From the NCBI GenBank assembly GCA_001769535.1, contig MEOH01000022.1:248001-312000 (forward strand): a DNA stretch of 64,000 nucleotides. The letters run 5' to 3'. Positions 1 to 64,000 of the stretch are shown piece after piece. The position numbers and the translations under genes were made by a program. How positions within the stretch are numbered: the stretch's first letter is position 1; the number at the start of each line of letters is the position of its first letter. Origin of the DNA: Bacteroidetes bacterium GWF2_38_335. GTDB taxonomy: Bacteria; Bacteroidota; Bacteroidia; Bacteroidales; GWF2-38-335. The notes beneath the pieces are model-generated. The model saw nothing but the letters and a program-made list of their open reading frames with translations. It searched no databases and was not told the origin of the DNA.

Positions 1-1160
1 GAATAGGTGTATGGATTCACCTTGTTATATTCAGCTTGCAGGTAAAAGTTCTTAAATCCAAAGGGATCGAAAATTTTTATTCCAGCCTGTAATCCGTTTT
101 TTTTGTCCAGTGAGTCCTTTCCCATATCATCAATCACATACTGGGCGTATAATTGCAATGATTTATGGGGAATAATTTTAAGGTTTAACCCCAAAAGCAC
201 ATTGTGTGTGTTATCAAGGGAATATTGCAGACTGCGCACACCAATTACAGGATTAAATGAATTTGCCGGTACTTTTTTATTAAATGCGCTGTCGGCAACC
301 TGGAAAATCACACCTTCAAACAAGCCGACCTGAGCATATTTATTAATTGCATAGCTCAAATAGTTAAAAGATCCAGTTTTTCTGGAATGAACAAGGTAGT
401 TGTTGTCGTAGGCAATAACTTCCTGAAATGAGGTAAACAGGTTGATATATTGAATTTTTTTCAGTGTTGTGGTAATTTTCAGATAGGGATAGAAAAAGCT
501 GTTGTCACTGAGCAGGAGTGAACGGTATCCTTCACCCACAAAATGTTTTCCGTGGCCCAGTTGCAGACTTAATATCTTCCAGGGAAAATAAGTTACAAAT
601 CCAGAAGATGAGGAATAGTCAAATTTATCTTCATAGGATTTTGTGCGGCCAAAACCCGGAATTACGTGGTATTTTCTTACATAGGCATTGATGTGCTCTC
701 TGAAAATACCTTGGTTTTCGAAGAAATCTGAATAAAAATACACGTTACGGCCAACTTTACCGTAAACGCATATACCTCTTGTGTTTATGGTTGGAGTGTA
801 ATCGATGGCGGTATCGCGTCCTGATTCAAGATTAACAAGGAAATTAGCACCCAGTTTGAAATCTTTTTTATCTACAAGAAAAAAATCTTCTTTGCGAAGT
901 TTTCTTAAAAACCATGTGTGTCTTATTTTAGAGAGCAAAGCACTGTCTCTGTTGTCAGGAAAAAGTACAGAGTCAATATCTATTTTCCCTCCAACCTGAT
1001 CTTTAAGCAGTGGTTTGAAACCGGTATGAATAATTTCACCCGAAGCATTGATTACTTTGTCAACCTGCCTGTTGTGATAATTGTTGAGGAACACCGAACC
1101 ATTTTGTGATAAGCCGGTCAACAGGATGGAAAAAAATATGGCCGTAACCAGAATTTTCAT
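1..1160 (-). CDS. RemB/Wzi-like outer-membrane beta-barrel protein (partial)
   Basis: The gene starts at ATG 1160 and stays open to the window edge, so about 386 N-terminal residues are visible and the C-terminus is missing. It begins with a signal peptide (MKILVTAIFFSILLTGLSQ). Further in is a segment reading LQLGHGKHFVGEGYRSLLLS followed by a PYLK motif, which is characteristic of the Bacteroidota family annotated as RemB or capsule-assembly Wzi-like proteins. The rest alternates polar and aromatic residues as expected for an outer-membrane barrel. Its ATG overlaps the TGA of the upstream transferase (1157-1159), so the two are probably translationally coupled, which fits a role in surface polysaccharide or gliding. 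The family name is from recognised motifs; the exact function is inference. Confidence 0.75.
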   Translation of the reverse strand, partial: MKILVTAIFFSILLTGLSQNGSVFLNNYHNRQVDKVINASGEIIHTGFKPLLKDQVGGKIDIDSVLFPDNRDSALLSKIRHTWFLRKLRKEDFFLVDKKDFKLGANFLVNLESGRDTAIDYTPTINTRGICVYGKVGRNVYFYSDFFENQGIFREHINAYVRKYHVIPGFGRTKSYEDKFDYSSSSGFVTYFPWKILSLQLGHGKHFVGEGYRSLLLSDNSFFYPYLKITTTLKKIQYINLFTSFQEVIAYDNNYLVHSRKTGSFNYLSYAINKYAQVGLFEGVIFQVADSAFNKKVPANSFNPVIGVRSLQYSLDNTHNVLLGLNLKIIPHKSLQLYAQYVIDDMGKDSLDKKNGLQAGIKIFDPFGFKNFYLQAEYNKVNPYTY

Positions 1161-2254
1161 GAGTTGTTGCCGTTGCCGGAATTTTTGTTGCGTCTGAGAA
1201 AATAATAGGGAATATAGGTAAGAATGAGTGATGCTCCGATTAAAATTGCACCCAATATATAATTACCCAAAAAATTTAATGCAAAGGAAAGCACAATAAA
1301 GATTACCGAGAAAAATGAAAGAATTGCAGTGGCCATCATGTGAGAATTGCCAAATTTCAAAAGGATGTGGTGCATGTGTGTTTTATCGGGTCTGAAGGGA
1401 GATCTTTTTCTGAGGATTCTGAAAATGAAAACCCTTACCAGATCAAAAAGCGGAATGAAAATAATTCCGATTGCCACTGCAGGAGCCGATTTTATGAAAT
1501 AAGGAGTGCTTTTTATTTCGGGATTGCCTGTATAATAACCGTTTGCCTTAATAAATTCAACTGCCAGCACAGCAATCAACAGTCCAATAAGCAGAGATCC
1601 TGTATCACCCATAAAAATTTTTGCAGGTGTAACATTGTATCTCAGAAAAGCCAACAGGGCAGCAACTAAAGAAAAGGAAATAATGGCATGCTGATAATCT
1701 TTTACAAGATAAAACCATATTCCGAAAATCAGGGCCGAGATTATTCCCATGCTGGCTGCCAAACCGTTGATGCCATCAACCATATTGAAAGCGTTGATGA
1801 TCACAATCAAGGTTAAAATGGTGAATAAAATGGAAATAATTTCAGGCAGTACCTGCACACCAAAAATACCGTACATTTCTGTAATTCTGATGTTTCCCCA
1901 GATCACAATAATCATTGAGGCAAAGACCATTCCCACTGTTTTTCTGAAAGGACTCAGGCCAACCACATCATCGTTGATGCCAATCAATGTCATTACGGTC
2001 ATGGCGGCAATAATAAACTGCAGGTGCGGACAAATAGTAAAATCTGTCCAAAATGTAATGGATGAAACCATGGCTGCAAAAATTGCCAATCCGCCCAACC
2101 GGGGTACTTTTTCAGAATGCGAATTTCTTATTCCGGGCTCATCGTACAGGTTTTTTGCCTTGGCGGCTTTAATGATGGCCGGAATGGCAAAAAAGCAAAT
2201 CAAAAATGCCGTAATGAAACTGAAAGATAATATGTCGGTTATGTCATATTTCAT
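1157..2254 (-). CDS. WecA/TagO/MraY-type undecaprenyl-phosphate sugar-1-phosphate transferase
   Basis: This 365-residue polytopic membrane protein belongs to glycosyltransferase family 4. These enzymes transfer a sugar-1-phosphate (usually GlcNAc-1-P) from a UDP-sugar to undecaprenyl phosphate at the inner membrane, starting polysaccharide assembly. Visible motifs are HSEKVPRLGG (about 46-55), the Mg-binding NDD (94-96), NMVDGINGLA (157-166), FMGDTGS (214-220) and the cytoplasmic HMHH loop (293-296), in family order. HMHH with the short RPDKTH approach fits the WecA/TagO branch rather than MraY of peptidoglycan synthesis. It overlaps the RemB/Wzi-like gene by 3 bases, supporting a surface-glycan role. 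The sugar substrate cannot be read from the sequence. Confidence 0.9.
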   Translation of the reverse strand: MKYDITDILSFSFITAFLICFFAIPAIIKAAKAKNLYDEPGIRNSHSEKVPRLGGLAIFAAMVSSITFWTDFTICPHLQFIIAAMTVMTLIGINDDVVGLSPFRKTVGMVFASMIIVIWGNIRITEMYGIFGVQVLPEIISILFTILTLIVIINAFNMVDGINGLAASMGIISALIFGIWFYLVKDYQHAIISFSLVAALLAFLRYNVTPAKIFMGDTGSLLIGLLIAVLAVEFIKANGYYTGNPEIKSTPYFIKSAPAVAIGIIFIPLFDLVRVFIFRILRKRSPFRPDKTHMHHILLKFGNSHMMATAILSFFSVIFIVLSFALNFLGNYILGAILIGASLILTYIPYYFLRRNKNSGNGNNS

Positions 2255-2283
2255 TTGAAAGCAAAGATATTAAGTTTTTTTAA

Positions 2284-3267
2284 TTAATAATCTTTATTCC
2301 GGTACTTGTCTTCAGAATTGGTTACAAGGCCAACATAGTTGTAATATCTTGAATAGCTTATCTCTTCTTTATCAACTGCCTCCTTTACGGCGCATCCGGG
2401 TTCGTGGATGTGTGTACAATTATAATACTGGCAGTTTTCGGCTACCCTGAAAATTTCAGGGAAAAAATGGAAAATTTCTTCTTTTTCCATGTCAATTACA
2501 CCAAACCCTTTGATGCCGGGGGTATCAATAATAAACCCGCCAGTTTCGAGCTCAAACATTTCTGCAAAGGTTGTAGTATGCTTTCCTTTGAGATGGTAAT
2601 CAGAAATTTTTCCGGTTTTCAGGTTTAATCCGGGAGATATTTTATTGACCAGCGTTGATTTTCCCACCCCCGAATGGCCTGCGATCACACTAACTTTGTC
2701 GGTCAGAATTTTTTTCAGTTCATCAATTCCTGTTCCGGTGCGCGCAGATGTTTGCAGACACTGATATCCGATGTTTTCGTATATGCTGATGAGGTTTTTA
2801 ATTTCCTCGCCCAGTTCGTTGTCGTACATATCGGCTTTGTTGAAAATCAGGACAACCGGAATGCGGTATGCTTCGGCAGAAACAAGAAACCGATCAATAA
2901 AAGCTGTGGTTGTATCAGGAAACCCTATGGTAATAATCAGCAATGCCTGATCGATGTTTGAAGCAATGATATGGTATTGGTGCGACAGGTTTGAAGACCT
3001 GCGGATAATATAGTTTTTCCGCTGCTCTATTTCGGTAATGGTATGGTGCTGGCCGCTTTCACCGGGTTTTATTGTAACGATATCACCGACGGCAACAGGA
3101 TTGGTGGTTTTCAACCCTTTCATCCTGAACTTGCCGGCAATAATACAATCAAGCATTATACCCTCTTCATCTCTGACGGTGTATCTGCTTCCGGTGGATT
3201 TTATAACGATTCCCTTTTTCAATTTCCGAAATATTCTGATATTTGTTCGTGATACAAAAATAAGCAT
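2284..3267 (-). CDS. rsgA: Ribosome small subunit-dependent GTPase A
   Basis: RsgA is a circularly permuted GTPase that checks late maturation of the 30S subunit. The protein has an N-terminal OB-fold region, the G1 loop GHSGVGKST, a G3 motif in DTPGIKGFG, and a C-terminal zinc finger with the Cys-Cys-His-Cys pattern NCQYYNCTHIHEPGC. Permutation shows as G4 (NKAD) preceding G1. An ATG at 3267 gives 327 residues. A TTG at 3222 (LKKGIVIKS) gives 312, closer to the usual family length of about 310, and would leave room for a promoter between this gene and the divergent exonuclease gene at 3272. An upstream in-frame ATG at 3381 lies inside the exonuclease gene and is rejected. Confidence 0.95.
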   Translation of the reverse strand: MLIFVSRTNIRIFRKLKKGIVIKSTGSRYTVRDEEGIMLDCIIAGKFRMKGLKTTNPVAVGDIVTIKPGESGQHHTITEIEQRKNYIIRRSSNLSHQYHIIASNIDQALLIITIGFPDTTTAFIDRFLVSAEAYRIPVVLIFNKADMYDNELGEEIKNLISIYENIGYQCLQTSARTGTGIDELKKILTDKVSVIAGHSGVGKSTLVNKISPGLNLKTGKISDYHLKGKHTTTFAEMFELETGGFIIDTPGIKGFGVIDMEKEEIFHFFPEIFRVAENCQYYNCTHIHEPGCAVKEAVDKEEISYSRYYNYVGLVTNSEDKYRNKDY

Positions 3268-3271
3268 TGAA

Positions 3272-4036
3272 ATGAAAATATTATCATATAATGTGAACGG
3301 AATAAGAGCCGCCATGAAAAAGGGCTTTATTGAGTGGTTAAAAAAAGAAAGTCCGGATATTCTTTGCATCCAGGAAATCAAAGCAGAAAAAGAGCAGATA
3401 GAAACCCTGCAATTTGAGTATGCAGGATACCTCCATCAAACCTGGTTTTCGGCTGGGAAAAAGGGATACAGCGGAACGGCAGTGCTTTCAAAAACCCAAC
3501 CTGACAAGGTGATTTCCGGAATGGGAATTGAGAGGTATGATTCAGAGGGACGGCTCATACGGGCCGATTTTGGAGATATTACCATTATTAATAGTTATTT
3601 TCCGTCGGGGACTACCGGAGATGAGCGACAGGATTTTAAAATGAAATATCTGTATGATTTTTTGGAATATCTGACAAACCTGAAAAGTGAAAGAAAGAAA
3701 ATCATTGTGTCGGGTGATTTCAACATCTGCCACAAGCCCATTGATATCAACCATCCTCAGAAACACACCAAAATGTCGGGATTTTTGCCCGAAGAGCGTG
3801 AGTGGTTCGATAAAATCATCGGCTCGGGGTTTGTGGATAGTTTCAGGATGTTCAATGACCTGCCCGAACAATATTCCTGGTGGAGTTACCGACAAAATTC
3901 ACGGCAGAAAAACCTGGGATGGAGAATTGATTATCATCTGGTGACCGAAAACCTGAAAAGCTCGGTGCATAAAGCATCAATACTCAGCAGTGTTGAACAT
4001 TCCGATCATTGTCCGGTTTGTGTTGAAATTAATTAA
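3272..4036 (+). CDS. xth: Exodeoxyribonuclease III (AP endonuclease family)
   Basis: This 254-residue Mg-dependent nuclease of the ExoIII/APE1 (endonuclease/exonuclease/phosphatase) fold cleaves DNA at abasic sites and trims 3' blocks in base excision repair. The N-terminus MKILSYNVNGIRAA, the metal ligand in CIQEIKAE, the SGDFNICH motif and the C-terminal HSDHCPV motif with the catalytic His are all present and spaced as in the ExoA/Xth subfamily. The ATG at 3272 gives the usual family length; a longer in-frame start at 3038 lies inside the divergent rsgA gene and is not used. It is divergently arranged with rsgA with almost no gap. Confidence 0.96.
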   Translation: MKILSYNVNGIRAAMKKGFIEWLKKESPDILCIQEIKAEKEQIETLQFEYAGYLHQTWFSAGKKGYSGTAVLSKTQPDKVISGMGIERYDSEGRLIRADFGDITIINSYFPSGTTGDERQDFKMKYLYDFLEYLTNLKSERKKIIVSGDFNICHKPIDINHPQKHTKMSGFLPEEREWFDKIIGSGFVDSFRMFNDLPEQYSWWSYRQNSRQKNLGWRIDYHLVTENLKSSVHKASILSSVEHSDHCPVCVEIN

Positions 4037-4067
4037 TTTGTTTTTTAAACATAAATAATTATTTTTG
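4037..4067 (+). promoter_or_regulatory. Bacteroidota sigma-A type promoter
   Basis: TTTG at 4037-4040, a 19-base spacer and TATTTTTG at 4060-4067 match the -33/-7 consensus TTTG/TAnnTTTG. The start codon of the next gene lies 15 bases downstream, so any leader is very short. The match is seen directly; activity is inferred. Confidence 0.6.
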
Positions 4068-4081
4068 ACAAAAATAGTGTC

Positions 4082-4657
4082 ATGAATAAGTTAAGAATAA
4101 TTTTAATTGGCTTAATGATCTTTGCATCAGTGCCATCATTTTCACAGGATGAAAATAAGTTTGTTGTTGGAGTTGACCTTACGTTAAGGAATATTTACCA
4201 GGTAGAACTTACCAGTAAATTAACCGTTAACCTTACGGCTTCATACAACAGGCATCAATTATTTGCCGGTATTATGTCGTATTACTTAACAAGTTTTGAA
4301 GTGCTAGGTTTTGATGGGGGCTATCGTTATCATTTTGCAGAAGTTGCAGATAATTTGAAATTTTTTATTGAGCCGGCTGTCAGTTATATGAGGGGATGTT
4401 ATGGGTATGCAGAGTATGTAAATTATGGTGATTTTGGAATAAATCAACCAATGGGGTTAAGTTGTCTTGCTTTTTCGGGTTCTTTAGGACTTAAATACAA
4501 TATTTTGGATCAGGGTTATTTTTTGCTGGCTCTGGGTTATGGATATGCTAAAATTGAAGAAGAGAGTTATTATGAACCCGGAACCGAAACCTACTATGAC
4601 TCAGGTTTGTTCATGCGGGTTGGCTTTGGTATCAATATTTTTTCAAACAAGAAGTAA
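4082..4657 (+). CDS. Hypothetical outer-membrane beta-barrel-like protein
   Basis: The 191-residue protein begins with a clear signal peptide (MNKLRIILIGLMIFASVPSFS, cleavage before the following Gln). The mature part alternates hydrophobic and polar residues, is rich in Tyr, Phe and Gly, and ends with aromatic residues (LFMRVGFGINIF), the pattern of a small outer-membrane barrel. I do not recognise a specific family. It stands alone: it has its own promoter at 4037-4067 and is followed by a hairpin repeat and a gene on the other strand. The barrel assignment is inference from pattern. Confidence 0.7.
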   Translation: MNKLRIILIGLMIFASVPSFSQDENKFVVGVDLTLRNIYQVELTSKLTVNLTASYNRHQLFAGIMSYYLTSFEVLGFDGGYRYHFAEVADNLKFFIEPAVSYMRGCYGYAEYVNYGDFGINQPMGLSCLAFSGSLGLKYNILDQGYFLLALGYGYAKIEEESYYEPGTETYYDSGLFMRVGFGINIFSNKK

Positions 4658-4705
4658 AAGCTTTTCTTCGGACTTCGTAAATGCACCCCCATCTTGGCTT
4701 TTTTT

Positions 4706-4734
4706 CACAGGGTTACACTGTGTTTCACCCTGTG
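4706..4734. repeat. REP-like palindrome
   Basis: The arms CACAGGG and CCCTGTG enclose a short loop, followed by a TTACAAATCGG tract and a pyrimidine-rich tail. The layout resembles REP elements common in Bacteroidota intergenic DNA and the CCGCAGG...CCTGCGG units at 43.8-44.1 kb. It may act as a transcript end for the gene at 4082. The rest of the 4658-4918 gap shows nothing recognisable. Confidence 0.5.
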
Positions 4735-4918
4735 GTGTTACAAATCGGTCTTTCAGACCTTAAAAAAAAAGCTAATAAGATACAGGTTTACACTATGTTT
4801 CATTTTCTTGTTTCGTTAGTGCGCCTCTAAATTCTCAATTTAGTTTTTTAATCTTATTGTTATTTAAAGCGTTAGGTTTTTTTTTATTTGACAAAGTCAG
4901 GAAAAAGTAAGATTTTTT

Positions 4919-5785
4919 CTATTTAACCACTTTAATATTGACCGTAGCCTCAACATATCCTTTTCCAACCAAATCGGTAAATTTGGAAACCCATTTATAA
5001 TTTCCCGCAGTCATTTTTTCGGAAAGGTGCATATATCCTTCTAAAATACTGATATTTTTCAGTTTCAGCGTATCATAAATAGTTTCTGAAGCGGGTGAGC
5101 CATCGGCATTCAAAATTACCGATTCAAAGCTCATGTGGTTGCTGTCCTCTTCAAACAGAAGACCTTTGACCTGCTCAATTTCAATGTACATTAAATCTCC
5201 CGGAGAAAATTCGGCTTTGGATTTAATCCCTTTTTCACCAGCCAGGTAAGCGCGCCAAAATTCAATTTTATCTTTTTTGATTTTCACTTCCACCTCGTTG
5301 GGGCCGGTAACTTTAACAGGTATTTTCGCAATGATTTCGCCATTACCCCTTTTATCCCAGAACCTTGTTTCCCAGCTATACTCTTTACCAATTTCAAGTG
5401 GAGCAAGTGCAATCATTTGTACGTATAAAAGATCTACCTTGGATTCTTCAATTCCGGTTGAATCATAATCACTAAACAGATCAGTTTGTTCGAGAATAAT
5501 AGTCCCTTTTTCGTCAATAATTACCATGTGGGCTCCGGGAAAAATCCTTCCGCCTTCTGAATTAAAACCTTTTACTCCGCTGAGTACAAGTTTAAGCCGC
5601 TCGGCATATTTAATGCTGTTGCTTTCGTAGGCAGTTGAATCATCATTGAGAAGGAGTTTTGCCGAAGCATAATCCAGTCCCGAAGATGTAATATCCATTG
5701 TTGCTCCGGCTTTTTCATCCTTATTTTTTTCTGTACTGCATCCGATAAGCGATATGGCAATTATAAAGTAAATCAGTTTTTTCAT
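4919..5785 (-). CDS. Hypothetical lipoprotein
   Basis: The 288-residue protein starts MKKLIYFIIAISLIGCSTEK; the lipobox Leu-Ile-Gly-Cys marks it as a lipoprotein. The mature region has many Asp/Glu/Lys and short beta-rich stretches with repeated 'G.YM/Y.W...F.D..GKG' patterns in two halves (near residues 150-170 and 255-280), suggesting two related beta-sandwich domains. I do not recognise the family. The ATG at 5785 puts the signal peptide at the N-terminus; starts at 5794 and 5845 would only extend it. It is a single gene with no close neighbour on its strand. Confidence 0.75.
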   Translation of the reverse strand: MKKLIYFIIAISLIGCSTEKNKDEKAGATMDITSSGLDYASAKLLLNDDSTAYESNSIKYAERLKLVLSGVKGFNSEGGRIFPGAHMVIIDEKGTIILEQTDLFSDYDSTGIEESKVDLLYVQMIALAPLEIGKEYSWETRFWDKRGNGEIIAKIPVKVTGPNEVEVKIKKDKIEFWRAYLAGEKGIKSKAEFSPGDLMYIEIEQVKGLLFEEDSNHMSFESVILNADGSPASETIYDTLKLKNISILEGYMHLSEKMTAGNYKWVSKFTDLVGKGYVEATVNIKVVK

Positions 5786-5981
5786 GGTTGTCATATTTTT
5801 ATTTGGATGTAAAAATAACCTCTTTGTTAGTAAAAGTGTTAGCAAATAATATGTTTTTAGAAAGATTTTTTGTGAAATTCTGGTTTTCTTTAAAAGTTAT
5901 TTGGTTGGACAAATATTCCTGAATTTCTAACCCGTTCAGGTTGTTAAAAAACAGAATATAAACAATTTATGTTTTTTTAGG

Positions 5982-7415
5982 TTGAAAAGACAAAAACTAC
6001 AAAAATTATATATTGAGCATTTTGGCGAAAAACCTGAGAAGGTCACCCAGCTTCCGCCATCCGGTTCTTACAGGGAATATTACCGGATGCAGGGAAAAAA
6101 CAAAAGTGTGATGGGGGTGTATAATCAGGATTTCCGCGAGAACATTGCTTTTATTGAGTTTACCAGGCATTTTTTGAAGCATGGGTTGAATGTGCCCGGA
6201 CTTATTGCCTCGGACATCGAAAACAATATCTATATACTTGAAGATCTGGGAGATCAAACACTTTTTTCATATCTCTCAGAAGAAAGAAAAGAAAAGGGGT
6301 TTACCGGCGATTTGATCAAAACTTATAAAAAAGTGATTGAGAGTTTGCCCGGGTTTCAGATTGAAGCAGGGAAGGACCTTGATTACTCGGTTTGTTATCC
6401 AAGGGATAAATTCGACAGGCAGTCCATGATGTGGGACATGAATTATTTCAAGTATTATTTTCTTAAGCTGGCTAAAATTCCCTTTGACGAACAACTGCTC
6501 GAAGATGATTTTCAAAAGTTTGCAGCTTATCTTTTGCAAGCAGGCCAAGACTATTTTCTTTACCGCGATTTTCAGTCGAGAAACATCATGATTAATGATG
6601 GAAAAGTTTATTTTATTGATTATCAAGGAGGAAGAAAGGGTGCTCTACAATATGATATAGCTTCGCTGCTTTATGATGCGAAAGCTGATATTCCGCGCTC
6701 GGTAAGAACCGAATTGTTTGAGTATTATCTGGATGTACTTGAAAAGCACATAAAATTTGACCGCGGGGAGTTCCGAAATTACTATTATGGTTATGTGCTG
6801 ATTAGGATTATGCAAGCCATGGGAGCATATGGATTCAGGGGGTTTTATGAAAAGAAAAAGCATTTTCTTGCCAGTATCCCATATGCCATAGAAAACCTGA
6901 AATGGATTCTTGGCAATGTGAAATTGCCTGTTAACATACCTACACTTGAATCGGTACTTCAATCGCTAACGGAATCAGAATACTTAAAATCCATAGGAAA
7001 TGACCATGCAGTTTTTTCTGCAAAAAATAAACTAACTGTACGCATTAATAGTTTTTCTTACAAAAACGGTATACCTTTGGACGAGAGCGGAAATGGGGGC
7101 GGGTATGTATTTGATTGCCGTGCCATCCATAATCCCGGAAAGTACGAAGAGTACAAAACTTTGACAGGTAAGGATGAAGAAGTAATCAGGTTTTTTGAAA
7201 AAGAGACAGAAATGGAAGATTTTCTCAATGCAGTTTTTCTGCTTGCGGATCAATCTGTTGAGAAATATATTAAACGAGATTTTACTGATCTGGTAATCAG
7301 TTTCGGTTGTACCGGAGGGCAGCACCGTTCGGTTTACAGTGCCGAAAAACTGGCCAAACACCTGAAAGCAAAATACAATATTCAGATAATCCTGATTCAC
7401 CGGGAGCTGAAATAA
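5982..7415 (+). CDS. AmgK-like sugar kinase fused to a RapZ C-terminal domain
   Basis: The 477-residue protein has two parts. The first 330 or so residues are an aminoglycoside-phosphotransferase-like kinase, with YRDFQSRNIM as catalytic loop and FIDYQGG as metal-binding motif, like AmgK, the anomeric MurNAc/GlcNAc kinase. The last 130 or so residues match the RapZ C-terminal domain (SFGCTGGQHRSVYSAEKLAK), which in enterobacteria binds glucosamine-6-phosphate and regulatory RNA. The next gene, 43 bases on, encodes a MurU-like nucleotidyltransferase, so the pair resembles the AmgK-MurU peptidoglycan-recycling route. The start is TTG at 5982; the ATG at 5969 hits a stop after two codons and no other start fits the conserved N-terminus. 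Substrate and RapZ-domain role are inferred. Confidence 0.85.
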   Translation: MKRQKLQKLYIEHFGEKPEKVTQLPPSGSYREYYRMQGKNKSVMGVYNQDFRENIAFIEFTRHFLKHGLNVPGLIASDIENNIYILEDLGDQTLFSYLSEERKEKGFTGDLIKTYKKVIESLPGFQIEAGKDLDYSVCYPRDKFDRQSMMWDMNYFKYYFLKLAKIPFDEQLLEDDFQKFAAYLLQAGQDYFLYRDFQSRNIMINDGKVYFIDYQGGRKGALQYDIASLLYDAKADIPRSVRTELFEYYLDVLEKHIKFDRGEFRNYYYGYVLIRIMQAMGAYGFRGFYEKKKHFLASIPYAIENLKWILGNVKLPVNIPTLESVLQSLTESEYLKSIGNDHAVFSAKNKLTVRINSFSYKNGIPLDESGNGGGYVFDCRAIHNPGKYEEYKTLTGKDEEVIRFFEKETEMEDFLNAVFLLADQSVEKYIKRDFTDLVISFGCTGGQHRSVYSAEKLAKHLKAKYNIQIILIHRELK

Positions 7416-7458
7416 ATATAACCAATTGCACCGGCAATTGTAAACAGAAATAGGAAAA

Positions 7459-8214
7459 ATGAAGGCAATGATTTTTGCAGCCGGACTGGGTACGCGCCTG
7501 GCTCCGCTTACAAACGAAAAACCCAAGGCACTTGTTGAGGTGCATGGAGTGCCATTGCTTGAACTGGTTATTAAACGTTTAAGGTTTTTTGGGTATAATG
7601 ATTTGATAATCAATGTACATCATTTTCCCGATATGGTGCTTGATTTTTTAAAAAAGAACAAAAATTTTGGCGCATCCATTACCATTTCAGACGAAAGGGA
7701 TTTTTTGCTGGATACCGGAGGCGGGTTAAAAAAAGTGGCAGGATTTTTTGATAACAAACCTTTTCTGGTGCACAATGTGGACGTTATTTCAAATCTGAAT
7801 CTCCAGGACCTCTACCAGTTTCATATACAGGAAAACGCGCTGGCCACATTGGCTGTGAAAAACCGGAAAACATCAAGGTATTTTCTTTTTGATGGTAATT
7901 TTAACATGCTTGGATGGAAGAACATGAAAAGCAACGAGATTAAAATGACCAGGGTTAATACAGGAAAGTTCGCAGCTTTGGCTTTCAGTGGAATTCATGT
8001 GATCAGTCCTGAAATTTTCAATTATATCACTCAGGAAGGAAAATTCTCTATTACCGAATTGTATCTGTCATTATCTTCGCAACATAAGATATTGGGTTAC
8101 CAGTGTGAAGAAAGCTTCTGGATGGATCTGGGGAATGTTCAAAATCTGGCAAATGCCGAGGAATTTTTTAAAAACTACGGAATAAACCGGCTGACCGGGG
8201 AACAGGAAGATTAG
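7459..8214 (+). CDS. MurU-like sugar-1-phosphate nucleotidyltransferase
   Basis: The 251-residue protein is a single-domain nucleotidyltransferase. The N-terminal nucleotide-binding loop reads AAGLGTRLAPLTNEKPKALV (residues 7-26), followed by HNVDVISN, the Asp-containing metal site, and WMDLGN near the C-terminus. The short length fits MurU-type MurNAc-1-phosphate uridylyltransferases rather than long GlmU or RmlA enzymes. It follows the AmgK-like kinase with a short gap, and in Pseudomonas such a pair converts MurNAc to UDP-MurNAc, bypassing de novo synthesis. The pathway is family knowledge; the substrate here is inferred. Confidence 0.85.
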   Translation: MKAMIFAAGLGTRLAPLTNEKPKALVEVHGVPLLELVIKRLRFFGYNDLIINVHHFPDMVLDFLKKNKNFGASITISDERDFLLDTGGGLKKVAGFFDNKPFLVHNVDVISNLNLQDLYQFHIQENALATLAVKNRKTSRYFLFDGNFNMLGWKNMKSNEIKMTRVNTGKFAALAFSGIHVISPEIFNYITQEGKFSITELYLSLSSQHKILGYQCEESFWMDLGNVQNLANAEEFFKNYGINRLTGEQED

Positions 8215-8223
8215 AAAATCCGA

Positions 8224-9813
8224 TTATTTTTTTTCAAGTACCTCGATGGCTTTGAGCAAAGTGCCATCAATTTCCTTTATTATTGGGTAAAAACCAATGT
8301 CGTCAATAATATTTCGGGCTATATGGGCTTTAATCTGGGTAAGAATTACCTTTTGAGATATTTTTATTTGCTCAGGATTTCTTTTCACCCCATTCTTTTC
8401 GGCATAATTTACGAAATCTTCGAGTATGTTTTTGCTGTCAATAAAGGCAATAATTTCCTTATGGTTTTTAAGGGTATTCAATTTATTTCGGTTGTTATCG
8501 GTAAACTCAAATGCATAGCGGTAAACCAGACTGCGGTCGTTAATATCGAAAAAGTAATCTGATACACCGAGGCTGTCCACGCCCACAAAAACATCGGGCA
8601 TGATACCGCCACCGCCGTAAACAACTTTGCCTCCGGGAGTGATGAATTTCAGTGAATCGGCAAATTTTGTACTGTCCGGGGCATCAAACTCCCCGTTGTA
8701 ATATCTTTTTTCCAGATCAGAATAGTAATCATCCACTCCTTCGCTGTAGGGTTTCTGAACGCTGCGGCCAACAGGAGTGTAGTATCTGGCTACGGTCAGT
8801 CTGATTGCCGAGCCGTCGGTCAATGGTATTTGTTCCTGCACCAGTCCTTTTCCAAAGGATCTTCTACCTACAATTATTGCCCGGTCGTTATCCTGAAGAG
8901 CACCCGCAAAAATTTCACTGGCTGAAGCAGAAAATTCATTCAGCAGCACTGCCACTTCAATGTCTTTGCCTTTGTTTGCCGTTGTAGAGAAAACTTCATT
9001 TTTAAGTTGGTGGGCTCCTTGTGTATAAACAATGAGTTTTCCATAATCGAGAAACTCGTCAGCCAGATCGGTAGCAGCATCCATGTACCCGCCACCATTA
9101 TCGCGCAGGTCGATGATGAGTTTTTTCAGTCCCTGTTTTTTCAGTCCGTCAAATTTCTCGATAAACTCCTCGTAGGTGGTTCTTGAAAACTTTGAAATTT
9201 TGATGTATCCGGTAATTTTATCAATCATATAAGCCACGTCGATGCTCCAGAGTGGAATTTCGTCGCGGGTAATTTCATAATCAAGAATTTCATTGACATT
9301 TTTGCGTTTAACACCGATAATCACTTTTGTGCCCTTGCGGCCTTTTAAAAGTTTCATTACGTTGTTGTTGGAGATTTTTACTCCGGCAATAACCTTTCCA
9401 TCCACTTTCACAATTCGGTCGCCTGCCATCACACCCTTGTCGGCTGATGGTCCGCCCGGAATAGTATTCACCACCACCACAGTATCATTCTGGATATTAA
9501 ACTGTATTCCGATGCCGTCAAAATTACCCTCGAGAGATTCGTTGATTTCGGCAAGTTCTTCGGCGGGTATATATATTGTGTGGGGGTCGAGGGTTTCAAG
9601 AATTTTAGGAATGGTTCGGTCAATAAGTTCTTCGTAGGAAACGGAGTCGACGTATTTTTCGGTAATCAATTCAAAGACATCAGATAATTTGTCTTTTTGT
9701 TGCTGAATAATTTCATCGTGTTTCAGAGTTTTTCCGACAAATATTCCGGCAACAAAAAAAATCGCAAGAATAATTGGAAAGTAGATTACTGCCGGTCTGT
9801 TCTGAATACCCAT
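8224..9813 (-). CDS. S41 family C-terminal processing peptidase
   Basis: This 529-residue carboxyl-terminal processing protease (CtpA/Prc family) has one N-terminal membrane anchor (about residues 10-28), a PDZ domain (about 90-175, with GIGIQF and MAGDRIVKVDG) and the S41 catalytic core. The nucleophile Ser lies in the NEFSASASEIFAGAL segment and the general base Lys in RRSFGKGLVQ, so the Ser/Lys dyad is intact. It would act in the periplasm on protein C-termini. Its ATG shares one base with the stop of the dCMP deaminase gene (TAATG), so the two are probably co-translated. It converges on the MurU-like gene with a 9-base gap. Confidence 0.93.
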   Translation of the reverse strand: MGIQNRPAVIYFPIILAIFFVAGIFVGKTLKHDEIIQQQKDKLSDVFELITEKYVDSVSYEELIDRTIPKILETLDPHTIYIPAEELAEINESLEGNFDGIGIQFNIQNDTVVVVNTIPGGPSADKGVMAGDRIVKVDGKVIAGVKISNNNVMKLLKGRKGTKVIIGVKRKNVNEILDYEITRDEIPLWSIDVAYMIDKITGYIKISKFSRTTYEEFIEKFDGLKKQGLKKLIIDLRDNGGGYMDAATDLADEFLDYGKLIVYTQGAHQLKNEVFSTTANKGKDIEVAVLLNEFSASASEIFAGALQDNDRAIIVGRRSFGKGLVQEQIPLTDGSAIRLTVARYYTPVGRSVQKPYSEGVDDYYSDLEKRYYNGEFDAPDSTKFADSLKFITPGGKVVYGGGGIMPDVFVGVDSLGVSDYFFDINDRSLVYRYAFEFTDNNRNKLNTLKNHKEIIAFIDSKNILEDFVNYAEKNGVKRNPEQIKISQKVILTQIKAHIARNIIDDIGFYPIIKEIDGTLLKAIEVLEKK

Positions 9814-10238
9814 TAAATCTCAATTTTATTTACTTCAATATTAGCTTTTTTGAGCAGTTCAAAGCCATCGTTTTTGTGATAATCATCGCAATAAACCACT
9901 CTTTTGATGCCAGCCTGAATCACCAGTTTTGCACATTCAATACAAGGTGAAGTTGTTACATACAATGTTGCACCGTCACTGCTGTTGTTTGATTTTGCGA
10001 CTTTGGTAATGGCATTGGCTTCAGCATGTAATACGTAAGGTTTGGTCGAGAAGTTTTCATCTTCGCATTCATTTTCAAATCCGGAAGGAGTTCCGTTATA
10101 TCCATCTGAGATGATCATCCTGTCCTTTACAATGAGCGCTCCCACCTGTCTTTTTTTGCAGTAGGAGTTTTTTGCCCAAATGCGGGCCATTTCAAGGTAA
10201 TGACGGTCAAACTGATCAGACTTGATATTTTGCGACAT
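9813..10238 (-). CDS. dCMP deaminase (ComEB family)
   Basis: The 141-residue zinc deaminase converts dCMP to dUMP for thymidylate synthesis. The zinc and catalytic motif HAEANAI and the second zinc motif PCIECAKLVIQAG are both present, as is the N-terminal GYNGTPSGF signature of deoxycytidylate deaminases. The length is normal. It is the first gene of a two-gene unit with the S41 peptidase, sharing one base at the junction. The tRNA-Leu and its terminator lie just upstream on the same strand. Confidence 0.94.
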   Translation of the reverse strand: MSQNIKSDQFDRHYLEMARIWAKNSYCKKRQVGALIVKDRMIISDGYNGTPSGFENECEDENFSTKPYVLHAEANAITKVAKSNNSSDGATLYVTTSPCIECAKLVIQAGIKRVVYCDDYHKNDGFELLKKANIEVNKIEI

Positions 10239-10251
10239 ATTTTTTTATATT

Positions 10252-10276
10252 AAAAAACCCTCTTGCGAGGGTTTTT
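10252..10276 (-). terminator. Rho-independent terminator after tRNA-Leu
   Basis: The stem ACCCTC/GAGGGT with a TTGC loop is flanked by A and T runs on both sides, so it can work in either direction. It lies two bases beyond the tRNA 3' end and ahead of the dCMP deaminase start. Confidence 0.75.
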
Positions 10277-10277
10277 G

Positions 10278-10361
10278 TACCCGGGGCCGGGATCGAACCG
10301 GCACGGTATTGCTACCACTGGTGTTTGAGACCAGCGCGTCTACCAATTCCGCCACCCGGGC
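10278..10361 (-). tRNA. tRNA-Leu (CAA)
   Basis: The reverse complement folds into a class II tRNA: a 7-base-pair acceptor (GCCCGGG with CCCGGGT), D-arm AATTGGTAGACGC, anticodon stem CTGGT/ACCAG with loop CTCAAAC (anticodon CAA), a long variable arm, and T-arm GGTTCGATCC. The CCA end is not encoded. Confidence 0.95.
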
Positions 10362-10396
10362 TTATTAAAAAAGTTAAGAACCAAATTTACGGGTTG

Positions 10397-10426
10397 CAAA
10401 GATAGGGGTTTTTTATAATAATCAAA
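10397..10426 (-). promoter_or_regulatory. Promoter of tRNA-Leu
   Basis: On the minus strand TTTG (10426-10423), 18 bases, then TATCTTTG (10404-10397) match the Bacteroidota -33/-7 pattern. The tRNA begins 36 bases downstream. Confidence 0.65.
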
Positions 10427-10444
10427 ATACAAGGGATAAATATA

Positions 10445-11791
10445 TCACTGGTTATTGATTTCAAGAAGAATTTCACTTGCTTTTTCTTTAAAAGCATCAT
10501 CACCATCAACAATTTCGTTGCATATCTGGCGCGCTTTTTCAAGATTTCCTTTTTGCTTATAGGCCAATGCCAGATAATATCTTGATTGTGAGTAATAGGG
10601 TGAATTCTTATCTGTGATGATATCGCTTAATAGTTCAATAGTTTTGTCATTATCTCCAAGTGAAAGATAAGAAAGTGCGCTATAAAAAATGGCTTTTTGG
10701 TCGCCGGGTTTATCTTTTAGGACCTTACCGAAAGAGGCTATGGCATCACGGTATTTTTTTCCGTCGTATTCTTCGAGGGCTTTGTCTTCGGAGGTAACAA
10801 GATCACCGTCAAGGGCATTATTATCGACAGTTGCGGTTGAAACGGGCATTTGGGCTGCACCATTTTGTGTGTCACCTGCACCTACAGAAAGTCCTCCGGT
10901 TACAGTAATTTCGCCACTTGCGGGTGATTCAGCTTTTCCAAGGGATCTTGTTTGGGATTCCTTGTCGGCTTTTCTGTTATTTTTTGATTTTTCACGACTG
11001 TCTTCGGACCGTTCTGCCAAAACAACTTTGGATTCGGAAACTTCAAAATCAGCTACTTCTTTCTTTTCAGCTTCATTCTTGCTGTCATTTCTTGAGGACA
11101 GCTCTTCGGATGATTTTAGAAGGTCGGAAAAAACGCCTTTGTCTTCATCGGCTTCTGTTTCGACAACGGTTACATCATCTAAAGTAACGGTAACTGTTTC
11201 ATCAGAGGCTGACTCCCGGTTGAAATATCCGCCGCGGTCAGTTTTTGCAATTTCCTCATTTTTACCGACAGATCCTGAAAAAACGGTTGTTTTTTTATAT
11301 TCTTTTTGTTTATCAGGGATTGCTTTTTCTTCAGGTGTGGGTTGATCTTTGGTTTGCAGATCCAAAAGAGAATCGCTTGAGGTTGGCGGGATTTTCTTTT
11401 TTGCGGGGTGTTTTTCAATATTATCGGAGACAATCTGTTTGGAATCTTTTTCAATAGAGATATTCATTAAAACAACAGCAGAAACAATAATCAGGATAAC
11501 AATAGCAGCAACGGCACGCCAGCGGGTTTCAAGGAAAAAAACTTTAGCTTTTTTTTCACCGGTTTTATGGTCAATTTCGGCATTGATTTCAGAAACGACA
11601 GAAGCGATGCGGGCAGGATCATTAATGACCGACATGCCTTCGATTTCGTCGGAGCACATTTCGCAACCGGCCAGGTGAAGCTCGAAAGAGCGCTTCATTT
11701 CGGCCGACAGTTTCCCATCAAGGTAATCTTTTTTTACCTTGTCGGGGGGGCAGTCAGACCCGTTAAACATATCGTGCAGCTTCTCATTCAT
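10445..11791 (-). CDS. Putative zinc-finger anti-sigma factor with C-terminal TPR region
   Basis: The 448-residue protein has an N-terminal zinc-binding motif HLAGCEMC (His39, Cys43, Cys46; HxxxCxxC) typical of ZAS anti-sigma domains, one membrane helix at about 91-110, a long low-complexity charged stretch (about 115-320) and a C-terminal TPR-like region (about 325-448: ALEEYDGKKYRDAIASFGKV and two more repeats). The sigma factor gene lies directly upstream and overlaps it by 8 bases, so the pair is almost certainly co-translated and this protein probably tethers the sigma factor at the inner membrane. The TPR part would face the periplasm. The signal sensed is unknown. Confidence 0.85.
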   Translation of the reverse strand: MNEKLHDMFNGSDCPPDKVKKDYLDGKLSAEMKRSFELHLAGCEMCSDEIEGMSVINDPARIASVVSEINAEIDHKTGEKKAKVFFLETRWRAVAAIVILIIVSAVVLMNISIEKDSKQIVSDNIEKHPAKKKIPPTSSDSLLDLQTKDQPTPEEKAIPDKQKEYKKTTVFSGSVGKNEEIAKTDRGGYFNRESASDETVTVTLDDVTVVETEADEDKGVFSDLLKSSEELSSRNDSKNEAEKKEVADFEVSESKVVLAERSEDSREKSKNNRKADKESQTRSLGKAESPASGEITVTGGLSVGAGDTQNGAAQMPVSTATVDNNALDGDLVTSEDKALEEYDGKKYRDAIASFGKVLKDKPGDQKAIFYSALSYLSLGDNDKTIELLSDIITDKNSPYYSQSRYYLALAYKQKGNLEKARQICNEIVDGDDAFKEKASEILLEINNQ

Positions 11792-12365
11792 TTTCTTTAG
11801 TCATTAGAATTTTCAAATTTCTTTTACCGTTCTGGATATAACTCTTTACTTTTAATAAGTCATACCCTGTAATTTCAGCCACATCATTATAACTTTTGTC
11901 CTGAAGATAAAACAGCTCGATGCATTTGCGCTGTTCTTCGTTGAGCAGTTTTATTGCATCGCCCAGCAATTCGAGTTTGATTTCTGTGTCATCTTCACTA
12001 TCAGGATACAAATGGTTGTTATTTTCCATAAATACTTCCTGATGATTTTTATATCCGTCCTCAAATTTTTGTCTGTACTTTTCTGAGCGCAAAGCCAAAA
12101 GGCAATGATTTCGGGTAACCACGTGAAGCCAGGGTTTGAATTTTTCGACGTTGTGTGTTTTCAGGTCAGCAAGCAATTTTTCAAAAATCTGCATGACGGC
12201 TTCTTTCGAATCGTCCTCATTTTTAAAATATTTCAGGCACACACAAAAAACAAAATGGGTGTATCTTTTATAAAGTTCACCAACGAATGAGTTGTCGCCG
12301 GTTTTTTTGTATTTGCCGATGAGTTCGTCATCCGAAAGGGATTGTATGTTTTTAAAGCCGAACAA
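11784..12365 (-). CDS. ECF-type sigma-70 family RNA polymerase sigma factor
   Basis: The 193-residue protein has the two-domain ECF layout. Region 2 is near residues 25-95 (YKRYTHFVFCVCLKYF, then DDSKEAVMQIFEKLL, then FKPWLHVVTRNHCLLALRS) and region 4 is near 130-185 (LNEEQRKCIELFYLQDKSYN, then a helix-turn-helix). It would direct RNA polymerase to a small regulon when released by its partner. The downstream gene, overlapping by 8 bases, encodes the membrane anti-sigma protein. A second sigma gene points the other way about 470 bases upstream. Confidence 0.93.
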   Translation of the reverse strand: MFGFKNIQSLSDDELIGKYKKTGDNSFVGELYKRYTHFVFCVCLKYFKNEDDSKEAVMQIFEKLLADLKTHNVEKFKPWLHVVTRNHCLLALRSEKYRQKFEDGYKNHQEVFMENNNHLYPDSEDDTEIKLELLGDAIKLLNEEQRKCIELFYLQDKSYNDVAEITGYDLLKVKSYIQNGKRNLKILMTKENE

Positions 12366-12420
12366 AATTTCTTTTTTTCAATATCATGCAAATATCGTAC
12401 GAAAGTAATAAAAATTGTTT

Positions 12421-12560
12421 GAAAGTCCATAAAGTCGAAAGTCTGTAAGGTCGAAAGTCCATAAAGTCGAAAGTCTGTAAGGTCGAAAGTCCATCAAGTC
12501 GAAAGTCCATCAAGTCAAAGGTCCATAAAGTCGAAAGTCCATCAAGTCAAAAGTCAAAAG
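12421..12560. repeat. 16-bp tandem repeat (about 8 units)
   Basis: Eight near-identical units of 16 bp (consensus GAAAGTCCATAAAGTC, with CTGTAAGG and CATCAAGT variants) run head to tail from 12421, followed by a degraded partial unit. It sits between two divergent sigma-factor operons. There are no spacers between units, so it is a minisatellite and not a CRISPR. The rest of the 12366-12838 gap shows no convincing gene; a 72-codon open frame at 12621-12839 has no recognisable features. Confidence 0.9.
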
Positions 12561-12838
12561 TTTGAAGCCATAAGTTAAATTAACCCCTTAAATCCCAATG
12601 AGCAAAGGGCCCGGAGGGCCATGTTTTTTAAGCTCTGGATGAAAGGCCGTGGTTTGATCATATGTAGTCAGAATCGCTGGCTAAACTATGCAGAGGCAAA
12701 TTGCTCAGACAAAATATTTTGGTGTAACGATACTATTTCAATCCAAAAAAAGTTTAATTTTATATCTGCCCGGGCAACCATTTGGTTGGTTCGGACATTT
12801 ATTAGTAAAGTAAAGCAATTATTCTTTGTTGACCATTA

Positions 12839-13399
12839 ATGGAAGAAAGGCTATTAAAACTTTTCAGGGACAAAGACCGGCTGGTTCATAAACTGTTTTA
12901 TGAGCATTATGCCGACTCGATGTTCAGATTATGTTTCAGGTATCTGAAAAATGAACATGATGCTGAAGACGTCATGGTTACAGGATTCATGAAGGTATTT
13001 GATCATGTGAAGACATTCGAGTACCGGGGAAAGGGAAGTTTTGATGGCTGGGTAAAGAGAATACTGGTTAATGAATCGCTCATGTTTTTAAGGAAAAACC
13101 ATAATTTTAATATGGTCCCCGAAAACTACTGCAAGGAAATTGACGAGGATTTTTCACCCGACAGTGAGATCTCGGCCGAAGAGATTTTCAATCTGGTCAG
13201 GACATTACCTATCGGTTATCGCACAGTGTTCAACCTTTATGCAGTTGAAGGTTTTACACACAAGGACATTGCCAAAAAGCTCGGGATCTCCGAAAACACA
13301 TCCAAGAGCCAGTTGAGCAAAGCCCGCAATGCAATTATTAAATTGCTTGAAGATAACAAAATGTATCTCGAAAGGACAAGGAAAGCCGGCGGAGAGTAA
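12839..13399 (+). CDS. ECF-type sigma-70 family RNA polymerase sigma factor
   Basis: The 186-residue ECF sigma factor has region 2 around residues 20-90 (FYEHYADSMFRLCFRYLKN, EHDAEDVMVTGFMKVF, FDGWVKRILVNESLMFLRK) and region 4 around 118-172 (TLPIGYRTVFNLYAVEGFTH and a helix-turn-helix DIAKKLGISENTSKSQLSKA). It is followed within 20 bases by an OmpA-domain membrane protein that probably acts as its regulator or partner, the arrangement common in Bacteroidota. It is divergent from the other sigma gene of this window. Confidence 0.93.
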   Translation: MEERLLKLFRDKDRLVHKLFYEHYADSMFRLCFRYLKNEHDAEDVMVTGFMKVFDHVKTFEYRGKGSFDGWVKRILVNESLMFLRKNHNFNMVPENYCKEIDEDFSPDSEISAEEIFNLVRTLPIGYRTVFNLYAVEGFTHKDIAKKLGISENTSKSQLSKARNAIIKLLEDNKMYLERTRKAGGE

Positions 13400-13417
13400 T
13401 TGACAAATTTTACGGTT

Positions 13418-14341
13418 ATGAAAACAAAGGAATTTGACAAGTTTTTCAGGGACAAAATTGACAGCATGGACGGTGTGCCAAAAAGCGCTGCATGGAATAA
13501 AGCAGCCACCTGGGAAAGACTTAATGAGGCAATGACCCGAAGGCCATCGGGCAAGTGGTATAAAATTGCTGCTGCATCGGTTGCGCTGTTTTTTGTGAAA
13601 TCACAGAAAATTTTTGCCGCAGCATCGTTTGCCACCAAGGCTGTTGTTGTGGTTTCGACTGTGGCTGTGGTTTCTACCACATCGGTGGTTGTTTATAATG
13701 CATCAACACGCAATGATAATACTTCACAAAACATTGTTGCCAGTGACAACCGGACCAACACAACTGTTGCCGAAAACAAAATTGAAGCAACCGAAGAAAG
13801 TGTTGTTGAAACTCCGGTTGAGGATAACACCTTTTCAGTTGTGACTGAAAATAATTCCAAAAGGGAAACAGTAAAAACCCCTGAGCAGGGAAATAAATCA
13901 ACTGTCACTCAGCCCGAAGATAAAAACACAGTTGTTGAAACGCCGGTTACCATTACGCAGGATGCACCTGCTGATCCGGTTGTTGAGACACCCCGTTCGC
14001 AAAAAAGAGAAATGTCGCTCGAAATCAATGATATTTTATTTAAGAAGAACTCTGTTGAGGTGAACCCAAAATCCATGACAGAGCTCAATTATATTCTTTC
14101 GCTTATGCGTGAAAATCCTGACCTTAAAGCCATGATCATGGGTTATTATGATGAGAAAGAAAAAGATGGCATGCACTTGCAGTCGCAGCGGGCAACCGTG
14201 GTATGGAAATATTTGGTTAGTCAGGGAATTGAAAAAACACGCCTGAATTTTGGCGGTTACGGAGCAAGCAAAAAATACTCCTCAAAACTCGAAGAAGGCC
14301 GCGAACTTAACCGCAGGGTTGAGGTGATGCTGTCGGAGTAG
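13418..14341 (+). CDS. Membrane-anchored OmpA-domain protein, putative sigma-factor partner
   Basis: The protein has 307 residues from the ATG at 13418; a TTG at 13400 is possible but less likely. A short charged cytoplasmic N-terminus (1-47, with KSAAWNKAATWERLNEAM, a pattern seen in Bacteroidota anti-sigma-like proteins) precedes one or two hydrophobic segments (about 48-62 and 68-93). A long Thr/Val/Glu-rich periplasmic linker follows, then an OmpA-like peptidoglycan-binding domain (about 200-307; FGGYGASKKY and the final NRRVEVML motif). Following an ECF sigma gene, it may link cell-wall contact to sigma activity. The OmpA domain is clear; the anti-sigma role is inference. Confidence 0.8.
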   Translation: MKTKEFDKFFRDKIDSMDGVPKSAAWNKAATWERLNEAMTRRPSGKWYKIAAASVALFFVKSQKIFAAASFATKAVVVVSTVAVVSTTSVVVYNASTRNDNTSQNIVASDNRTNTTVAENKIEATEESVVETPVEDNTFSVVTENNSKRETVKTPEQGNKSTVTQPEDKNTVVETPVTITQDAPADPVVETPRSQKREMSLEINDILFKKNSVEVNPKSMTELNYILSLMRENPDLKAMIMGYYDEKEKDGMHLQSQRATVVWKYLVSQGIEKTRLNFGGYGASKKYSSKLEEGRELNRRVEVMLSE

Positions 14342-14473
14342 GCTTCAACATAGAAGGGCCTGCTGATTAAGTCAAATCGAAAATTCTCAAGTAAGGTTTC
14401 GACCCCGAATTGAATTCGAGGATCAATTAAACGCTATACTTTTTTCGTTCACAGTTATTTTAAAACTTCATTT

Positions 14474-14687
14474 CATTTCCGCCGCAAAAAGCTTCATCTA
14501 TTATAGTACATTTTCGTGCGGCGGTTTTTAAAGGACTTACTCATTTACTACAAAGAGAGCGGTGCTCTGCACCGAATGTTTTTTCTTGGTGCAGAGCACC
14601 AAACTCTTTGTAGAAAATAAGATTGCATTAACAAAACCGCCGCCCTAAAATAATTTTAGAACCAAAAAATCAATTGCGGCGGAAATG
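14474..14687. repeat. Nested palindromic element (MITE-like)
   Basis: Perfect 14-bp outer arms (CATTTCCGCCGCAA at 14474-14487 and its complement at 14674-14687) enclose a second pair (GCGGCGGTTTT near 14517 and AAAACCGCCGC near 14634) and a long inner stem of 26-base arms (14548-14573 and 14588-14613) containing GGTGCTCTGCACC and its complement. A related inner core appears at 43207-43270. No transposase is present. It occupies most of the gap between the OmpA-domain gene and radC; I see no gene in that gap. Confidence 0.8.
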
Positions 14688-14859
14688 GAAACGATTTTCA
14701 ATGCAAAGAAAAACGGATAAAAAAACTTATAAATCCTTGCATTTTATTGTATTCAAATCAATAATGAAATTAATGTATCAATTTGTTACAATTTTATCAG
14801 CAGTCTCTTATTAGTGCCTGTCTAAAAAGTTAAGTGTTCATTGACTTTATTGAAAGACA

Positions 14860-15552
14860 CTAAATTATCCCCTCGTCGGCCAGACTGGTATATTTTTTAT
14901 CAGCAATGATGATGTGATCAAGTACGGCGACATCGCAAAATGTTCCGGCTGATTTTATTTTGCTGGTAATATCTATGTCGGCCTGACTGGGTTCGGTGTT
15001 GCCCGAGGGGTGGTTGTGGCAGAGAATTACTGCTGAGGCCAGTTTGTCGAGAGCCATTTTCATGATTATTTTAATATCAGTGACTGTTCCGGTTACCCCG
15101 CCCTGTGAGATTTTCATTTTGTCGATGATTTTATTTGACCGGTTAAGGTATAAAACCCAGAATTCTTCATGGGGAAGGTCACCCAAAACCGGGTGCATAA
15201 GGGTAAAAACATCACGGCTTGAAGTGATTTTTGATTTTTCAGGTGTTTCGGTAGCCGACCTTCGCCGACCAAGTTCCAGCGCGGAAATTATGGTAATAGC
15301 CTTTGCCTCGCCGATGCCTTTTTCTTTCATTAAATCTGAAACATTGAGTTTTCCAAGGGTGTGCAGATTGTTGCCCGAGTTGTTCAGAATGCGTTGTGCC
15401 AGTTCAACGGCAGTTTCGTTGCGGGTGCCCGAGCCGATAAGAATGGCAATGAGTTCGGCATCCGAAAGAGCAGATATGCCTTTGGTGAGGAGTTTTTCGC
15501 GGGGCCTGTCCTCAAGTGCCCACTGGGTAATGCTGAGCTTGTAATTTTCCAT
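14860..15552 (-). CDS. radC: RadC family JAB/MPN-domain protein
   Basis: The 230-residue protein has an N-terminal helix-hairpin-helix region (about 20-95: SDAELIAILIGSG, then KGIGEAKAITIISALELGRR) and a C-terminal JAB1/MPN metalloprotease-like domain with the zinc motif HNHPSGNTEPSQAD plus an upstream Glu in HEEFWVLYLN. The full catalytic set is present. Despite the name, a DNA-repair role is not established for the family. It stands downstream of rpsT on the same strand, separated by a terminator. Confidence 0.93.
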   Translation of the reverse strand: MENYKLSITQWALEDRPREKLLTKGISALSDAELIAILIGSGTRNETAVELAQRILNNSGNNLHTLGKLNVSDLMKEKGIGEAKAITIISALELGRRRSATETPEKSKITSSRDVFTLMHPVLGDLPHEEFWVLYLNRSNKIIDKMKISQGGVTGTVTDIKIIMKMALDKLASAVILCHNHPSGNTEPSQADIDITSKIKSAGTFCDVAVLDHIIIADKKYTSLADEGII

Positions 15553-15586
15553 AAAAAAAGCCTTCTTTTGTGGAGAAGGCTTTTTT
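15553..15586. terminator. Bidirectional terminator after rpsT
   Basis: The stem AGCCTTCT/AGAAGGCT has A and T runs on both sides. It lies between the rpsT stop and the radC start, so it should end the tRNA-Glu/rpsT transcript. Confidence 0.8.
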
Positions 15587-15603
15587 CAGTACGTTATTTT
15601 CTT

Positions 15604-15855
15604 TTACATTTTAGCAACCTGTTTTGCCATTGAGGATTTCAGGTTGGATGCTTTGTTCTTATGAATCACACCTTTTTTTGCTAGCTTATCAAGCAATGCA
15701 GACACTTCGGGGAACATTTTTTCTGCTTCTGCCTTGTCGGAAGTTGATCGAAATTTCTTTAACGCATTCCTTGTGGTTTTTGCATAGAATTTATTCTCAA
15801 CCCTTTTGGTCTCAGTCTGTCTGATTCTTTTTAACGCCGATAAATGATGTGCCAT
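15604..15855 (-). CDS. rpsT: 30S ribosomal protein S20
   Basis: The 83-residue basic helical protein begins MAHHLSALKRIRQTETKR and contains the NKASNLKSSMAKQVAKM C-terminus, matching bacterial S20 in Bacteroidota form. S20 binds 16S rRNA early in 30S assembly. The ATG at 15855 gives the normal family length; a longer open frame to 15900 runs into the tRNA gene and is not used. It lies 29 bases after tRNA-Glu on the same strand and probably shares its promoter. Confidence 0.96.
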   Translation of the reverse strand: MAHHLSALKRIRQTETKRVENKFYAKTTRNALKKFRSTSDKAEAEKMFPEVSALLDKLAKKGVIHKNKASNLKSSMAKQVAKM

Positions 15856-15884
15856 AAATTTAAAATATAGTTTTTTAAAACCTG

Positions 15885-15957
15885 CAGCCCGTAGGGGCAT
15901 CGAACCCCTGTTTCTAGGATGAAAACCTAGCGTCCTAGTCCACTAGACGAACGGGCC
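15885..15957 (-). tRNA. tRNA-Glu (UUC)
   Basis: The reverse complement folds as a standard 73-base tRNA: acceptor GGCCCGT with ACGGGCT, D-arm CTAGTGGACTAGG, anticodon stem CTAGG/CCTAG with loop TTTTCAT (anticodon TTC), T-arm AGGGGTTCGATGCCCCT. CCA is not encoded. Confidence 0.95.
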
Positions 15958-15985
15958 AAATTTGTTTTTTTTCCAAATTGGACTG

Positions 15986-16015
15986 CAAATGTAGTGGTTT
16001 TTTTTTAATTGCAAA
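15986..16015 (-). promoter_or_regulatory. Promoter of tRNA-Glu/rpsT
   Basis: Minus-strand TTTG (16015-16012), 18 bases, and TACATTTG (15993-15986) match the Bacteroidota consensus. The tRNA starts 29 bases downstream. Confidence 0.65.
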
Positions 16016-16066
16016 TTTTTTTTGTGGAAATTTTTACGAATTTTGCTTTTTTATAAAATCAGGTTG

Positions 16067-17869
16067 TTAGAGTTTTGCAGCTATATATACCGATACCCTA
16101 TAATTGCTCAAACTTGTTTTAGGACTGCTTTCAACAAGAATTCCGTATTTTCTCCAGTGCCTGTTTGATGCATCCAGGCAATATTCTGCCCGTCCGCCCA
16201 CCGAAACTTTCCTGATGTTGATTTTGAAATCCATTGCGGCGTTGAATAAAAGAGCCGGATTGCCGTATTTTGACACAAGGGTATCTCCGAACATGCCGGC
16301 CGATGGATCATTTACTCCGTCTTTTACCGAGGTCAGCAGACTTACCCTCCCAAAACCATATCCGGCTGACGGAATCAGATCAACATGATGGGATTTTATA
16401 AGATCACCGCCGAAATTGAACTGAAAATCATATCCGAATAGGTCAATTTCCAATGTGTCATTATATCTTACATCATTCTGCTGGTGGAAACCAAATGATG
16501 CTCTCTGGGAAGCTCCATGATTTTGTACACTGATAAAATCAACACTGAATCCGATGCTTGCACCCAGAAATTTTTCAGATATGCCAGAGCCAAAAAAACT
16601 GTTCAGTTTATCATAGTTGAAATGGTTTGCATGTATATTTAGACCTAATTGAGCATATCCGTAATTTACCCCAAAACTTTTCAACGCATTGTTTTTTACA
16701 TCATTAATTATCAGATATTCATATTTTTCGGATAACTCCTGATACAGTCCGGCCTTGTCAAGCTTAAAAATTGTCAGTCCGTTTTTTTGTGACAACTGCC
16801 TGAAAGGATTGAGCAGATTTTGATGGCTTTCGTCACTTTCGGCTTTGTCATTTGAAGTATAGAACATGGCAATGGAACACACTTTGCCTTTGAGGGCGGG
16901 ATTGTCAATATTATCAAGCCGGGTGGCGATGCTGTTGTAATCGTGCCACGAGCAGGCCTCTTCCTGATTGACTACCGAAACATGGCATCTCCCAAACTGG
17001 GCATAGAATTTTTCTCCGGGATGGCTTAAAAAATACTCCAGAAAATTGTCTTCCATACACTGCTCACGGTACACGTAACCCTGCGTGGTTTCTCTGGTGT
17101 TGTAGTCATTCCAGGCAATTGTTCCCCTCAGACTTTCCACAATCTTATCGAAAAGTGCATAATTATCTCCAAGGTAAATTTGGTAAATGGAATCGGTAAG
17201 ATCGTAATTTTCGATGAAAGATTTAACGGTCTCCTGCGAGGAATACGTTTTTATCAATGCCCTTAGCGGAACGTTTCCTGATTGTTTTTTTTCAAGAAAG
17301 GATGCGAGTCCCTTCAGACTTTCCAGATGCATTTTTATGTCGTGGGGAATGGCCGTATCTGCGGGCAAAAGTTTACACATGTACTCAACCGGCAATTCAA
17401 AAAACCGCTCCACGTCAATCCCAACAAACCTGATTTTTGAACTGTCGGGCAGGGTAAGATTGTAATCATGGAACTTTTCATACAGATTGATAAAAGTGGG
17501 TCCCGAGTTTTGTTTCAATAGCCGCAGGGCAAGGGTATCGCTTTCAATGATGTATTTGTTTATCAGATACCCGCGGGTAAATCCAAACTCAATGGCAATG
17601 TTTTTCACGCCGGCTTTTTTGTGAAGATATTTCACAAATTTGTAGTTCAGCGAATCATTGATGTATCTGTAAAGATGGTTTTCGCCCACAAAGAAAACAT
17701 TGAAATCTTTCAGGTCAGAGTCCATTATCTCAAATGATGAAAAATCATCATCATCACCCAGATCAAGCTCGCTGCGTGGCAAATCGGATACCTGTGCGGT
17801 TATTGCCAGCGGAAGGATGAATATCAGGAAAAAAACAATTTTGCTCATGTTAATTATTTTGCCATACAT
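16067..17869 (-). CDS. EreA/ChaN-like domain protein with C-terminal barrel-like region
   Basis: The protein has 600 residues from ATG 17869, which shares one base with the upstream stop; ATG 17848 would give 593. An N-terminal signal peptide (IVFFLIFILPLAITAQ) is followed by a domain with GENH (62-65) and AIEFG (92-96) motifs plus a later GRCHVS, the Glu/His pattern of erythromycin-esterase-like and ChaN-like proteins. From about residue 400 the sequence alternates polar and aromatic residues (LGLNIHANHFNY, DLFGYDFQFNFGG) and ends in hydrophobic strands, looking like an outer-membrane barrel. It is the last gene of the overlapping ACP/KAS III operon, suggesting work on an acylated product at the outer membrane. 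Both the catalysis and the barrel are inferred. Confidence 0.7.
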   Translation of the reverse strand: MYGKIINMSKIVFFLIFILPLAITAQVSDLPRSELDLGDDDDFSSFEIMDSDLKDFNVFFVGENHLYRYINDSLNYKFVKYLHKKAGVKNIAIEFGFTRGYLINKYIIESDTLALRLLKQNSGPTFINLYEKFHDYNLTLPDSSKIRFVGIDVERFFELPVEYMCKLLPADTAIPHDIKMHLESLKGLASFLEKKQSGNVPLRALIKTYSSQETVKSFIENYDLTDSIYQIYLGDNYALFDKIVESLRGTIAWNDYNTRETTQGYVYREQCMEDNFLEYFLSHPGEKFYAQFGRCHVSVVNQEEACSWHDYNSIATRLDNIDNPALKGKVCSIAMFYTSNDKAESDESHQNLLNPFRQLSQKNGLTIFKLDKAGLYQELSEKYEYLIINDVKNNALKSFGVNYGYAQLGLNIHANHFNYDKLNSFFGSGISEKFLGASIGFSVDFISVQNHGASQRASFGFHQQNDVRYNDTLEIDLFGYDFQFNFGGDLIKSHHVDLIPSAGYGFGRVSLLTSVKDGVNDPSAGMFGDTLVSKYGNPALLFNAAMDFKINIRKVSVGGRAEYCLDASNRHWRKYGILVESSPKTSLSNYRVSVYIAAKL

Positions 17870-18972
17870 CAGGTAAAAACCACATCGCCATCGCCCGACT
17901 GGATGGAGTATTCATTAAAATCAAGGGTGTCGAATTTCTTTGTGATGTACGATTTCCGTTCCCTTGTTTTCACATATAGTTTAACAATTTTTACCTTGTT
18001 TAGTTCATTAATAAGATCATCATTAAATACGGTGATCTTGTCGGCTTTGTTTTTAAAAAGAACATAGAATAGATACTGCAGAATATTTTTTGCCGTACTT
18101 TCATTATAAAACGCATAAGGAACAGAAATATGATTGTCGCGCTGCTTTAAAATAATAATTGCAATGAGATTATTGTTTTCGTATAGCTTGAATGCATTTA
18201 ATCTGAAAAGACGCGAGGAGGATGAGAAAAAATATTTTTTATCTTCGGTCGATTTGCGCGACGATTCAGTCACCCAGGGGTATTGAAGTATCCAGTCAAA
18301 TTCTTCTTTTCCTCTTTGGAACAGATTTTTCTCCTGATATTTTTTAATAAACGCTGTGCTTTCTTCATCAAATTCATGTATTTCAACCGCTGATATTTTT
18401 TTTGCAATTCCTGATGATTTGATGCGGTATGAGAAAACCGGGTACATCAGGGCATTAAAAAGAAAATCTGCGGCTTTGAAAAAGGGAAACAGCAATTTAA
18501 ATTTTCTGTTTCTGTTTAATAATACCTGTGTCATGCATGACCGGCAGACAATTGTTTTGCTGACAAGATTTTTCAGCTGAATGAATTTTTTCGATTTGAT
18601 GAATACTTTTTCTGCCGATTCGGATACTTCGGCCAAAGCAAAATTGTTGTGATAAAACTCCATGGCTCTGAACAAAAGCACCACATAAATTCCGGTATTT
18701 TTATAATCGGGATGAACCCATCCGGTGCTTCCCCAGGCCATTTTAAACTCCTCGTTTCCGGCGAACATGTAATCGGGAACGGCTCCTACGTAACCCACCG
18801 GTTCACCCTTATCATAAGCCACCACAAGTGCGAGGTCATTTTCGCCTGCACGCGGATTTTTCGCCTGCGAAAGGGCACGGTGGGGCGTTACGGGCACAGT
18901 CATGAGCCGTCTGTATTCATCCGATGCGGTGAATTCCAAAAGATCTTTTATCCTGTACTCCCTGATGTCCAT
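17869..18972 (-). CDS. GNAT-like N-acyltransferase
   Basis: In this 367-residue protein the first 140 residues resemble a GNAT acyltransferase: a central strand pair (LALVVAYDKGEPVGYVGAVP, then WGSTGWVHPDYKNTGIYVVL) with the V-x-P-x-(Y/R)-x-x-x-G-(I/V)-Y acyl-CoA-binding pattern. The C-terminal 200 residues are not recognised; they are rich in Lys/Phe and may form a second GNAT-fold half. Its start shares one base with the upstream deacetylase stop and its end overlaps the next start, so it is embedded in a translationally coupled operon with an acyl carrier protein. The donor could be acyl-CoA or acyl-ACP; this is inference. Confidence 0.7.
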   Translation of the reverse strand: MDIREYRIKDLLEFTASDEYRRLMTVPVTPHRALSQAKNPRAGENDLALVVAYDKGEPVGYVGAVPDYMFAGNEEFKMAWGSTGWVHPDYKNTGIYVVLLFRAMEFYHNNFALAEVSESAEKVFIKSKKFIQLKNLVSKTIVCRSCMTQVLLNRNRKFKLLFPFFKAADFLFNALMYPVFSYRIKSSGIAKKISAVEIHEFDEESTAFIKKYQEKNLFQRGKEEFDWILQYPWVTESSRKSTEDKKYFFSSSSRLFRLNAFKLYENNNLIAIIILKQRDNHISVPYAFYNESTAKNILQYLFYVLFKNKADKITVFNDDLINELNKVKIVKLYVKTRERKSYITKKFDTLDFNEYSIQSGDGDVVFT

Positions 18973-19973
18973 TATCTTTTAAGTGTCTTATTTCCGGTTA
19001 ATAGTTTAACCCGGCGGGCGGCAGCCCTTTTCCTGATTATTATTCGGGCCGGCAAATTGGTTTTTTCCATTTCAAATCGCTGAAGATTTGATGGATAAAT
19101 ATCATCATTAATTCCGGAAGTCCCAAAACTGCAATCGAACAATGCTGTAATTTCTTCCATGGAATCTTTTATCAGCTTAAAATCTGAAAACGGAAAAGCA
19201 AAGCTCCGGTAGGTGATTCCGAAATTTTTGCTCAGATATTCCATGCTTTCGCGGGCTTGTCTGATTTGCTCCTCTTTATCTATGATTGAAAAATCGGGAT
19301 GGTCAATGCTGTGGCTGCCTATGGTGAAACCATCCGAAACCAGTGACCTGATTTGCTCTGAACTGAGGTAAGGTTTTTGATCTTTGAGAAAAAGATTAAA
19401 ATCCACATCGATGACCGGTGCAATCTCATCCAGCAGTTCTTTGTTTCTGTAATCGACAGAGAGGATTGCTTTTTTAATATCGTGTTCAGTTTTCAGTATT
19501 CCGGTGATTTTTTTCAGTTGTGTTTCTCCGGCATGACTTATTTTTTCAAGGACCAGACTGGCTTTATACTTATAAAAAAGGCCTTTGTTGTCGGTAAAGC
19601 CGCTGTTTATAAAGAAGGTGGCCGGAATGCCTTTTTCTTTCAGGATCGGCGCGGCCACATCAAAAACTTCACGCAGTCCGTCGTCAAATGTAATGTGCAG
19701 GGCGTTTTTCGGGAGGGGTAAACCTGATTTTATGAAGTTGATGATATCTTTCAGCTCAACGAATGTGAAATGTCTTGAAAAAAAGTCCAGATCTTCACAA
19801 AAAAGCTTTGAATTACGGTATTGATAAAGGTTTTTGATATGTGGCAATTCACTGTCGCAGACCAGATGATAGAAAGGCAGAAAAACAGGCGTGTGGCATT
19901 TGTTTATCAGAAATGCGGTAGAAAAGGGGGCGGAGAAAATTCCGGCCGCAGATGATTTAGTGTTCTGTATCAA
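18972..19973 (-). CDS. Polysaccharide deacetylase family protein
   Basis: The 333-residue NodB-homology (carbohydrate esterase 4) protein has the metal and catalytic Asp pair in HITFDDG (Asp97, Asp98), ATFFINSGF, and the zinc-binding His pair in IGSHSIDHPDFS (His221 and His225). These enzymes remove N- or O-acetyl groups from amino-sugar polymers or related substrates. The start lies 17 bases inside the upstream KAS III gene. No classical signal peptide is visible, so it may act in the cytoplasm or at the inner face of the membrane. The substrate is unknown. Confidence 0.87.
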   Translation of the reverse strand: MIQNTKSSAAGIFSAPFSTAFLINKCHTPVFLPFYHLVCDSELPHIKNLYQYRNSKLFCEDLDFFSRHFTFVELKDIINFIKSGLPLPKNALHITFDDGLREVFDVAAPILKEKGIPATFFINSGFTDNKGLFYKYKASLVLEKISHAGETQLKKITGILKTEHDIKKAILSVDYRNKELLDEIAPVIDVDFNLFLKDQKPYLSSEQIRSLVSDGFTIGSHSIDHPDFSIIDKEEQIRQARESMEYLSKNFGITYRSFAFPFSDFKLIKDSMEEITALFDCSFGTSGINDDIYPSNLQRFEMEKTNLPARIIIRKRAAARRVKLLTGNKTLKR

Positions 19974-21030
19974 CAGGTATTTCTATAAGTTTGCTAATAT
20001 GGCAATGGTCAAGGTCGGTTACAGCTGTTGCCCATGACAGGCCTGATCCGTAGCCGCACATCAGTATTTTTTCTTTTTTCGAGTTCAGTTCCTGCAATTC
20101 CGAAACGATGGTAAGCGGGATGGATACTCCGCTGGTGTTTCCAAACCTGTGTATTGAAACGGGTGATTTTTCAGCCGGGTATTGCAATTTCTTCAGAAAA
20201 AAATCAATCATATAGCGGTTCGACTGGTGAAAAATCATTTTGTCAATTTCGTTGGTGGTCAGGCCCGAAAAGTTGAGTACGCGGTTGATGTCGTCAACTA
20301 CTTCGGCCACGGTAAAATTAAAAACCAAAACCCCGTCCATGCTCAGGTTGTGTTCAGTTCGGATGCTTCCGTCTTCTTGTTCAATCGATTTAAGGTTTTC
20401 GACAGATGATGGATTTTTATATCCGCCTGCGGGAATTTTAATGGCATTTTCGCCCGAGCCGTCGGTGTTGAGCGAGAACCAGCTAATAATTGGAAGATCG
20501 GTTTTTTCGATGAGCGTGGCTGTGGCACCGTCCCCGAAAAGCAGTGATGTATTGCGGTCGTTTTTTGATAATGTTTTCGACAATGTTTCGCTGACCAGGA
20601 GCAATACTTTATTTATCCCGGGTTGTGATGCATAAGAAAAAGCAGTTGACAATCCGTAAATATACCCTGAACATCCCTGGTTTATGTCGAAAGATGCGGT
20701 GGTTTTCGGTAATCCGAGCCGGTGTTGCAAAATTGCCGAGGTTGTCGGGATTTTATAGTCGGGAGTCTGGCTAAGGAAGATGACCAAATCAATTTCACCA
20801 CGATTGATGTTCATGTCGTTGATAAGCTTTTCAGCAGCGGCAAAAGCGAGATCGCCCGATGAAATATTTTCTCCGGCAAACCGTCTTTGAGCAATTCCGG
20901 TTTTGGAAATGATCTTTTCAGTTTCCTTTTCCGACAGGTTTGACTGAAACCTGCTGTTGTCAATGACTAAAGATGGCACAGCAGCAGCGATGCCTGAAAT
21001 TTTAACATTATTGAATCGGAGAAAAGCCAT
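19957..21030 (-). CDS. 3-oxoacyl-ACP synthase III (FabH-like) family protein
   Basis: The 357-residue thiolase-fold condensing enzyme has the nucleophile Cys120 in DINQGCSGYIYGL, His268 in IFHQSN and Asn298 in RFGNTSG, which complete the Cys-His-Asn triad of KAS III. The gene follows a dedicated acyl carrier protein with a one-base overlap and is followed by a deacetylase with a 17-base overlap. This isolated, operon-bound copy is more likely a specialised paralogue making or transferring an acyl chain than the housekeeping FabH. The product cannot be predicted from sequence. Confidence 0.9.
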   Translation of the reverse strand: MAFLRFNNVKISGIAAAVPSLVIDNSRFQSNLSEKETEKIISKTGIAQRRFAGENISSGDLAFAAAEKLINDMNINRGEIDLVIFLSQTPDYKIPTTSAILQHRLGLPKTTASFDINQGCSGYIYGLSTAFSYASQPGINKVLLLVSETLSKTLSKNDRNTSLLFGDGATATLIEKTDLPIISWFSLNTDGSGENAIKIPAGGYKNPSSVENLKSIEQEDGSIRTEHNLSMDGVLVFNFTVAEVVDDINRVLNFSGLTTNEIDKMIFHQSNRYMIDFFLKKLQYPAEKSPVSIHRFGNTSGVSIPLTIVSELQELNSKKEKILMCGYGSGLSWATAVTDLDHCHISKLIEIPVDTEH

Positions 21031-21266
21031 TATTCGGTAAAGTTTTCATTCCCGATCATGTCCATGAGGTTTTTCACCGATTTCATGGATTTAAGCTGTT
21101 CGCCGGTAAATTTTTTGCTGAAATGTTCATCGGACATTGCGATAATGGACATTACTGCCATGGAGTCATAGTCGTCGAGATCGGCAAAAACGGTGTTTTC
21201 ATTGAGCAGTGAAGCATCCACTTCGATGGCATCGGCCAGTATGGTTATAAATTCTGATTTTTTCAT
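21030..21266 (-). CDS. Acyl carrier protein
   Basis: The 78-residue protein has the four-helix ACP pattern with phosphopantetheine attachment Ser35 in DDYDSMAVMS (the usual DSL is DSM here). Net charge is acidic. It is the carrier for the adjacent KAS III, with which it shares one base. It is distinct from the typical housekeeping AcpP, which usually carries DSLD(T/V)VE. It would need a phosphopantetheinyl transferase encoded elsewhere. Confidence 0.9.
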   Translation of the reverse strand: MKKSEFITILADAIEVDASLLNENTVFADLDDYDSMAVMSIIAMSDEHFSKKFTGEQLKSMKSVKNLMDMIGNENFTE

Positions 21267-21354
21267 AATTGTAAAATAAAGCTCAAAAATACGGTAAAAA
21301 AATGAAAAAAACTTAGCAAGAATTTTTAATGATTATTTTTGTCAGTTACAAATC

Positions 21355-22740
21355 TCATTTCCTTAAATTTTGCCTATAGAAATTTTTCATAAAAAGATAA
21401 ATTTTTTCGGAAGATGAACCCGGAAGTACCTGAATAATTTTTTTTGCTGAATTTTTTCCAAAATCAAAAAAACGGCTGCGGTCATTGGTCTCGGAGTAAT
21501 AACCTTCTTTTTTCGCAATGTTGATTGCCTCAAGTCTGTCTTTATATGGAAACTCAGGGGTTTCGAAAACAATTCTGGGTTTTACGCTGTGAAACTCATG
21601 AATTTTTTGGTTGTATAAATTGCCCTCGTTTATCACATAATCCCATTGTTCTGTCGTTTTAAAGGGTAAAATGGAATAAAACATTACATAGTCGAGTTCT
21701 GATTTTTTTGCGAAATCAATGGATTCCTTAACTGTTTCTAAAGTGTCGCCCGGACTACCAATAACAAATTGCCCAAGCACTTCAATGCCTGCTTTTTTGA
21801 AGATTTTGATGCCATCATTCATCTTTTCGATGGTGTTCTTCTTTTTCATCTTTTTCAGGATTTCATTGTTTGCCGATTCTATTCCGACGCTCACATTATA
21901 ACATCCCGACTTTTTCATAAGTACTGCAATTTCATCAGTTATAAGCTCCGGCCTAACCGGCGTTGACCAAAGAATCTTAAAATTGTTTTTCAAAAGTAAA
22001 GTGCAGAAAAGTTCAATTCTTTTTAAATCTATATTAAAGCTGTTGTCATTGAAGAAGAAAACTTTTTTCTTGTGGTTTTCTATCAAAAAGCGAATTTCCT
22101 CCATGATTTTTTCCGGACTTCTTTTTCTCCATCTGCCAAGCCATATTGATGAGGAATTGCAAAACACACATTTATATGGACACCCTCGGCTTGTTGTAAT
22201 TCTGTGCATTGGGTAGCGATTCATTTTAAACAAGTCGTAAGCGGGCAGGGGCAGTGAATCCAGATCCTCAATTTGTTCCCTTGGTTCATTGGTAATAATT
22301 TCACCGTCTTTTCTGTACATTAGTCCTTTTATGCTTTCAAGAGGAAGAATGCCTTTCAAAAAACTGATTAGTTCTGAAAAAGTAATTTCCCCTTCACCAT
22401 AAACAGCAAAATCAGCGGGAGTTTCTTCGAAAATATCCTGCATGATAGTAGTTACATAGGGGCCGCCAAGACAGATTGGTGTTTCGGGTTTTGTTGTGCG
22501 TAAATGTGTAAAAATTTCAATCACCTCGTGGTAAACAGGCGAGAGAGCAGTGATTCCTATCAGATCGAAATTTGTACAAAAAAAATCGCTGGTTTCTTTT
22601 TTTGTTGCAACACGGGTATCCAGAATGGTAAAATTAAGATCGGAATGCATGCTTCTGGCATAGGAAGCAATGTAGCCCAGACCAATATGTACGGTGCAGT
22701 CTTTCCTGTCTTTATTTGGAAAAATTAAGCCGATATTCAT
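21355..22740 (-). CDS. B12-binding-domain radical SAM protein
   Basis: The protein has 461 residues from ATG 22740. The first 150 or so residues look like a cobalamin-binding Rossmann domain (MNIGLIFPNK, DLIGITALSP, CLGGPYVTT, AVYGEGE), followed by a radical SAM domain with the CxxxCxxC cluster motif (Cys187, Cys191, Cys194 in TSRGCPYKCVFCNSS). This B12-rSAM class carries out methylations, ring formations and other difficult steps on lipids, sugars and peptides. It lies 88 bases upstream of the ACP gene on the same strand and is probably the first gene of the operon. The reaction is unknown. Confidence 0.88.
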   Translation of the reverse strand: MNIGLIFPNKDRKDCTVHIGLGYIASYARSMHSDLNFTILDTRVATKKETSDFFCTNFDLIGITALSPVYHEVIEIFTHLRTTKPETPICLGGPYVTTIMQDIFEETPADFAVYGEGEITFSELISFLKGILPLESIKGLMYRKDGEIITNEPREQIEDLDSLPLPAYDLFKMNRYPMHRITTSRGCPYKCVFCNSSSIWLGRWRKRSPEKIMEEIRFLIENHKKKVFFFNDNSFNIDLKRIELFCTLLLKNNFKILWSTPVRPELITDEIAVLMKKSGCYNVSVGIESANNEILKKMKKKNTIEKMNDGIKIFKKAGIEVLGQFVIGSPGDTLETVKESIDFAKKSELDYVMFYSILPFKTTEQWDYVINEGNLYNQKIHEFHSVKPRIVFETPEFPYKDRLEAINIAKKEGYYSETNDRSRFFDFGKNSAKKIIQVLPGSSSEKIYLFMKNFYRQNLRK

Positions 22741-22783
22741 TACATTATATTTCTTGCATTTTATCTGCAACTATTCTGATGGA

Positions 22784-22791
22784 CAAAGTTA
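22784..22791 (-). promoter_or_regulatory. Possible -7 element of the radical SAM/ACP operon
   Basis: TAACTTTG on the minus strand fits TAnnTTTG 43 bases before the operon's first start codon. The upstream -33 position shows only a T-rich stretch, so support is partial. Confidence 0.35.
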
Positions 22792-23139
22792 ATATTATTA
22801 TTGAAAAAAGCTGATGTTCTATGAATTTTTACACTGATAATATCTGATGACACTGACAACACTGATCTCATCTGCGTGAATCAGTCAAACTTGTCCGATT
22901 CCCTGCGGATCAGTAACATCAGTGTTAAATATTATTCATTTCAAGTTTATAAATTCCGCAACACTGGTTTAATCTGAATAAACAACCTCTTAATCATTTA
23001 TTCCTGCAGGGTGTTTTTTATCTCATTTTTTTTTCATAAAATTGTAATGACCGAAAAAACTATTCCTATTATTTAATCCAAAATTAAAAATTGGATGAAA
23101 TGATCTCAACCCATTGACCGTTTTTTCTAATTGAAATAC
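22792..23139. other. Intergenic region with weak inverted repeat
   Basis: No gene is seen. AACACTGAT at 22858-22866 and its complement at 22918-22926 flank a stretch with several related CACTGA/CAGT words, so a weak stem-loop or degraded dispersed repeat may be present. The remainder is AT-rich with no recognisable site. Confidence 0.4.
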
Positions 23140-24543
23140 ATGGCACAGGATAAAACAAAAGAGGAATTACTGAATGAACTTAATTTGCTTAAGGCCGAAC
23201 ACGAAACCTTAAAAAAAAGTTTTGTGACGGAACTTAAGGAGCGTTCATTTGTGGTTACTGACCTGGAAATCCTCAATACCCTGAATGCCGGAATGAACAA
23301 AGGTGCCTGTATTGACGAGCTTTTGGAAAAGTCCACGATAATGATTACCAAAGCTTTCAATGTAAACCATACCGATGTGTATCTTGCATCTGATGACGGC
23401 ATGTTCCTGTTATATGAAAGCAGGAAAATAAAAAAAGAACACAAATCATTTCTTGAAAAAGTTTTTCCGGAGAAATTACCTGAAAATTTAAAAATTCCAC
23501 TTACCAGTGACAATTGGTATTCAAAAACCATGGCAGGGAATGATATCAGGGTAACACAGTCAAAAGTGGATGTTGAATCAATGGTAATGGCTTTTGTTGA
23601 GGGAACATACGGAAAAATCCCATTTAAAAAATATGTCACAAAATTTGTTTCTTATATAAAAAAATCAAGCATTATTGCCAGTCTGCCCTTATCATTAAAA
23701 GGAAAAAAAATTGCCCTTTTGGATATTAATTTCAGGGAAGTGCCGACTGAGATGGATCTGATAAGAATCAGAAAGCTGGCCGAACAAATAGTGATAATTA
23801 TTGCCCGTAAGCAATCTGAACTGCTCATCCTTCAGCAAAACAAAGAGCTTGAAAAACATATAGCCGATAAAGACCGCTTATTATCAATCCTGGGTCATGA
23901 TCTGAGAAGTCCGTTTAACTCTATTATCGGCTTTACCGATCTGATTCTCGAAAACCTTCCCGAATTGGATGCGGCAACTTTAGAATCCTATTTAAATCAG
24001 GTGAACACCTCGGCCAGAAGCACCTATTATTTACTTGAAAACCTTTTGCTTTGGGCCCGATCACAATCAGGAAGGCTATCTTTTAAACCTCAAATAAATT
24101 CACTACGGGATTTGTGTCTCGAAGAACTCGAAACGCTTGGGCCTCAGGCGCTGAAAAAAGATATACATATTAAGGTTTTCATCGCTGATAAAATAAAAGT
24201 ATATGGTGATTCAAATATGCTGAAAGCTGTGATTAGAAACTTAACAGCCAATGCAATAAAATATACCGGTAAAGGAGGCAATGTGGATATATCGGCAGAG
24301 AAACAAAAAAAAGGAGTTCTTTTTACGGTAGCCGATTCGGGAGTGGGAATATCAGAAAATAATTTAGAAAAACTGTTTCAGGCCAACCAGGTGAATTCTT
24401 CGAAAGGCACATGCAACGAAACAGGTACCGGAATCGGACTGCTTTTATGCAAGGAACTTATAGAAAGGCATAACGGTAAAATAAGTGTTGAAAGTGAGAT
24501 AAAAGTTGGAAGCAGATTTATTGTTTTTTTGCCTGATAAATAA
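23140..24543 (+). CDS. Sensor histidine kinase with GAF-like input domain
   Basis: The protein has 467 residues from ATG 23140; a TTG nine bases earlier is not needed. A short coiled coil (1-35) leads into a GAF-like region (about 45-225), a linker helix, the HisKA domain with phospho-acceptor His253 in LGHDLRSPFN, and a HATPase domain with N box RNLTANAIKYTG, G1 box DSGVGIS and G2 box GTGIGLLL. There is no membrane segment, so it should be a cytoplasmic kinase. No response regulator lies next to it. All kinase motifs are intact. Confidence 0.9.
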   Translation: MAQDKTKEELLNELNLLKAEHETLKKSFVTELKERSFVVTDLEILNTLNAGMNKGACIDELLEKSTIMITKAFNVNHTDVYLASDDGMFLLYESRKIKKEHKSFLEKVFPEKLPENLKIPLTSDNWYSKTMAGNDIRVTQSKVDVESMVMAFVEGTYGKIPFKKYVTKFVSYIKKSSIIASLPLSLKGKKIALLDINFREVPTEMDLIRIRKLAEQIVIIIARKQSELLILQQNKELEKHIADKDRLLSILGHDLRSPFNSIIGFTDLILENLPELDAATLESYLNQVNTSARSTYYLLENLLLWARSQSGRLSFKPQINSLRDLCLEELETLGPQALKKDIHIKVFIADKIKVYGDSNMLKAVIRNLTANAIKYTGKGGNVDISAEKQKKGVLFTVADSGVGISENNLEKLFQANQVNSSKGTCNETGTGIGLLLCKELIERHNGKISVESEIKVGSRFIVFLPDK

Positions 24544-24576
24544 CCCCAACTTTCAGGCCGCACCACATCAACAACC

Positions 24577-24758
24577 TTCGTTATTCCCTGTTCGCCATTC
24601 CCTGTTCGCCATTCCTCGTTCAACATTCGATGTTCAACATTCGATGTTCGACATTCCCTGTTCGGTGTTCCTTGTTCGACATTCGATGTTCGACATTCGA
24701 TGTTCGATATTCCCTGTTCGATATTCCCTATTCAACATTCCTCATTCGCCATTCCTTG
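24577..24758. repeat. 14-bp tandem repeat (13 units)
   Basis: Thirteen units of 14 bp run from 24577 to 24758 (consensus TTCGACATTCCCTG, with CGATG and CAACATT variants). It lies just after the histidine kinase gene and is a minisatellite without spacers. The array gives long coincidental open frames that are not genes. Confidence 0.9.
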
Positions 24759-25029
24759 CCCTTATTCCACCACTTGCGACTATAATCCAACCCAACCCCC
24801 ACGGCCTGTAAGGCCAGGTCAATTCAGCCCCGGCTTTGTGCCTCCCTTCGGTCGCCGAAGGCTTGCCGTAGGTGAAACGCTAAAGCTTCAGCGACACGCG
24901 GACAAGCCGGGGTTTAAAGTCAAAGCAAGGAAACCGCCGGACAAAAGCCAAATAAAACCATAAATACTGTTCCGGCGGAAAAGAATGAATATAATTTTAT
25001 TGAAAAAACTCCCGAATTCCACCTAGAAT
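24759..25029. other. GC-rich structured intergenic stretch at island edge
   Basis: No gene is seen. The stretch has several inverted repeats (AGCCCCGGCTT near 24826 with AAGCCGGGGTT near 24904; ACCGCCGG near 24931 with CCGGCGG near 24971) and is much more GC-rich than the AT-rich genes that follow. It marks the left edge of the defence island. Confidence 0.5.
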
Positions 25030-25701
25030 TTATCGCTCGTTGATTAAACTAATAATTTTTTTCGGATCAAATCCCCTTGTAATAGTAAGCCAAAAATATT
25101 CATCAATTATTTTTACTAAACTTGATTGCTTACTTTTTAATTCTGACGGTAATTGCTCAATTTTAAAATTGTTTTTCCCGCACTCCTCCTTAATTATTAA
25201 TAATTCTTTTTTGACTCTTTTTAAATATTTTGTATAACCATTCCCGTCATATGAATAACCATGATCCTTTATAATAGGGTTATCCCATGGAGGAAACATG
25301 TTTTTTCTTAAAGCAAACAAAGTTTTTGCTGCCCCAACCGGACCAAAGGTCTTTTTTACGCCATTCTTACTCTCAGAGGCAAATTTTTCTTTTAATAAAT
25401 CAAAAATTTCACCGTATTGCTTAATTTTATTATCCTTTTCGTAAATCAGCGATAACGAATGGTCAGGCAATACATCAAATGCTTTTTCGTGCCATTCTAT
25501 AAAATCTTTTGCAGCTTTATCATGGTCTTCAATTTTAAACTGCCTGCAACCCCAATCATTAAGAAATTTTAATATCAATTTACAATCGGCTTTTTGTAGC
25601 TCTTTGCCAAATTCCTTTTCAGCAATCGTTTGGTAGCTTTTCTCAAAGTCAAAAAGGATTGACATTATGTGTGAGGTTACTTTTAATTCTTGGATTGTCA
25701 T
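25030..25701 (-). CDS. Hypothetical protein, last gene of the RM-associated operon
   Basis: The 223-residue soluble protein is not recognised. It has a conserved-looking central stretch (FGPVGAAKTLFALRKNMFPP followed by WDNPI) resembling a motif seen in poorly characterised proteins near mobile and defence genes. The rest is helical and charged. It lies 22 bases after the SIR2-like gene on the same strand and is probably co-transcribed with it. No catalytic motif is visible. Its low GC matches its neighbours. Confidence 0.75.
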   Translation of the reverse strand: MTIQELKVTSHIMSILFDFEKSYQTIAEKEFGKELQKADCKLILKFLNDWGCRQFKIEDHDKAAKDFIEWHEKAFDVLPDHSLSLIYEKDNKIKQYGEIFDLLKEKFASESKNGVKKTFGPVGAAKTLFALRKNMFPPWDNPIIKDHGYSYDGNGYTKYLKRVKKELLIIKEECGKNNFKIEQLPSELKSKQSSLVKIIDEYFWLTITRGFDPKKIISLINER

Positions 25702-25723
25702 AAGTTTTCCTCCTTATGTTTTA

Positions 25724-26743
25724 TTATAATTCATTAGGCATAAAAAACTGTTCAACATCATTTACCTCAATAAGATTTGAATCAGATATATCAGACCTGA
25801 TTGCTTTAAACCTTGATTTATATTGTTTAGGTACATCTCCTGGTGCTTGAAAATAAACAGTTTTTAAATCTGACATATTTCCAATTATTTCCCGGTCAAT
25901 TTCTCTATTAAAAACCGGCATGGAATAACCAATAATAACTAAAGCAATCGTGTCTTTTGTTGATGTTAAAATTGCGCCTTTTGTTTTTTCATTTAATTCC
26001 TCTTTTTCCCATGCAAATGAAAGTGTAGGGGTTAAATAACCATCAAAATTGGTTGAATAGAAATAAGTTCTTACAAGACTATCAATAAAGTCACGTTTTA
26101 TTTTTTGCTTTAAATTGTCAATGGGATTTTGTATTTTATCTATAGTTTTAAATCCTGTTGTTCCATTGATTTTAAATATTGAAAAAGAATCCTCATCATC
26201 CGCTTTTGAAAGCAGGTTAATTTCCTTTGGAATAACATTTAATAAATTTTGATTGCTAAAAATATCGTCCTTACCGCTATAATCACAATATGCTTTTTCA
26301 AATTGATAATCGTAATTCCAGGAAATAACCCTTATTCTTGGACTCATTCTGCCTGAATTACTTATTATAGAGGCAATAAAACTATCATATCGTGGATTAG
26401 TACTGTTTTTTGCCTGTTCGTAAATAAAAAAAAGTGATAAAATGCACTTTAGTTTTTTGTATGCTTGGTGCTTTTGAGTGACCAATAATTTTTTTGCAAA
26501 GGTATCAATACTTGAGTGTTTTCCTGATTCTTTTTCTAGCCAATCAATATCATCCTTAAAAGACTTTTGCACTTCCCTTTTTGTCGGTTTTGAATTTCCG
26601 TCATACTTTTCCAAATCGCTTAATAAATATTGTGCATTAGAAATAATGTTACTGAATTCCCTCAGTGATTTTGGAATCTGTTCAACAACGGGTACAGCTC
26701 CAAAACTTGCTCCTGCTCCAAATAAATATGTTATTTTACTCAT
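25724..26743 (-). CDS. SIR2-like domain protein
   Basis: The 339-residue protein has the SIR2-like pattern of defence NADases: an N-terminal nucleotide loop LFGAGAS (7-13), a core SWNYDYQFE (141-149), and a C-terminal VIIGYSMPVFN motif. The position that normally holds the catalytic His in K-L-H-G reads KINGT (191-195), so the His appears replaced by Asn and NADase activity may be altered or lost. Defence SIR2 proteins deplete NAD+ after phage sensing. The gene sits between a membrane-anchored coiled-coil protein (24-base gap) and an unrecognised gene (22-base gap) in one run. The domain is well supported; activity is not. Confidence 0.75.
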   Translation of the reverse strand: MSKITYLFGAGASFGAVPVVEQIPKSLREFSNIISNAQYLLSDLEKYDGNSKPTKREVQKSFKDDIDWLEKESGKHSSIDTFAKKLLVTQKHQAYKKLKCILSLFFIYEQAKNSTNPRYDSFIASIISNSGRMSPRIRVISWNYDYQFEKAYCDYSGKDDIFSNQNLLNVIPKEINLLSKADDEDSFSIFKINGTTGFKTIDKIQNPIDNLKQKIKRDFIDSLVRTYFYSTNFDGYLTPTLSFAWEKEELNEKTKGAILTSTKDTIALVIIGYSMPVFNREIDREIIGNMSDLKTVYFQAPGDVPKQYKSRFKAIRSDISDSNLIEVNDVEQFFMPNEL

Positions 26744-26767
26744 TTTATATCGGTGGTGTTAATTACA

Positions 26768-27433
26768 TTATACTCCAAGTAGTTGTCTAAATTCAAACTC
26801 TAATTGTTCTATTACTTTCGGCACTTCGGTTCTAACAAAATCACTCGCTTTTTTAGACTTTTCTCTATATTCTTGGATAATACTTTCAGGTGTATTTCCT
26901 TTTTTTAAAAAATAATATTCATTATAATCCCAAATATTGTTAAAATATAGCAACCTAATTTTATCAAGTATTATACATGTTTCTGGTTTAAAGTAGATTT
27001 TAGTTTCCTGATAATATTTGAAAAAATCATTATAGGAATAATCAAGATTTTTTGCTCGCTCAAGATTTTCTTTTTCTAAGTTTTCAATTACCAACTTTAT
27101 TGGAGCCATTTGTTCTAAAACTAAATTATGAAGATTAACAAGTTTCTTATATAAATTCTCAATAACTTCACTTCTTTTTTCATGCAATTTAGAATACTGA
27201 ATTTGAAACCCCATCTTGATTAAATCCAGTTCTTTCTTATATGATTCCAACTTTTTATCAATTTCCAATTGAAGTTTGTTGTTTTCATATTCCAGTTGCT
27301 TTTTCTTTATTTCAATTGTTTCATGAAAGAAATATTCGATTAGTTTTTTTCCGAAAAAGCCGACAACAATAATCAAGAAAACCGGAATTCCTGCTGTTAT
27401 GCTTATTAACTGAATTATTTCTGTTGTACTCAT
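26768..27433 (-). CDS. Single-pass membrane protein with long coiled coil
   Basis: The 221-residue protein has an N-terminal membrane helix (about 8-28, ITAGIPVFLIIVVGFFGKKL) followed by a long charged coiled coil (about 38-80, rich in Lys/Glu/Leu) and a helical C-terminal domain. No enzymatic motif is seen. It begins two bases after the restriction-modification gene and ends 24 bases before the SIR2-like gene. Such a layout suggests a membrane-tethered partner of one of its neighbours. No family is recognised. Confidence 0.75.
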   Translation of the reverse strand: MSTTEIIQLISITAGIPVFLIIVVGFFGKKLIEYFFHETIEIKKKQLEYENNKLQLEIDKKLESYKKELDLIKMGFQIQYSKLHEKRSEVIENLYKKLVNLHNLVLEQMAPIKLVIENLEKENLERAKNLDYSYNDFFKYYQETKIYFKPETCIILDKIRLLYFNNIWDYNEYYFLKKGNTPESIIQEYREKSKKASDFVRTEVPKVIEQLEFEFRQLLGV

Positions 27434-27435
27434 AA

Positions 27436-30400
27436 TTATTCAATATCAATTTTATCAACCTCCCCCATAATCCTATCCGTCTCAAAAAGCGCCACAATTA
27501 TTTTCTGATAATGCAAAATATCCTCAAACTCCAATTTCCGATCCTTGCGGTCTTTCAGCCATTTTTGGGCAGGTTGGTAGCCACCAATATAAAAGTTCCA
27601 GGCAATTTCCGGTACATTTTCAAAATACTGGGTTTCGTTAATAAAAACTTTTCCCGAATCAAATTTTATTTTACCAACCAAATTTGTTCCATCAACAGGG
27701 TACTTAGTAATATATTTATCTACAACCGGGCTTTCCAGTAAATGTATTTGCCGCAGTTCGCCGCCAAGCTTCACCAACTGCCAAAAAGTTGTTAAATCTT
27801 TTGGAAAAAGAATTCGAGGAAAGTTATTTTTTAAAAACTGTTGATATTTATTTCTATATGAAGGTGAATACAAAACAGCATAAATATAATCGAGTAAATT
27901 TAGTGGATTAAATGAGGTTTGATTATTACTTGAATCATTTGAAAAAGGAAGATTTAGTAATTTAGAAAACTTATCAATTATAGTAATATTTAAATTAGAT
28001 ATACATGTAAGATCTTGATTTATATTTAATTTAGTGTCATCTTTTTCATAAATATATAAAGGGCAGAAGCAATTTACCTCTTTTATACTAATTGAATGAT
28101 GTTGGATAATCCTATTAAAAACAAAAATATCCGTAAAATCCCTTTTTTGTTCTATTCTTCTATTAAAGCAAAGACCGTAATTTTTATTTGAGAAAAAATG
28201 TTGCATAATTGGTTTTCTGGGATTAGTATAAAATCCAATAACTTTACCAGTATAATAAGTCCAACGCGTATCAAATGGGCGATAATCTATTTTAGTTAAA
28301 AAATTCTCATTGGGGCCCTTTGAGTTTATATCTTGAATTGCTTCGTTAACTTTCCAAGTAGTACTATCTTTTCCTAAATCATATTTCAACCTTGCTTCAT
28401 CAGCTCTTAAAGTTGAAAAATCCTTAACTCTATCCCAAATATTTTTTTTAGTAAAATCTATTGTAAAACTATCTCTTGCAGTAACAATACCAGTTGAATA
28501 TCTTATAAATAAATCTATTAAACTAAACCCTTCTTCATATTTTTTTTCGAGCTCATAGTTTCGGGGTTTAAAAACAAATTCAGGTCCTTTTAAATTTACT
28601 TCCTTATAAGAACTATTATAATAATCGTTTTCTAATAAGTAATTATACTTAAAATCTCGACTTCCCCACAATTCCATGTAATTAACAGTTGCAAGTTTGG
28701 AAGTTTTAGATGTTTTCTTAACAAAGATATTAATTGATACTCCTTGTTGAATATCAAAAACATTCATATCCGGGCTTCCATCGTCACAAATATCCTTTTT
28801 ATTAGAATTGCCATGTAAATCAAGGATATAAATTTTATCAAATGATTGCAATAAACTCCAACGCATTCCTCTAAAGGTTGGAGCATCTAAAAAATTATTA
28901 TTATTAATATAGGCAACTATTCCTGTAAGGTTTTTTGTAATTAAATCATCTGCTAAAGCTATAAATTTAATATAATCGTCATTGAGATTTTTTTCTAATT
29001 GCAGGGCGCCTTTTTCTATTATTTTTACACCATTTATATATTTATATTTTTCTATTATTTTTTTTTGATTATCAGATAAATTACTTGAATATAAACTATA
29101 AGGCGGATTCCCAATAACACACATAACTGGTGTATCCCTCTTTATATGATTTGCCTCATTTGCCTCAGTAGCCAGCCAATTAGCCCATAAAGTTCCTGTA
29201 TCAGGGTGATATTCTTCAAGACTATTTGTCAAGTAAACACGTAAACGATCATCTTTTGTTGATTTAAATCCGGTTTCCTTAAAAAGCAAATCCAGTTTTA
29301 AATGAGCCATGGCATAAGAGGCCATTAGTAGTTCAAAACCGTTTAATCGCGGCAGCAAATGATTTTCCACATAATTACTCCAAATACCTTGTTGTCCTTC
29401 AAACTTTTTATAAATGTGCTTTACCACTTCGGCTAAAAATGTTCCTGTTCCGGTGGCTGGGTCTAGAATCTGGACTTTATGAACTTCAACCTCCCGTTCA
29501 ATTTGTTTTGTTTTTGAACGCGAATCGGCTGTTGCTTTAGTATAGTCTTTTATTTTTATGGTTGTTTTACTGTTGTCGGCCAGGCCCTGTGGCAAACCAA
29601 ATTCTGTTTTTAAAATATCATCAACAGCACGGACAATAAAATTTACAACAGGAGCAGGGGTGTACCAAACCCCACGGGCTTTACGCAATTTTGGGTCGTA
29701 CTCACTTAAAAAAGTTTCATAAAAATGGATTATTGGGTCTTCCGTTTTTGTGGTCTTTCCATAATTTTTCAACAGTTCTTCAACGTTGCAGGCAAGAAAA
29801 ATTTCGATTAAACCATCAACAACCCATTTGATGCGGTCGTCAATATCCGGCCCGGCAATATAGCCAAACAGTTTTCGTAAAAACGGGTTCGACTTAGGTA
29901 TCAGCTCTGCTGCTTCAGCTCTGCTAAAAGTTGGCAGGGTAGGATCATGCAATCTTGCAGCAAATAAACCATAAGCAATTGTCTGAGAATAAATATCGGC
30001 AAAACTTTTCGGTGCAATATCATGAATAAGCACTTGTTTAAAAGCCGTCATTTGGTCTTTAAGCGTACTGTCTTCATTGTGGGTTTCGTCACTGGTCAAT
30101 GCTTTTTCGATAATATCAGAAAGCAAACGGGCTTTACCAGCCATCATTTCGGCCAGCTTTTTGGAACTTTTTATAGTCTGACCAATGTAAGTGCAAAAAT
30201 CTTTAATCAGGTTTTCAAATGCCGTAAAATTTTCGGGCAGCGGAATTATTTTACCGTTTTGTAATTCTGCAATTTTTATTTTAGTCACAAACTGACCATC
30301 CCTATATAAATGAAAATCCAGATAATCAGTAAAAATCAAATTACTCAGTGAGCCTTTGTAGCGGTCAAACTGCTCTTTGTTCCCCGTTTTCTTAACCCCA

Positions 30401-30633
30401 TCCAAATCATCGTCGCCAATATCTTTAGTTTCGATAAACCCCACCGGAATATCCTTTTTGGTAATAATATAATCCGGCGCCCCGCACTTTTGTCTTTTCG
30501 GCTCATTGGTAGCATTAATAACCGGAACAAAACTTTCAATAAGCAGTTGCAGGTCCCCTCTAAAAGTGTGCTCAGTCGAGTTGCCGAGTTTGTAGCGGGT
30601 GGTTATGCTTTGGAGGTATTGGGAAATGGTCAT
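27436..30633 (-). CDS. Type IIG-like restriction endonuclease/DNA methyltransferase
   Basis: The 1065-residue protein has an N-terminal PD-(D/E)XK-like site (Asp54 in GAPDY, Glu68 and Lys70 in GFIETK), a helical connector (about 140-320), GVWYTP (321-326), the SAM-binding motif DPATGTGTF (391-399) and the N6-adenine catalytic motif NPPY (509-512). The remaining 550 residues probably read the DNA target, as in type ISP and type IIL/IIG enzymes. No helicase domain is present, so it is not a full type ISP enzyme. It would both cut and methylate. It is packed with a DUF2971 gene (5-base gap) upstream and a membrane/coiled-coil gene (2-base gap) downstream. Confidence 0.88.
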   Translation of the reverse strand: MTISQYLQSITTRYKLGNSTEHTFRGDLQLLIESFVPVINATNEPKRQKCGAPDYIITKKDIPVGFIETKDIGDDDLDGVKKTGNKEQFDRYKGSLSNLIFTDYLDFHLYRDGQFVTKIKIAELQNGKIIPLPENFTAFENLIKDFCTYIGQTIKSSKKLAEMMAGKARLLSDIIEKALTSDETHNEDSTLKDQMTAFKQVLIHDIAPKSFADIYSQTIAYGLFAARLHDPTLPTFSRAEAAELIPKSNPFLRKLFGYIAGPDIDDRIKWVVDGLIEIFLACNVEELLKNYGKTTKTEDPIIHFYETFLSEYDPKLRKARGVWYTPAPVVNFIVRAVDDILKTEFGLPQGLADNSKTTIKIKDYTKATADSRSKTKQIEREVEVHKVQILDPATGTGTFLAEVVKHIYKKFEGQQGIWSNYVENHLLPRLNGFELLMASYAMAHLKLDLLFKETGFKSTKDDRLRVYLTNSLEEYHPDTGTLWANWLATEANEANHIKRDTPVMCVIGNPPYSLYSSNLSDNQKKIIEKYKYINGVKIIEKGALQLEKNLNDDYIKFIALADDLITKNLTGIVAYINNNNFLDAPTFRGMRWSLLQSFDKIYILDLHGNSNKKDICDDGSPDMNVFDIQQGVSINIFVKKTSKTSKLATVNYMELWGSRDFKYNYLLENDYYNSSYKEVNLKGPEFVFKPRNYELEKKYEEGFSLIDLFIRYSTGIVTARDSFTIDFTKKNIWDRVKDFSTLRADEARLKYDLGKDSTTWKVNEAIQDINSKGPNENFLTKIDYRPFDTRWTYYTGKVIGFYTNPRKPIMQHFFSNKNYGLCFNRRIEQKRDFTDIFVFNRIIQHHSISIKEVNCFCPLYIYEKDDTKLNINQDLTCISNLNITIIDKFSKLLNLPFSNDSSNNQTSFNPLNLLDYIYAVLYSPSYRNKYQQFLKNNFPRILFPKDLTTFWQLVKLGGELRQIHLLESPVVDKYITKYPVDGTNLVGKIKFDSGKVFINETQYFENVPEIAWNFYIGGYQPAQKWLKDRKDRKLEFEDILHYQKIIVALFETDRIMGEVDKIDIE

Positions 30634-30638
30634 AATTA

Positions 30639-31385
30639 TTATATTTTATATGGATTCAATCTTAATCCTTCATATTTTAATGAATACAGGTCAATATTTG
30701 GACAAATATTTTTCACTGAAGGCAAATAGTTCATATTAAAGTCAACCCCAAAAAATATTTTTTTTAAACTTTTTTTTATAGAGCAATATTCTTTTTCATG
30801 AAATTTTTTTGAGTAAAAAAGTAATCTAAATTCGTGTTCAGATGCCCATTCTATATCCTTTATAAAAAACAATTCTTTAAAGTACCTTTTCCTGAAATCA
30901 TTTTTTAAATACGCTTCACCCAATTTAAATAATTTAGTGTGGTCTACAAAAATTGTTTTATATGGCTTGTTTATTTTAAATTCTTTATATTGAATTTTTC
31001 TAAATAGTAACGGATCAATTTTACCAGAATTCTCACTAATAAATTCGTTTTTATCAATTTCTAAACATATACCTTTATGATTGGCTCCATAATAAGACCA
31101 CATCCTTGCATATTCATAACCAAAAAAATCCTTAAAATCTTGACTAAAGGAAATAAATTTACAATCAGACCTTAATATTTCTGAAATTTTTTGATTTGCT
31201 ATTTCCATATCTGAGTCTAATAAATGCTCTTTTTTCCAATATTTCTCAGCAAATAAAAAACTCTTATATTCTCGGGGATCATTTGTTTTATTAAAATTAT
31301 TTAATAATAATTCATTTAGTGGTAAAATTGACTCAATTGCTGTATCAAGTTTGCAGTAATGATATATTCTATTTGTTGGACTCAC
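30639..31385 (-). CDS. DUF2971 domain-containing protein
   Basis: The 248-residue protein matches the pattern of DUF2971: an N-terminal YHYCKLDTAIESIL, the NNFNKTNDPREY motif and FISFSQDF followed by ARMWSYYGANHKGICLEI. DUF2971 proteins are widespread next to restriction and defence genes and their activity is not established. The gene ends 5 bases before the type IIG gene and starts 20 bases after a membrane protein gene, so it belongs to the same transcription unit. It is AT-rich like its neighbours. Confidence 0.82.
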   Translation of the reverse strand: MSPTNRIYHYCKLDTAIESILPLNELLLNNFNKTNDPREYKSFLFAEKYWKKEHLLDSDMEIANQKISEILRSDCKFISFSQDFKDFFGYEYARMWSYYGANHKGICLEIDKNEFISENSGKIDPLLFRKIQYKEFKINKPYKTIFVDHTKLFKLGEAYLKNDFRKRYFKELFFIKDIEWASEHEFRLLFYSKKFHEKEYCSIKKSLKKIFFGVDFNMNYLPSVKNICPNIDLYSLKYEGLRLNPYKI

Positions 31386-31405
31386 AGATTAAAATATTTT
31401 TGAAA

Positions 31406-32284
31406 TTATTTAAAGCATTTTATTTCTTTACCAAGCTTACTTTTTCTAATAAATAGTTCAAATCCTTTTTTAACTTTGATTTTCTTCTCATAGTCATTAA
31501 AAATCTTTTTAAATTTCTTTTTTGATGTTTTTTGATATGTGTGGCCAAAAGTGTTAAGAAAGCTAATACCAATTATATGGTAACACCTTAAAACATTCAA
31601 GTTTTTATCATAGTCATCAGCATTAATATCAATAAAGTAATGAATCACTTTTTTTAGAATAAGATAATTTTGATCAAGTTTTTCTTTAAAATCATCGAAA
31701 TCCATTACCCTTTCATTGTTTAAACTTAACACGGCCTTCGTGTAACCAATTAAGTCATTTTTATAAAAATGGTTTGTATTTTGCCTATGATCATATCCGA
31801 GTTCTCTAAGAATATCAATATCTGTAAAAATGTCCTTAAATGTTTTTACATATTTTAAAAACAAAATGTCGGATTTTTCAGCTATTGTTGAGTCTATTGT
31901 AATAGTATCTCTCTCTGTTTTTATTGTCAAATGAATTATTAGTAAAAAACGATAAATAAAGCTGTTAATATAATATTGGTCACCTTCCCGGGGAACTTTA
32001 TGCCAGTTTTCACCAACATTTTGGCTGAAATTCCATATTCTGTGATTAAATTCTTCAACTGCATTTAGTAAAGGTATTTTATTTTTTGCTATTTCTGCTT
32101 TTAACTTCTTTTTTTGCTCAAATTTGAACTCTTTTTTAAGCTTATAATTTAGAGAATTTCTCTCATAAATTCCTTTAAAAAACCAACCTAAGACCAATAC
32201 AATAATAGAAGTTATACTGGAAATTAATACCACTTGAATTTTTACATCAAGCTTATTAAACCAATCAATAATATCAATAATCAT
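31406..32284 (-). CDS. Single-pass membrane protein, hypothetical
   Basis: The 292-residue protein has an N-terminal membrane helix (about 17-38, VVLISSITSIIVLVLGWFF) and a large cytoplasmic, Lys-rich helical domain. No known motif is visible. It is the probable first gene of the run that leads through the DUF2971 and type IIG genes, with a 20-base gap to DUF2971 and an 85-base gap behind the NTase-HEPN gene. A role in placing the system at the membrane is conceivable but not supported by a motif. Confidence 0.7.
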   Translation of the reverse strand: MIIDIIDWFNKLDVKIQVVLISSITSIIVLVLGWFFKGIYERNSLNYKLKKEFKFEQKKKLKAEIAKNKIPLLNAVEEFNHRIWNFSQNVGENWHKVPREGDQYYINSFIYRFLLIIHLTIKTERDTITIDSTIAEKSDILFLKYVKTFKDIFTDIDILRELGYDHRQNTNHFYKNDLIGYTKAVLSLNNERVMDFDDFKEKLDQNYLILKKVIHYFIDINADDYDKNLNVLRCYHIIGISFLNTFGHTYQKTSKKKFKKIFNDYEKKIKVKKGFELFIRKSKLGKEIKCFK

Positions 32285-32369
32285 TTTATTAAAGTAAATT
32301 AGTTTTATTTTTTTTCTAATAATTGTTTTTTTGACTTTATTATTTCATTAAAGAAAATAGATATGAATT

Positions 32370-33230
32370 TTAAATACTGCCAATATAGGTATCCAATGAG
32401 TATTTAATCAACCCCCTCAAAATCCCAACTCTCTCGCTCAACCACTCCAATTCCTCTTTCTTAATTTCATAATCCATCTTATACCTCGAATCAATATAAG
32501 CCCTTTTAAGCAAATTAAACAACCGTTCCTCCTCTGCATTAGTGCGCGGAAAAACCGATTTAAACCGGCTGTCAAGTTTACAAACCATCCTGCTTAACTG
32601 GTCCAAATCATGTACTTTGGGTTTATAGTCGGTATAAACCAAAAGAACAGTCATAAAAAAACGCTCCGTGGCTTGGTGTAGCTCAAAAGCTGCTTTAATA
32701 TAATCCTCACGATTCATACAATGATTAAAATCAATGATAAAACTCTCAGCGTTTTTAAACCACCTTTCAAAATACATCTTAGCTTTTTCCCTTCTCTGTT
32801 TTTCATTAAGGGGCAGGGGAGAGGCTAGTTTATGTTTTCCGCTGTCATAAAGCAAAATCCCATCCTTTAAAATATCAGTAAAAAAGTAATTACCCTGTTC
32901 AATTTCAGCGTTCAGGTATTCAATTCCATGAAAAATAATATTGAGCGGAGTATTTTTCGGAATAACAGTTTTAATTTTCTGTTTCCAGCGTTTTTCAGCT
33001 TCTTTTGCGATTGCCTGGCTCTCGCTATCCATCACCACCAAAATGTCATAGTCGCTTTGGTATTCGTAGGTAATACCGTCTTCGATATATTTATCATTTA
33101 CTTGCTGGCCACGGGCGTATGAACCGAATAAAATGATCATTTGGGCGGGGAGTTTTTCGCGGATAACCGAAACAATGCCGTTTATTTCGGTTTGGGTTTT
33201 AATTGATAGGTGGTTTATTGTGGTTTTCAC
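32370..33230 (-). CDS. Nucleotidyltransferase-HEPN fusion protein
   Basis: In this 286-residue protein the N-terminal half is a minimal nucleotidyltransferase with GSYARG (36-41) and SDYDILVVMD (59-68), the G-S...D-x-D metal site. The C-terminal half (about 145-286) is a HEPN-like helical bundle (REKAKMYFERWFKNAESF, then AAFELHQATERFFM). Separate MNT and HEPN proteins form toxin-antitoxin pairs in which the MNT adenylylates the HEPN RNase; here both are in one chain, a form known in Bacteroidota. The usual HEPN RNase motif (R-x4-6-H) is not obvious, with VHDL at the expected place. It may belong to the defence island or be an independent unit. Confidence 0.8.
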   Translation of the reverse strand: MKTTINHLSIKTQTEINGIVSVIREKLPAQMIILFGSYARGQQVNDKYIEDGITYEYQSDYDILVVMDSESQAIAKEAEKRWKQKIKTVIPKNTPLNIIFHGIEYLNAEIEQGNYFFTDILKDGILLYDSGKHKLASPLPLNEKQRREKAKMYFERWFKNAESFIIDFNHCMNREDYIKAAFELHQATERFFMTVLLVYTDYKPKVHDLDQLSRMVCKLDSRFKSVFPRTNAEEERLFNLLKRAYIDSRYKMDYEIKKEELEWLSERVGILRGLIKYSLDTYIGSI

Positions 33231-33386
33231 GTTTTTTTTTGATGGACTAAGGTAGGGTTTTTTATTGAAATTGGGTGGGGTGTTGATAAGTTGATAATAG
33301 CATCAAACTAATGTATAATTGACAAACGCAGAAATAATGTGGCAATTCATAGAACTGAAACTTTATTTGAGTCAACACCACTTTTT

Positions 33387-34148
33387 TTAAAACTTTTCCG
33401 GAGTGTTTTTAAGTAATAAATACATTTTTTTTACTTCATTTTTTGTATAACCATTAATATTTATTTGTTTCTTATTCATATTAAATAATTTTCTACCAAT
33501 TATTGCATTTGCATAATTTATATCAATAATATCATATAATAGAGATGCCCCAATTGGAGTTAATTTGTAGTAATTTTTCTCTAATTCATTTAAAAAGTTC
33601 ACATAATTTATTTCTATAAAAGTTTCTTCTTCAATTATTATCTGTTCAACAGAATCATTAATAAAAAGATCTCTTAATTCATTTGTAAAAGAAATAATAT
33701 TCTTCATATTATCTTGTAATCCGTTAATTTTGAATATATCCCCGTTTAATTTTCCAGTAGGGGCAATTATAAAGAATAGATCTTTTATGTAAATAACATC
33801 TTTTGTGTATTTGCTATCAGAATATTTATATTCAATTTCTAAAACGGATGTAGTTGAAACCCAAATATTTTTTGCCGTTCCGTCTAATTTGGAAACGATT
33901 AACTCTACTCCAGATAATTGAGTTGAATCTTTATTCCACAAATAATTTTGATTTATTTGAAAAGTAGGAAGATTTGAAAAATAGTCCATTTTTTCTTGTC
34001 TTTCTGAAATGATAGTTTGTCTTTCAGAGTTTCTATTGCCTTGATAAGTTATTATTACAGTTATAACTGTTAAGGAAATTGCAGTAATTGTAGTGAAAAA
34101 AATTTCATTATTTTTTAAAAACACTCTAATTTTTTTTATTGATTCCAT
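33387..34148 (-). CDS. Single-pass membrane protein, hypothetical
   Basis: The 253-residue protein has an N-terminal membrane helix (about 16-36, FFTTITAISLTVITVIIT) and a mostly beta/alpha soluble part with no motif I recognise. It lies 60 bases after the NACHT gene on the same strand, so it may be co-transcribed with it or stand alone. It is AT-rich like the rest of the island and shares its layout (anchor plus soluble domain) with the proteins at 26768 and 31406, but not obvious sequence. Confidence 0.65.
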   Translation of the reverse strand: MESIKKIRVFLKNNEIFFTTITAISLTVITVIITYQGNRNSERQTIISERQEKMDYFSNLPTFQINQNYLWNKDSTQLSGVELIVSKLDGTAKNIWVSTTSVLEIEYKYSDSKYTKDVIYIKDLFFIIAPTGKLNGDIFKINGLQDNMKNIISFTNELRDLFINDSVEQIIIEEETFIEINYVNFLNELEKNYYKLTPIGASLLYDIIDINYANAIIGRKLFNMNKKQININGYTKNEVKKMYLLLKNTPEKF

Positions 34149-34208
34149 AATGGTAGTTGTAATTCATATTAGAAAGACTAAATTAATGTTTATACCTGAC
34201 AAAATTTA

Positions 34209-36059
34209 TTATGAATTGTTTTTTAAAAAGCTTTCTCTACAATAAAGAAATTTAGGTACTGTTTTAAAAATCTTTTTGTCATTTGAGCTAATACAGTCAT
34301 TGCCTAGGAATGTTTTTCTCTTATTCAAAACAACTATTGTTGTATTTTCAAGCGTTTCAAACGATCGATTTGTTTCATAGAAACTTTCTACAACGGCAAG
34401 TGAATTTCTTTTTAGAATTACATTAATGAACTTTTCAAATTCTTCTACTAAATAGTCAGAGTTAAATAATGAAAGTTGTATAGTATTACCTTCTTCTTGG
34501 CATAGATATTTTGAATATAAAATCAATGCGGCAATCCCAACTTCCTTGTTTTTATAAAAATCTGGTTTTTCTATTAGTAATCTATTTATAAATTTTTGAA
34601 TGAAATCAATTTTTAATTCCATTGAATTAAAAACGTTAGTAATCAATTCTACAAAATAATGACTTGGATTTGAAGAAATTGTTATTGTAATTGCAAGTTC
34701 ATTAGGAAGGTTTTCAATTAATCTTTTGTTATTTGGTATACTTGGCAATTTTACAATATATTCTGCTGTTAAATATTCCTGAATCGATTTATGTGCAAAT
34801 TCGTAAAATTCATAGCCTGCTTGAACGAACAAACCAGTATGTGATTCAATATCGTTTACTACTTCTTTAGATTCATCTTTAGTCAAATCAAAGTCTTCAT
34901 ATATTTGATTGTAAGTATTTAACAAATCTATTTTTGAAAAGATTGATTTTCCATTCCTTATTGTTAAATTAAATGCTAGGTTAGATAGAAATTCAAATTT
35001 TCTATCAACTTCAAACATTGCATATCTTGAATTTCTTTTTATTCCCCTTTGCTCATCCCATTCTTCTAGCAATAGGTTTACAATTTTTTTATATACAGTC
35101 TTAGGTTTTTCAGGTATTTTTCCAATTCTTTCGAATATCGCACATAAATGAGCTATCGTTAAAGGTCTTATAGCAGTATCATTATATGGAGATTTTTTGA
35201 CGTCTGTTAGAAATTTCTCCGCTGATTCTCTACCCAACCATTTATATGCAAAATCACTTATTTGATTATCATTCAAAGGACAAATTTCATAAACAGCAAC
35301 ATTTTCTTCAGTGAAGTTATAATCGGCTGTGCGAGATGTTAGTACTAGTTTTGAATTCTCTAAATAATTTGCAAGTGTCGCGATTTCTTTTTTAATAATA
35401 TCTTTGTGGCTTATAAAGGATAATTCATCAAAACCTTCAACTATCAATAGAACTTTTAATTTCTCAATAATATCTAAAACAAGAACTTCCTTAGTTCTTT
35501 TAATTTGTTCAATTGAGACTTTTTCATTCTGTGGAAACCCTAGTCTTAACCCCAAAAGATTAAATAAATATTCAAATATTATTCCTGCAGCATCTTTATC
35601 TTTAATGGGCTTATTAAACTCTCTGAGTTTAATTAAAATTGGATAATTGAATTTTTCAGGATAAAATGTTTCATCAAAAAAAATAGAATAGCATAAATAT
35701 TTCATTGAGGTTGTTTTACCTGCGCCAGGCTGCCCTAATATTGCAATATGATTAGTTTCAATATCAAATATCTCAAGAAGTGGGATCATTTTAATTCTCT
35801 CACTTTCGTCAAATCTAATTCTTTTAGGATAAACATATAAGTCAAGAGGAATAAAGACTTGAGAAGTTTTTTTTGATGATTTCAAATCTTTAAAAGTGAT
35901 TTCACTCGACCAATTCTTAATAACTCGTATGTGATGATTAAGTGATTTCTCAATGTCATTTAAGCTTGATACAATTTTTAAAGAAGTACTTTTAATACTA
36001 TTTGAAGCAATTGAAAATATTAACTTAATAGACTCTTTTATTAATATTTCTTTTATCAT
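34209..36059 (-). CDS. NACHT-domain NTPase (bacterial NLR-like)
   Basis: In this 616-residue protein an N-terminal helical region (1-60) precedes a NACHT module with Walker A LGQPGAGKTT (108-117), Walker B VLLIVEGFDEL (203-213) and the sensor LVLTSRTADYNF. A winged-helix-like segment (about 330-440) and a C-terminal helical region follow. Bacterial NACHT proteins defend against phages, with the C-terminal part often sensing and an N-terminal or short domain acting as effector. No obvious nuclease or TIR effector is fused here, so the effector may be the short N-terminal region or a partner such as the membrane protein downstream. Confidence 0.85.
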   Translation of the reverse strand: MIKEILIKESIKLIFSIASNSIKSTSLKIVSSLNDIEKSLNHHIRVIKNWSSEITFKDLKSSKKTSQVFIPLDLYVYPKRIRFDESERIKMIPLLEIFDIETNHIAILGQPGAGKTTSMKYLCYSIFFDETFYPEKFNYPILIKLREFNKPIKDKDAAGIIFEYLFNLLGLRLGFPQNEKVSIEQIKRTKEVLVLDIIEKLKVLLIVEGFDELSFISHKDIIKKEIATLANYLENSKLVLTSRTADYNFTEENVAVYEICPLNDNQISDFAYKWLGRESAEKFLTDVKKSPYNDTAIRPLTIAHLCAIFERIGKIPEKPKTVYKKIVNLLLEEWDEQRGIKRNSRYAMFEVDRKFEFLSNLAFNLTIRNGKSIFSKIDLLNTYNQIYEDFDLTKDESKEVVNDIESHTGLFVQAGYEFYEFAHKSIQEYLTAEYIVKLPSIPNNKRLIENLPNELAITITISSNPSHYFVELITNVFNSMELKIDFIQKFINRLLIEKPDFYKNKEVGIAALILYSKYLCQEEGNTIQLSLFNSDYLVEEFEKFINVILKRNSLAVVESFYETNRSFETLENTTIVVLNKRKTFLGNDCISSNDKKIFKTVPKFLYCRESFLKNNS

Positions 36060-36071
36060 AGGTTTATATTT

Positions 36072-36190
36072 TTTTATAATAATGCATAATACTTATCTGT
36101 CCGTTGGTTGACAAGGCAAGCTCTTTGGCTGGTTTTAGTTGCGTGAAAGTTGGTGCGACCAGACAATGTGCTTGACTGTGCGTTGCCATA
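36072..36190. other. GC-richer spacer between Argonaute and NACHT genes
   Basis: About 110 bases with many GC-rich words (GTTGGTGCGACC, TGTGCGTTGCC) stand out from the AT-rich surroundings and do not encode a convincing protein. Such spacers occur between exchangeable accessory genes in Bacteroidota. No clear attC or IS end is visible. Confidence 0.35.
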
Positions 36191-37714
36191 TTAAATATAG
36201 TGTTTAAATGGTAAAACATTTCCTTGAATATTTTTTCCAGCCGTAAGGACTTCTCCAATCGATTCAGCAAACTTCAATGTAACAGGGGCCCCGTCAGCAA
36301 ATGAACAAGTGTTATAATTCAATTTCGTTAGTGCCAATATGTCTTTGCATACTGTTTCAATATCAGATTTTCCTTTTGTAATCTCAATATTTAATGGATT
36401 TGGTGTTTCAAGTCCCAATTGGGTTTGAAGCCGAGTAATAAACCCACGAGTCCATAAATATGCTTTGTTTGAACTAAAAATTAAACAAGATCCTCTTGGA
36501 ATACAATATGAATAATCCCTGTACATCTTAAATGTTCTATCATCGCGAATTCTTACACCTACAATTTCGCTCTTATTTGCGGCTGCTTCAACAAAACCGC
36601 TCCATTCTTCATCCTCAAAATATGTCTTAGCATGAATAAAAACCTCCTTTGGATATGACTCTGTTGGTGAATAGTTTTTAAAAGCTTCTAAAGATTGATT
36701 GATAATTTCAACTGCGTCATTATGTGAAAGGTGAAATTCTTTAGTTTTTGGGTTGTACCATGGGCCTATATTGCCTCTAAACACCATACCGTCTCCTGAA
36801 TCCAAAAACATTTGGGCAGCACAGCAAGCATTTCTATTATTTTCATCGGTTTCAAGTTTTTTATAAACTAATCCAAGATAACACACGTTTTCACGGACTT
36901 CTCCTAGACGCCAGGGTAAACCACCTGATTTGTAATATAAAGTAGTTGCAATATTCCATGCTTTTGACGAATCAAACATTTTTTCTTGTTCGATTTTTTC
37001 TTCATTGTTCCACAAGTTCTCGTAATCAATCTTACTGTCTCTAATAATTTGAGTGATAATTTTATCTGCAAGCAATTTGGCTTTTAATTGATTATGAAAG
37101 TTCACTTCAAACTGATAAGCTTCTCTTAAAGCATCATTCTCTTCTTGAAAAAACATAGATAATTGTTGACTATCTCTATCCTTTTTCTTTAAGCTAAGGG
37201 TTATATTATTTTCGGATTTTGGAATTCTTGAATTTGGTCTTCCAAATTTAAAAATATCCTCGGGAATAATTACAAACCAAACTATTACTGGAATTTCTTC
37301 CTTATTTGTATAATCAATAAGCTTATCTGAATATAGATTTGTCAAATTATGAACTCTTTGATGATTATCAGAATAGTTTAGATACTTATTGATTTCATCT
37401 TGTGGCACCTCAATTTGTTGAAGATTTTCAAAATTAATATGAATGCCAAAAGTAGCATTCAATCCAGGAAAATCTGGTCTGGCTGAATCATCCTTGTTGC
37501 TCTTAACAGGCGAATGTATTTTTTTAAGAAATTCTATAAGTTTTGTACGTAAACTATTTGGTCCTATGACACCAACATTTACTTGCCCAGATATTTTCTT
37601 TTTTGAAAATGGCCCAAATAAAGTAAGTCCATCCCTTGGGTCAGAAATTTTCTGATTATATCCAAATGATAATTTTGGCTCAGAAATATGTATCATTTTA
37701 GGTTCTAGCATCAT
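36191..37714 (-). CDS. Short prokaryotic Argonaute (SPARTA component)
   Basis: The 507-residue protein carries MID and PIWI-like regions but no N or PAZ domain, as in short pAgos. Recognisable stretches are the N-terminal FGYNQKISDPRDGLTLFGPF, KSGGLPWRLGE in the mid region, and VFIHAKTYF and GVRIRDDRTFKMYRDYSY in the PIWI part. Short pAgos lack the PIWI catalytic tetrad and act as guide-directed sensors of invading DNA. The start overlaps the TIR-APAZ stop by 4 bases (ATGA), the usual SPARTA operon layout. The complex would bind an RNA guide and complementary plasmid or phage DNA and switch on the TIR NADase. The inactive PIWI is family knowledge and was not fully verified here. Confidence 0.85.
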   Translation of the reverse strand: MMLEPKMIHISEPKLSFGYNQKISDPRDGLTLFGPFSKKKISGQVNVGVIGPNSLRTKLIEFLKKIHSPVKSNKDDSARPDFPGLNATFGIHINFENLQQIEVPQDEINKYLNYSDNHQRVHNLTNLYSDKLIDYTNKEEIPVIVWFVIIPEDIFKFGRPNSRIPKSENNITLSLKKKDRDSQQLSMFFQEENDALREAYQFEVNFHNQLKAKLLADKIITQIIRDSKIDYENLWNNEEKIEQEKMFDSSKAWNIATTLYYKSGGLPWRLGEVRENVCYLGLVYKKLETDENNRNACCAAQMFLDSGDGMVFRGNIGPWYNPKTKEFHLSHNDAVEIINQSLEAFKNYSPTESYPKEVFIHAKTYFEDEEWSGFVEAAANKSEIVGVRIRDDRTFKMYRDYSYCIPRGSCLIFSSNKAYLWTRGFITRLQTQLGLETPNPLNIEITKGKSDIETVCKDILALTKLNYNTCSFADGAPVTLKFAESIGEVLTAGKNIQGNVLPFKHYI

Positions 37715-39105
37715 TCTCCTCCTTCATCATCATCATCATCAAAAAAGTACTCTTTTAGCATATCCTCTGGTTTTTTATTTGTTGGTTCATTATAACCAAA
37801 ATTGGCCCAAAACATTTCTGGCCATTCCTTCAAAAACATCTCTTTTTTCTTTGATATTACAAGTCCTATCTTTCCATTGTAATCTTTTAATCCTTGAATA
37901 AATGCCAACTGCATATCTCTCCATTCTTCATTAAAAAACCGTCTTCCTTTGGCTCTTCGATGAGAATGAATTTTATCCTTGTCCGCCCATGTTTGGAAAC
38001 CATCTGTAGTGAAAAAAATGTGAGATTTGATATCAAAACCTATGAATGGGGACAATGAAGGCTTTGCAGAAATTGCATAATGCCATTTGCCTAGGGATTT
38101 GTATTTACCAAAAAGAATTTTAGTTTTCTTCTTTCGTTTTTCACTACTATAAGGATAATTGAATGTAATTCTTGGATTTTTTAAAGTTGAAGGTACGTAA
38201 TAATACGCAAATTTCTTATTTGCCAACTCGCACCAAAACAACTTCTTTTTCCTCATTAATTGATGAAAAAATTGATTGAATAGTTTCTTAAAATGATTTT
38301 CGGCATCTTTATGTGTAGGAAAATTATCGCTTTCAAATCCAAATAACAAGTCAGTTGCAGTTATTTGATGTTTTTCTTTTGGTGTAATATTTATTATTTC
38401 TCCATCTCTTTCAACAATAAGGTCTATACTTTCTTCAAATGTTGTAAGCACATTAGATATTTTTCCTATAGGAATATCGTTTGCAAAATGAACAGCATCA
38501 GCCTGTTTTTTATTCTCAAATACATACATAAAAAAAGATTCAGGAAGATTGTCAACTGACCACCAAGAAGAATAGTATAATTCCTTTCTATTAATTATTT
38601 CATTGTTCTTAAGATATTCGCTTTCAAACCATTTTGCAATTGTGCTATCGGTTGATTCTAAAACTTTTGGTATACAATCTTTTTCCAGCTTTTTAAGTAA
38701 TTGTTCCATTCCAAGTGCCCAATCAGATTTAAAAAGAATATGATTTAGCATATTTGAACCAACAAATAAATCATATGGTGCATTATCAATGTGCAAGGGA
38801 ATGATGAAATCCTTTATTTTTTCATGTGAGGAAATACTTTCGGCTAATTCTATTTCCTTGTTAATTCCAGTCTTTAGTTCCCCTGGTTGATTGTCATAGC
38901 AAATATTGTTGGAATACACTAGAAGTATCTTAGCAGCATGATTTCGAATCACACCATCAATTTCTTTCCAAAAGCGTTCGCCTCCCAATAAACCTTCTTT
39001 ATCAATCCAAACTTTATAGCCAAGCAATTCAAGTCGAGAAGCAATCCAAATTGTAAACTCATTGTCCTCTGGAGTTGCATGACTAATAAATAGTGTATCT
39101 CTCAT
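37711..39105 (-). CDS. TIR-APAZ protein (SPARTA effector)
   Basis: The 464-residue protein begins with a TIR domain (about 1-140: TLFISHATPEDNEF, GYKVWIDKEG, WKEIDGVI and NILLVYS-like strands), with a candidate catalytic Glu48 in the FWKEID segment. It is followed by an APAZ-like region (about 150-464), which partners short Argonautes. In SPARTA the TIR oligomerises after target recognition and hydrolyses NAD(P)+, killing or arresting the cell. The Argonaute gene overlaps by 4 bases downstream. The C-terminus ends in an acidic Asp/Glu tail (DDDDDEGGE). The APAZ assignment rests on context plus a weak match, so the pair is stronger evidence than either protein alone. Confidence 0.85.
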   Translation of the reverse strand: MRDTLFISHATPEDNEFTIWIASRLELLGYKVWIDKEGLLGGERFWKEIDGVIRNHAAKILLVYSNNICYDNQPGELKTGINKEIELAESISSHEKIKDFIIPLHIDNAPYDLFVGSNMLNHILFKSDWALGMEQLLKKLEKDCIPKVLESTDSTIAKWFESEYLKNNEIINRKELYYSSWWSVDNLPESFFMYVFENKKQADAVHFANDIPIGKISNVLTTFEESIDLIVERDGEIINITPKEKHQITATDLLFGFESDNFPTHKDAENHFKKLFNQFFHQLMRKKKLFWCELANKKFAYYYVPSTLKNPRITFNYPYSSEKRKKKTKILFGKYKSLGKWHYAISAKPSLSPFIGFDIKSHIFFTTDGFQTWADKDKIHSHRRAKGRRFFNEEWRDMQLAFIQGLKDYNGKIGLVISKKKEMFLKEWPEMFWANFGYNEPTNKKPEDMLKEYFFDDDDDEGGE

Positions 39106-39370
39106 AATTTATTTAAAATATTCTTTGTTGAAAATTGAAAAACGCTGCTATTCTTGATATTTTCATAAATTATTCAATGTTACTTCAGTTTCATAGTATG
39201 AACACAAACTTTTTTATTCTCCATAAAATCTGAGTATTTTTTTTGAATAAACCCCACTTTTATCAAGGTTTATTTTTGCTTATTCCCTTACAATATTACA
39301 AAAAAAACCAACCCAACCAAAAACCCAAAGGATTAATTATTGGGCCGGTATTTAAAGAGAAAAGAGTATT

Positions 39371-39871
39371 TTATTCCATTTCACAATAAGCCCCAAGCCC
39401 CGCTTTAATAATAATTGCAAGAGCAATTGAAATGAGGGCAATGTAAACCGGGCTTAATACAACACCCACGGCTATAAGTCCTAAAATAACCGGAATTGCT
39501 TTTACCAGCATATCTTTTAAATTAGCTTCACCACTTATGATTTTTTGAACATCCTTATTTTCGCAAATGGCTTTTTGAATTTTCTTGCTGAATTTTTTCC
39601 AGAAAACTTTTCCTCGGGTTTCAGCTTTTTCTTCATTCAGGGGTGCTGTTCGAGCTACAAAATTATATGCCCTTGCTGCACTTATTGTGCTGCCAACAAC
39701 ATCAATCCTTTTAAACAAAATGCCCTTTTCATCAGAGGCTACAATGCCCAAATCATGGGTAGCATGTCCTAGCACCCTGTAAAGTTGGTTTACATTTTTT
39801 TTGCTCAATGCAATAACGTCGGCTGCAATTCTTTCATAATCGGCCTTTGTGTAATCTTTAAAGTTTTTCAT
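39371..39871 (-). CDS. Hypothetical membrane protein
   Basis: The 166-residue protein has a soluble helical N-terminal part (about 1-110) and a hydrophobic C-terminal segment that may form two helices (about 118-160: AIPVILGLIAVGVVLSPVYI, then ALISIALAIII). No family is recognised. It follows the small HTH gene block at 39984-40542 on the same strand. A 265-base gap (39106-39370) separates it from the SPARTA operon and holds nothing recognisable, only AT-rich sequence. Confidence 0.65.
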   Translation of the reverse strand: MKNFKDYTKADYERIAADVIALSKKNVNQLYRVLGHATHDLGIVASDEKGILFKRIDVVGSTISAARAYNFVARTAPLNEEKAETRGKVFWKKFSKKIQKAICENKDVQKIISGEANLKDMLVKAIPVILGLIAVGVVLSPVYIALISIALAIIIKAGLGAYCEME

Positions 39872-39983
39872 GTGATAAATAATTTATTTTTTGCCTACTC
39901 TTTCCGGTTTTCGGCTGCTCCGTTTAGGGTATTTACTATATGATGTACAACTGTATAAAAAGTGTACAGTTTGCTGTAAAAAA

Positions 39984-40199
39984 TCAATTCATTCCCAAAG
40001 CCCGGGTTTCAATTTTGCTAAGTACCACGGAGCTTACCTTAATATCAACCTCAAAAACCATTATGGTTTTAAGGGTATTGGGGTTAACAAAATGAATGTT
40101 CCAGTTACTTGTGTTGCTGTCAAAAACACAGTAGTACATTTTTATTGCCTTAACAAACAACTCGGGTTTGGCAACATTACTCAGTTTTTGTGTCGTCAT
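39984..40199 (-). CDS. Hypothetical 71-residue protein
   Basis: This small protein starts at ATG 40199, 23 bases inside the end of the HTH regulator gene, and ends before the membrane protein gene. It contains a Tyr/Cys and Asn-rich beta-like stretch (MYYCVFDSNTSNWNIHFVN). The overlap suggests translational coupling with the regulator. No family is recognised and it could be a chance frame. Confidence 0.4.
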   Translation of the reverse strand: MTTQKLSNVAKPELFVKAIKMYYCVFDSNTSNWNIHFVNPNTLKTIMVFEVDIKVSSVVLSKIETRALGMN

Positions 40200-40542
40200 T
40201 CTTTTCCTCCTTTATCTTTTTTAATGCGTCCTCTATTTTCTTAAGCTCAGGTATAGTCATTTTCTGTATCGTTTCAAGATAGTTCATTACTTCCTTTTCT
40301 TTTATCAGCCCGTTTATCGGATGCCCCGGCAGTTCTTTCTTCGGTATGTATTCAAACAGGTCATTCGGAGTGCAGTTAAGCAAACAGCACAACTTGTATA
40401 GCTGACTTATCTTTATCTTTTCTAACTTCTCGTTTATCAGGCAATGGGCCATATAATGGGTAAACCCGTTTTTCATCAAAAACGAATAGGGATTCCCTAT
40501 CCCCCTGATCTTACACATCCTTAAAAAATTTATCTTTAACAT
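40177..40542 (-). CDS. Cro/C1-type HTH transcriptional regulator (YozG-like)
   Basis: The 121-residue protein has a helix-turn-helix region over the first 70 residues (MAHCLINEKLEKIKISQLYK, LCCLLNCTPNDLFEYIP), with the LCxLLNCTPxDLF signature of Cro/C1-like regulators, and a charged C-terminal helix (about 85-121). It sits at the start of a small block of accessory genes and overlaps a 71-codon gene. It is a good candidate for controlling the neighbouring accessory genes; no operator can be assigned. Confidence 0.75.
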   Translation of the reverse strand: MLKINFLRMCKIRGIGNPYSFLMKNGFTHYMAHCLINEKLEKIKISQLYKLCCLLNCTPNDLFEYIPKKELPGHPINGLIKEKEVMNYLETIQKMTIPELKKIEDALKKIKEEKNDDTKTE

Positions 40543-40793
40543 GGCTTTTTTATTTTTTTATTAATAATGAATACCTTTAATTGACTAATACAATCCCGCT
40601 TTTCACTATTTCTCTCTCCAAGCACTTCGAAAACCCCAGTGACGCTCCCTTTTGGGCCATTACCGTCAGGTTAATATTTACAACAAACATATGTTTAGCT
40701 TATTACGACAATATTTTTTAACAAATTTTAAAGAAATCCTCAAAACCATAAAGCCAATCTTAAACCAAAATGCGAATCCCAAGATCGCTGAGT

Positions 40794-40950
40794 GCGTTGG
40801 CTTGTCCACGGGTGGTGCGAAAGACGGGTCATCCTTGCCCAAGTGGGGTAAGCCTTGCGGGAAGGATTACCCGGCTTTTTCACCCGTGGTGGCTTTTTGT
40901 TTCTTTTGTGCGGCAGACAAAAGAAAAGCCAGTCCGGCTTAAGGACGAAA
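40794..40950. repeat. Dispersed repeat copy 1 (GCGTTGGCTTGTCCACG family)
   Basis: It begins GCGTTGGCTTGTCCACG, passes an inverted region (GGATTACCCGG, CACCCGTGGTG), and ends in the hairpin GCGGCAGACAAAAGAAAAGC then CCGGCTTAAGGAC. The same order of words recurs at 43362-43585 and a diverged relative lies at 50573-50757. No protein is encoded. The flanking parts of the 40543-41159 gap show nothing further. Confidence 0.75.
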
Positions 40951-41159
40951 GGCAAATAAATGTCATATAATCTCTCATTTACAGGTAGGAGCCTGACTGC
41001 TATACCCTTTGGGCCGGGGCAATCGGCCGAACAAAAACCAATGCCGCTCTCCTTTAACCCGCAACTTTTAGGTCTGAAAAATTGTTGTAGCTCTTGGTAC
41101 CTTAATACATTTTTCATTTATTTAACTGTTTATTTATCCTATTTAAATGACTATTAAAT

Positions 41160-41450
41160 CTATTTTAATTTCATTTCAATTAGTTTAATATCACATTCGA
41201 CCAGTTCACTTTTACATTCAATCAGTTTAAAACCACATTCGATTTGTTTAATGTCACATTCGATCTGTTTAAAATGACATTCGATTTGTTTAATGTCACA
41301 TTCGATCTGTTTAAAATGACATTCGATTTGTTTAATGTCACATTCAATCTGTTTAAAACCATATTCGATTTGTTTAATATATTGAGCAATTGGTTTAATA
41401 ATAAATACAATTAATAAATTATTATGAATACTATATAAATAAAAATGCAA
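41160..41450 (-). CDS. Possible heptad-repeat protein over a minisatellite
   Basis: This 96-residue frame reads as repeats of KQIECDI/KQIECHF, one heptad per 21-bp repeat unit, preceded by a hydrophobic start (LYSIHNNLLIVFIIKPIAQ). A heptad repeat with Ile at fixed positions could form a coiled coil. A second open frame through the same repeat (LNKSNV units) makes it equally likely that the frame is a by-product of the repeat. No function is known. Confidence 0.3.
   Translation of the reverse strand: MHFYLYSIHNNLLIVFIIKPIAQYIKQIEYGFKQIECDIKQIECHFKQIECDIKQIECHFKQIECDIKQIECGFKLIECKSELVECDIKLIEMKLK
41213..41378. repeat. 21-bp tandem repeat with 42-bp higher-order unit
   Basis: Units of 21 bp (GTTTAATGTCACATTCGATCT alternating with a GTTTAAAATGACATTCGATTT-like form) run head to tail, so the true period of alternation is 42 bp. 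Degraded units continue on both sides. It is a minisatellite; there are no unique spacers, so it is not a CRISPR. Confidence 0.9.
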
Positions 41451-41586
41451 ATATAATTATGTATATTTAAAATCAAAATAAAATTTTGTGCTAAAATTTT
41501 GTAAAGCCTAAAAAACAATGTTTTACGAATGATAAATAACTTTTTCAAATCATTTAATCTCATTTATAATATACATAATAAAACTA

Positions 41587-41594
41587 TATATTTG
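41587..41594 (+). promoter_or_regulatory. Possible -7 element upstream of the gene at 41632
   Basis: TATATTTG fits TAnnTTTG 37 bases before the start codon. The -33 position has only TTTA at about 20 bases upstream, so support is partial. Confidence 0.4.
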
Positions 41595-41631
41595 AAACCA
41601 TTATTTAACCATATTAATAAATAGCAAAATT

Positions 41632-42342
41632 ATGAAAGACATTCAGGAAAACAAATTAAGTATGTACCTCGCGGTAAAACTTGTGTGTGAAAATTTCAAC
41701 GCAACATGGTCAACTCTTCCGGCTTTTGCCGATGCTTTTACCGAGTTCCGTAACAAGTTAAAAGACTTTCAGAAAGTCGTAAAAACCCAGTCAAAGAACA
41801 TTACCGGGGTTGCAAAAGACAAAGAACAGGAAAAAGAGGAAATGATTCTAAAAGCCTTGCAGGTTACCTCTGCCATTTATGCCTTTGCAAAAACTAACGG
41901 CAACGAAGAACTGGCAACCCTTGCCAAATTTAGCCCCACCCGGTTAAGGTTTACCCGCGATGCACTGTTGCTTGAATATTGCAACCACATCCTGTCCCTT
42001 GCCAATGAAAATGCTGCATCACTGGTCACATTCGGTATCTCAACTACCGATATCAGCTCTCTGCAATCTGAAATTGAAGACTTCGAAACCATTGTCGCCA
42101 AACCACGCGAAACCCTCGGCACACGCGTCGATGCCACTTCCGATCTTTCAACCAGAATGAAAAGCCTTGATTTTATTCTTAAAAACAGAATGGACCCCTT
42201 AATGCTTTCGTTTAAAACCTCAAGCGCTACTTTCTATGCCAAATACAAAAATGCCCGCATGATCATTAACCTTGGCATCAGACACGAAAAAGAAGCAGCA
42301 ATCGATTTAACTCCAAGTACTGACGAAGAAAGTGTAGCGTAA
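41632..42342 (+). CDS. Hypothetical helical protein
   Basis: The 236-residue protein has no signal peptide and no membrane helix and is almost entirely helical with many Lys/Glu/Ala residues. Repeating leucine/alanine heptad patterns (MILKALQVTSAIYAFAK, LSTRMKSLDFILKNRM) suggest long helices or a coiled coil. The C-terminus is acidic (TPSTDEESVA). No family is recognised. It stands alone, with a possible promoter at 41587 and a terminator after it. Its base composition is closer to the core genome than to the AT-rich island. Confidence 0.75.
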   Translation: MKDIQENKLSMYLAVKLVCENFNATWSTLPAFADAFTEFRNKLKDFQKVVKTQSKNITGVAKDKEQEKEEMILKALQVTSAIYAFAKTNGNEELATLAKFSPTRLRFTRDALLLEYCNHILSLANENAASLVTFGISTTDISSLQSEIEDFETIVAKPRETLGTRVDATSDLSTRMKSLDFILKNRMDPLMLSFKTSSATFYAKYKNARMIINLGIRHEKEAAIDLTPSTDEESVA

Positions 42343-42370
42343 ATTACAAGCCACTTCAAATTTCGTAAAT

Positions 42371-42408
42371 GGTAAAAAAAAAGAGGGGCTTGCCCCTCTT
42401 TGCTTTTT
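42371..42408. terminator. Bidirectional terminator
   Basis: AAGAGGGGC (42381-42389), a two-base loop and GCCCCTCTT (42392-42400) form a strong stem flanked by A and T runs. It lies between convergent genes at 41632 and 42407, so it should serve both. Confidence 0.8.
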
Positions 42409-43045
42409 ATTCTTCAGTTAGTTTTCCGTCCTTAACCACATATTTTCTTGCCTTAATATTATTGGCAATTTTAAAATACATTTTATGCTGTATAAACAAA
42501 CTTGGTGCAAATGTAATTGCACCAATGCTAAGGGCATTCAATGATAAAATATTATTAATCGAATAACACATCAAATAAACCGCAATAAAACAAATAACCG
42601 CATTCAAAATCATAATGATCAAAACCCAATAATAAGTCCCCGTAAAAAGCCTTGCCCTTGGCAATGTATATTTTGAAAGCTGCAAAATATTCCAGTACCG
42701 CACATCATTTTTAATAAAATACTCCCGGATATTATTTATAATACCATACTGTTCCAGCTGAATCCTCCTGCTTCTTGCAAGCACCCCAATAAAAAGAAAC
42801 CCGATAACAGTTACAAGCATCATTAAAAGACCAATAATATCCGTCATATTATATATTGTCCTTTCATCAACAATATTGTTCTGGAACAAAAACACAATCC
42901 CCGAAAGGGCAATACCCGCAAAAGTCAGGTAAAAACTCGTTAGCTTGTTTCGAAAGTTATCCACATGAAGGGTAAGCTCGTTGGCCGCCTTATATTCCTC
43001 AACCAAAAAATAATCGGTAATGTTTATGTCATCATTGTCTATCAT
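42407..43045 (-). CDS. Hypothetical four-helix membrane protein
   Basis: The protein has 212 residues from ATG 43045. Four hydrophobic segments are visible: FYLTFAGIALSGIVFLF, DIIGLLMMLVTVIGFLFIGV, YYWVLIIMILNAVICFIAVY and LSIGAITFAPSLFIQ. The N-terminus is acidic and cytoplasmic-looking. The family is not recognised. Small proteins of this shape occur as membrane effectors in some defence systems, but nothing here ties it to such a role. The longer open frame to 43105 adds 20 residues unlikely to be part of the gene. Confidence 0.7.
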   Translation of the reverse strand: MIDNDDINITDYFLVEEYKAANELTLHVDNFRNKLTSFYLTFAGIALSGIVFLFQNNIVDERTIYNMTDIIGLLMMLVTVIGFLFIGVLARSRRIQLEQYGIINNIREYFIKNDVRYWNILQLSKYTLPRARLFTGTYYWVLIIMILNAVICFIAVYLMCYSINNILSLNALSIGAITFAPSLFIQHKMYFKIANNIKARKYVVKDGKLTEE

Positions 43046-43206
43046 AACTAAAACGAATTTAAAATAATCGAATGTAAAATAAGTAATAATAGATTTAACC
43101 GACAAACGATTATTGTAAAATATAAGCCAAAAGATAAATCAAACAAATAAACGACCTCATAACCAACAAATACTATTTACCACAAACTTGTAAAAATTTA
43201 TAGTCC

Positions 43207-43270
43207 GGTGCTCTGCACCTTTAAAAAAACTACATCCATATATTCTACAAAGAGTAAGGTGCTCCGCACC
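43207..43270. repeat. Relative of the nested palindrome at 14.5 kb
   Basis: GGTGCTCTGCACC (43207-43219) and CTACAAAGAGTAAGGTGCTC (from 43244), continuing as CGCACC, share the core of the inverted repeat at 14548-14613. The order of the arms differs, so this is a rearranged or degraded copy. Confidence 0.7.
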
Positions 43271-43361
43271 TTAAGCCCAAACATTTATATTTTAAAATAA
43301 AATACAAATGGACCTCAAATTACCATACCAAAAAAGAACATATCGGGAGGGATTGCCCTGC

Positions 43362-43585
43362 GCGTTGGCTTGTCCACGTGTGGTGCGATCCCGATAGCTA
43401 TCGGGAACGGGTAATCCTTGTCCGCTAGCTAGCGGATCATGGCCTGCGCGAAGGATTATCCGGGTTTTTCACACGTGGTGACTTTTTTTGTGCCGTTTTA
43501 CGAGCATGCTCGAAATTGCAGATTTCGGCACTTCTTTTTTGTGTGGCAGACAAAAAAGAAGAGCCCGTCCGGCTTTAGGACAAAA
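43362..43585. repeat. Dispersed repeat copy 2 (GCGTTGGCTTGTCCACG family)
   Basis: Same head (GCGTTGGCTTGTCCACG), a central palindrome (GATCCCGATAGCTATCGGGA, then CCGCTAGCTAGCGG), the phrase GAAGGATTATCCGGG, and the same tail (GGCAGACAAAAAAGAAGAGC, CCGTCCGGCTTTAGGACAAAA) as the copy at 40794-40950. The palindromic inserts make it longer. An open frame across it (43488-43796) is a by-product. Confidence 0.8.
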
Positions 43586-43802
43586 CACTATAAATAACAG
43601 TATTCTTGATGTTTACAAATATAAGCCAGACAGCAATGAGTCTAAATACCGGAGACCAAGCTCCATATCAGCGAAAGCATTTGTTCGCTTTTTTGTCCTT
43701 GATTTAAGATTTTTGTTTTGGGCCAATAATTACCCTATAGGCCTAATTTTCTATACCGCTATATTGACAACCATATTAATAACAATGTTTTTTTAACCCC
43801 CC

Positions 43803-43850
43803 AACTCCGAAGGAGTTCCCCAACCATTACCGCAGGTTTCAACCTGCGGC
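43803..43850. repeat. REP-like element, copy 1
   Basis: The 48-bp unit contains AACTCCGAAGGAGTTCCCC and a perfect hairpin CCGCAGGTTTCAACCTGCGG. An identical copy lies at 44027-44074. Elements like this are often mobilised by RAYT transposases; none is in the window. Confidence 0.8.
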
Positions 43851-44026
43851 AAACTCCTGCCTGCTAACCACCGTATTCTCCATCTCTCCCCAATCCCGGC
43901 GGGATTGCATATTTATAGAAAGTTTACAATTAAAGGAATATATATATTTTTTTGAGTATAAATTGACCATAGGTTAAAACCTACGGGTATGATTGGGCAA
44001 CCCGCTGGCTAGCTGGTTATTTAACT

Positions 44027-44074
44027 AACTCCGAAGGAGTTCCCCAACCATTACCGCAGGTTTCAACCTGCGGC
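44027..44074. repeat. REP-like element, copy 2
   Basis: Identical 48 bp to 43803-43850. Between the two copies lies a degraded hairpin (CCATAGGTTAAAACCTACGGG near 43968) of similar type, so this is a small REP cluster. The rest of the 43046-44106 gap shows only repeats and AT-rich sequence. Confidence 0.8.
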
Positions 44075-44106
44075 AGACAGCCGCCTTCCAACCGCCGAAT
44101 TCCCCA

Positions 44107-44802
44107 TCATTCCCCAATAACCCTGAATTTGTAATGCCCGATTTGCTGCGGTGCCGAGTTTAAGGTATGTATGGTATCTCCTTTTATTATTATAAAATAT
44201 TTTACCATAGTTTTACCCGATGAAAATGAATACGCCGAACCATGTCTGGCTGTAAATGTTACCGGTTTATTCGTCAGTGGATCCAAATGCCCGATGTCTA
44301 CATCCAGATAATTTGACGTGCTGTTGAATAGCTTTTTGTCAAATGAAATGCTCGTAAGGGGAGGAGTAAGGGTAATTGACTGGCTTGTTCCGTTGCTGTA
44401 AGTGAGTTTTAAGGAATTAATATTTAATGAGCTTTCGCTGTGAATAACCAGTTTGTCATCAAAGGTTTGATCTTCCAGCGGCAATGCAAGAAAGGTCGTC
44501 CTCGATTCAATCAGGTAAATCGAATCCTTTACCTGCTGAATTTTCCCGCGCTCTTCATAGTAAATCGAATTTTTGAACGTGCGTGCTACCAGCAAAATCG
44601 AATCGTCCGGAGTGATTTTTAACTGACAGTTATACCAATCATAACCGTTCGAGGTCTTTCCCGAAAAATTCATTTCTGTCTTGAAAGTACCCGACCCGTC
44701 GTTGCTGCCACCCACTGTTGATCCTCCTTTGGTGTCATCCTGACCATACGTTTGAACCACCAATAAACAAATCAAAACCAAAAATAATGTCGTCTTTTTC
44801 AT
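44107..44802 (-). CDS. Hypothetical secreted protein
   Basis: The 231-residue protein has a clear signal peptide (MKKTTLFLVLICLLVVQTYG). A Gly/Ser-rich linker (GGSTVGGSNDGSGT) leads into a beta-rich domain with many Thr/Ser and Asp residues. No sorting domain or lipobox is seen, so it may be periplasmic or secreted. No family is recognised. It is a single gene. Confidence 0.7.
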   Translation of the reverse strand: MKKTTLFLVLICLLVVQTYGQDDTKGGSTVGGSNDGSGTFKTEMNFSGKTSNGYDWYNCQLKITPDDSILLVARTFKNSIYYEERGKIQQVKDSIYLIESRTTFLALPLEDQTFDDKLVIHSESSLNINSLKLTYSNGTSQSITLTPPLTSISFDKKLFNSTSNYLDVDIGHLDPLTNKPVTFTARHGSAYSFSSGKTMVKYFIIIKGDTIHTLNSAPQQIGHYKFRVIGE

Positions 44803-45011
44803 AGCTGCTTTTTTAAACGTTAGGCTTTCACTGCCTTATCTTGTTTTTTTTCAGGAACAAACTTTTTTCAGGCCTAATTGTTTTTTAATCTCTTAAACCT
44901 CTGTAATTTATTGTTTCAAAAATGGTTAAAACCCCACAATTTCATTGCGGCAACTTTAGTTTCTAAATTATTCAAATTTCAAATATTTGGTAAGTAATTT
45001 ACAATCTAAAG

Positions 45012-45240
45012 GGGAAGCAAACTTCTTAAATCTAATATCGATGTTCCTTGTTCTTAAATCAAAAAATTTCATTTTTCATTTTTTTAAAACCTATGGATTT
45101 TCAATCCATAGTGGTTTAGTTTAGAAGCAAACTTCTAAAATCGAATATCCCTGCCTGTTGCAGACAGGGGTGTTCCTTGTTCGTATATCAAAAATTTCAT
45201 TTTTTATTCAAACCCGTAAATTTTCAATCAGTAGTGATTT
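45012..45240. repeat. Two imperfect direct repeats of about 100 bp
   Basis: GAAGCAAACTTCT(T/A)AAATC begins each copy (near 45015 and 45124), followed by GTTCCTTGTTC, ATCAAAAA(A)TTTCATTTTT and GATTTTCAATC/AATTTTCAATC. The second carries an inserted palindrome (CCCTGCCTGTTGCAGACAGGG). The rest of the 44803-45295 gap holds nothing recognisable. Confidence 0.6.
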
Positions 45241-45295
45241 TGTTTGTTAAGTTTTTAAGTTTTTGTATAGGAAAAATACATGAAATCCTATTTGC

Positions 45296-46576
45296 TTATT
45301 CCGTATAAAACTTAATCATCTCAACCAAAGCTTTTCGGCAAACCGGACAAAATCCCTCCTTAGCACCAAGCGAAATCATTATGCAGTCAAGATATGGTCT
45401 GTACATCCCCTTGGCACAGTAACCCGCTCCTTCGAAAGCCCCGATCGTTCCTTCATATTTTTCCTCAGCGGGCGTAGGTACCGGAACATCTTTTTTAATC
45501 ATGGCTTTCCATTTTTTCTCAAAATTTACCATGTTTGTGATATTGGGCTCCCATGGCTCCACATCGGCCGAATAATAATCTTCAACCGAAACATCCGAAG
45601 TGTAGTATTCATCTCCCAATCCGCACAACCCGTGACCAAACTCGTGTAGGAAAACTTCCTTTGAGTACAAGTTGTCGCTTACACAAAGGTTGTAATGATT
45701 GTAAATTCCGCCGCCACCATATTTATCGGTATTTACCAAAATGTAAATCTGATCGTATGGTGCATTCGCAGCAAGATCACGAACCGATTTGATATCCTGA
45801 GTTGTCAGATACCGCTCACTGTCAAAAGTGTAAAAATTGCTGCTTACCACCGTGTTTTTCCAGATGTTTTCTCCGGGTATATCTGTTCCCGATTCTTCTG
45901 AAGGCGCTTCAAGTCCCCAGAAATTGAACCGCCCACTGTATTCCTTGAATGGCTCTGTTTCCAGAATATATCCGGCAAATTTTTTGGCATCGGTTTTGAA
46001 TTTCTCCATTTCTTCTTTGGTGTAACCCTCGGGAATAATAACCACATCAAGGCATTTATCAGGATCGCCCGAATTGTAAAGCTTAAAGCAATTTACCTTC
46101 ACCATTTCTTCCTTGATGAAATAGTCGGCCGGATTTATGAACATTGTAAACACCGGGTCAAACCCATTTTTTTTGTTTCGCACACAGATCTCCATTTTCA
46201 CAGTCTTTTTGGGATAAGGAAATACCACAGTCTCATAAAAACTGCGGTTCACCTTTTTAGCCTCCGGTGTTGCCTGCCACTCCTGGAAAAGTGAACAATA
46301 TCCCCGTGAATAAATCAGCAATCCTGAAATTGAATCAAATACACTAACCTTGTAAATCCCGTAATTAAAAGGATCAATCAGGTTTTTTTTCGATCCGCCC
46401 CAAATAGGCTCATCTTTGATCTGTTCCAGATAAATATTCTGAATGGCATTGTTTCCTGCATGAATATAATCCACACGCATGGTCCTGTTTTCAAAATAAT
46501 CAGTGAAATTTACTGTCTGGGCTTTTCCTGAAGTAAGTGCAAGTAAGAGAATAACAGAAATTATAAATGTTTTCAT
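45296..46576 (-). CDS. M64 family metallopeptidase
   Basis: The 426-residue secreted protease has signal peptide MKTFIISVILLLALTSGKAQ and the zinc site HEFGH (311-315) followed by GLCGLGDEYY, the M64 signature that includes the distal ligand region. The first 150 residues form an N-terminal beta-rich domain. M64 peptidases of Bacteroidota are secreted proteases, the prototype being an IgA-cleaving enzyme of Clostridium. There is no T9SS sorting domain at the C-terminus, so the route is unclear. The function is well supported; the substrate is unknown. Confidence 0.9.
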   Translation of the reverse strand: MKTFIISVILLLALTSGKAQTVNFTDYFENRTMRVDYIHAGNNAIQNIYLEQIKDEPIWGGSKKNLIDPFNYGIYKVSVFDSISGLLIYSRGYCSLFQEWQATPEAKKVNRSFYETVVFPYPKKTVKMEICVRNKKNGFDPVFTMFINPADYFIKEEMVKVNCFKLYNSGDPDKCLDVVIIPEGYTKEEMEKFKTDAKKFAGYILETEPFKEYSGRFNFWGLEAPSEESGTDIPGENIWKNTVVSSNFYTFDSERYLTTQDIKSVRDLAANAPYDQIYILVNTDKYGGGGIYNHYNLCVSDNLYSKEVFLHEFGHGLCGLGDEYYTSDVSVEDYYSADVEPWEPNITNMVNFEKKWKAMIKKDVPVPTPAEEKYEGTIGAFEGAGYCAKGMYRPYLDCIMISLGAKEGFCPVCRKALVEMIKFYTE

Positions 46577-46607
46577 CGTGTAATTTTTTTCATAAAATTA
46601 TAAATTT

Positions 46608-46615
46608 TAATTTTG
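46608..46615 (+). promoter_or_regulatory. Possible -7 element upstream of mscS-like gene
   Basis: TAATTTTG fits TAnnTTTG 31 bases before the start codon at 46647. No -33 TTTG is visible upstream, only a T run. Confidence 0.35.
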
Positions 46616-46646
46616 TCCCCATTGATTTTAATTAAATAATTGACTT

Positions 46647-47900
46647 ATGAGATTTATCACTGTCGGACAGGATATCAGCAATTGGCTTGTTGAACTCGGG
46701 TTATCTGCCGATGCCGCCAATATTCTAAACCTTCTTCTGATTTTTGCGATAATGGTTGTTTCCTGTTATGTGATCGACTTTATCATTAAAAATGTTACCC
46801 TGATTGTCATTGCAAGATTTGTAAGAAGAAGCAAATCCAAATGGGATGACATCATGCTTGAAAGAAAATTGTTTCATAAGATTGCCCACCTTGCCCCGGC
46901 TATTGTAATATATTATCTCACCGAATGGGGATTAATGGGTTATCCTGTTTGGATCAATGTCGTGATGACCGGTGCTACCTTGTACATCCTATTGATGATT
47001 GTAGTGGTCTTCAATACTTTCTTAAATGGGGTGAATGATATTTATAATACCTATCCCTCAAATAGCGGTAAATCAATCAAAAGTTATGTGCAGGTGGTGC
47101 AGATTGTTGCCTGGCTCATCGGATTTATTCTGGTTATTTCCATCTTGATTAACAAATCTCCCGGATACCTCCTCGGTGGTTTGGGTGCCTTTGCTGCCAT
47201 CCTAATCCTGGTTTTTCAGGACGCAATAAAAGGTCTTGTAGCCGGAATTTCTCTTTCGGGTAATGATATGGTTCGGGTGGGCGACTGGATTTCAATGCCC
47301 AGCCATTTTGCCGACGGCACCGTAAAGGAAATTTCTTTAAACACGGTTAAAGTCCAGAATTTTGATAAATCCATTTCCATGATCCCAACCTACGAACTGA
47401 TTTCAAAGTCGTTTGTTAATTGGCGCGGAATGGAAGAATCGGGTGGCCGACAAATTAAAAGATCCATTAAAATTGACATGAAATCTGTGAAGTTCTGTTC
47501 CCCCGAAATGATTGAAAAATATAAGAAAATACACGTGCTGCAGGATTATATCGAATCAAAGGAAAAGGAAATCTCCAAATACAATTTCGAAAATAATGTT
47601 GACGATTCCATTAAGGTAAACGGACGAAGACTTACCAATCTTGGTACTTTCAGGAAATACATTGAGATGTATCTCAGAAACAATCCCAATATCAATCTGA
47701 ATATGACTTTTTTGGTCCGCCAGCTTCAGCCCTCCGAAACAGGTATGCCTATTGAAATATTCGCTTTCAGCAAGTTTCAGGAGTCGCCCGAGTTCGAAGG
47801 CCTGCAAGCGGATATCTTTGACCACATCCTTTCAGTGATCCCAGAATTCGAATTAAGAGTATTCCAAAATCCCACAGATGTTTATAATAAGGTTAATTGA
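46647..47900 (+). CDS. MscS-family mechanosensitive ion channel
   Basis: The 417-residue inner-membrane channel opens under membrane tension to release solutes. It has several N-terminal helices (about 20-50, 75-100, 105-125 and 145-165), the pore-lining TM with GGLGAFAAILILVFQDAIKG, the conserved beta-domain stretch VRVGDWISMP and a C-terminal alpha-beta domain. The length and the extra membrane helices put it with the YbdG-like group rather than the short MscS. It converges on the uvrD-type gene with a 9-base gap. It is a single-gene unit with a partial promoter at 46608. Confidence 0.92.
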   Translation: MRFITVGQDISNWLVELGLSADAANILNLLLIFAIMVVSCYVIDFIIKNVTLIVIARFVRRSKSKWDDIMLERKLFHKIAHLAPAIVIYYLTEWGLMGYPVWINVVMTGATLYILLMIVVVFNTFLNGVNDIYNTYPSNSGKSIKSYVQVVQIVAWLIGFILVISILINKSPGYLLGGLGAFAAILILVFQDAIKGLVAGISLSGNDMVRVGDWISMPSHFADGTVKEISLNTVKVQNFDKSISMIPTYELISKSFVNWRGMEESGGRQIKRSIKIDMKSVKFCSPEMIEKYKKIHVLQDYIESKEKEISKYNFENNVDDSIKVNGRRLTNLGTFRKYIEMYLRNNPNINLNMTFLVRQLQPSETGMPIEIFAFSKFQESPEFEGLQADIFDHILSVIPEFELRVFQNPTDVYNKVN

Positions 47901-47909
47901 TAGTCGATT

Positions 47910-50219
47910 TTAACCAATAATCCTCAACCGTGCAAACTTAAGCAACAACTGCTTCGATCCTGCATTGGTGAAAAAAACCGTAGCCTTAATATTGGGCGCC
48001 GTACCCTCAATATTAATAACTTTCCCTCTGCCAAAACGCTGATGCTCCACCACCATGCCCATCTGAATCATTTCTGGTTCAGCGGCATCAAAATCTGTAG
48101 CAACAGGTTGCGCTGAAGCAGCTGACCGCATAGGAATTTTATGTGATGGCGGAATAAATGACGGACTGCTTTTTACCGGTGCTGCCTTTTTTATCGGCTT
48201 AAATATTTTTGTCTCAAAGAAATCATCTGAATCATCCATGGCGGGCATTTCATCATCCACAATATTATCAAGAAAATCTTCGTGAATCTCTTTTAAAAAC
48301 CTGCTGGGCGAACAAATTGTCAATTCACCCCATTTAAACCGCGATCCGGCAAAACTCAGAGTCACTCTTTTTTCGGCCCTTGTAACCGCAACATAAAACA
48401 ACCTTCGCTCTTCTTCAATTTCCGAGGGTGAGGCCAATGTCATATGCGATGGAAATAGGTTTTCCTCAACACCCACAATAAAAACATATTTGAACTCCAA
48501 TCCCTTGGCCGAATGAATAGTCATAAGCGTTACCTTGTCGCGGTCTTCCGATTTATCTTTGTCCATATCCGTAACAAGCGAAATCTCCTGAAGATAATTG
48601 GCTATTTTATAATCTTTTCCTTCTTCAATGGAGTTTAAGGTAAATTCCTGAATACCGTTTAATAGTTCTTGTATATTTTCATAACGACTAACACCTTCGG
48701 GAGTACGATCATTGTGAAGCTCCTTGAGAATTCCGGTTGCCGAAGCCACCTCAGTGGCAAGCTCAAAGGCATTGAGTGTATTGGATTTTTCAATAAATCC
48801 TCTGATCATCAGAACAAATTCCTGCAGCTTCCGCATGGTCCCCTGATTAAGCCCTGCTTGCAAAATGTCTTCGCTGGTAATCACCGCCCAAAGACTTTTG
48901 TTTACCATGTTTGAATAGGCTGAAATTTTATCTACAGTCGAATCTCCAATTCCCCTTAATGGATAATTAATGATGCGCTTCAAACCCTCGTCGTCATTGT
49001 TGTTTGATATAAGCCGCAGATAAGCCAAAAGATCCTTTATTTCCTTACGCTGATAAAATGATAAGCCTCCGTAAATCTTATATGGAATGTTTCTTTTTCG
49101 CAGCGCTTCCTCAAAAATCCTCGATTGCATATTGGTCCGGTACAAAATGACAAAATCTCCGTCATGGGCCTGCTCATTGTTTTTTATATCAATGATCGAA
49201 CTGATCACCAGATACCCTTCTTCATTATCCGTTAGGGCTTTGATTACTTTTATTTTTTCACCGGTTTCGTTTTCCGAGAAAACGGTTTTTTTAATCTGAC
49301 CTTTATTCTTGTCAATAATGCTGTTGGCTGCATTAACAATGTTTTGTGTGGAACGGTAATTTTGCTCCAGCTTAAAAAGCTCATACTCGGGATAGTCATT
49401 CTTGAAATTAAGAATGTTCTCAATTTTAGCACCCCTGAACGAATAAATACTTTGTGCATCATCGCCAACCACACAAAGATTATGATGTTTTTCTACCAGT
49501 TTCTTGACAATTAGATACTGGGAATAATTGGTGTCCTGATATTCATCTACCAATACATAATCAAACTTTTCCCTGTATTTCTGAAGTACCTCCGGATGGT
49601 TTTTAAACAAGATGTTTGTGTTTACCAGAAGATCATCAAAATCCATGGCGTCGGCTTTCTTGCAACGGACTTCATATAAGGAAAAAATTTCACCTGTAAA
49701 AGGTTTTTTTGCCGCCTGGTCGCGTGCCATAATCTGTGAATTGGCATTATAGGATGCTGCAGTGATCAGATTGTTTTTTGCAGAAGAAATCCTGCTATGG
49801 ATTTCTGCCGGCTTATATAATTTGTCATCAAGATTTTTTTCCTTGATGATGGTTTTTATCAGATTTCTCGAATCCTGCGTATCGTAAATGGTGTAATTTG
49901 ATGTGTAACCAATGGAGGCAGCTTCAACTCTCAGAATCCGCGCGAAAATGGAATGAAAAGTTCCCATCCACAAGTAGCGCGAGATTTCCGGACCAATTAA
50001 ACCACCGATTCTTTCGCGCATTTCTCCTGCTGCTTTATTGGTGAAGGTGAGGGCTAAAATTTTTGAGGGATTTTTCCCCTTCGAAAGCAATTGAATGATC
50101 CTGTACGTCAATACCCTTGTCTTGCCTGCTCCGGCACCCGCTATCACCAGCGATGGCCCGTCAATATGAATCACTGCCTTTCGCTGTGCTTCGTTTAATT
50201 CATCTAAATAATTTCTCAA
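47910..50219 (-). CDS. UvrD/PcrA-type DNA helicase
   Basis: The 769-residue SF1A helicase has the Walker A loop AGAGAGKT (27-34), ALTFTNKAAGEMRERI (motif Ia), VDEYQDTN (motif II), GDDAQSIYSFRGA (III), FKLEQNYRS (IV), TIHSAKGLEFKYVFIVG (V) and VAVTRAEKRV (VI). All catalytic motifs are intact. The C-terminus has a Tudor-like GMVVEHQRFGRGKVINIEG segment as in PcrA. It would unwind DNA in repair, replication restart or plasmid processing. It stands alone on the minus strand. Confidence 0.93.
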   Translation of the reverse strand: MRNYLDELNEAQRKAVIHIDGPSLVIAGAGAGKTRVLTYRIIQLLSKGKNPSKILALTFTNKAAGEMRERIGGLIGPEISRYLWMGTFHSIFARILRVEAASIGYTSNYTIYDTQDSRNLIKTIIKEKNLDDKLYKPAEIHSRISSAKNNLITAASYNANSQIMARDQAAKKPFTGEIFSLYEVRCKKADAMDFDDLLVNTNILFKNHPEVLQKYREKFDYVLVDEYQDTNYSQYLIVKKLVEKHHNLCVVGDDAQSIYSFRGAKIENILNFKNDYPEYELFKLEQNYRSTQNIVNAANSIIDKNKGQIKKTVFSENETGEKIKVIKALTDNEEGYLVISSIIDIKNNEQAHDGDFVILYRTNMQSRIFEEALRKRNIPYKIYGGLSFYQRKEIKDLLAYLRLISNNNDDEGLKRIINYPLRGIGDSTVDKISAYSNMVNKSLWAVITSEDILQAGLNQGTMRKLQEFVLMIRGFIEKSNTLNAFELATEVASATGILKELHNDRTPEGVSRYENIQELLNGIQEFTLNSIEEGKDYKIANYLQEISLVTDMDKDKSEDRDKVTLMTIHSAKGLEFKYVFIVGVEENLFPSHMTLASPSEIEEERRLFYVAVTRAEKRVTLSFAGSRFKWGELTICSPSRFLKEIHEDFLDNIVDDEMPAMDDSDDFFETKIFKPIKKAAPVKSSPSFIPPSHKIPMRSAASAQPVATDFDAAEPEMIQMGMVVEHQRFGRGKVINIEGTAPNIKATVFFTNAGSKQLLLKFARLRIIG

Positions 50220-50572
50220 AACTTAATCTCCTGAAATGCTTATTGTATCCTTTTTAATAAACCTGTTTTTTACCCTGAATCCTTTTCTTAATTGGGTTGA
50301 TTTTCAGTATTCACCCTTTTTGGTCGGGCTAAAAAGACTGAAAAATCATTACTATTTCGAATATTTATTAGTAAATAATATTTAAAAAGTCCAAAGTTAA
50401 AACAGATAATTTATCTCCCCATTTATTCTCATAAATAGTTATAAACACAAAATACAAAAGAAATTATTGGATACTTATATTTTTTGGTCAGGCTTAATTC
50501 AGGAATTGATTGTCTTTAGTATTTCGAAGAAAATATCGGCCAAAATAAGAGAAAAGATATTTAAGTTAAGAT

Positions 50573-50757
50573 GAAGCCGCGCGGTGGCCCGAACGAATCG
50601 GCGCGCCATGCGATGGCCTGAGGGGGGAAGCCTTATTCGTTCTTGATTTTTTGTTTTACTTTTTGATCAAGCAACTGAGCGATAGCGGTCTCATGAACGC
50701 CTATAAAATAAACACTAGTGAATAAAAAGTAAAAGCCCGTCTGGCTTGAAGACAAAA
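50573..50757. repeat. Diverged relative of the dispersed repeat family
   Basis: The tail (AAAAAGTAAAAGCCCGTCTG then GCTTGAAGACAAAA) and the T-rich hairpin arm before it match the ends of the copies at 40794 and 43362; the head differs. The remainder of the 50220-51168 gap is AT-rich with no gene seen. Confidence 0.55.
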
Positions 50758-51168
50758 ATAAAAAATATTAAAAAAACTCTTTATTGAGCTTCCAGCCTTG
50801 TAAAATGAGTTTTGCAAAAAAATAAAAAAGAAGCAAAAAATGCGAATGTTTAAGTGGTAGAGCAGTAAAATAATTAAAGAACAAATTGTAGAGAACAAAA
50901 AAATATGTGATTAGATAACCTGGACACCATTAAATTAATAGTGTAACAAGCCAGAACACAAAATACAAAAGAAATTATTATCCTTAAGTAACATGAAATC
51001 AAATAAATAAAAAAATATTTTATAGTTCAGACAACGCCAGCACACTTTTTTTTGTCTATTAATCAAAAGGGACAGGAAAAGTCAAAAACCCTTAAAAATA
51101 GAGCGTAATCAACTGGTCCGGAAAAAAAATCAAATTTTAAGATAACAAAAGTAAAATTAAATTAAAAA

Positions 51169-52158
51169 ATGAAATCAATAAAACAAAATCTAACAAATAT
51201 GAAAAACTTATTGCTGATATTATTCGCTGCATGTATTGCACCTTGGGCTTCCGCCCAACAAGACGCTCAGTTTAGCATGAATATGTTCAACCATATGACC
51301 TACAATCCGGGATTCGCCGGAAGTAACGGAATGACCTGTGCTCAGGCAATTTCAAGAAACCAATGGACTGGTTTCGATAACCACCCTTCTACATTGGTGT
51401 TTAACGCCCATACTCCTTTTGCTATTGGTGATTTGCAAAGTGGAGCAGGATTAAACATCATGAGCGATAAACTCGGGTTTGAAAAAAACCTGTATATGTC
51501 CGGTTCCTACGCTATCCGCAAAGAAGTAGGAAACGGAATTCTGGGAACTGGAATGTCAATCGGCTTTTTGAATAAATCATTAAATGCTGACTGGGTTACC
51601 AGTGAGTCACTTGAAAATTCAGGCGATGCATACCTTGATCCTTCGATTCCGCATATGGACTCTCAATTAGCTTTCGATATGGGATTCGGATTGTTTTATA
51701 TGGGCTCAATCGGCCGCGATCACGGTTATTATGTCGGTCTTTCAGCCACCCACATTAACCGCTCCGAAATTCATGTTGATGGCAAAGCTCCTTTTAACCA
51801 AAGACATTTTTTCCTTACAGCCCAGTATAATTACAAAATTGCTGGTGACAGACTGATATTGAAACCTTCATTTTTTATTGAAAATGATTGCGTAACAACT
51901 CAGTATCTTTTTGGCTCACTGATAGAAATCGACAGAAAATTCTGGACAGGATTGTTTTACCGCGGAAACGATGCAATTATTGCCATGATCGGATTTGATT
52001 TCGTTGGCGGATACGGTATTGGTTATGCCTACGATATTACAACTTCAAAAATGGGTAAATACTCATCAGGAAGCCACGAAATTATCCTCAGATACTGTTT
52101 TGAACTGAAATCTCAAAAATTGCCTACAATTTACGGATCACCAAGATTCCCTAATTAA
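51169..52158 (+). CDS. PorP/SprF family T9SS membrane protein
   Basis: The 329-residue protein has an N-terminal signal peptide (LLLILFAACIAPWASAQ); ATG 51199 is an alternative start. The mature N-terminus QQDAQFSMNMFNHMTYNPGF and the GSNGMTCAQAISRNQW segment are the family's hallmark, followed by many short beta strands. PorP/SprF-family proteins are outer-membrane proteins tied to type IX secretion, and SprF-type members serve adjacent surface adhesins such as SprB. The next two genes here encode a small secreted protein and a giant CHU_C-domain protein, which fits that pairing. Confidence 0.9.
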   Translation: MKSIKQNLTNMKNLLLILFAACIAPWASAQQDAQFSMNMFNHMTYNPGFAGSNGMTCAQAISRNQWTGFDNHPSTLVFNAHTPFAIGDLQSGAGLNIMSDKLGFEKNLYMSGSYAIRKEVGNGILGTGMSIGFLNKSLNADWVTSESLENSGDAYLDPSIPHMDSQLAFDMGFGLFYMGSIGRDHGYYVGLSATHINRSEIHVDGKAPFNQRHFFLTAQYNYKIAGDRLILKPSFFIENDCVTTQYLFGSLIEIDRKFWTGLFYRGNDAIIAMIGFDFVGGYGIGYAYDITTSKMGKYSSGSHEIILRYCFELKSQKLPTIYGSPRFPN

Positions 52159-52172
52159 TCAAAAACACTGTC

Positions 52173-52586
52173 ATGAAAGCAATTTTATTGATATTACTAA
52201 TTTTTGCCGCAATCTCCGTATTCTCGCAGAACACCGGCAACATAGATACCCGCCTGTATGCCAAATACAGCTCCGAATATCTTGAAAAACTCAGAGCAGA
52301 ACACCCCGAAAAACTCGATTACCTCAACTTCTGCGTTCACAACCAGTGTTATGTTGTGGATATGCCCGGAAAACCTGTGCCTGCTATCGAACTGACTAAA
52401 ACAGAAGACCCCGGTTATCAGATTACTGCTTCTGATTTGCTGAATTTCAACATGTTAGAATACAACATCTTTTCTTCAGTTAATGATCAGAAATATTACA
52501 AAGCCGGCAACTCGGGTAAAATGATTATTGTCAGATCTGAAAAAATGATGCGCCAACTCTACGACAATTCAAAAAGAATTAAATAA
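52173..52586 (+). CDS. Small secreted protein, T9SS cassette partner
   Basis: The 137-residue protein has a signal peptide (MKAILLILLIFAAISVFSQ). The mature part has invariant-looking stretches SEYLEKL, NQCYVVDMPGKPVPAIELTK, YQITASDL and SVNDQKYYKAG, with two Cys residues close together. It is closely related to the protein at 60070-60492 and both lie directly before giant secreted proteins. It has no T9SS sorting domain. A periplasmic or outer-membrane helper or cap for the giant protein is a reasonable guess only. Confidence 0.8.
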   Translation: MKAILLILLIFAAISVFSQNTGNIDTRLYAKYSSEYLEKLRAEHPEKLDYLNFCVHNQCYVVDMPGKPVPAIELTKTEDPGYQITASDLLNFNMLEYNIFSSVNDQKYYKAGNSGKMIIVRSEKMMRQLYDNSKRIK

Positions 52587-52597
52587 AACTACCCACT

Positions 52598-55500
52598 ATG
52601 AAAAAGGAACTTTATATAATGCTGATACTGATCATGGGATTCTTTTATTCCAATGCTCAGTACACATTAGCCGGCGACGACGGTGAAACCATCTTTACCC
52701 ATACTGGTTCCGTCAATCTGGGATCTTATACTCCCGGACAGGTTTACACACTTACTCTTTGCTCCGACGACCCCATGTGCTCACAAATGTGCGTTTCTTT
52801 TGAAACATGGGTGTTGGGCAGCGGTAATTATTGCATTTTTGATGGTACATCGACATCTTCACCGCTTATCGGTTGTAATGCTTGGGGACCATCACAGTCT
52901 GGTTGCGCTTCAGTTGGAAATCCTACCGGATGCATTACCATCCAATTCACCAGCCCTGTTTCAGGCTCTTCAATTGGTGGTACCATTGGCTGCTCTTTTG
53001 TTTGCCAAAGCGTTTTGGCTTCTGTTGTTAGCACCGATCCTCCTGCTTCTTATGAAGATGGCGTGTATTATATTGATATCTGTCAGGGCGAAGAAATTTC
53101 TTTACAAGCTTCAGGCGTTTACCAAAATACTACCTATGCCCAATCTGATGCTTCTTCATCATTTTCCTGGAACTTTGGCGATCTGTCCACTGCTTCAGGA
53201 CACGCAGTTTCCCATACTTATGCCTCTGATCATGGTTATGATGTGAACCTTACCATTACCGATGTGGCCGGCTGCAACAGCACCAACGACATTGGTTATC
53301 GCGTTAGGGTTTCTCGTACCCCAAACTTTTCTGCTCCGGCCCCCGGAACATTCATTAACCCCAATTCCATTTGCCAGGGTGATGAAGTGGTTCTTACCGG
53401 TAATGTTTCTTCTGAACCTTATGTCAGCTTATATGTCCCGGTTATCGCAGATACAATGTACATTCCCGATGGCGATTCATGCTACGAATCTTCAATTTTT
53501 TATGATTGCTTTGCCCCCGGACAAACGCTCGAGGATGTTGAAGACTTGCTCGGAATCTGCGCCATTATTGAACATTCTTACCTCGGCGATCTGCTGATTT
53601 CCATCACTTGCCCGAATAATGATGCTGCTGGCGGCGGACCGGTTACTGTGACTCTCGAATCTCAGCACGGCGACGGTACTTACCTTGGAGTTCCTGTTGA
53701 CGATGTCAGCGGCGGTCCCGACGGCCCATGGGGCGTCGGTTGGGAATATTGCTGGACTAACCCGGGTGTTGATGTCTTTTTGCCGGATATGGGTCATGTG
53801 GCCGACGGCTATTCAACCCTTCCCGCAGGAAACTATGGCACAACTGACCCTTTGACTCCCCTTGTCGGATGCGACCTTAACGGAGAATGGACACTTACCA
53901 TTTGCGATTACTGGAGTATTGACGACGGCTGGATGTTCGGCTGGCAAATTAACTTTGATCCCGATATTTTTCCAGATAACTGGACTTACCAGAATACTTA
54001 TCCTACCGATTTCTGGACTGCCCCAGGCCCCGGAGGATTGATGACCTCACCTACAACAGGTACATACGATGATCCCTGCCCTGCTGAAACTTACCAACCC
54101 TTTGTTTTTACCGTGGTTGATGATTTTGGCTGCAGCTACGACACTACCATAAACGTCTTTGTCAGACCCGAAGATGCCACCGAATGTTGCACCGATCCTG
54201 TTGTCGACATTCTTACCGAATCTCAGTCTGTTTGCGGAAACATCTTTTCTCTTAGTGCCGGAGATTTCTATATGCCGGGAAATGAGGGATACTGGTCAGC
54301 AGTACCAACAACTGCAACTTTTTCTGCTGTAAATGCACCTGTAACAAATGTTACTGTTTCTACTTATGAGGCATATTCCTTTACCTGGACTGAAATTAAC
54401 AGCGGATCCGAAGCATGTTCATCAAATGATAATGTTGTAATTACATTCCTGGAAGAACCTACTCCCTATGCCGGAATTGATACCTTTATTTGCGGAAATA
54501 CAATCATTCTTAGTGCCGATCCTCTTCCGGGAGGCGTTACTGGCACATGGTCTTCAGAACCTCCATTGCCTGATTCTTACTTTACTTCCGGAATCCACAG
54601 CAACGTGACTACAGTAAATATTCCTCCTTACAGTCCTGAAATCAATTATAATTTTATCTGGACAGCCGATAACGGTATTTGTGAAAATAGCGATGAGGTT
54701 AAGATTACTTTCCACCTGATACCTATGCCCAATGCCGGAATTGACAGCGTAGTTTGTGGTTCAATTTATTACCTAAATGCCCTCGGGGTTGTGGGTGAGG
54801 GTTACTGGACCGTTACTGATTTGTTTGGAAATCCCATATATGATGTGATATTTACAGATCCTGATTTTCCGGGCAACCCTTTTCCTGAACGCGAACCTAA
54901 CGCTATTGCCAACATTGCCGTGCTTGGTTCGGGTATAGAACTTGTGTTTATATGGCACGAATCAAATGGCCCTTGTATGGGAGAGGATGAGGTTAAGATT
55001 TCTTTTACAGCCGGACCTTATGCCTACGCAGGAAACAACAACTTTACCTGTGGTGATACCATTCAGCTTAATGCCGATATCACTGGTGTTGAAACTCTGA
55101 ACGGTTACTGGACTTCAGAAATTGACCTCATTTTCCTGGATCATGTTACAATGGGAATTATTGACCCGGCAACAGACCATCAGGCAATTGCTGTAATTCC
55201 TCCTTCTGAAGATGACGTATTTGTTGACGGTGTCGCTAACATTGATATAATGTGGAATATGAATAACGGCTTTTGTACAAGTTCAGATATCGTCACAATG
55301 ACTTTCTATCAGGAACCCGTTGCCTTTGCCGGCCCTGATACTTTTGTGTGCGGACAGACATTTGAATTCCAAGCCGTTCGCTCTGTTGAAAATTCCGTTG
55401 GTACCTGGGTGAAATTATCCGGTCCCGGTGTCCCTGTTTACACATCTCCAACTTATCTAAACCCCGTGAACGATCCCAATGCCAACGTAATGGTTACGGC

Positions 55501-57559
55501 TTATGGGGAATATATCTTCCAGTGGTGCGAAAATAATGCGCTTAGTTCATTGTGTGGTACCTGCGACCTCGTTTCGGTCAAATTTGTTGAAGTTCCCCTC
55601 GAACTGGATGCCGGAAATGATACTTTGTATTGCCAGACTCCCGATGACCAGTACATGGCATTCCTTCACGCCGAAGGCGGATTTGGCACCGGATTGTGGC
55701 ACAGTCCAACTGATATGGTTGTGATTACTCCTTCCATGTCACCCGACGCAACGGTATTTATTAACCACCCGGGTACTGCCACTTTCTGCTGGCGCGAAAC
55801 AATTCCTTCGGGCTTTTCTCAACCCTGTATTGTTGAAAAATGCATTGATGTTACCTTTGAACCAACTCCCAATGTAGAACTGCTCACCGCTGACGCTATG
55901 GTTTGCGGTCCACAGTTCATTACTGTAAACGGCTCCGTTTATGACGCCGATACTGCCTATTGGTTCGATGCTTCACATGCCGGAACAGAATTTGTTAATA
56001 CCAGTCCGGCCGGTCTATCCGATCCGCTCAACGTGAACGATACCGTAAACGTAAACATTTATGGCCATCACCAGTTATTGCTCATAGCCGAAAATCATGT
56101 GACCATTGGTAGCTATGACGCTGTTTGCTCTGATACTGCCAATGTCCTGAACCTGACTTTCTATCAGATTCCTGAACCTGAAGTCAGAGCTACTGACACC
56201 GCTTGCGGAAACTGTTATGTGCTTGAAGGTGTCCAGTCAATGGATTCAACTTACGTTACCTGGAGCAGTTTATCTCCTTCCGGATTGTCATTTTCCTCAA
56301 CCGGTACTGTCGTCGGAATCAATCCCATAGATACCGTTTGTGTTGTGATTGTTGACACAACCAGAGTTATTAACTTTACTGAAGCATACCCGGGAGCCCT
56401 TTGCGCTGCTACAGTCAGTATCGCTGTAAAATTTGCCGAAATTCCATCAGGACTTTTTGATTACTCTGCTCCCCAGTGTTTTGGTGGCGATTGGATTATC
56501 TCTGGCCATGCTGATTCGTTACCTGTATACCAATGGACCTTTGGCGAAGCCGGCGAATTCGTTGTAGATGCTGCTGTTTTCAATCCCGCCGGTGGTGAAT
56601 ATCTTGACACCATCCACTGGACCGACGGCGATACCATGCACGTAGTCGATCTTATGGTTACCAGCAGCTATGGTTGCAATTCTCCCATCTATCGTGATAC
56701 AATTTTTGAACCACCTGTAAATTACTCAATCACAACCATTGTGGATGAAACTTGTTCAAGTTCAAACGGATCCGTTGTAATTCAGGGCGCAGGTGGTCTT
56801 GCTCCTGATTCACACCATGAAATTTTATGGATGAGCGAAACCGGATCAATTCTTCCTTATGAAGATTCAATTAGAATCGATGGCTTGCCCGAAGGTACTT
56901 ATCAGGTCGAAATAACAGATATATACAATTGTAAAGTGGTTGATGAGATTAACATTGTCAATACCGGACTCATCGAAGCTGTCATTGATGAAGCTCAGTT
57001 TACCCTGGTTGACGGTGTGCATAACGGAATCCTTGGCGACCCATCATCAAATATCAATCTGGTTAGCTTAACTGCCGATGCCCGGTTCTACCGCTGGTTC
57101 ATCTACGATGTCAATGACAGTCTGGTTGCCGGTCCATTATCAGGTCAGATTCAGACTTATGAATTTCTTGAAGATGGCGATTATAAAATCCACCTCGAAG
57201 TAGAAAGTCGTGAAACCTGTGTCGATCAGATTGATTACATGTACATTAAAATACTTGGAGGTTCAATTGTCGAAGTGCCCAATATTTTCACTCCCAATGG
57301 AGATGGAATCAATGATTTCTTCCACGTGAACACCAAAGCCATCAAATCCTTTGAAGGAACAATCGTTAACCGCTGGGGCGAAACCCTTTACCAATGGAAC
57401 GACTGGAATTCACCCAACTCAGGATGGGATGGAAAAATCAATGAAGGCAGCGTCAGCGCCTCACCCGGTGTCTATTATTATATCATCACCGCCGTTGGCA
57501 TTGATAACGACAAACCCTACGAAATAAAAGGAGCATTCCATTTGATCAGAGAAAAATAG
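52598..57559 (+). CDS. Giant secreted CUB-like/PKD/P-domain protein with type B T9SS sorting domain
   Basis: The 1653-residue protein has a signal peptide, a CUB-like N-terminal domain (about 20-135), a PKD domain (about 180-240; SFSWNFGDLS), a proprotein-convertase P-like domain (about 255-460; ENGHL-type beta sandwich with GWEYCWTNPGVD and LVGCDLNGEWTLTICD) and a long series of about 100-residue repeats marked by a VCG Cys (about 530-1500). The last 95 residues match the CHU_C type B sorting domain (VPNIFTPNGDGINDFF, GWDGKINEG). It should be exported by the T9SS as a surface adhesin or filament, with the PorP/SprF protein upstream. The substrate of the adhesive part is unknown. Confidence 0.88.
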   Translation: MKKELYIMLILIMGFFYSNAQYTLAGDDGETIFTHTGSVNLGSYTPGQVYTLTLCSDDPMCSQMCVSFETWVLGSGNYCIFDGTSTSSPLIGCNAWGPSQSGCASVGNPTGCITIQFTSPVSGSSIGGTIGCSFVCQSVLASVVSTDPPASYEDGVYYIDICQGEEISLQASGVYQNTTYAQSDASSSFSWNFGDLSTASGHAVSHTYASDHGYDVNLTITDVAGCNSTNDIGYRVRVSRTPNFSAPAPGTFINPNSICQGDEVVLTGNVSSEPYVSLYVPVIADTMYIPDGDSCYESSIFYDCFAPGQTLEDVEDLLGICAIIEHSYLGDLLISITCPNNDAAGGGPVTVTLESQHGDGTYLGVPVDDVSGGPDGPWGVGWEYCWTNPGVDVFLPDMGHVADGYSTLPAGNYGTTDPLTPLVGCDLNGEWTLTICDYWSIDDGWMFGWQINFDPDIFPDNWTYQNTYPTDFWTAPGPGGLMTSPTTGTYDDPCPAETYQPFVFTVVDDFGCSYDTTINVFVRPEDATECCTDPVVDILTESQSVCGNIFSLSAGDFYMPGNEGYWSAVPTTATFSAVNAPVTNVTVSTYEAYSFTWTEINSGSEACSSNDNVVITFLEEPTPYAGIDTFICGNTIILSADPLPGGVTGTWSSEPPLPDSYFTSGIHSNVTTVNIPPYSPEINYNFIWTADNGICENSDEVKITFHLIPMPNAGIDSVVCGSIYYLNALGVVGEGYWTVTDLFGNPIYDVIFTDPDFPGNPFPEREPNAIANIAVLGSGIELVFIWHESNGPCMGEDEVKISFTAGPYAYAGNNNFTCGDTIQLNADITGVETLNGYWTSEIDLIFLDHVTMGIIDPATDHQAIAVIPPSEDDVFVDGVANIDIMWNMNNGFCTSSDIVTMTFYQEPVAFAGPDTFVCGQTFEFQAVRSVENSVGTWVKLSGPGVPVYTSPTYLNPVNDPNANVMVTAYGEYIFQWCENNALSSLCGTCDLVSVKFVEVPLELDAGNDTLYCQTPDDQYMAFLHAEGGFGTGLWHSPTDMVVITPSMSPDATVFINHPGTATFCWRETIPSGFSQPCIVEKCIDVTFEPTPNVELLTADAMVCGPQFITVNGSVYDADTAYWFDASHAGTEFVNTSPAGLSDPLNVNDTVNVNIYGHHQLLLIAENHVTIGSYDAVCSDTANVLNLTFYQIPEPEVRATDTACGNCYVLEGVQSMDSTYVTWSSLSPSGLSFSSTGTVVGINPIDTVCVVIVDTTRVINFTEAYPGALCAATVSIAVKFAEIPSGLFDYSAPQCFGGDWIISGHADSLPVYQWTFGEAGEFVVDAAVFNPAGGEYLDTIHWTDGDTMHVVDLMVTSSYGCNSPIYRDTIFEPPVNYSITTIVDETCSSSNGSVVIQGAGGLAPDSHHEILWMSETGSILPYEDSIRIDGLPEGTYQVEITDIYNCKVVDEINIVNTGLIEAVIDEAQFTLVDGVHNGILGDPSSNINLVSLTADARFYRWFIYDVNDSLVAGPLSGQIQTYEFLEDGDYKIHLEVESRETCVDQIDYMYIKILGGSIVEVPNIFTPNGDGINDFFHVNTKAIKSFEGTIVNRWGETLYQWNDWNSPNSGWDGKINEGSVSASPGVYYYIITAVGIDNDKPYEIKGAFHLIREK

Positions 57560-57574
57560 AGAGAATTAAAACAG

Positions 57575-57606
57575 AAAAAGAGGTTGCCAGCAACCTCTTT
57601 TTTTTT
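57575..57606 (+). terminator. Terminator after the giant surface protein
   Basis: AGAGGTTG/CAACCTCT stem with a CCAG loop and a T run, 16 bases after the stop codon. It would end the PorP/small protein/giant protein operon. Confidence 0.8.
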
Positions 57607-57638
57607 GTTTTAATAAACCATATACAAACCGCAAACAT

Positions 57639-57741
57639 CTCCCCTCCTCGGAGGGGCCGGGGGTGGGTTCTCCCCTCCCAGGAGGTGCAGATTGTGGACA
57701 CTCCCCTCCCAGGAGGGGCTAGGGGTGGGTATCCCCCCTCA
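57639..57741. repeat. Short GC-rich direct repeat (CCCTCCCAGGAGG type)
   Basis: Three copies of CTCCCCTCC(C/T)(A/C)GGAGG(G/T)GC followed by GGGGTGGGT words lie between the operon terminator and the next gene. Such GC-rich repeats are frequent in Bacteroidota intergenic DNA. No gene is present. Confidence 0.6.
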
Positions 57742-57851
57742 GACAACCTTTCCCTATCAAATTTTGTCTATATTAAAACAAATTGAAAATCAAGATTTTT
57801 TCATATATTTACATCTTAAGCTTTTAAGTCTGATTAAAACACCAAAATAAA

Positions 57852-59720
57852 ATGAAAACCCTGACTCTGACAATTTGCCTTATTTGCTTCGCTTTTTCAT
57901 CTTATTCACAATACACATTAACTGATAACGATGGCGAAACAATTTACACCAATACCGGAACAATTTCAACTGGTGCATATACTCCTGGTCAGGTTTATAC
58001 TCTAACTATTTGTTCTGATGATCCTCTTTGTTCACATATTACTGTCATTTTTTCTGACTTGATTATTGCAAGTGGAAACTTTTGTGTTTATGATGGCAAT
58101 GCAACATCAAGTCCAATTATGGCCTGTAGTAGTTGGTATGGAGTTCCTGATACTGTTACGGCATCTGTCAATAATGTTATTGGTTGCTTAACTTTTCAGT
58201 TTTCCAGTCCCGATCCGGGAGCAGTCATTTCAGGAACAATAAGTTGTAACTTTTCCTGCCAGTCAACACTTGCATCTGTCCTGAGCACCGACCCTCCGGC
58301 TGTTTACAGTGATGGCAGTTATTACATTGATGTGTGCCAGGGACAGGATATCTCTTTTAACGGACAGGGTATCTATCAGAATACAACCTACCCGCAGTCT
58401 GATGCCACTTCAACTTTCTTTTGGGATTTTGGAGACGGAATAACATCTTCCTCTGCTTCATCAACCCATACCTACACAAACGGACAGGGATATGAAATCG
58501 ACTTAATAGTTACAGATAATCAGGGTTGCTCAAGCACCAACAATATCAGTTACAGAGTCAGGGTTTCCCAAACCCCTTCATTTTCCGGGACCTTTGCTTC
58601 ACCCGTAACTGCCTGTCAGGGAGATACCATCACGCTCACAGGAAATGTTTCTTCAGAGGAGTTTGTAAATTACTCAATAACCTATGACAGTTTTCTTGCA
58701 CACATCCCCGATGGTACCGGTGAATCCTTATCATTGAGTATGGTTTATGATATTTTTGAACCTGGACAAACACTTGAGGATATTGAAGATATGTGCGGTA
58801 TTTGTGTGAATATGGAACATTCTTTTATTGGTGATTTGATCATTACAATTACTTGCCCTTTCAATACTTTGACCGGAACTGCAACAACAGTTGAGCTGGA
58901 ATACCATCATGGTGGAGGAACTTACCTTGGTATTCCTGTTGATGATGATGCCAGCTCTGAACCAGGAATTGGCTGGGAATATTGCTGGACTTATCCTGCG
59001 GATGCTGATTATCTTCAGGATTTGGGTGACTATGCAGGATCAGTTTCAACATTGCCATCAGGAAGCTACATCACTTCAGAACCTCTGGACCCTTTAATTG
59101 GTTGCGAACTTAACGGTGAATGGATTTTAACAATTACCGATAACTGGTCACCCGATGATGGCTATGTTTTCGGATGGAATATGTGTTTTGATCCCTCAAT
59201 TTTACCCGAACAGTGGTCATACCAAAATTCATACCCCGCAATGCTCTGGTCTCCTTCAGGTGCTGAGGGAATGATGTTCTCTGAAAACACCGGAACATAT
59301 GATGAATTAGGCGATGCGACCACTGAACAGTCATTTATTTTCACTGTGACAGACGACTTCGGCTGTTCCCACGATACAGCCATTTTTGTTACTTTTCTTG
59401 GCGACACCGTTTCTCCCTGCAACACCAGCGGTCTTGACGATTATTTTACCGGTGAAATTGCAGATATCTCCTTCAATATCTACCCGAATCCAATTACTGA
59501 TTATATCACCATTGAATACTTTGCTCAGGATAATTTACCGCTAACCTGCTACATTATTGATGCAACCGGAAAGTTATTATTGACTGAAGCATTAAAAAAC
59601 ACTTCTTCAGGTTCACAAAAAATTTCAATTTTAGATGTAAAATCCCTCCCCCCCGCAAATTATTTCCTCATCCTTAATTACAATAACAACAACTTCTTCA
59701 GAAAAATCATTATTAATTAA
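57852..59720 (+). CDS. CUB-like/PKD/P-domain protein with type A T9SS sorting domain
   Basis: The 622-residue protein has a signal peptide (MKTLTLTICLICFAFSSYSQ), a CUB-like domain (about 20-130), a PKD domain (about 180-235; FFWDFGDGITSS) and a P-like domain (about 250-450; GWEYCWTYPADADYLQDLGD, LIGCELNGEWILTITDNWSP), in the same order as the giant protein at 52598. Its C-terminus differs: YPNPITDYITIEY and the final strands match the type A T9SS sorting domain. So the same N-terminal architecture is delivered by two sorting classes within one locus. It has no small partner gene before it. A role in adhesion or degradation is inferred. Confidence 0.85.
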   Translation: MKTLTLTICLICFAFSSYSQYTLTDNDGETIYTNTGTISTGAYTPGQVYTLTICSDDPLCSHITVIFSDLIIASGNFCVYDGNATSSPIMACSSWYGVPDTVTASVNNVIGCLTFQFSSPDPGAVISGTISCNFSCQSTLASVLSTDPPAVYSDGSYYIDVCQGQDISFNGQGIYQNTTYPQSDATSTFFWDFGDGITSSSASSTHTYTNGQGYEIDLIVTDNQGCSSTNNISYRVRVSQTPSFSGTFASPVTACQGDTITLTGNVSSEEFVNYSITYDSFLAHIPDGTGESLSLSMVYDIFEPGQTLEDIEDMCGICVNMEHSFIGDLIITITCPFNTLTGTATTVELEYHHGGGTYLGIPVDDDASSEPGIGWEYCWTYPADADYLQDLGDYAGSVSTLPSGSYITSEPLDPLIGCELNGEWILTITDNWSPDDGYVFGWNMCFDPSILPEQWSYQNSYPAMLWSPSGAEGMMFSENTGTYDELGDATTEQSFIFTVTDDFGCSHDTAIFVTFLGDTVSPCNTSGLDDYFTGEIADISFNIYPNPITDYITIEYFAQDNLPLTCYIIDATGKLLLTEALKNTSSGSQKISILDVKSLPPANYFLILNYNNNNFFRKIIIN

Positions 59721-59722
59721 TC

Positions 59723-59860
59723 ATGGATAGAGACGCAATATTTTGCGTCTCTACCATATTTTGCGTCTCTATCCATGTCTTGCGTCTCTACCATTTTGCA
59801 TCTCCACCATTTTCCGTCTCACTGCATTTTTTCATCTCCACAACTTTTCGCATCTCTACA
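59723..59860. repeat. GCGTCTCT-type palindrome and degraded tandem repeat
   Basis: A perfect 16-bp inverted repeat (ATGGATAGAGACGCAA, 59723-59738, with its complement at 59761-59776) is followed by six or so degrading copies of TTGCGTCTCTACCAT. It may also terminate transcription of the gene at 57852. The remainder of the gap to 60069 is AT-rich with the promoter at 60005-60037. Confidence 0.8.
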
Positions 59861-60004
59861 AAAAAAAATCACCCCCACAATCAAATAATATTCAATAAAA
59901 TACAAAAAAAATCACTTTTTTTTTCAACCCTCAGGCAACTATTCTAAAACTTATATTGTCTTAAATGAAACAAATTGTGCCAAACCGTTCTTTTTTTTAA
60001 TGTT

Positions 60005-60037
60005 TTTGCATGTTTTGTCAAATTTTTTTTAAATTTG
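60005..60037 (+). promoter_or_regulatory. Promoter of the second small-protein/giant-protein cassette
   Basis: TTTG (60005-60008), a 21-base spacer and TAAATTTG (60030-60037) approximate the Bacteroidota consensus. The start codon is 32 bases downstream. Confidence 0.5.
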
Positions 60038-60069
60038 TAGTTTCGAATAATTAACTTAAAATTCATAAA

Positions 60070-60492
60070 ATGAAACGTTACCGGTTATTTTTAATCATTC
60101 TGGTGCTGATAATCCCCGCTGTGGGCTTCTCTCAGACTACACAGATTAATTCTAAGCTGATCAATAAATTCGGCTCTGAATACCTCGAAAAACTTAAAGT
60201 CGAACACCCCGACCGTTTGGCATACTTAAATTATTGTGCCGACAACCAGTGCTATATCATTGATATGCCGGGAAAACCTGTCCCTGCTATCGAATTGACT
60301 AAAAATGGCGCTGAAGAGGGTTACCAGATCACAAGTGCTGATCTTGAAAACTTTAATATGTATGATTTTAACATTGTTGCTTCGGTCAACGATCAAAAAT
60401 ATTACAGAGCCGGAAATACCGGTAAAATGATCATCGTAAGGTCTGAAAAAACCATGCTTCAGAAATACGAGAATTATAAGAGCATAAAATAA
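60070..60492 (+). CDS. Small secreted protein, paralogue of the protein at 52173
   Basis: The 140-residue protein has a signal peptide (LFLIILVLIIPAVGFSQ) and the same blocks as the 137-residue protein: SEYLEKL, NQCYIIDMPGKPVPAIELTK, YQITSADL, SVNDQKYYRAG and GKMIIVRSEK. By eye about 60% of the mature residues match. It directly precedes another giant CUB-like protein, 11 bases on. The pairing of this family with giant proteins in both cassettes suggests a linked role, such as a secretion helper or surface cap; this is inference. Confidence 0.8.
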   Translation: MKRYRLFLIILVLIIPAVGFSQTTQINSKLINKFGSEYLEKLKVEHPDRLAYLNYCADNQCYIIDMPGKPVPAIELTKNGAEEGYQITSADLENFNMYDFNIVASVNDQKYYRAGNTGKMIIVRSEKTMLQKYENYKSIK

Positions 60493-60503
60493 CTTTCTGG
60501 AAT

Positions 60504-63500
60504 ATGAAAAACCAATATAATATGAAAAAGCTATTACTCGCTATTGTGCTGTTCTTTACAGGGATTTCCCTTTCTGTGGGCCAGTACACTTTGACCTCCG
60601 GCACCGGAACTACGGTGTATGACACCTCTGGTGATTTATGCCTCGGAGCCTATACTCCCGGCCAGGTGTATACCATGACCATCTGCTCTGATGACCCGCT
60701 TTGCTCACATGTCTTTCTTACTTTTGATGCATGGACTGTCGGCAGCGGTAACTTTTGTGTGTACGATGGTAATTCAACCTCCGCCGCTCTCATCGGCTGT
60801 AATGCATGGGGTACAACACAGTCAGTAATGGCTTCTGCCGCAAATACTTCCGGTTGTCTTACTTTTATGTTTTCCAGTCCGGTCGCTGGATCAAACATCT
60901 GTGGCGACCTCGGCTGTAACTTCTCATGCCAGTCTGTACTCGCGTCAATAGTGAGCACCGACCCTCCTGCTTCATTCTCAGGTGGTGTTTATTATATCGA
61001 CATCTGTCAGGGTGAGGAAGTTTCAATTCAGGGCGCAGGCGTGTACCAAAATACTACCTATCCTCAGTCAGATGGTACTTCAACTTTTGCATGGACTTTC
61101 GGAGATGGCGGAACCGCTACTGGTGCTGCTGTTACTCATGACTATACCGCTGTTGAAGGTTATGACGTTAACCTGCTTATCACTGATGCACAGGGTTGTA
61201 ACAGTACAAATGATATTGGGTACAGGGTTAGAATTTCCCATACACCCAACTTCTCTACCGGTGCAGGTACTTTCCCAAATCCGGTTGTTATTTGCCAGGG
61301 CCAGACTGTTAACCTAACCGGTAACGTCGGCAGTGAAGAATTTGTCAGTCTCGTCGAACCGGTAATCGCCGATACTACATACCTCCCCGATGGCTCGGGC
61401 GTTTCTTATGAATCATCCATTGTGTTTGACTATTTCGAACCTGGTCAAATACTCGAAGATATTGAAGATATGTGTGGGATTTGTGCAAATCTTGAACACT
61501 CCTTCATCGGTGACCTTATTATTACTATTACCTGTCCCTATGACACTGAAACTGGTGGACCAACTACTGTAATTCTCGAGTACCAACATGGTGGCGGAAC
61601 TTACCTTGGTGTGCCTATTGATGATACAGGCGGCGGCGGACCAGGTGCTGGATATGATTATTGCTGGACCATTCCTGCTGATGCTGATTACCTTCAGGAT
61701 ATGGGTGACTATGCTGGTTCTGTTTCTACTTTACCCGCAGGTAGTTATATCACTTCTGATCCCCTCGATCCCTTAGTAGGCTGTGAACTTAATGGCGAAT
61801 GGACTCTTACCGTAACCGATAACTGGTCAATTGATGATGGTTATATTTTCGGATGGTATATGTGCTTTGATCCTGACATCATGCCCGATAGCTGGACTTA
61901 TCAGAATACTTACCCCACTACAATGTGGACTCCCGGTGCAACCGGTGGTTCAATGATTTCAGGTACTTCAGGAACCTACACAGGAACCGGTGCCTCAACC
62001 ACAACCCAACCATTTATTTATACTGTTGTGGATGACTTTGGTTGCTCATACGATACTACAATTATGGTTACTGTTCTTGGAAACGGTGCCGTTGAATGTT
62101 GCATCGACCCAGTTGTTAATATTATTACTCCCGCTCAGTCAATCTGCGGTACAATGCTTGACCTTGATGCCGGTGAATTCTATACTGATGGAAATGAAGG
62201 TACTTGGACTGCTGTTCCAACTTCTGTCACTTTCTCAGATCCTACTCAGCCATTCACCAGTGTAACTGTTACAACTTTTGAATCTTATACTTTCACCTGG
62301 ACTGAGGTAAATAATTCATCAACCGCTTGTACATCAGCAGATAACGTTGTAATCAACTTCCTCGAACAGCCTGAGGCTTTCGCAGGACTTGATACTGCTC
62401 TTTGCGGAAATGTTATTATGCTTGATGCTGGTACACTTCCCGGTGGAGTTACCGGAACATGGTCTTCCGTTCCATCACTTCTGCCTTCAGCTTATGCAAA
62501 CATTACAAGCCCTGTAACAAGTGTTACTATTCCGGGTTTCTCAGAGGTAATAAACTATGAATTTACCTGGACCGTTGACAATGGTATTTGTGATAATGAT
62601 GACGATGTGAAAATCACATTCTATCAAAATCCAACTCCTAATGCAGGTCCCGACGAATCTATATGCGGATCAATCTATGACCTCAACGCAATAGGTGTTG
62701 TTGGCGAAGGTTACTGGACTGTTACAACCGGTGCTGGTGTTCCCGTTTATGATGTTATTTTTATTGATCCGGATGATCCAACCAACCCATTCCCCGAAAG
62801 GGAACCGGATGCTCAGGCAAATATTGCCCTTATAACCACTTCCAGCGTATTTAATTTTACATGGAATGAAAGCAACGGTATGTGTCTTGGCCAGGATGCT
62901 GTTCAGATTACTTTCACTGCTGGCCCATACGCATATGCCGGTAATGACAACTTCATTTGTGGTGACTCACTGCAACTTAACGCTGATATCACCGGTGTTG
63001 AAACACTTAACGGTTACTGGACCTCTGATGATGGCGTTATTTTCTGGGATCATGAAACTTTATCACCCATTGACCCGGCTAACGATAACCAGGCATTTGT
63101 AACCATTCCTCCATCAGAAGATGATCTCTATATTGACGGCGTTGCTGTCCTCGATCTTATCTGGAATATGGACAACGGATCATGTACAAGTTCTGATGTT
63201 GTTACTATGACCTTCTATCAGCAACCCGATGCTTACGCCGGTGTTGATACTTTTGTCTGCGGTCAGACTTTTACCTTTGTTGCTGAACCTTCTGTTGATA
63301 CTTCTGTTGGACAATGGCTTATGATTGATGGCCCTGTTGGAACAACTCCGGTTTATACTTCAACCGTATTCCCGGCAATTCCTACAAGAGACCCACATGC
63401 TACTGTTTTTGTTACCCATTATGGAGATTACCAATTCCAGTGGACTGAATCTAACCCGTCAAGCTCATTGTGTAATACCAACGATGTAATGAATATTACT

Positions 63501-64000
63501 TTCGTGCAAATACCACTCGAAATGGATGCCGGAAACGACACCATGTTCTGTCAGACTCCAACCGACCAATATATTGCTCAGCTTAATGCTACCGGAGGTT
63601 TTGGAACAGGAGTTTGGCATAGTACTACATACCTTACTGGTTATAGCTATGTGAACCAAATGTCACCATCCACTCAGGTTACTTCAAACCACCCTGGTAC
63701 TGAAACATTCTGCTGGCGCGAAACCATCGAATCAGGCTTCTCACAACCCTGTATCGTTGAAAAATGTGTTGACATTACCTTTGAACCCACTCCGAATGTT
63801 GCATTGCTGACCGGAGATGACTGGGTGTGCGGTCCTATTTATTGGAATACCATTAATGGTAGCGTGTTTGATGCAGACACCGCTTATTGGTTCGATGCTA
63901 CTCATGCGGGAACTGATTTTCTTAGTACAGACCCCACCAATCCAATCAATGTTCATGATACTGTTAGCGTTAGCATTTATGGCGATCACCAGATTTACCT
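60504..64000 (+). CDS. Giant CUB-like/PKD/P-domain protein, second copy (partial)
   Basis: The frame opens at ATG 60504 (a second in-frame ATG at 60522 begins MKKLLLAIVLFFTG) and stays open to the window edge, so about 1165 residues are visible and the C-terminus is lost. It repeats the order of the protein at 52598: signal peptide, CUB-like domain, PKD (FAWTFGDGGTATG), P-like domain (YCWTIPADADYLQDMGDYAG) and then VCG/ICG-marked repeats (SICGTMLDLDAG and later units). Similarity to the copy at 52598 is high throughout. A type B sorting domain is expected downstream but cannot be seen. Confidence 0.85.
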   Translation, partial: MKNQYNMKKLLLAIVLFFTGISLSVGQYTLTSGTGTTVYDTSGDLCLGAYTPGQVYTMTICSDDPLCSHVFLTFDAWTVGSGNFCVYDGNSTSAALIGCNAWGTTQSVMASAANTSGCLTFMFSSPVAGSNICGDLGCNFSCQSVLASIVSTDPPASFSGGVYYIDICQGEEVSIQGAGVYQNTTYPQSDGTSTFAWTFGDGGTATGAAVTHDYTAVEGYDVNLLITDAQGCNSTNDIGYRVRISHTPNFSTGAGTFPNPVVICQGQTVNLTGNVGSEEFVSLVEPVIADTTYLPDGSGVSYESSIVFDYFEPGQILEDIEDMCGICANLEHSFIGDLIITITCPYDTETGGPTTVILEYQHGGGTYLGVPIDDTGGGGPGAGYDYCWTIPADADYLQDMGDYAGSVSTLPAGSYITSDPLDPLVGCELNGEWTLTVTDNWSIDDGYIFGWYMCFDPDIMPDSWTYQNTYPTTMWTPGATGGSMISGTSGTYTGTGASTTTQPFIYTVVDDFGCSYDTTIMVTVLGNGAVECCIDPVVNIITPAQSICGTMLDLDAGEFYTDGNEGTWTAVPTSVTFSDPTQPFTSVTVTTFESYTFTWTEVNNSSTACTSADNVVINFLEQPEAFAGLDTALCGNVIMLDAGTLPGGVTGTWSSVPSLLPSAYANITSPVTSVTIPGFSEVINYEFTWTVDNGICDNDDDVKITFYQNPTPNAGPDESICGSIYDLNAIGVVGEGYWTVTTGAGVPVYDVIFIDPDDPTNPFPEREPDAQANIALITTSSVFNFTWNESNGMCLGQDAVQITFTAGPYAYAGNDNFICGDSLQLNADITGVETLNGYWTSDDGVIFWDHETLSPIDPANDNQAFVTIPPSEDDLYIDGVAVLDLIWNMDNGSCTSSDVVTMTFYQQPDAYAGVDTFVCGQTFTFVAEPSVDTSVGQWLMIDGPVGTTPVYTSTVFPAIPTRDPHATVFVTHYGDYQFQWTESNPSSSLCNTNDVMNITFVQIPLEMDAGNDTMFCQTPTDQYIAQLNATGGFGTGVWHSTTYLTGYSYVNQMSPSTQVTSNHPGTETFCWRETIESGFSQPCIVEKCVDITFEPTPNVALLTGDDWVCGPIYWNTINGSVFDADTAYWFDATHAGTDFLSTDPTNPINVHDTVSVSIYGDHQIY

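Follow-up and report, generated by a model that had tools for sequence, protein, structure and literature searches.

Organization of the locus

The window analysed in this study, a 64,000-nucleotide stretch of Bacteroidetes bacterium GWF2_38_335 DNA, contains a compact run of six minus-strand ORFs (g6 to g1, in the order of transcription), listed in Table 1 together with their conserved motifs. All six were present at the coordinates reported in an earlier note on this DNA, separated by gaps of 20, 5, 2, 24 and 22 bases, and all six reading frames are intact. The upstream edge of the run is arbitrary, since same-strand genes continue beyond g6: a HEPN-MNT gene (32370-33230) is located 85 bases upstream, and four further minus-strand genes reach as far as 39105. 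NACHT and SPARTA genes also neighbour the run on the same strand. These genes, together with the restriction-modification (RM) enzyme, the PDC-S31-type DUF2971 protein and the SIR2 fold encoded within the run, bear out the defence context that the earlier note had proposed.

Co-transcription of the six genes is plausible. The consensus -33/-7 promoter motif of Bacteroidota type had no minus-strand match inside the run and 10 matches in the window (6.2 expected), a further Bacteroidota motif scan gave 74 matches (85.8 expected), and the sole minus-strand terminator-like site falls outside the run. A scan for sigma-70-type promoters, which placed some sites inside the run, was dropped as uninformative: the 99 sites barely exceeded the 77.0 (sd 9.1) expected by chance in this AT-rich region. 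The GC content varies by gene, from 0.244 (DUF2971) to 0.335 (RM). In G033, a genome of the same genus, no syntenic counterpart of the flanking radical-SAM-like gene was available for an empty-site comparison; the best match had 27% identity.

Table 1. Genes and conserved features of the six-gene run (positions in the window)
Feature	Position	Strand	Characteristics
g6	31406-32284	minus	292 aa; one N-terminal hydrophobic segment; no family match
g5	30639-31385	minus	DUF2971: PF11185 3.1e-10; PADLOC PDC-S31 7.7e-16 (no curated cut-off in output)
E183-x-E185-x-R187 of DUF2971 (g5)	30825..30839	minus	invariant in six aligned relatives
g4	27436-30633	minus	1065 aa RM enzyme: Type_ISP_C 2.8e-84, N6_Mtase 3.2e-9, REase_MTase_IIG 1105.7 bits
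Nuclease motif P53-D54 ... E68-x-K70 (g4)	30424..30477	minus	invariant, 24/24 full-length homologues
Methylase motif N509-P-P-Y512 (g4)	29098..29109	minus	24/24 full-length homologues
Type_ISP_C target-recognition domain, residues 707-1057 (g4)	27463..28515	minus	PF18135 2.8e-84
g3	26768-27433	minus	221 aa; one N-terminal hydrophobic segment; no family match
g2	25724-26743	minus	SIR2-like: PADLOC SIR2 1.1e-4, Pfam SIR2_2 0.075; fold from model
W142-N143-Y144-D145 motif (g2)	26309..26320	minus	N and D in 92/92, W and Y in 91/92 relatives
N193-G194 (g2)	26162..26167	minus	92/92 relatives; His-Gly in SIR2_2 proteins
g1	25030-25701	minus	223 aa; no family match

The RM enzyme and its companions at other loci

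Judged from its sequence, g4 is a single-chain, helicase-less RM enzyme of type IIG, or type ISP-like. As in type IIG enzymes, the nuclease (judged by its motif alone), the N6 methylase and the recognition function reside in one chain. No helicase family was recognized in g4 with Pfam, i.e. no superfamily 2 motor between nuclease and methylase. In the homologue alignment, conservation by segment was lowest in residues 701-900, and the GC content is 0.23-0.36 across the target-recognition domain versus about 0.40 at the N-terminus.

Homologues of g4 (E<=1e-60) were detected in 45 of the 198 genomes of the order, its own genome counted. The comparison covered 29 other loci (L050-L078), together with L048 and 7 loci on viral contigs; the flanks were short in several cases. 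Neither g1, g3, DUF2971 nor g6 was found at any of these loci, and a SIR2-like gene was present at L048 alone, beside an RM fragment. The earlier note had suggested one six-gene system, with the same gene set expected elsewhere, and had named RM homologues lacking these neighbours as the finding that would speak against it. Such homologues are what we observed for every companion except the SIR2-like gene at L048, and the recurrence of the set was not borne out at the loci compared.

Counting the window, ten of 24 full-length RM genes are followed within 20 bases by a co-directional 3' ORF. One of these ORFs (L063) looks spurious. The other nine, g3 included, showed no mutual similarity (phmmer, E<=1), and four of them matched PADLOC families, namely PDC-S06, PDC-S62, Ppl and AbiJ. 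A small co-directional 3' gene also accompanies the RM relatives at 5 of the 7 viral loci, with a gap of 0-7 bases in four cases; two of these genes (L180 and L185) look alike. On the near-identical viral contigs L168 and L169, a SIR2-like gene, a DUF2971 protein gene and a type IIG RM gene lie on one strand within ~7 kb, the RM gene being cut by the locus end; the gaps measure 57-322 bases, and other genes intervene.

The SIR2-like protein

The sequence matches of g2 are weak, and the SIR2-like assignment made in the earlier note was confirmed by its structural model (pLDDT 93.5), from which we predict a SIR2 fold with confidence. Foldseek related this model to 8sub (7.4e-8), and VIA-align superimposed it on 8wld_E with a Z score of 14.4 and an rmsd of 3.7 over 246 aligned residues. 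A canonical sirtuin was rejected as a sequence relative of g2: the SIR2-like alignment A3 (built from 71 of the 81 eligible rows and 8 more) matched two sirtuins of the same genome over 23 columns with an E value of 0.22. A search of the genome with the sirtuin profile PF02146 matched two other genes and not g2, and a PDB sequence search with the SIR2-like alignment gave no matches at E<=1.

The conservation analysis was based on a 92-row alignment, from which two of the 86 loci (L122 and L144) were omitted as too short. Where defence SIR2 NADases have their catalytic His, all 92 relatives (for the genome loci, the best 80 of 202) have Asn. Alignment of the g2 family with SIR2_2 (hhalign; E 6.4e-9 local, 2.5e-11 global) placed N193 opposite the His-Gly of the latter. 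Residues D80, R118, N279, D283 and Q299 are also invariant. We therefore assign g2 to an unnamed family of SIR2-fold proteins in which Asn stands where the catalytic His would be. No description of a His-to-Asn SIR2 family was found in the literature searched, which comprised sources other than the full text of Payne et al. (guilt-by-embedding).

The DUF2971 protein and the remaining genes

The DUF2971 identity of g5 stands (Table 1), and homologues occur in 5 of the 198 genomes of the order, its own included. The AF2 model of g5 is of low confidence (pLDDT 63.8). The top nine VIA-align rows were all Tpt1/DarT (Z 5.1-6.8), Foldseek retrieved nothing at 1e-3, and no sequence match to solved ADP-ribosyltransferases was observed. 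According to this model, an ADP-ribosyltransferase fold is possible. No match to DUF2971 was detected in the phages searched, and its relatives on plasmids have no recognized RM gene alongside. The DUF2971 loci L175-L179 revealed no consistent g6-like partner; proteins with a strongly hydrophobic N-terminal segment are encoded downstream at L175 alone. The literature search on DUF2971 turned up one genome reannotation paper.

The hydrophobic segment of g6 spans approximately residues 18-36 (maximum Kyte-Doolittle value 2.49 at residue 18), and no other match to this protein was detected in the 198 genomes, on plasmids or in viral sequences. The g3 ORF starts 2 bases past the RM stop codon, and its product has a hydrophobic segment at the N-terminus (2.59 at residue 6), followed by a charged remainder; by eye, the protein is coiled-coil-like. 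Homologues of g3 are present in 2 of the 198 genomes (its own and G094) and on Synechococcus and Haloferax plasmids, where no RM gene lies within 6 kb. For g1, there was no other match in the 198 genomes, and a weak relative is carried by a Streptomyces plasmid.

Distribution of the SIR2-like gene and its linkage with RM genes

The SIR2-like gene was identified in 8 of the 198 genomes of the order and in 7 of 395 in the phylum (its own counted in both), while no match was obtained on the plasmids searched. It lies co-directionally near type I, II or III RM genes at 16 of 94 loci; the remaining 78 have no recognized co-directional RM gene (for the genome loci, both counts draw on the best 80 of 202). 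The RM-linked loci are scattered over the SIR2-like tree. Mapping of the RM label on the SIR2-like tree by a quick method required 13 changes, at least 6 of them forced by starred branches, and the label was weakly clustered (36 of 500 shuffles were as low). The RM-SIR2 link suggested by the earlier note is partly supported, as a recurrent embedding near RM genes of all three types. On the basis of these comparisons, the RM association of the family seems to come and go, as for mobile cargo.

Matches to RM families were found in 13 of 164 genes located one gene from SIR2 (six of the 13 being seeds, which were taken from positive loci and favour those), in 4/154 at two, 3/140 at three, 1/131 at four and 3/117 at five genes, and in none of 223 at six or more. 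Same-strand neighbours at most 150 bases from the SIR2 gene numbered 92 (5' side, 49; 3' side, 43), of which 77 were scanned with PADLOC after omission of 15 near-repeats (14 from a Flavobacteriaceae gene trio and one from L120). Among the 25 commonest families, the REase_III models matched at least 4 of the 77 genes, MTase_III at least 3 and MTase_II up to 4, all these totals being lower bounds. In a control set of 77 of the 188 genes at least four places away, the top families (type I specificity subunits and mad5) reached 2/77.

PrrC monitors type I RM enzymes and fires upon restriction block. By analogy, the SIR2-like protein might form a functional pair with the RM enzyme, monitoring the RM complex or the cut ends and firing when restriction is blocked, with the other four genes as bystanders. 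The concentration of RM genes close to SIR2 and their co-directional linkage across all three types are consistent with such a pair, as is the mod-SIR2-res order in L113, L126 and L131, where the genes are spaced by -1 to 4 bases. However, we consider it unlikely: most loci carry no recognized co-directional RM gene, including the SDR-SIR2-Schlafen trio conserved in eight Flavobacteriaceae loci, one specific contact is hardly credible across such different RM enzymes, and in the window the two genes are separated by g3.

Interpretation of the six-gene run

In our opinion, the run is probably a compact defence cluster, which has the RM gene as its hub and, stacked against both ends of that gene, single-gene modules that were acquired independently. 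This explanation is based on the following: (i) RM homologues are common while their companions change, (ii) the SIR2-like gene is linked with RM genes of three types, in a minority of loci and with many label changes on the tree, (iii) relatives of g3 and DUF2971 occur on plasmids without a recognized RM gene, and (iv) separate defence genes nested in type I RM and Hma hosts have already been reported. Several observations count against it: no co-directional ORF lies within 20 bases on the 3' side of 14 of the 24 full-length RM genes, g1 and g6 have too few homologues for a comparison of partners, the 2-24 base gaps of the run would fit one co-adapted operon as well, and three of the gene kinds occur together on L168/L169.

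Ordinary defence-island crowding, i.e. functionally unrelated genes piled up by insertion, some of them inactive or non-defensive, agrees with the HEPN-MNT, NACHT and SPARTA neighbours and with the differing GC contents of the genes, but is rather improbable given the intact frames and the preserved RM and SIR2-family motifs. One integrated system, which would detect failed restriction and answer with an abortive response carried out by the SIR2-like and membrane-anchored proteins, is very improbable, because in spite of the tight co-directional spacing, the defence families among the six and the trio on the viral contigs, g1, g3, DUF2971 and g6 are absent from the other RM loci examined, and the nearest relatives of the window SIR2-like gene (L079-L090) have no co-directional RM gene, L080 facing a type I operon divergently.

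According to the stacked-module explanation, g4 would methylate host sites and cut unmodified incoming DNA, while the companions would share its transcript yet act on their own, as a second line of defence, probably by growth arrest, against restriction-evading phages. The DUF2971 protein might act by ADP-ribosylation, like DarT, and the preserved Asn-Tyr-Asp pocket of g2 may be a binding site for NAD or an ADP-ribose derivative. Since g2 lacks the catalytic His, a nucleotide-gated switch or a changed enzyme is likelier than a standard NAD hydrolase. More speculatively, and with considerable doubt, we propose that the His-less SIR2 proteins are a distinct family, in which N143 and N193 together with the other five invariant residues build a new nucleotide site, and which bacteria have repeatedly inserted into restriction operons of types I, II and III as a shared NAD- or ADP-ribose-gated back-up effector, here maybe coupled with the NAD-linked, DarT-like DUF2971.

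Comparison with known systems

The type ISP enzymes LlaGI and LlaBIII share the Type_ISP_C domain with g4, are similar to it over the methylase and target-recognition parts (4xqk, 2.3e-33; 5ffj, 4.8e-29), and are likewise single chains with a PD-(D/E)xK-like nuclease motif. However, LlaBIII is considerably longer (1578 aa), and the alignment begins at its residue 842. The top PDB sequence match of g4 is 7lo5 (1.5e-33), a single-chain RM enzyme of 1029 aa, which we take to be DrdV of class IIL; the similarity covers the methylase and part of the recognition region, and is weak or absent elsewhere.

SIR2-HerA, ThsA (Thoeris), DSR2 and SPARSA have a SIR2 fold like that predicted for g2 (Z 14.4 for 8wld, 13.8 for SPARSA 8y80 and 13.1 for ThsA 8btp). 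The N133-Y134-D135 pocket of DSR2, as described in PMC11263360, is retained in the g2 family (N143, Y144, D145), whereas the catalytic His (H171 of DSR2, H152 of ThsA) is replaced by the invariant Asn. In contrast to these systems, g2 stands alone with about 340 aa, with no recognized HerA, SLOG, Ago or long C-terminal part. As regards SIR2-HerA (Nezha), no HerA ATPase was identified with Pfam among the six genes; the upstream NACHT gene gave 22.7 bits with the HerA model DUF87, below the cut-off of 23.2, the match falling in the NACHT P-loop. An active family would mean that phage defence can in some cases handle NAD without the histidine on which present SIR2 models and mutants rely, and that a single module serves all main restriction classes. 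If g2 is a pseudoenzyme, it would be a conserved NAD or ADP-ribose sensor awaiting its partner.

DarT toxins are the best structural company of the low-confidence g5 model, and DarTG2 is known from within a type I RM locus, according to PMC12255303. With Pfam, no DarG macrodomain antitoxin was recognized in the run or in the three genes immediately upstream of it. The resemblance to DarT offers a testable activity for a PADLOC candidate family.

A further parallel is provided by the PADLOC PDC families (guilt-by-embedding candidates), one of which (PDC-S31) is matched by g5 and two others by 3' cargoes of RM homologues, while g2 has a weak PADLOC match. The main text of the PADLOC web-server paper contains neither "embedded" nor "PDC". 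The nesting of defence genes in RM loci is a principle common to these families and the present run; the hosts named in the published work consulted are type I RM and Hma, whereas the host described here is a single-gene type IIG/ISP-like enzyme. This suggests that diverse defence cargo docks at such enzymes, as published for type I RM, and that scans of the 3' side of their genes should therefore yield more candidates.

Conservation and surroundings of the six-gene run

The genome assembly comprises 5.27 Mb in 29 contigs, and the window corresponds to positions 248001-312000 of contig C22. The six closely spaced minus-strand ORFs described in the earlier note, separated (reading upward) by 22, 24, 2, 5 and 20 bases, are present as stated. 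They are numbered here g1 to g6 from position 25030 upward; g2 encodes a SIR2-like protein, g4 the restriction-modification (RM) enzyme and g5 a DUF2971 protein. The proposal that they constitute a single new defence system is not supported, since g1, g3, the DUF2971 gene and g6 were absent from the other RM-homologue loci examined.

Homologues of the RM enzyme (E<=1e-60) were detected in 45 of the 198 genomes searched from the order, the window's own among them, the similarity being limited in some of them to the methylase and recognition half. The flanks of 29 loci (L050-L078), a fragment locus (L048) and seven viral loci (L180-L186) were compared. None of the four genes was found in the genome loci (blastp at 1e-4; phmmer with matches of E<1 printed) or in the viral ones (tblastn at 1e-3), many contigs of the RM loci being so short that part of the neighbours lies outside view. 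Own genome included, g6 occurs in one, g3 in two and the DUF2971 gene in five of the 198 genomes from the order; g1 turned up in its own genome alone, both in searches of 198 genomes from the order and of 198 from the phylum. Relatives of g3 are located on plasmids of Synechococcus and Haloferax, and those of the DUF2971 gene on plasmids of Photobacterium and Variovorax; the gene table, which is incomplete, lists no RM gene for the plasmid stretches inspected. The weak relative of g1 is on a Streptomyces plasmid, in a part that carries no annotation, and tblastn with RM queries revealed no RM gene around the plasmid relatives of g3 and g1. Taken together, these results indicate that the six genes are not a conserved set. 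The locus is best regarded as defence modules stacked, in nested fashion, around a IIG-type enzyme.

As shown in the table, defence genes continue upstream on the same strand, so the start of the run is a choice and not a boundary shown by the data. HEPN-MNT toxin-antitoxin systems are usually two-gene pairs; here the HEPN and MNT (nucleotidyltransferase) domains are fused into a single chain. The NACHT protein partly resembles antiphage EruA (1.6e-17; 63 bits, far under the EruA cut-off of 1000). Short pAgo and TIR-APAZ (36191-39105) form a SPARTA pair, a system also named in PMC10781750.

Features of the six-gene run and the adjoining region
Feature	Position	Strand	Evidence or remark
Six-gene run (g1-g6)	25030-32284	-	
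HEPN-MNT protein, 286 aa	32370-33230	-	precedes run; HEPN 2.4e-11, Polbeta 2.2e-6 (Pfam)
253-aa protein, no family	33387-34148	-	one hydrophobic segment; downstream of NACHT gene
NACHT protein, 616 aa	34209-36059	-	NACHT 2.3e-8 (Pfam)
Short pAgo	36191-37714	-	PDB 8ifk_B, 3.8e-142
TIR-APAZ	37711-39105	-	PDB 8fex_A, 7.3e-52
DUF805b RNA	39892-39924	-	Rfam, 37.7 bits (gathering score 35.6)

The RM enzyme and its 3' cargo

The RM enzyme (1065 aa) combines a PD...ExK nuclease motif (P53, D54, E68, K70), an N6-methylase (DPATGTGTF at 391-399, NPPY at 509-512) and a Type_ISP_C recognition domain (Pfam). The four nuclease residues and NPPY are retained in all 24 full-length homologues, among which residues 701-900 are the least conserved part, as expected for target recognition. 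The GC content of the gene falls from about 0.40 over the first 400 residues to 0.23-0.29 over residues 533-933, which may reflect recognition-domain exchange. In a PDB sequence search the enzyme was similar to the type ISP enzymes LlaBIII and LlaGI, but it lacks their helicase and was therefore not filed as type ISP; its PADLOC class is type IIG.

A co-directional ORF starts within 20 bases of the stop codon in 10 of the 24 full-length RM genes, including the window, where g3 begins 2 bases beyond it (the ORF of L063, another of the ten, looks spurious); the other 14 have none. The 3' proteins are mutually dissimilar (phmmer, E<=1). Ten 3' proteins were scanned, nine from L050, L051, L052, L053, L060, L062, L063, L065 and L072 and one from L077, whose RM gene is more distant. 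Of these, four matched PADLOC families, namely PDC-S06 (1.7e-256, L053), PDC-S62 (L072), Ppl (L060) and AbiJ (L065), that of L077 is an ordinary peptidase S66, and five had no match in Pfam or PADLOC. A small co-directional 3' ORF was also found at five of the seven viral loci (distances 0, 86, 7, 5 and 0 bases), L180 and L185 being similar in appearance; such an ORF is absent from L183, and L186 is cut. This suggests that the RM enzyme often, though not always, carries varied cargo.

Two genomes (L070:7670-12069 and L074:2-4105) have an RM gene interrupted near residues 640-650, where the two halves are separated by ORFs of one common family (380 and 389 codons), which resembles a YhcG/DUF1016 nuclease; a PDB sequence search with the inserted ORF gave no match.

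A SIR2-like family lacking the catalytic histidine

The AlphaFold2 model of the SIR2-like protein (79 relatives; pLDDT 93.5, pTM 0.91) had as top structural matches the SIR2 of SIR2-HerA, SPARSA, sirtuins and ThsA (Foldseek, VIA-align). N143 and D145 of a WNYD motif and N193-G194 are invariant across 92 aligned relatives. In hhalign comparison with SIR2_2 proteins from the same order, WNYD pairs with TNYD, and N193 with the His of the His-Gly motif. According to PMC11263360, Asn, Tyr, Asp and His form the catalytic pocket of DSR2 and ThsA, and DSR2 H171A serves as an inactive mutant; human FAM118 sirtuins are described as retaining the His (PMC12700824). Unlike DSR2 and ThsA, the present family has Asn at this place, and so total and fully conserved a replacement argues, at the level of alignment and model, against decay and for an altered function.

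The SIR2-like loci analysed number 94: that of the window, seven others from the order, the best 80 of 202 genome loci and six viral ones. A co-directional RM gene lies within three genes of the SIR2-like gene in 16 of these 94. The linked systems are (i) type II: the window, L043 (EcoRI-type methylase with a GmrSD_N-HNH protein), L047 and L049 (Eco57I/MmeI-type IIG), L110 (MmeI-type IIG), L048 (RM fragment) and L125 (D12 methylase); (ii) type III: L113, L126 and L131, with the SIR2-like gene between mod and res, as well as L115 and L121; and (iii) type I: L092, L117, L133 and L153. Outside this count, L080 and L124 are divergent from a facing type I operon, and in L168/L169 a IIG gene stands five genes away. 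No RM gene was recognised near the SIR2-like gene at the remaining loci, whose neighbours are partially annotated. A co-directional RM gene is absent from the loci of the window protein's nearest relatives (L079-L090, up to 44% identity), which include L080.

The RM label changes 13 times on a tree built by a quick method, at least six changes being forced by well-supported branches; this is barely below shuffled labels (mean 15.0) and points to repeated gain or loss of the linkage, not to a fixed partnership. Position within the loci matters: RM matches numbered 13/164 at one gene's distance, 4/154 at two, 3/140 at three, 1/131 at four, 3/117 at five and 0/223 at six or more, counts biased by seeds from RM-positive loci (6 of the 13 distance-one matches). 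It is this His-less SIR2 family, recurrently placed in restriction operons, that is of most interest.

Other companions were also observed. An SDR - SIR2-like - Schlafen (SLFN_AlbA_2/DUF5929) trio is kept in eight Flavobacteriaceae loci (L094, L096, L097, L099, L103, L104, L105, L109; families identified in L094) and may be inherited as a unit of two or three genes. On viral contigs L168 (5995-13022) and L169, too, the SIR2-like gene is followed by a distant AlbA_2-like gene (2.5e-6); there, SIR2-like, AlbA_2-like, DUF2971 and type IIG genes share one strand, opposite phage-like genes, and probably represent phage-borne defence cargo. In L119 (5899-6966), of which L120 is nearly a copy, a Fic/HTH gene adjoins the SIR2-like gene on its 5' side; in L134 (7491-8252) an AbiGi gene adjoins it on the 3' side.

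DUF2971 and comparison with known nested systems

Of most interest too is the resemblance of the DUF2971 protein, which matches PADLOC PDC-S31, to ADP-ribosyltransferases. Among six aligned relatives, Y-H-Y near the start (H in five of six) and an invariant E-x-E-x-R lead one to expect such an enzyme. The structural model, built on six sequences, is of low confidence (pLDDT 63.8), and Foldseek with it returned nothing at 1e-3. In VIA-align, Tpt1 and DarT structures take all of the first nine places (Z 5.1-6.8), and more ADP-ribosyltransferases come after them, mixed with other folds; with Z under 8, this putative fold is a lead, not proof. Known nested systems include a DarTG2 pair within a type I RM system, in an island with phage protection (PMC12255303), and TgvAB within a Vibrio type I RM system (PMC11411939).
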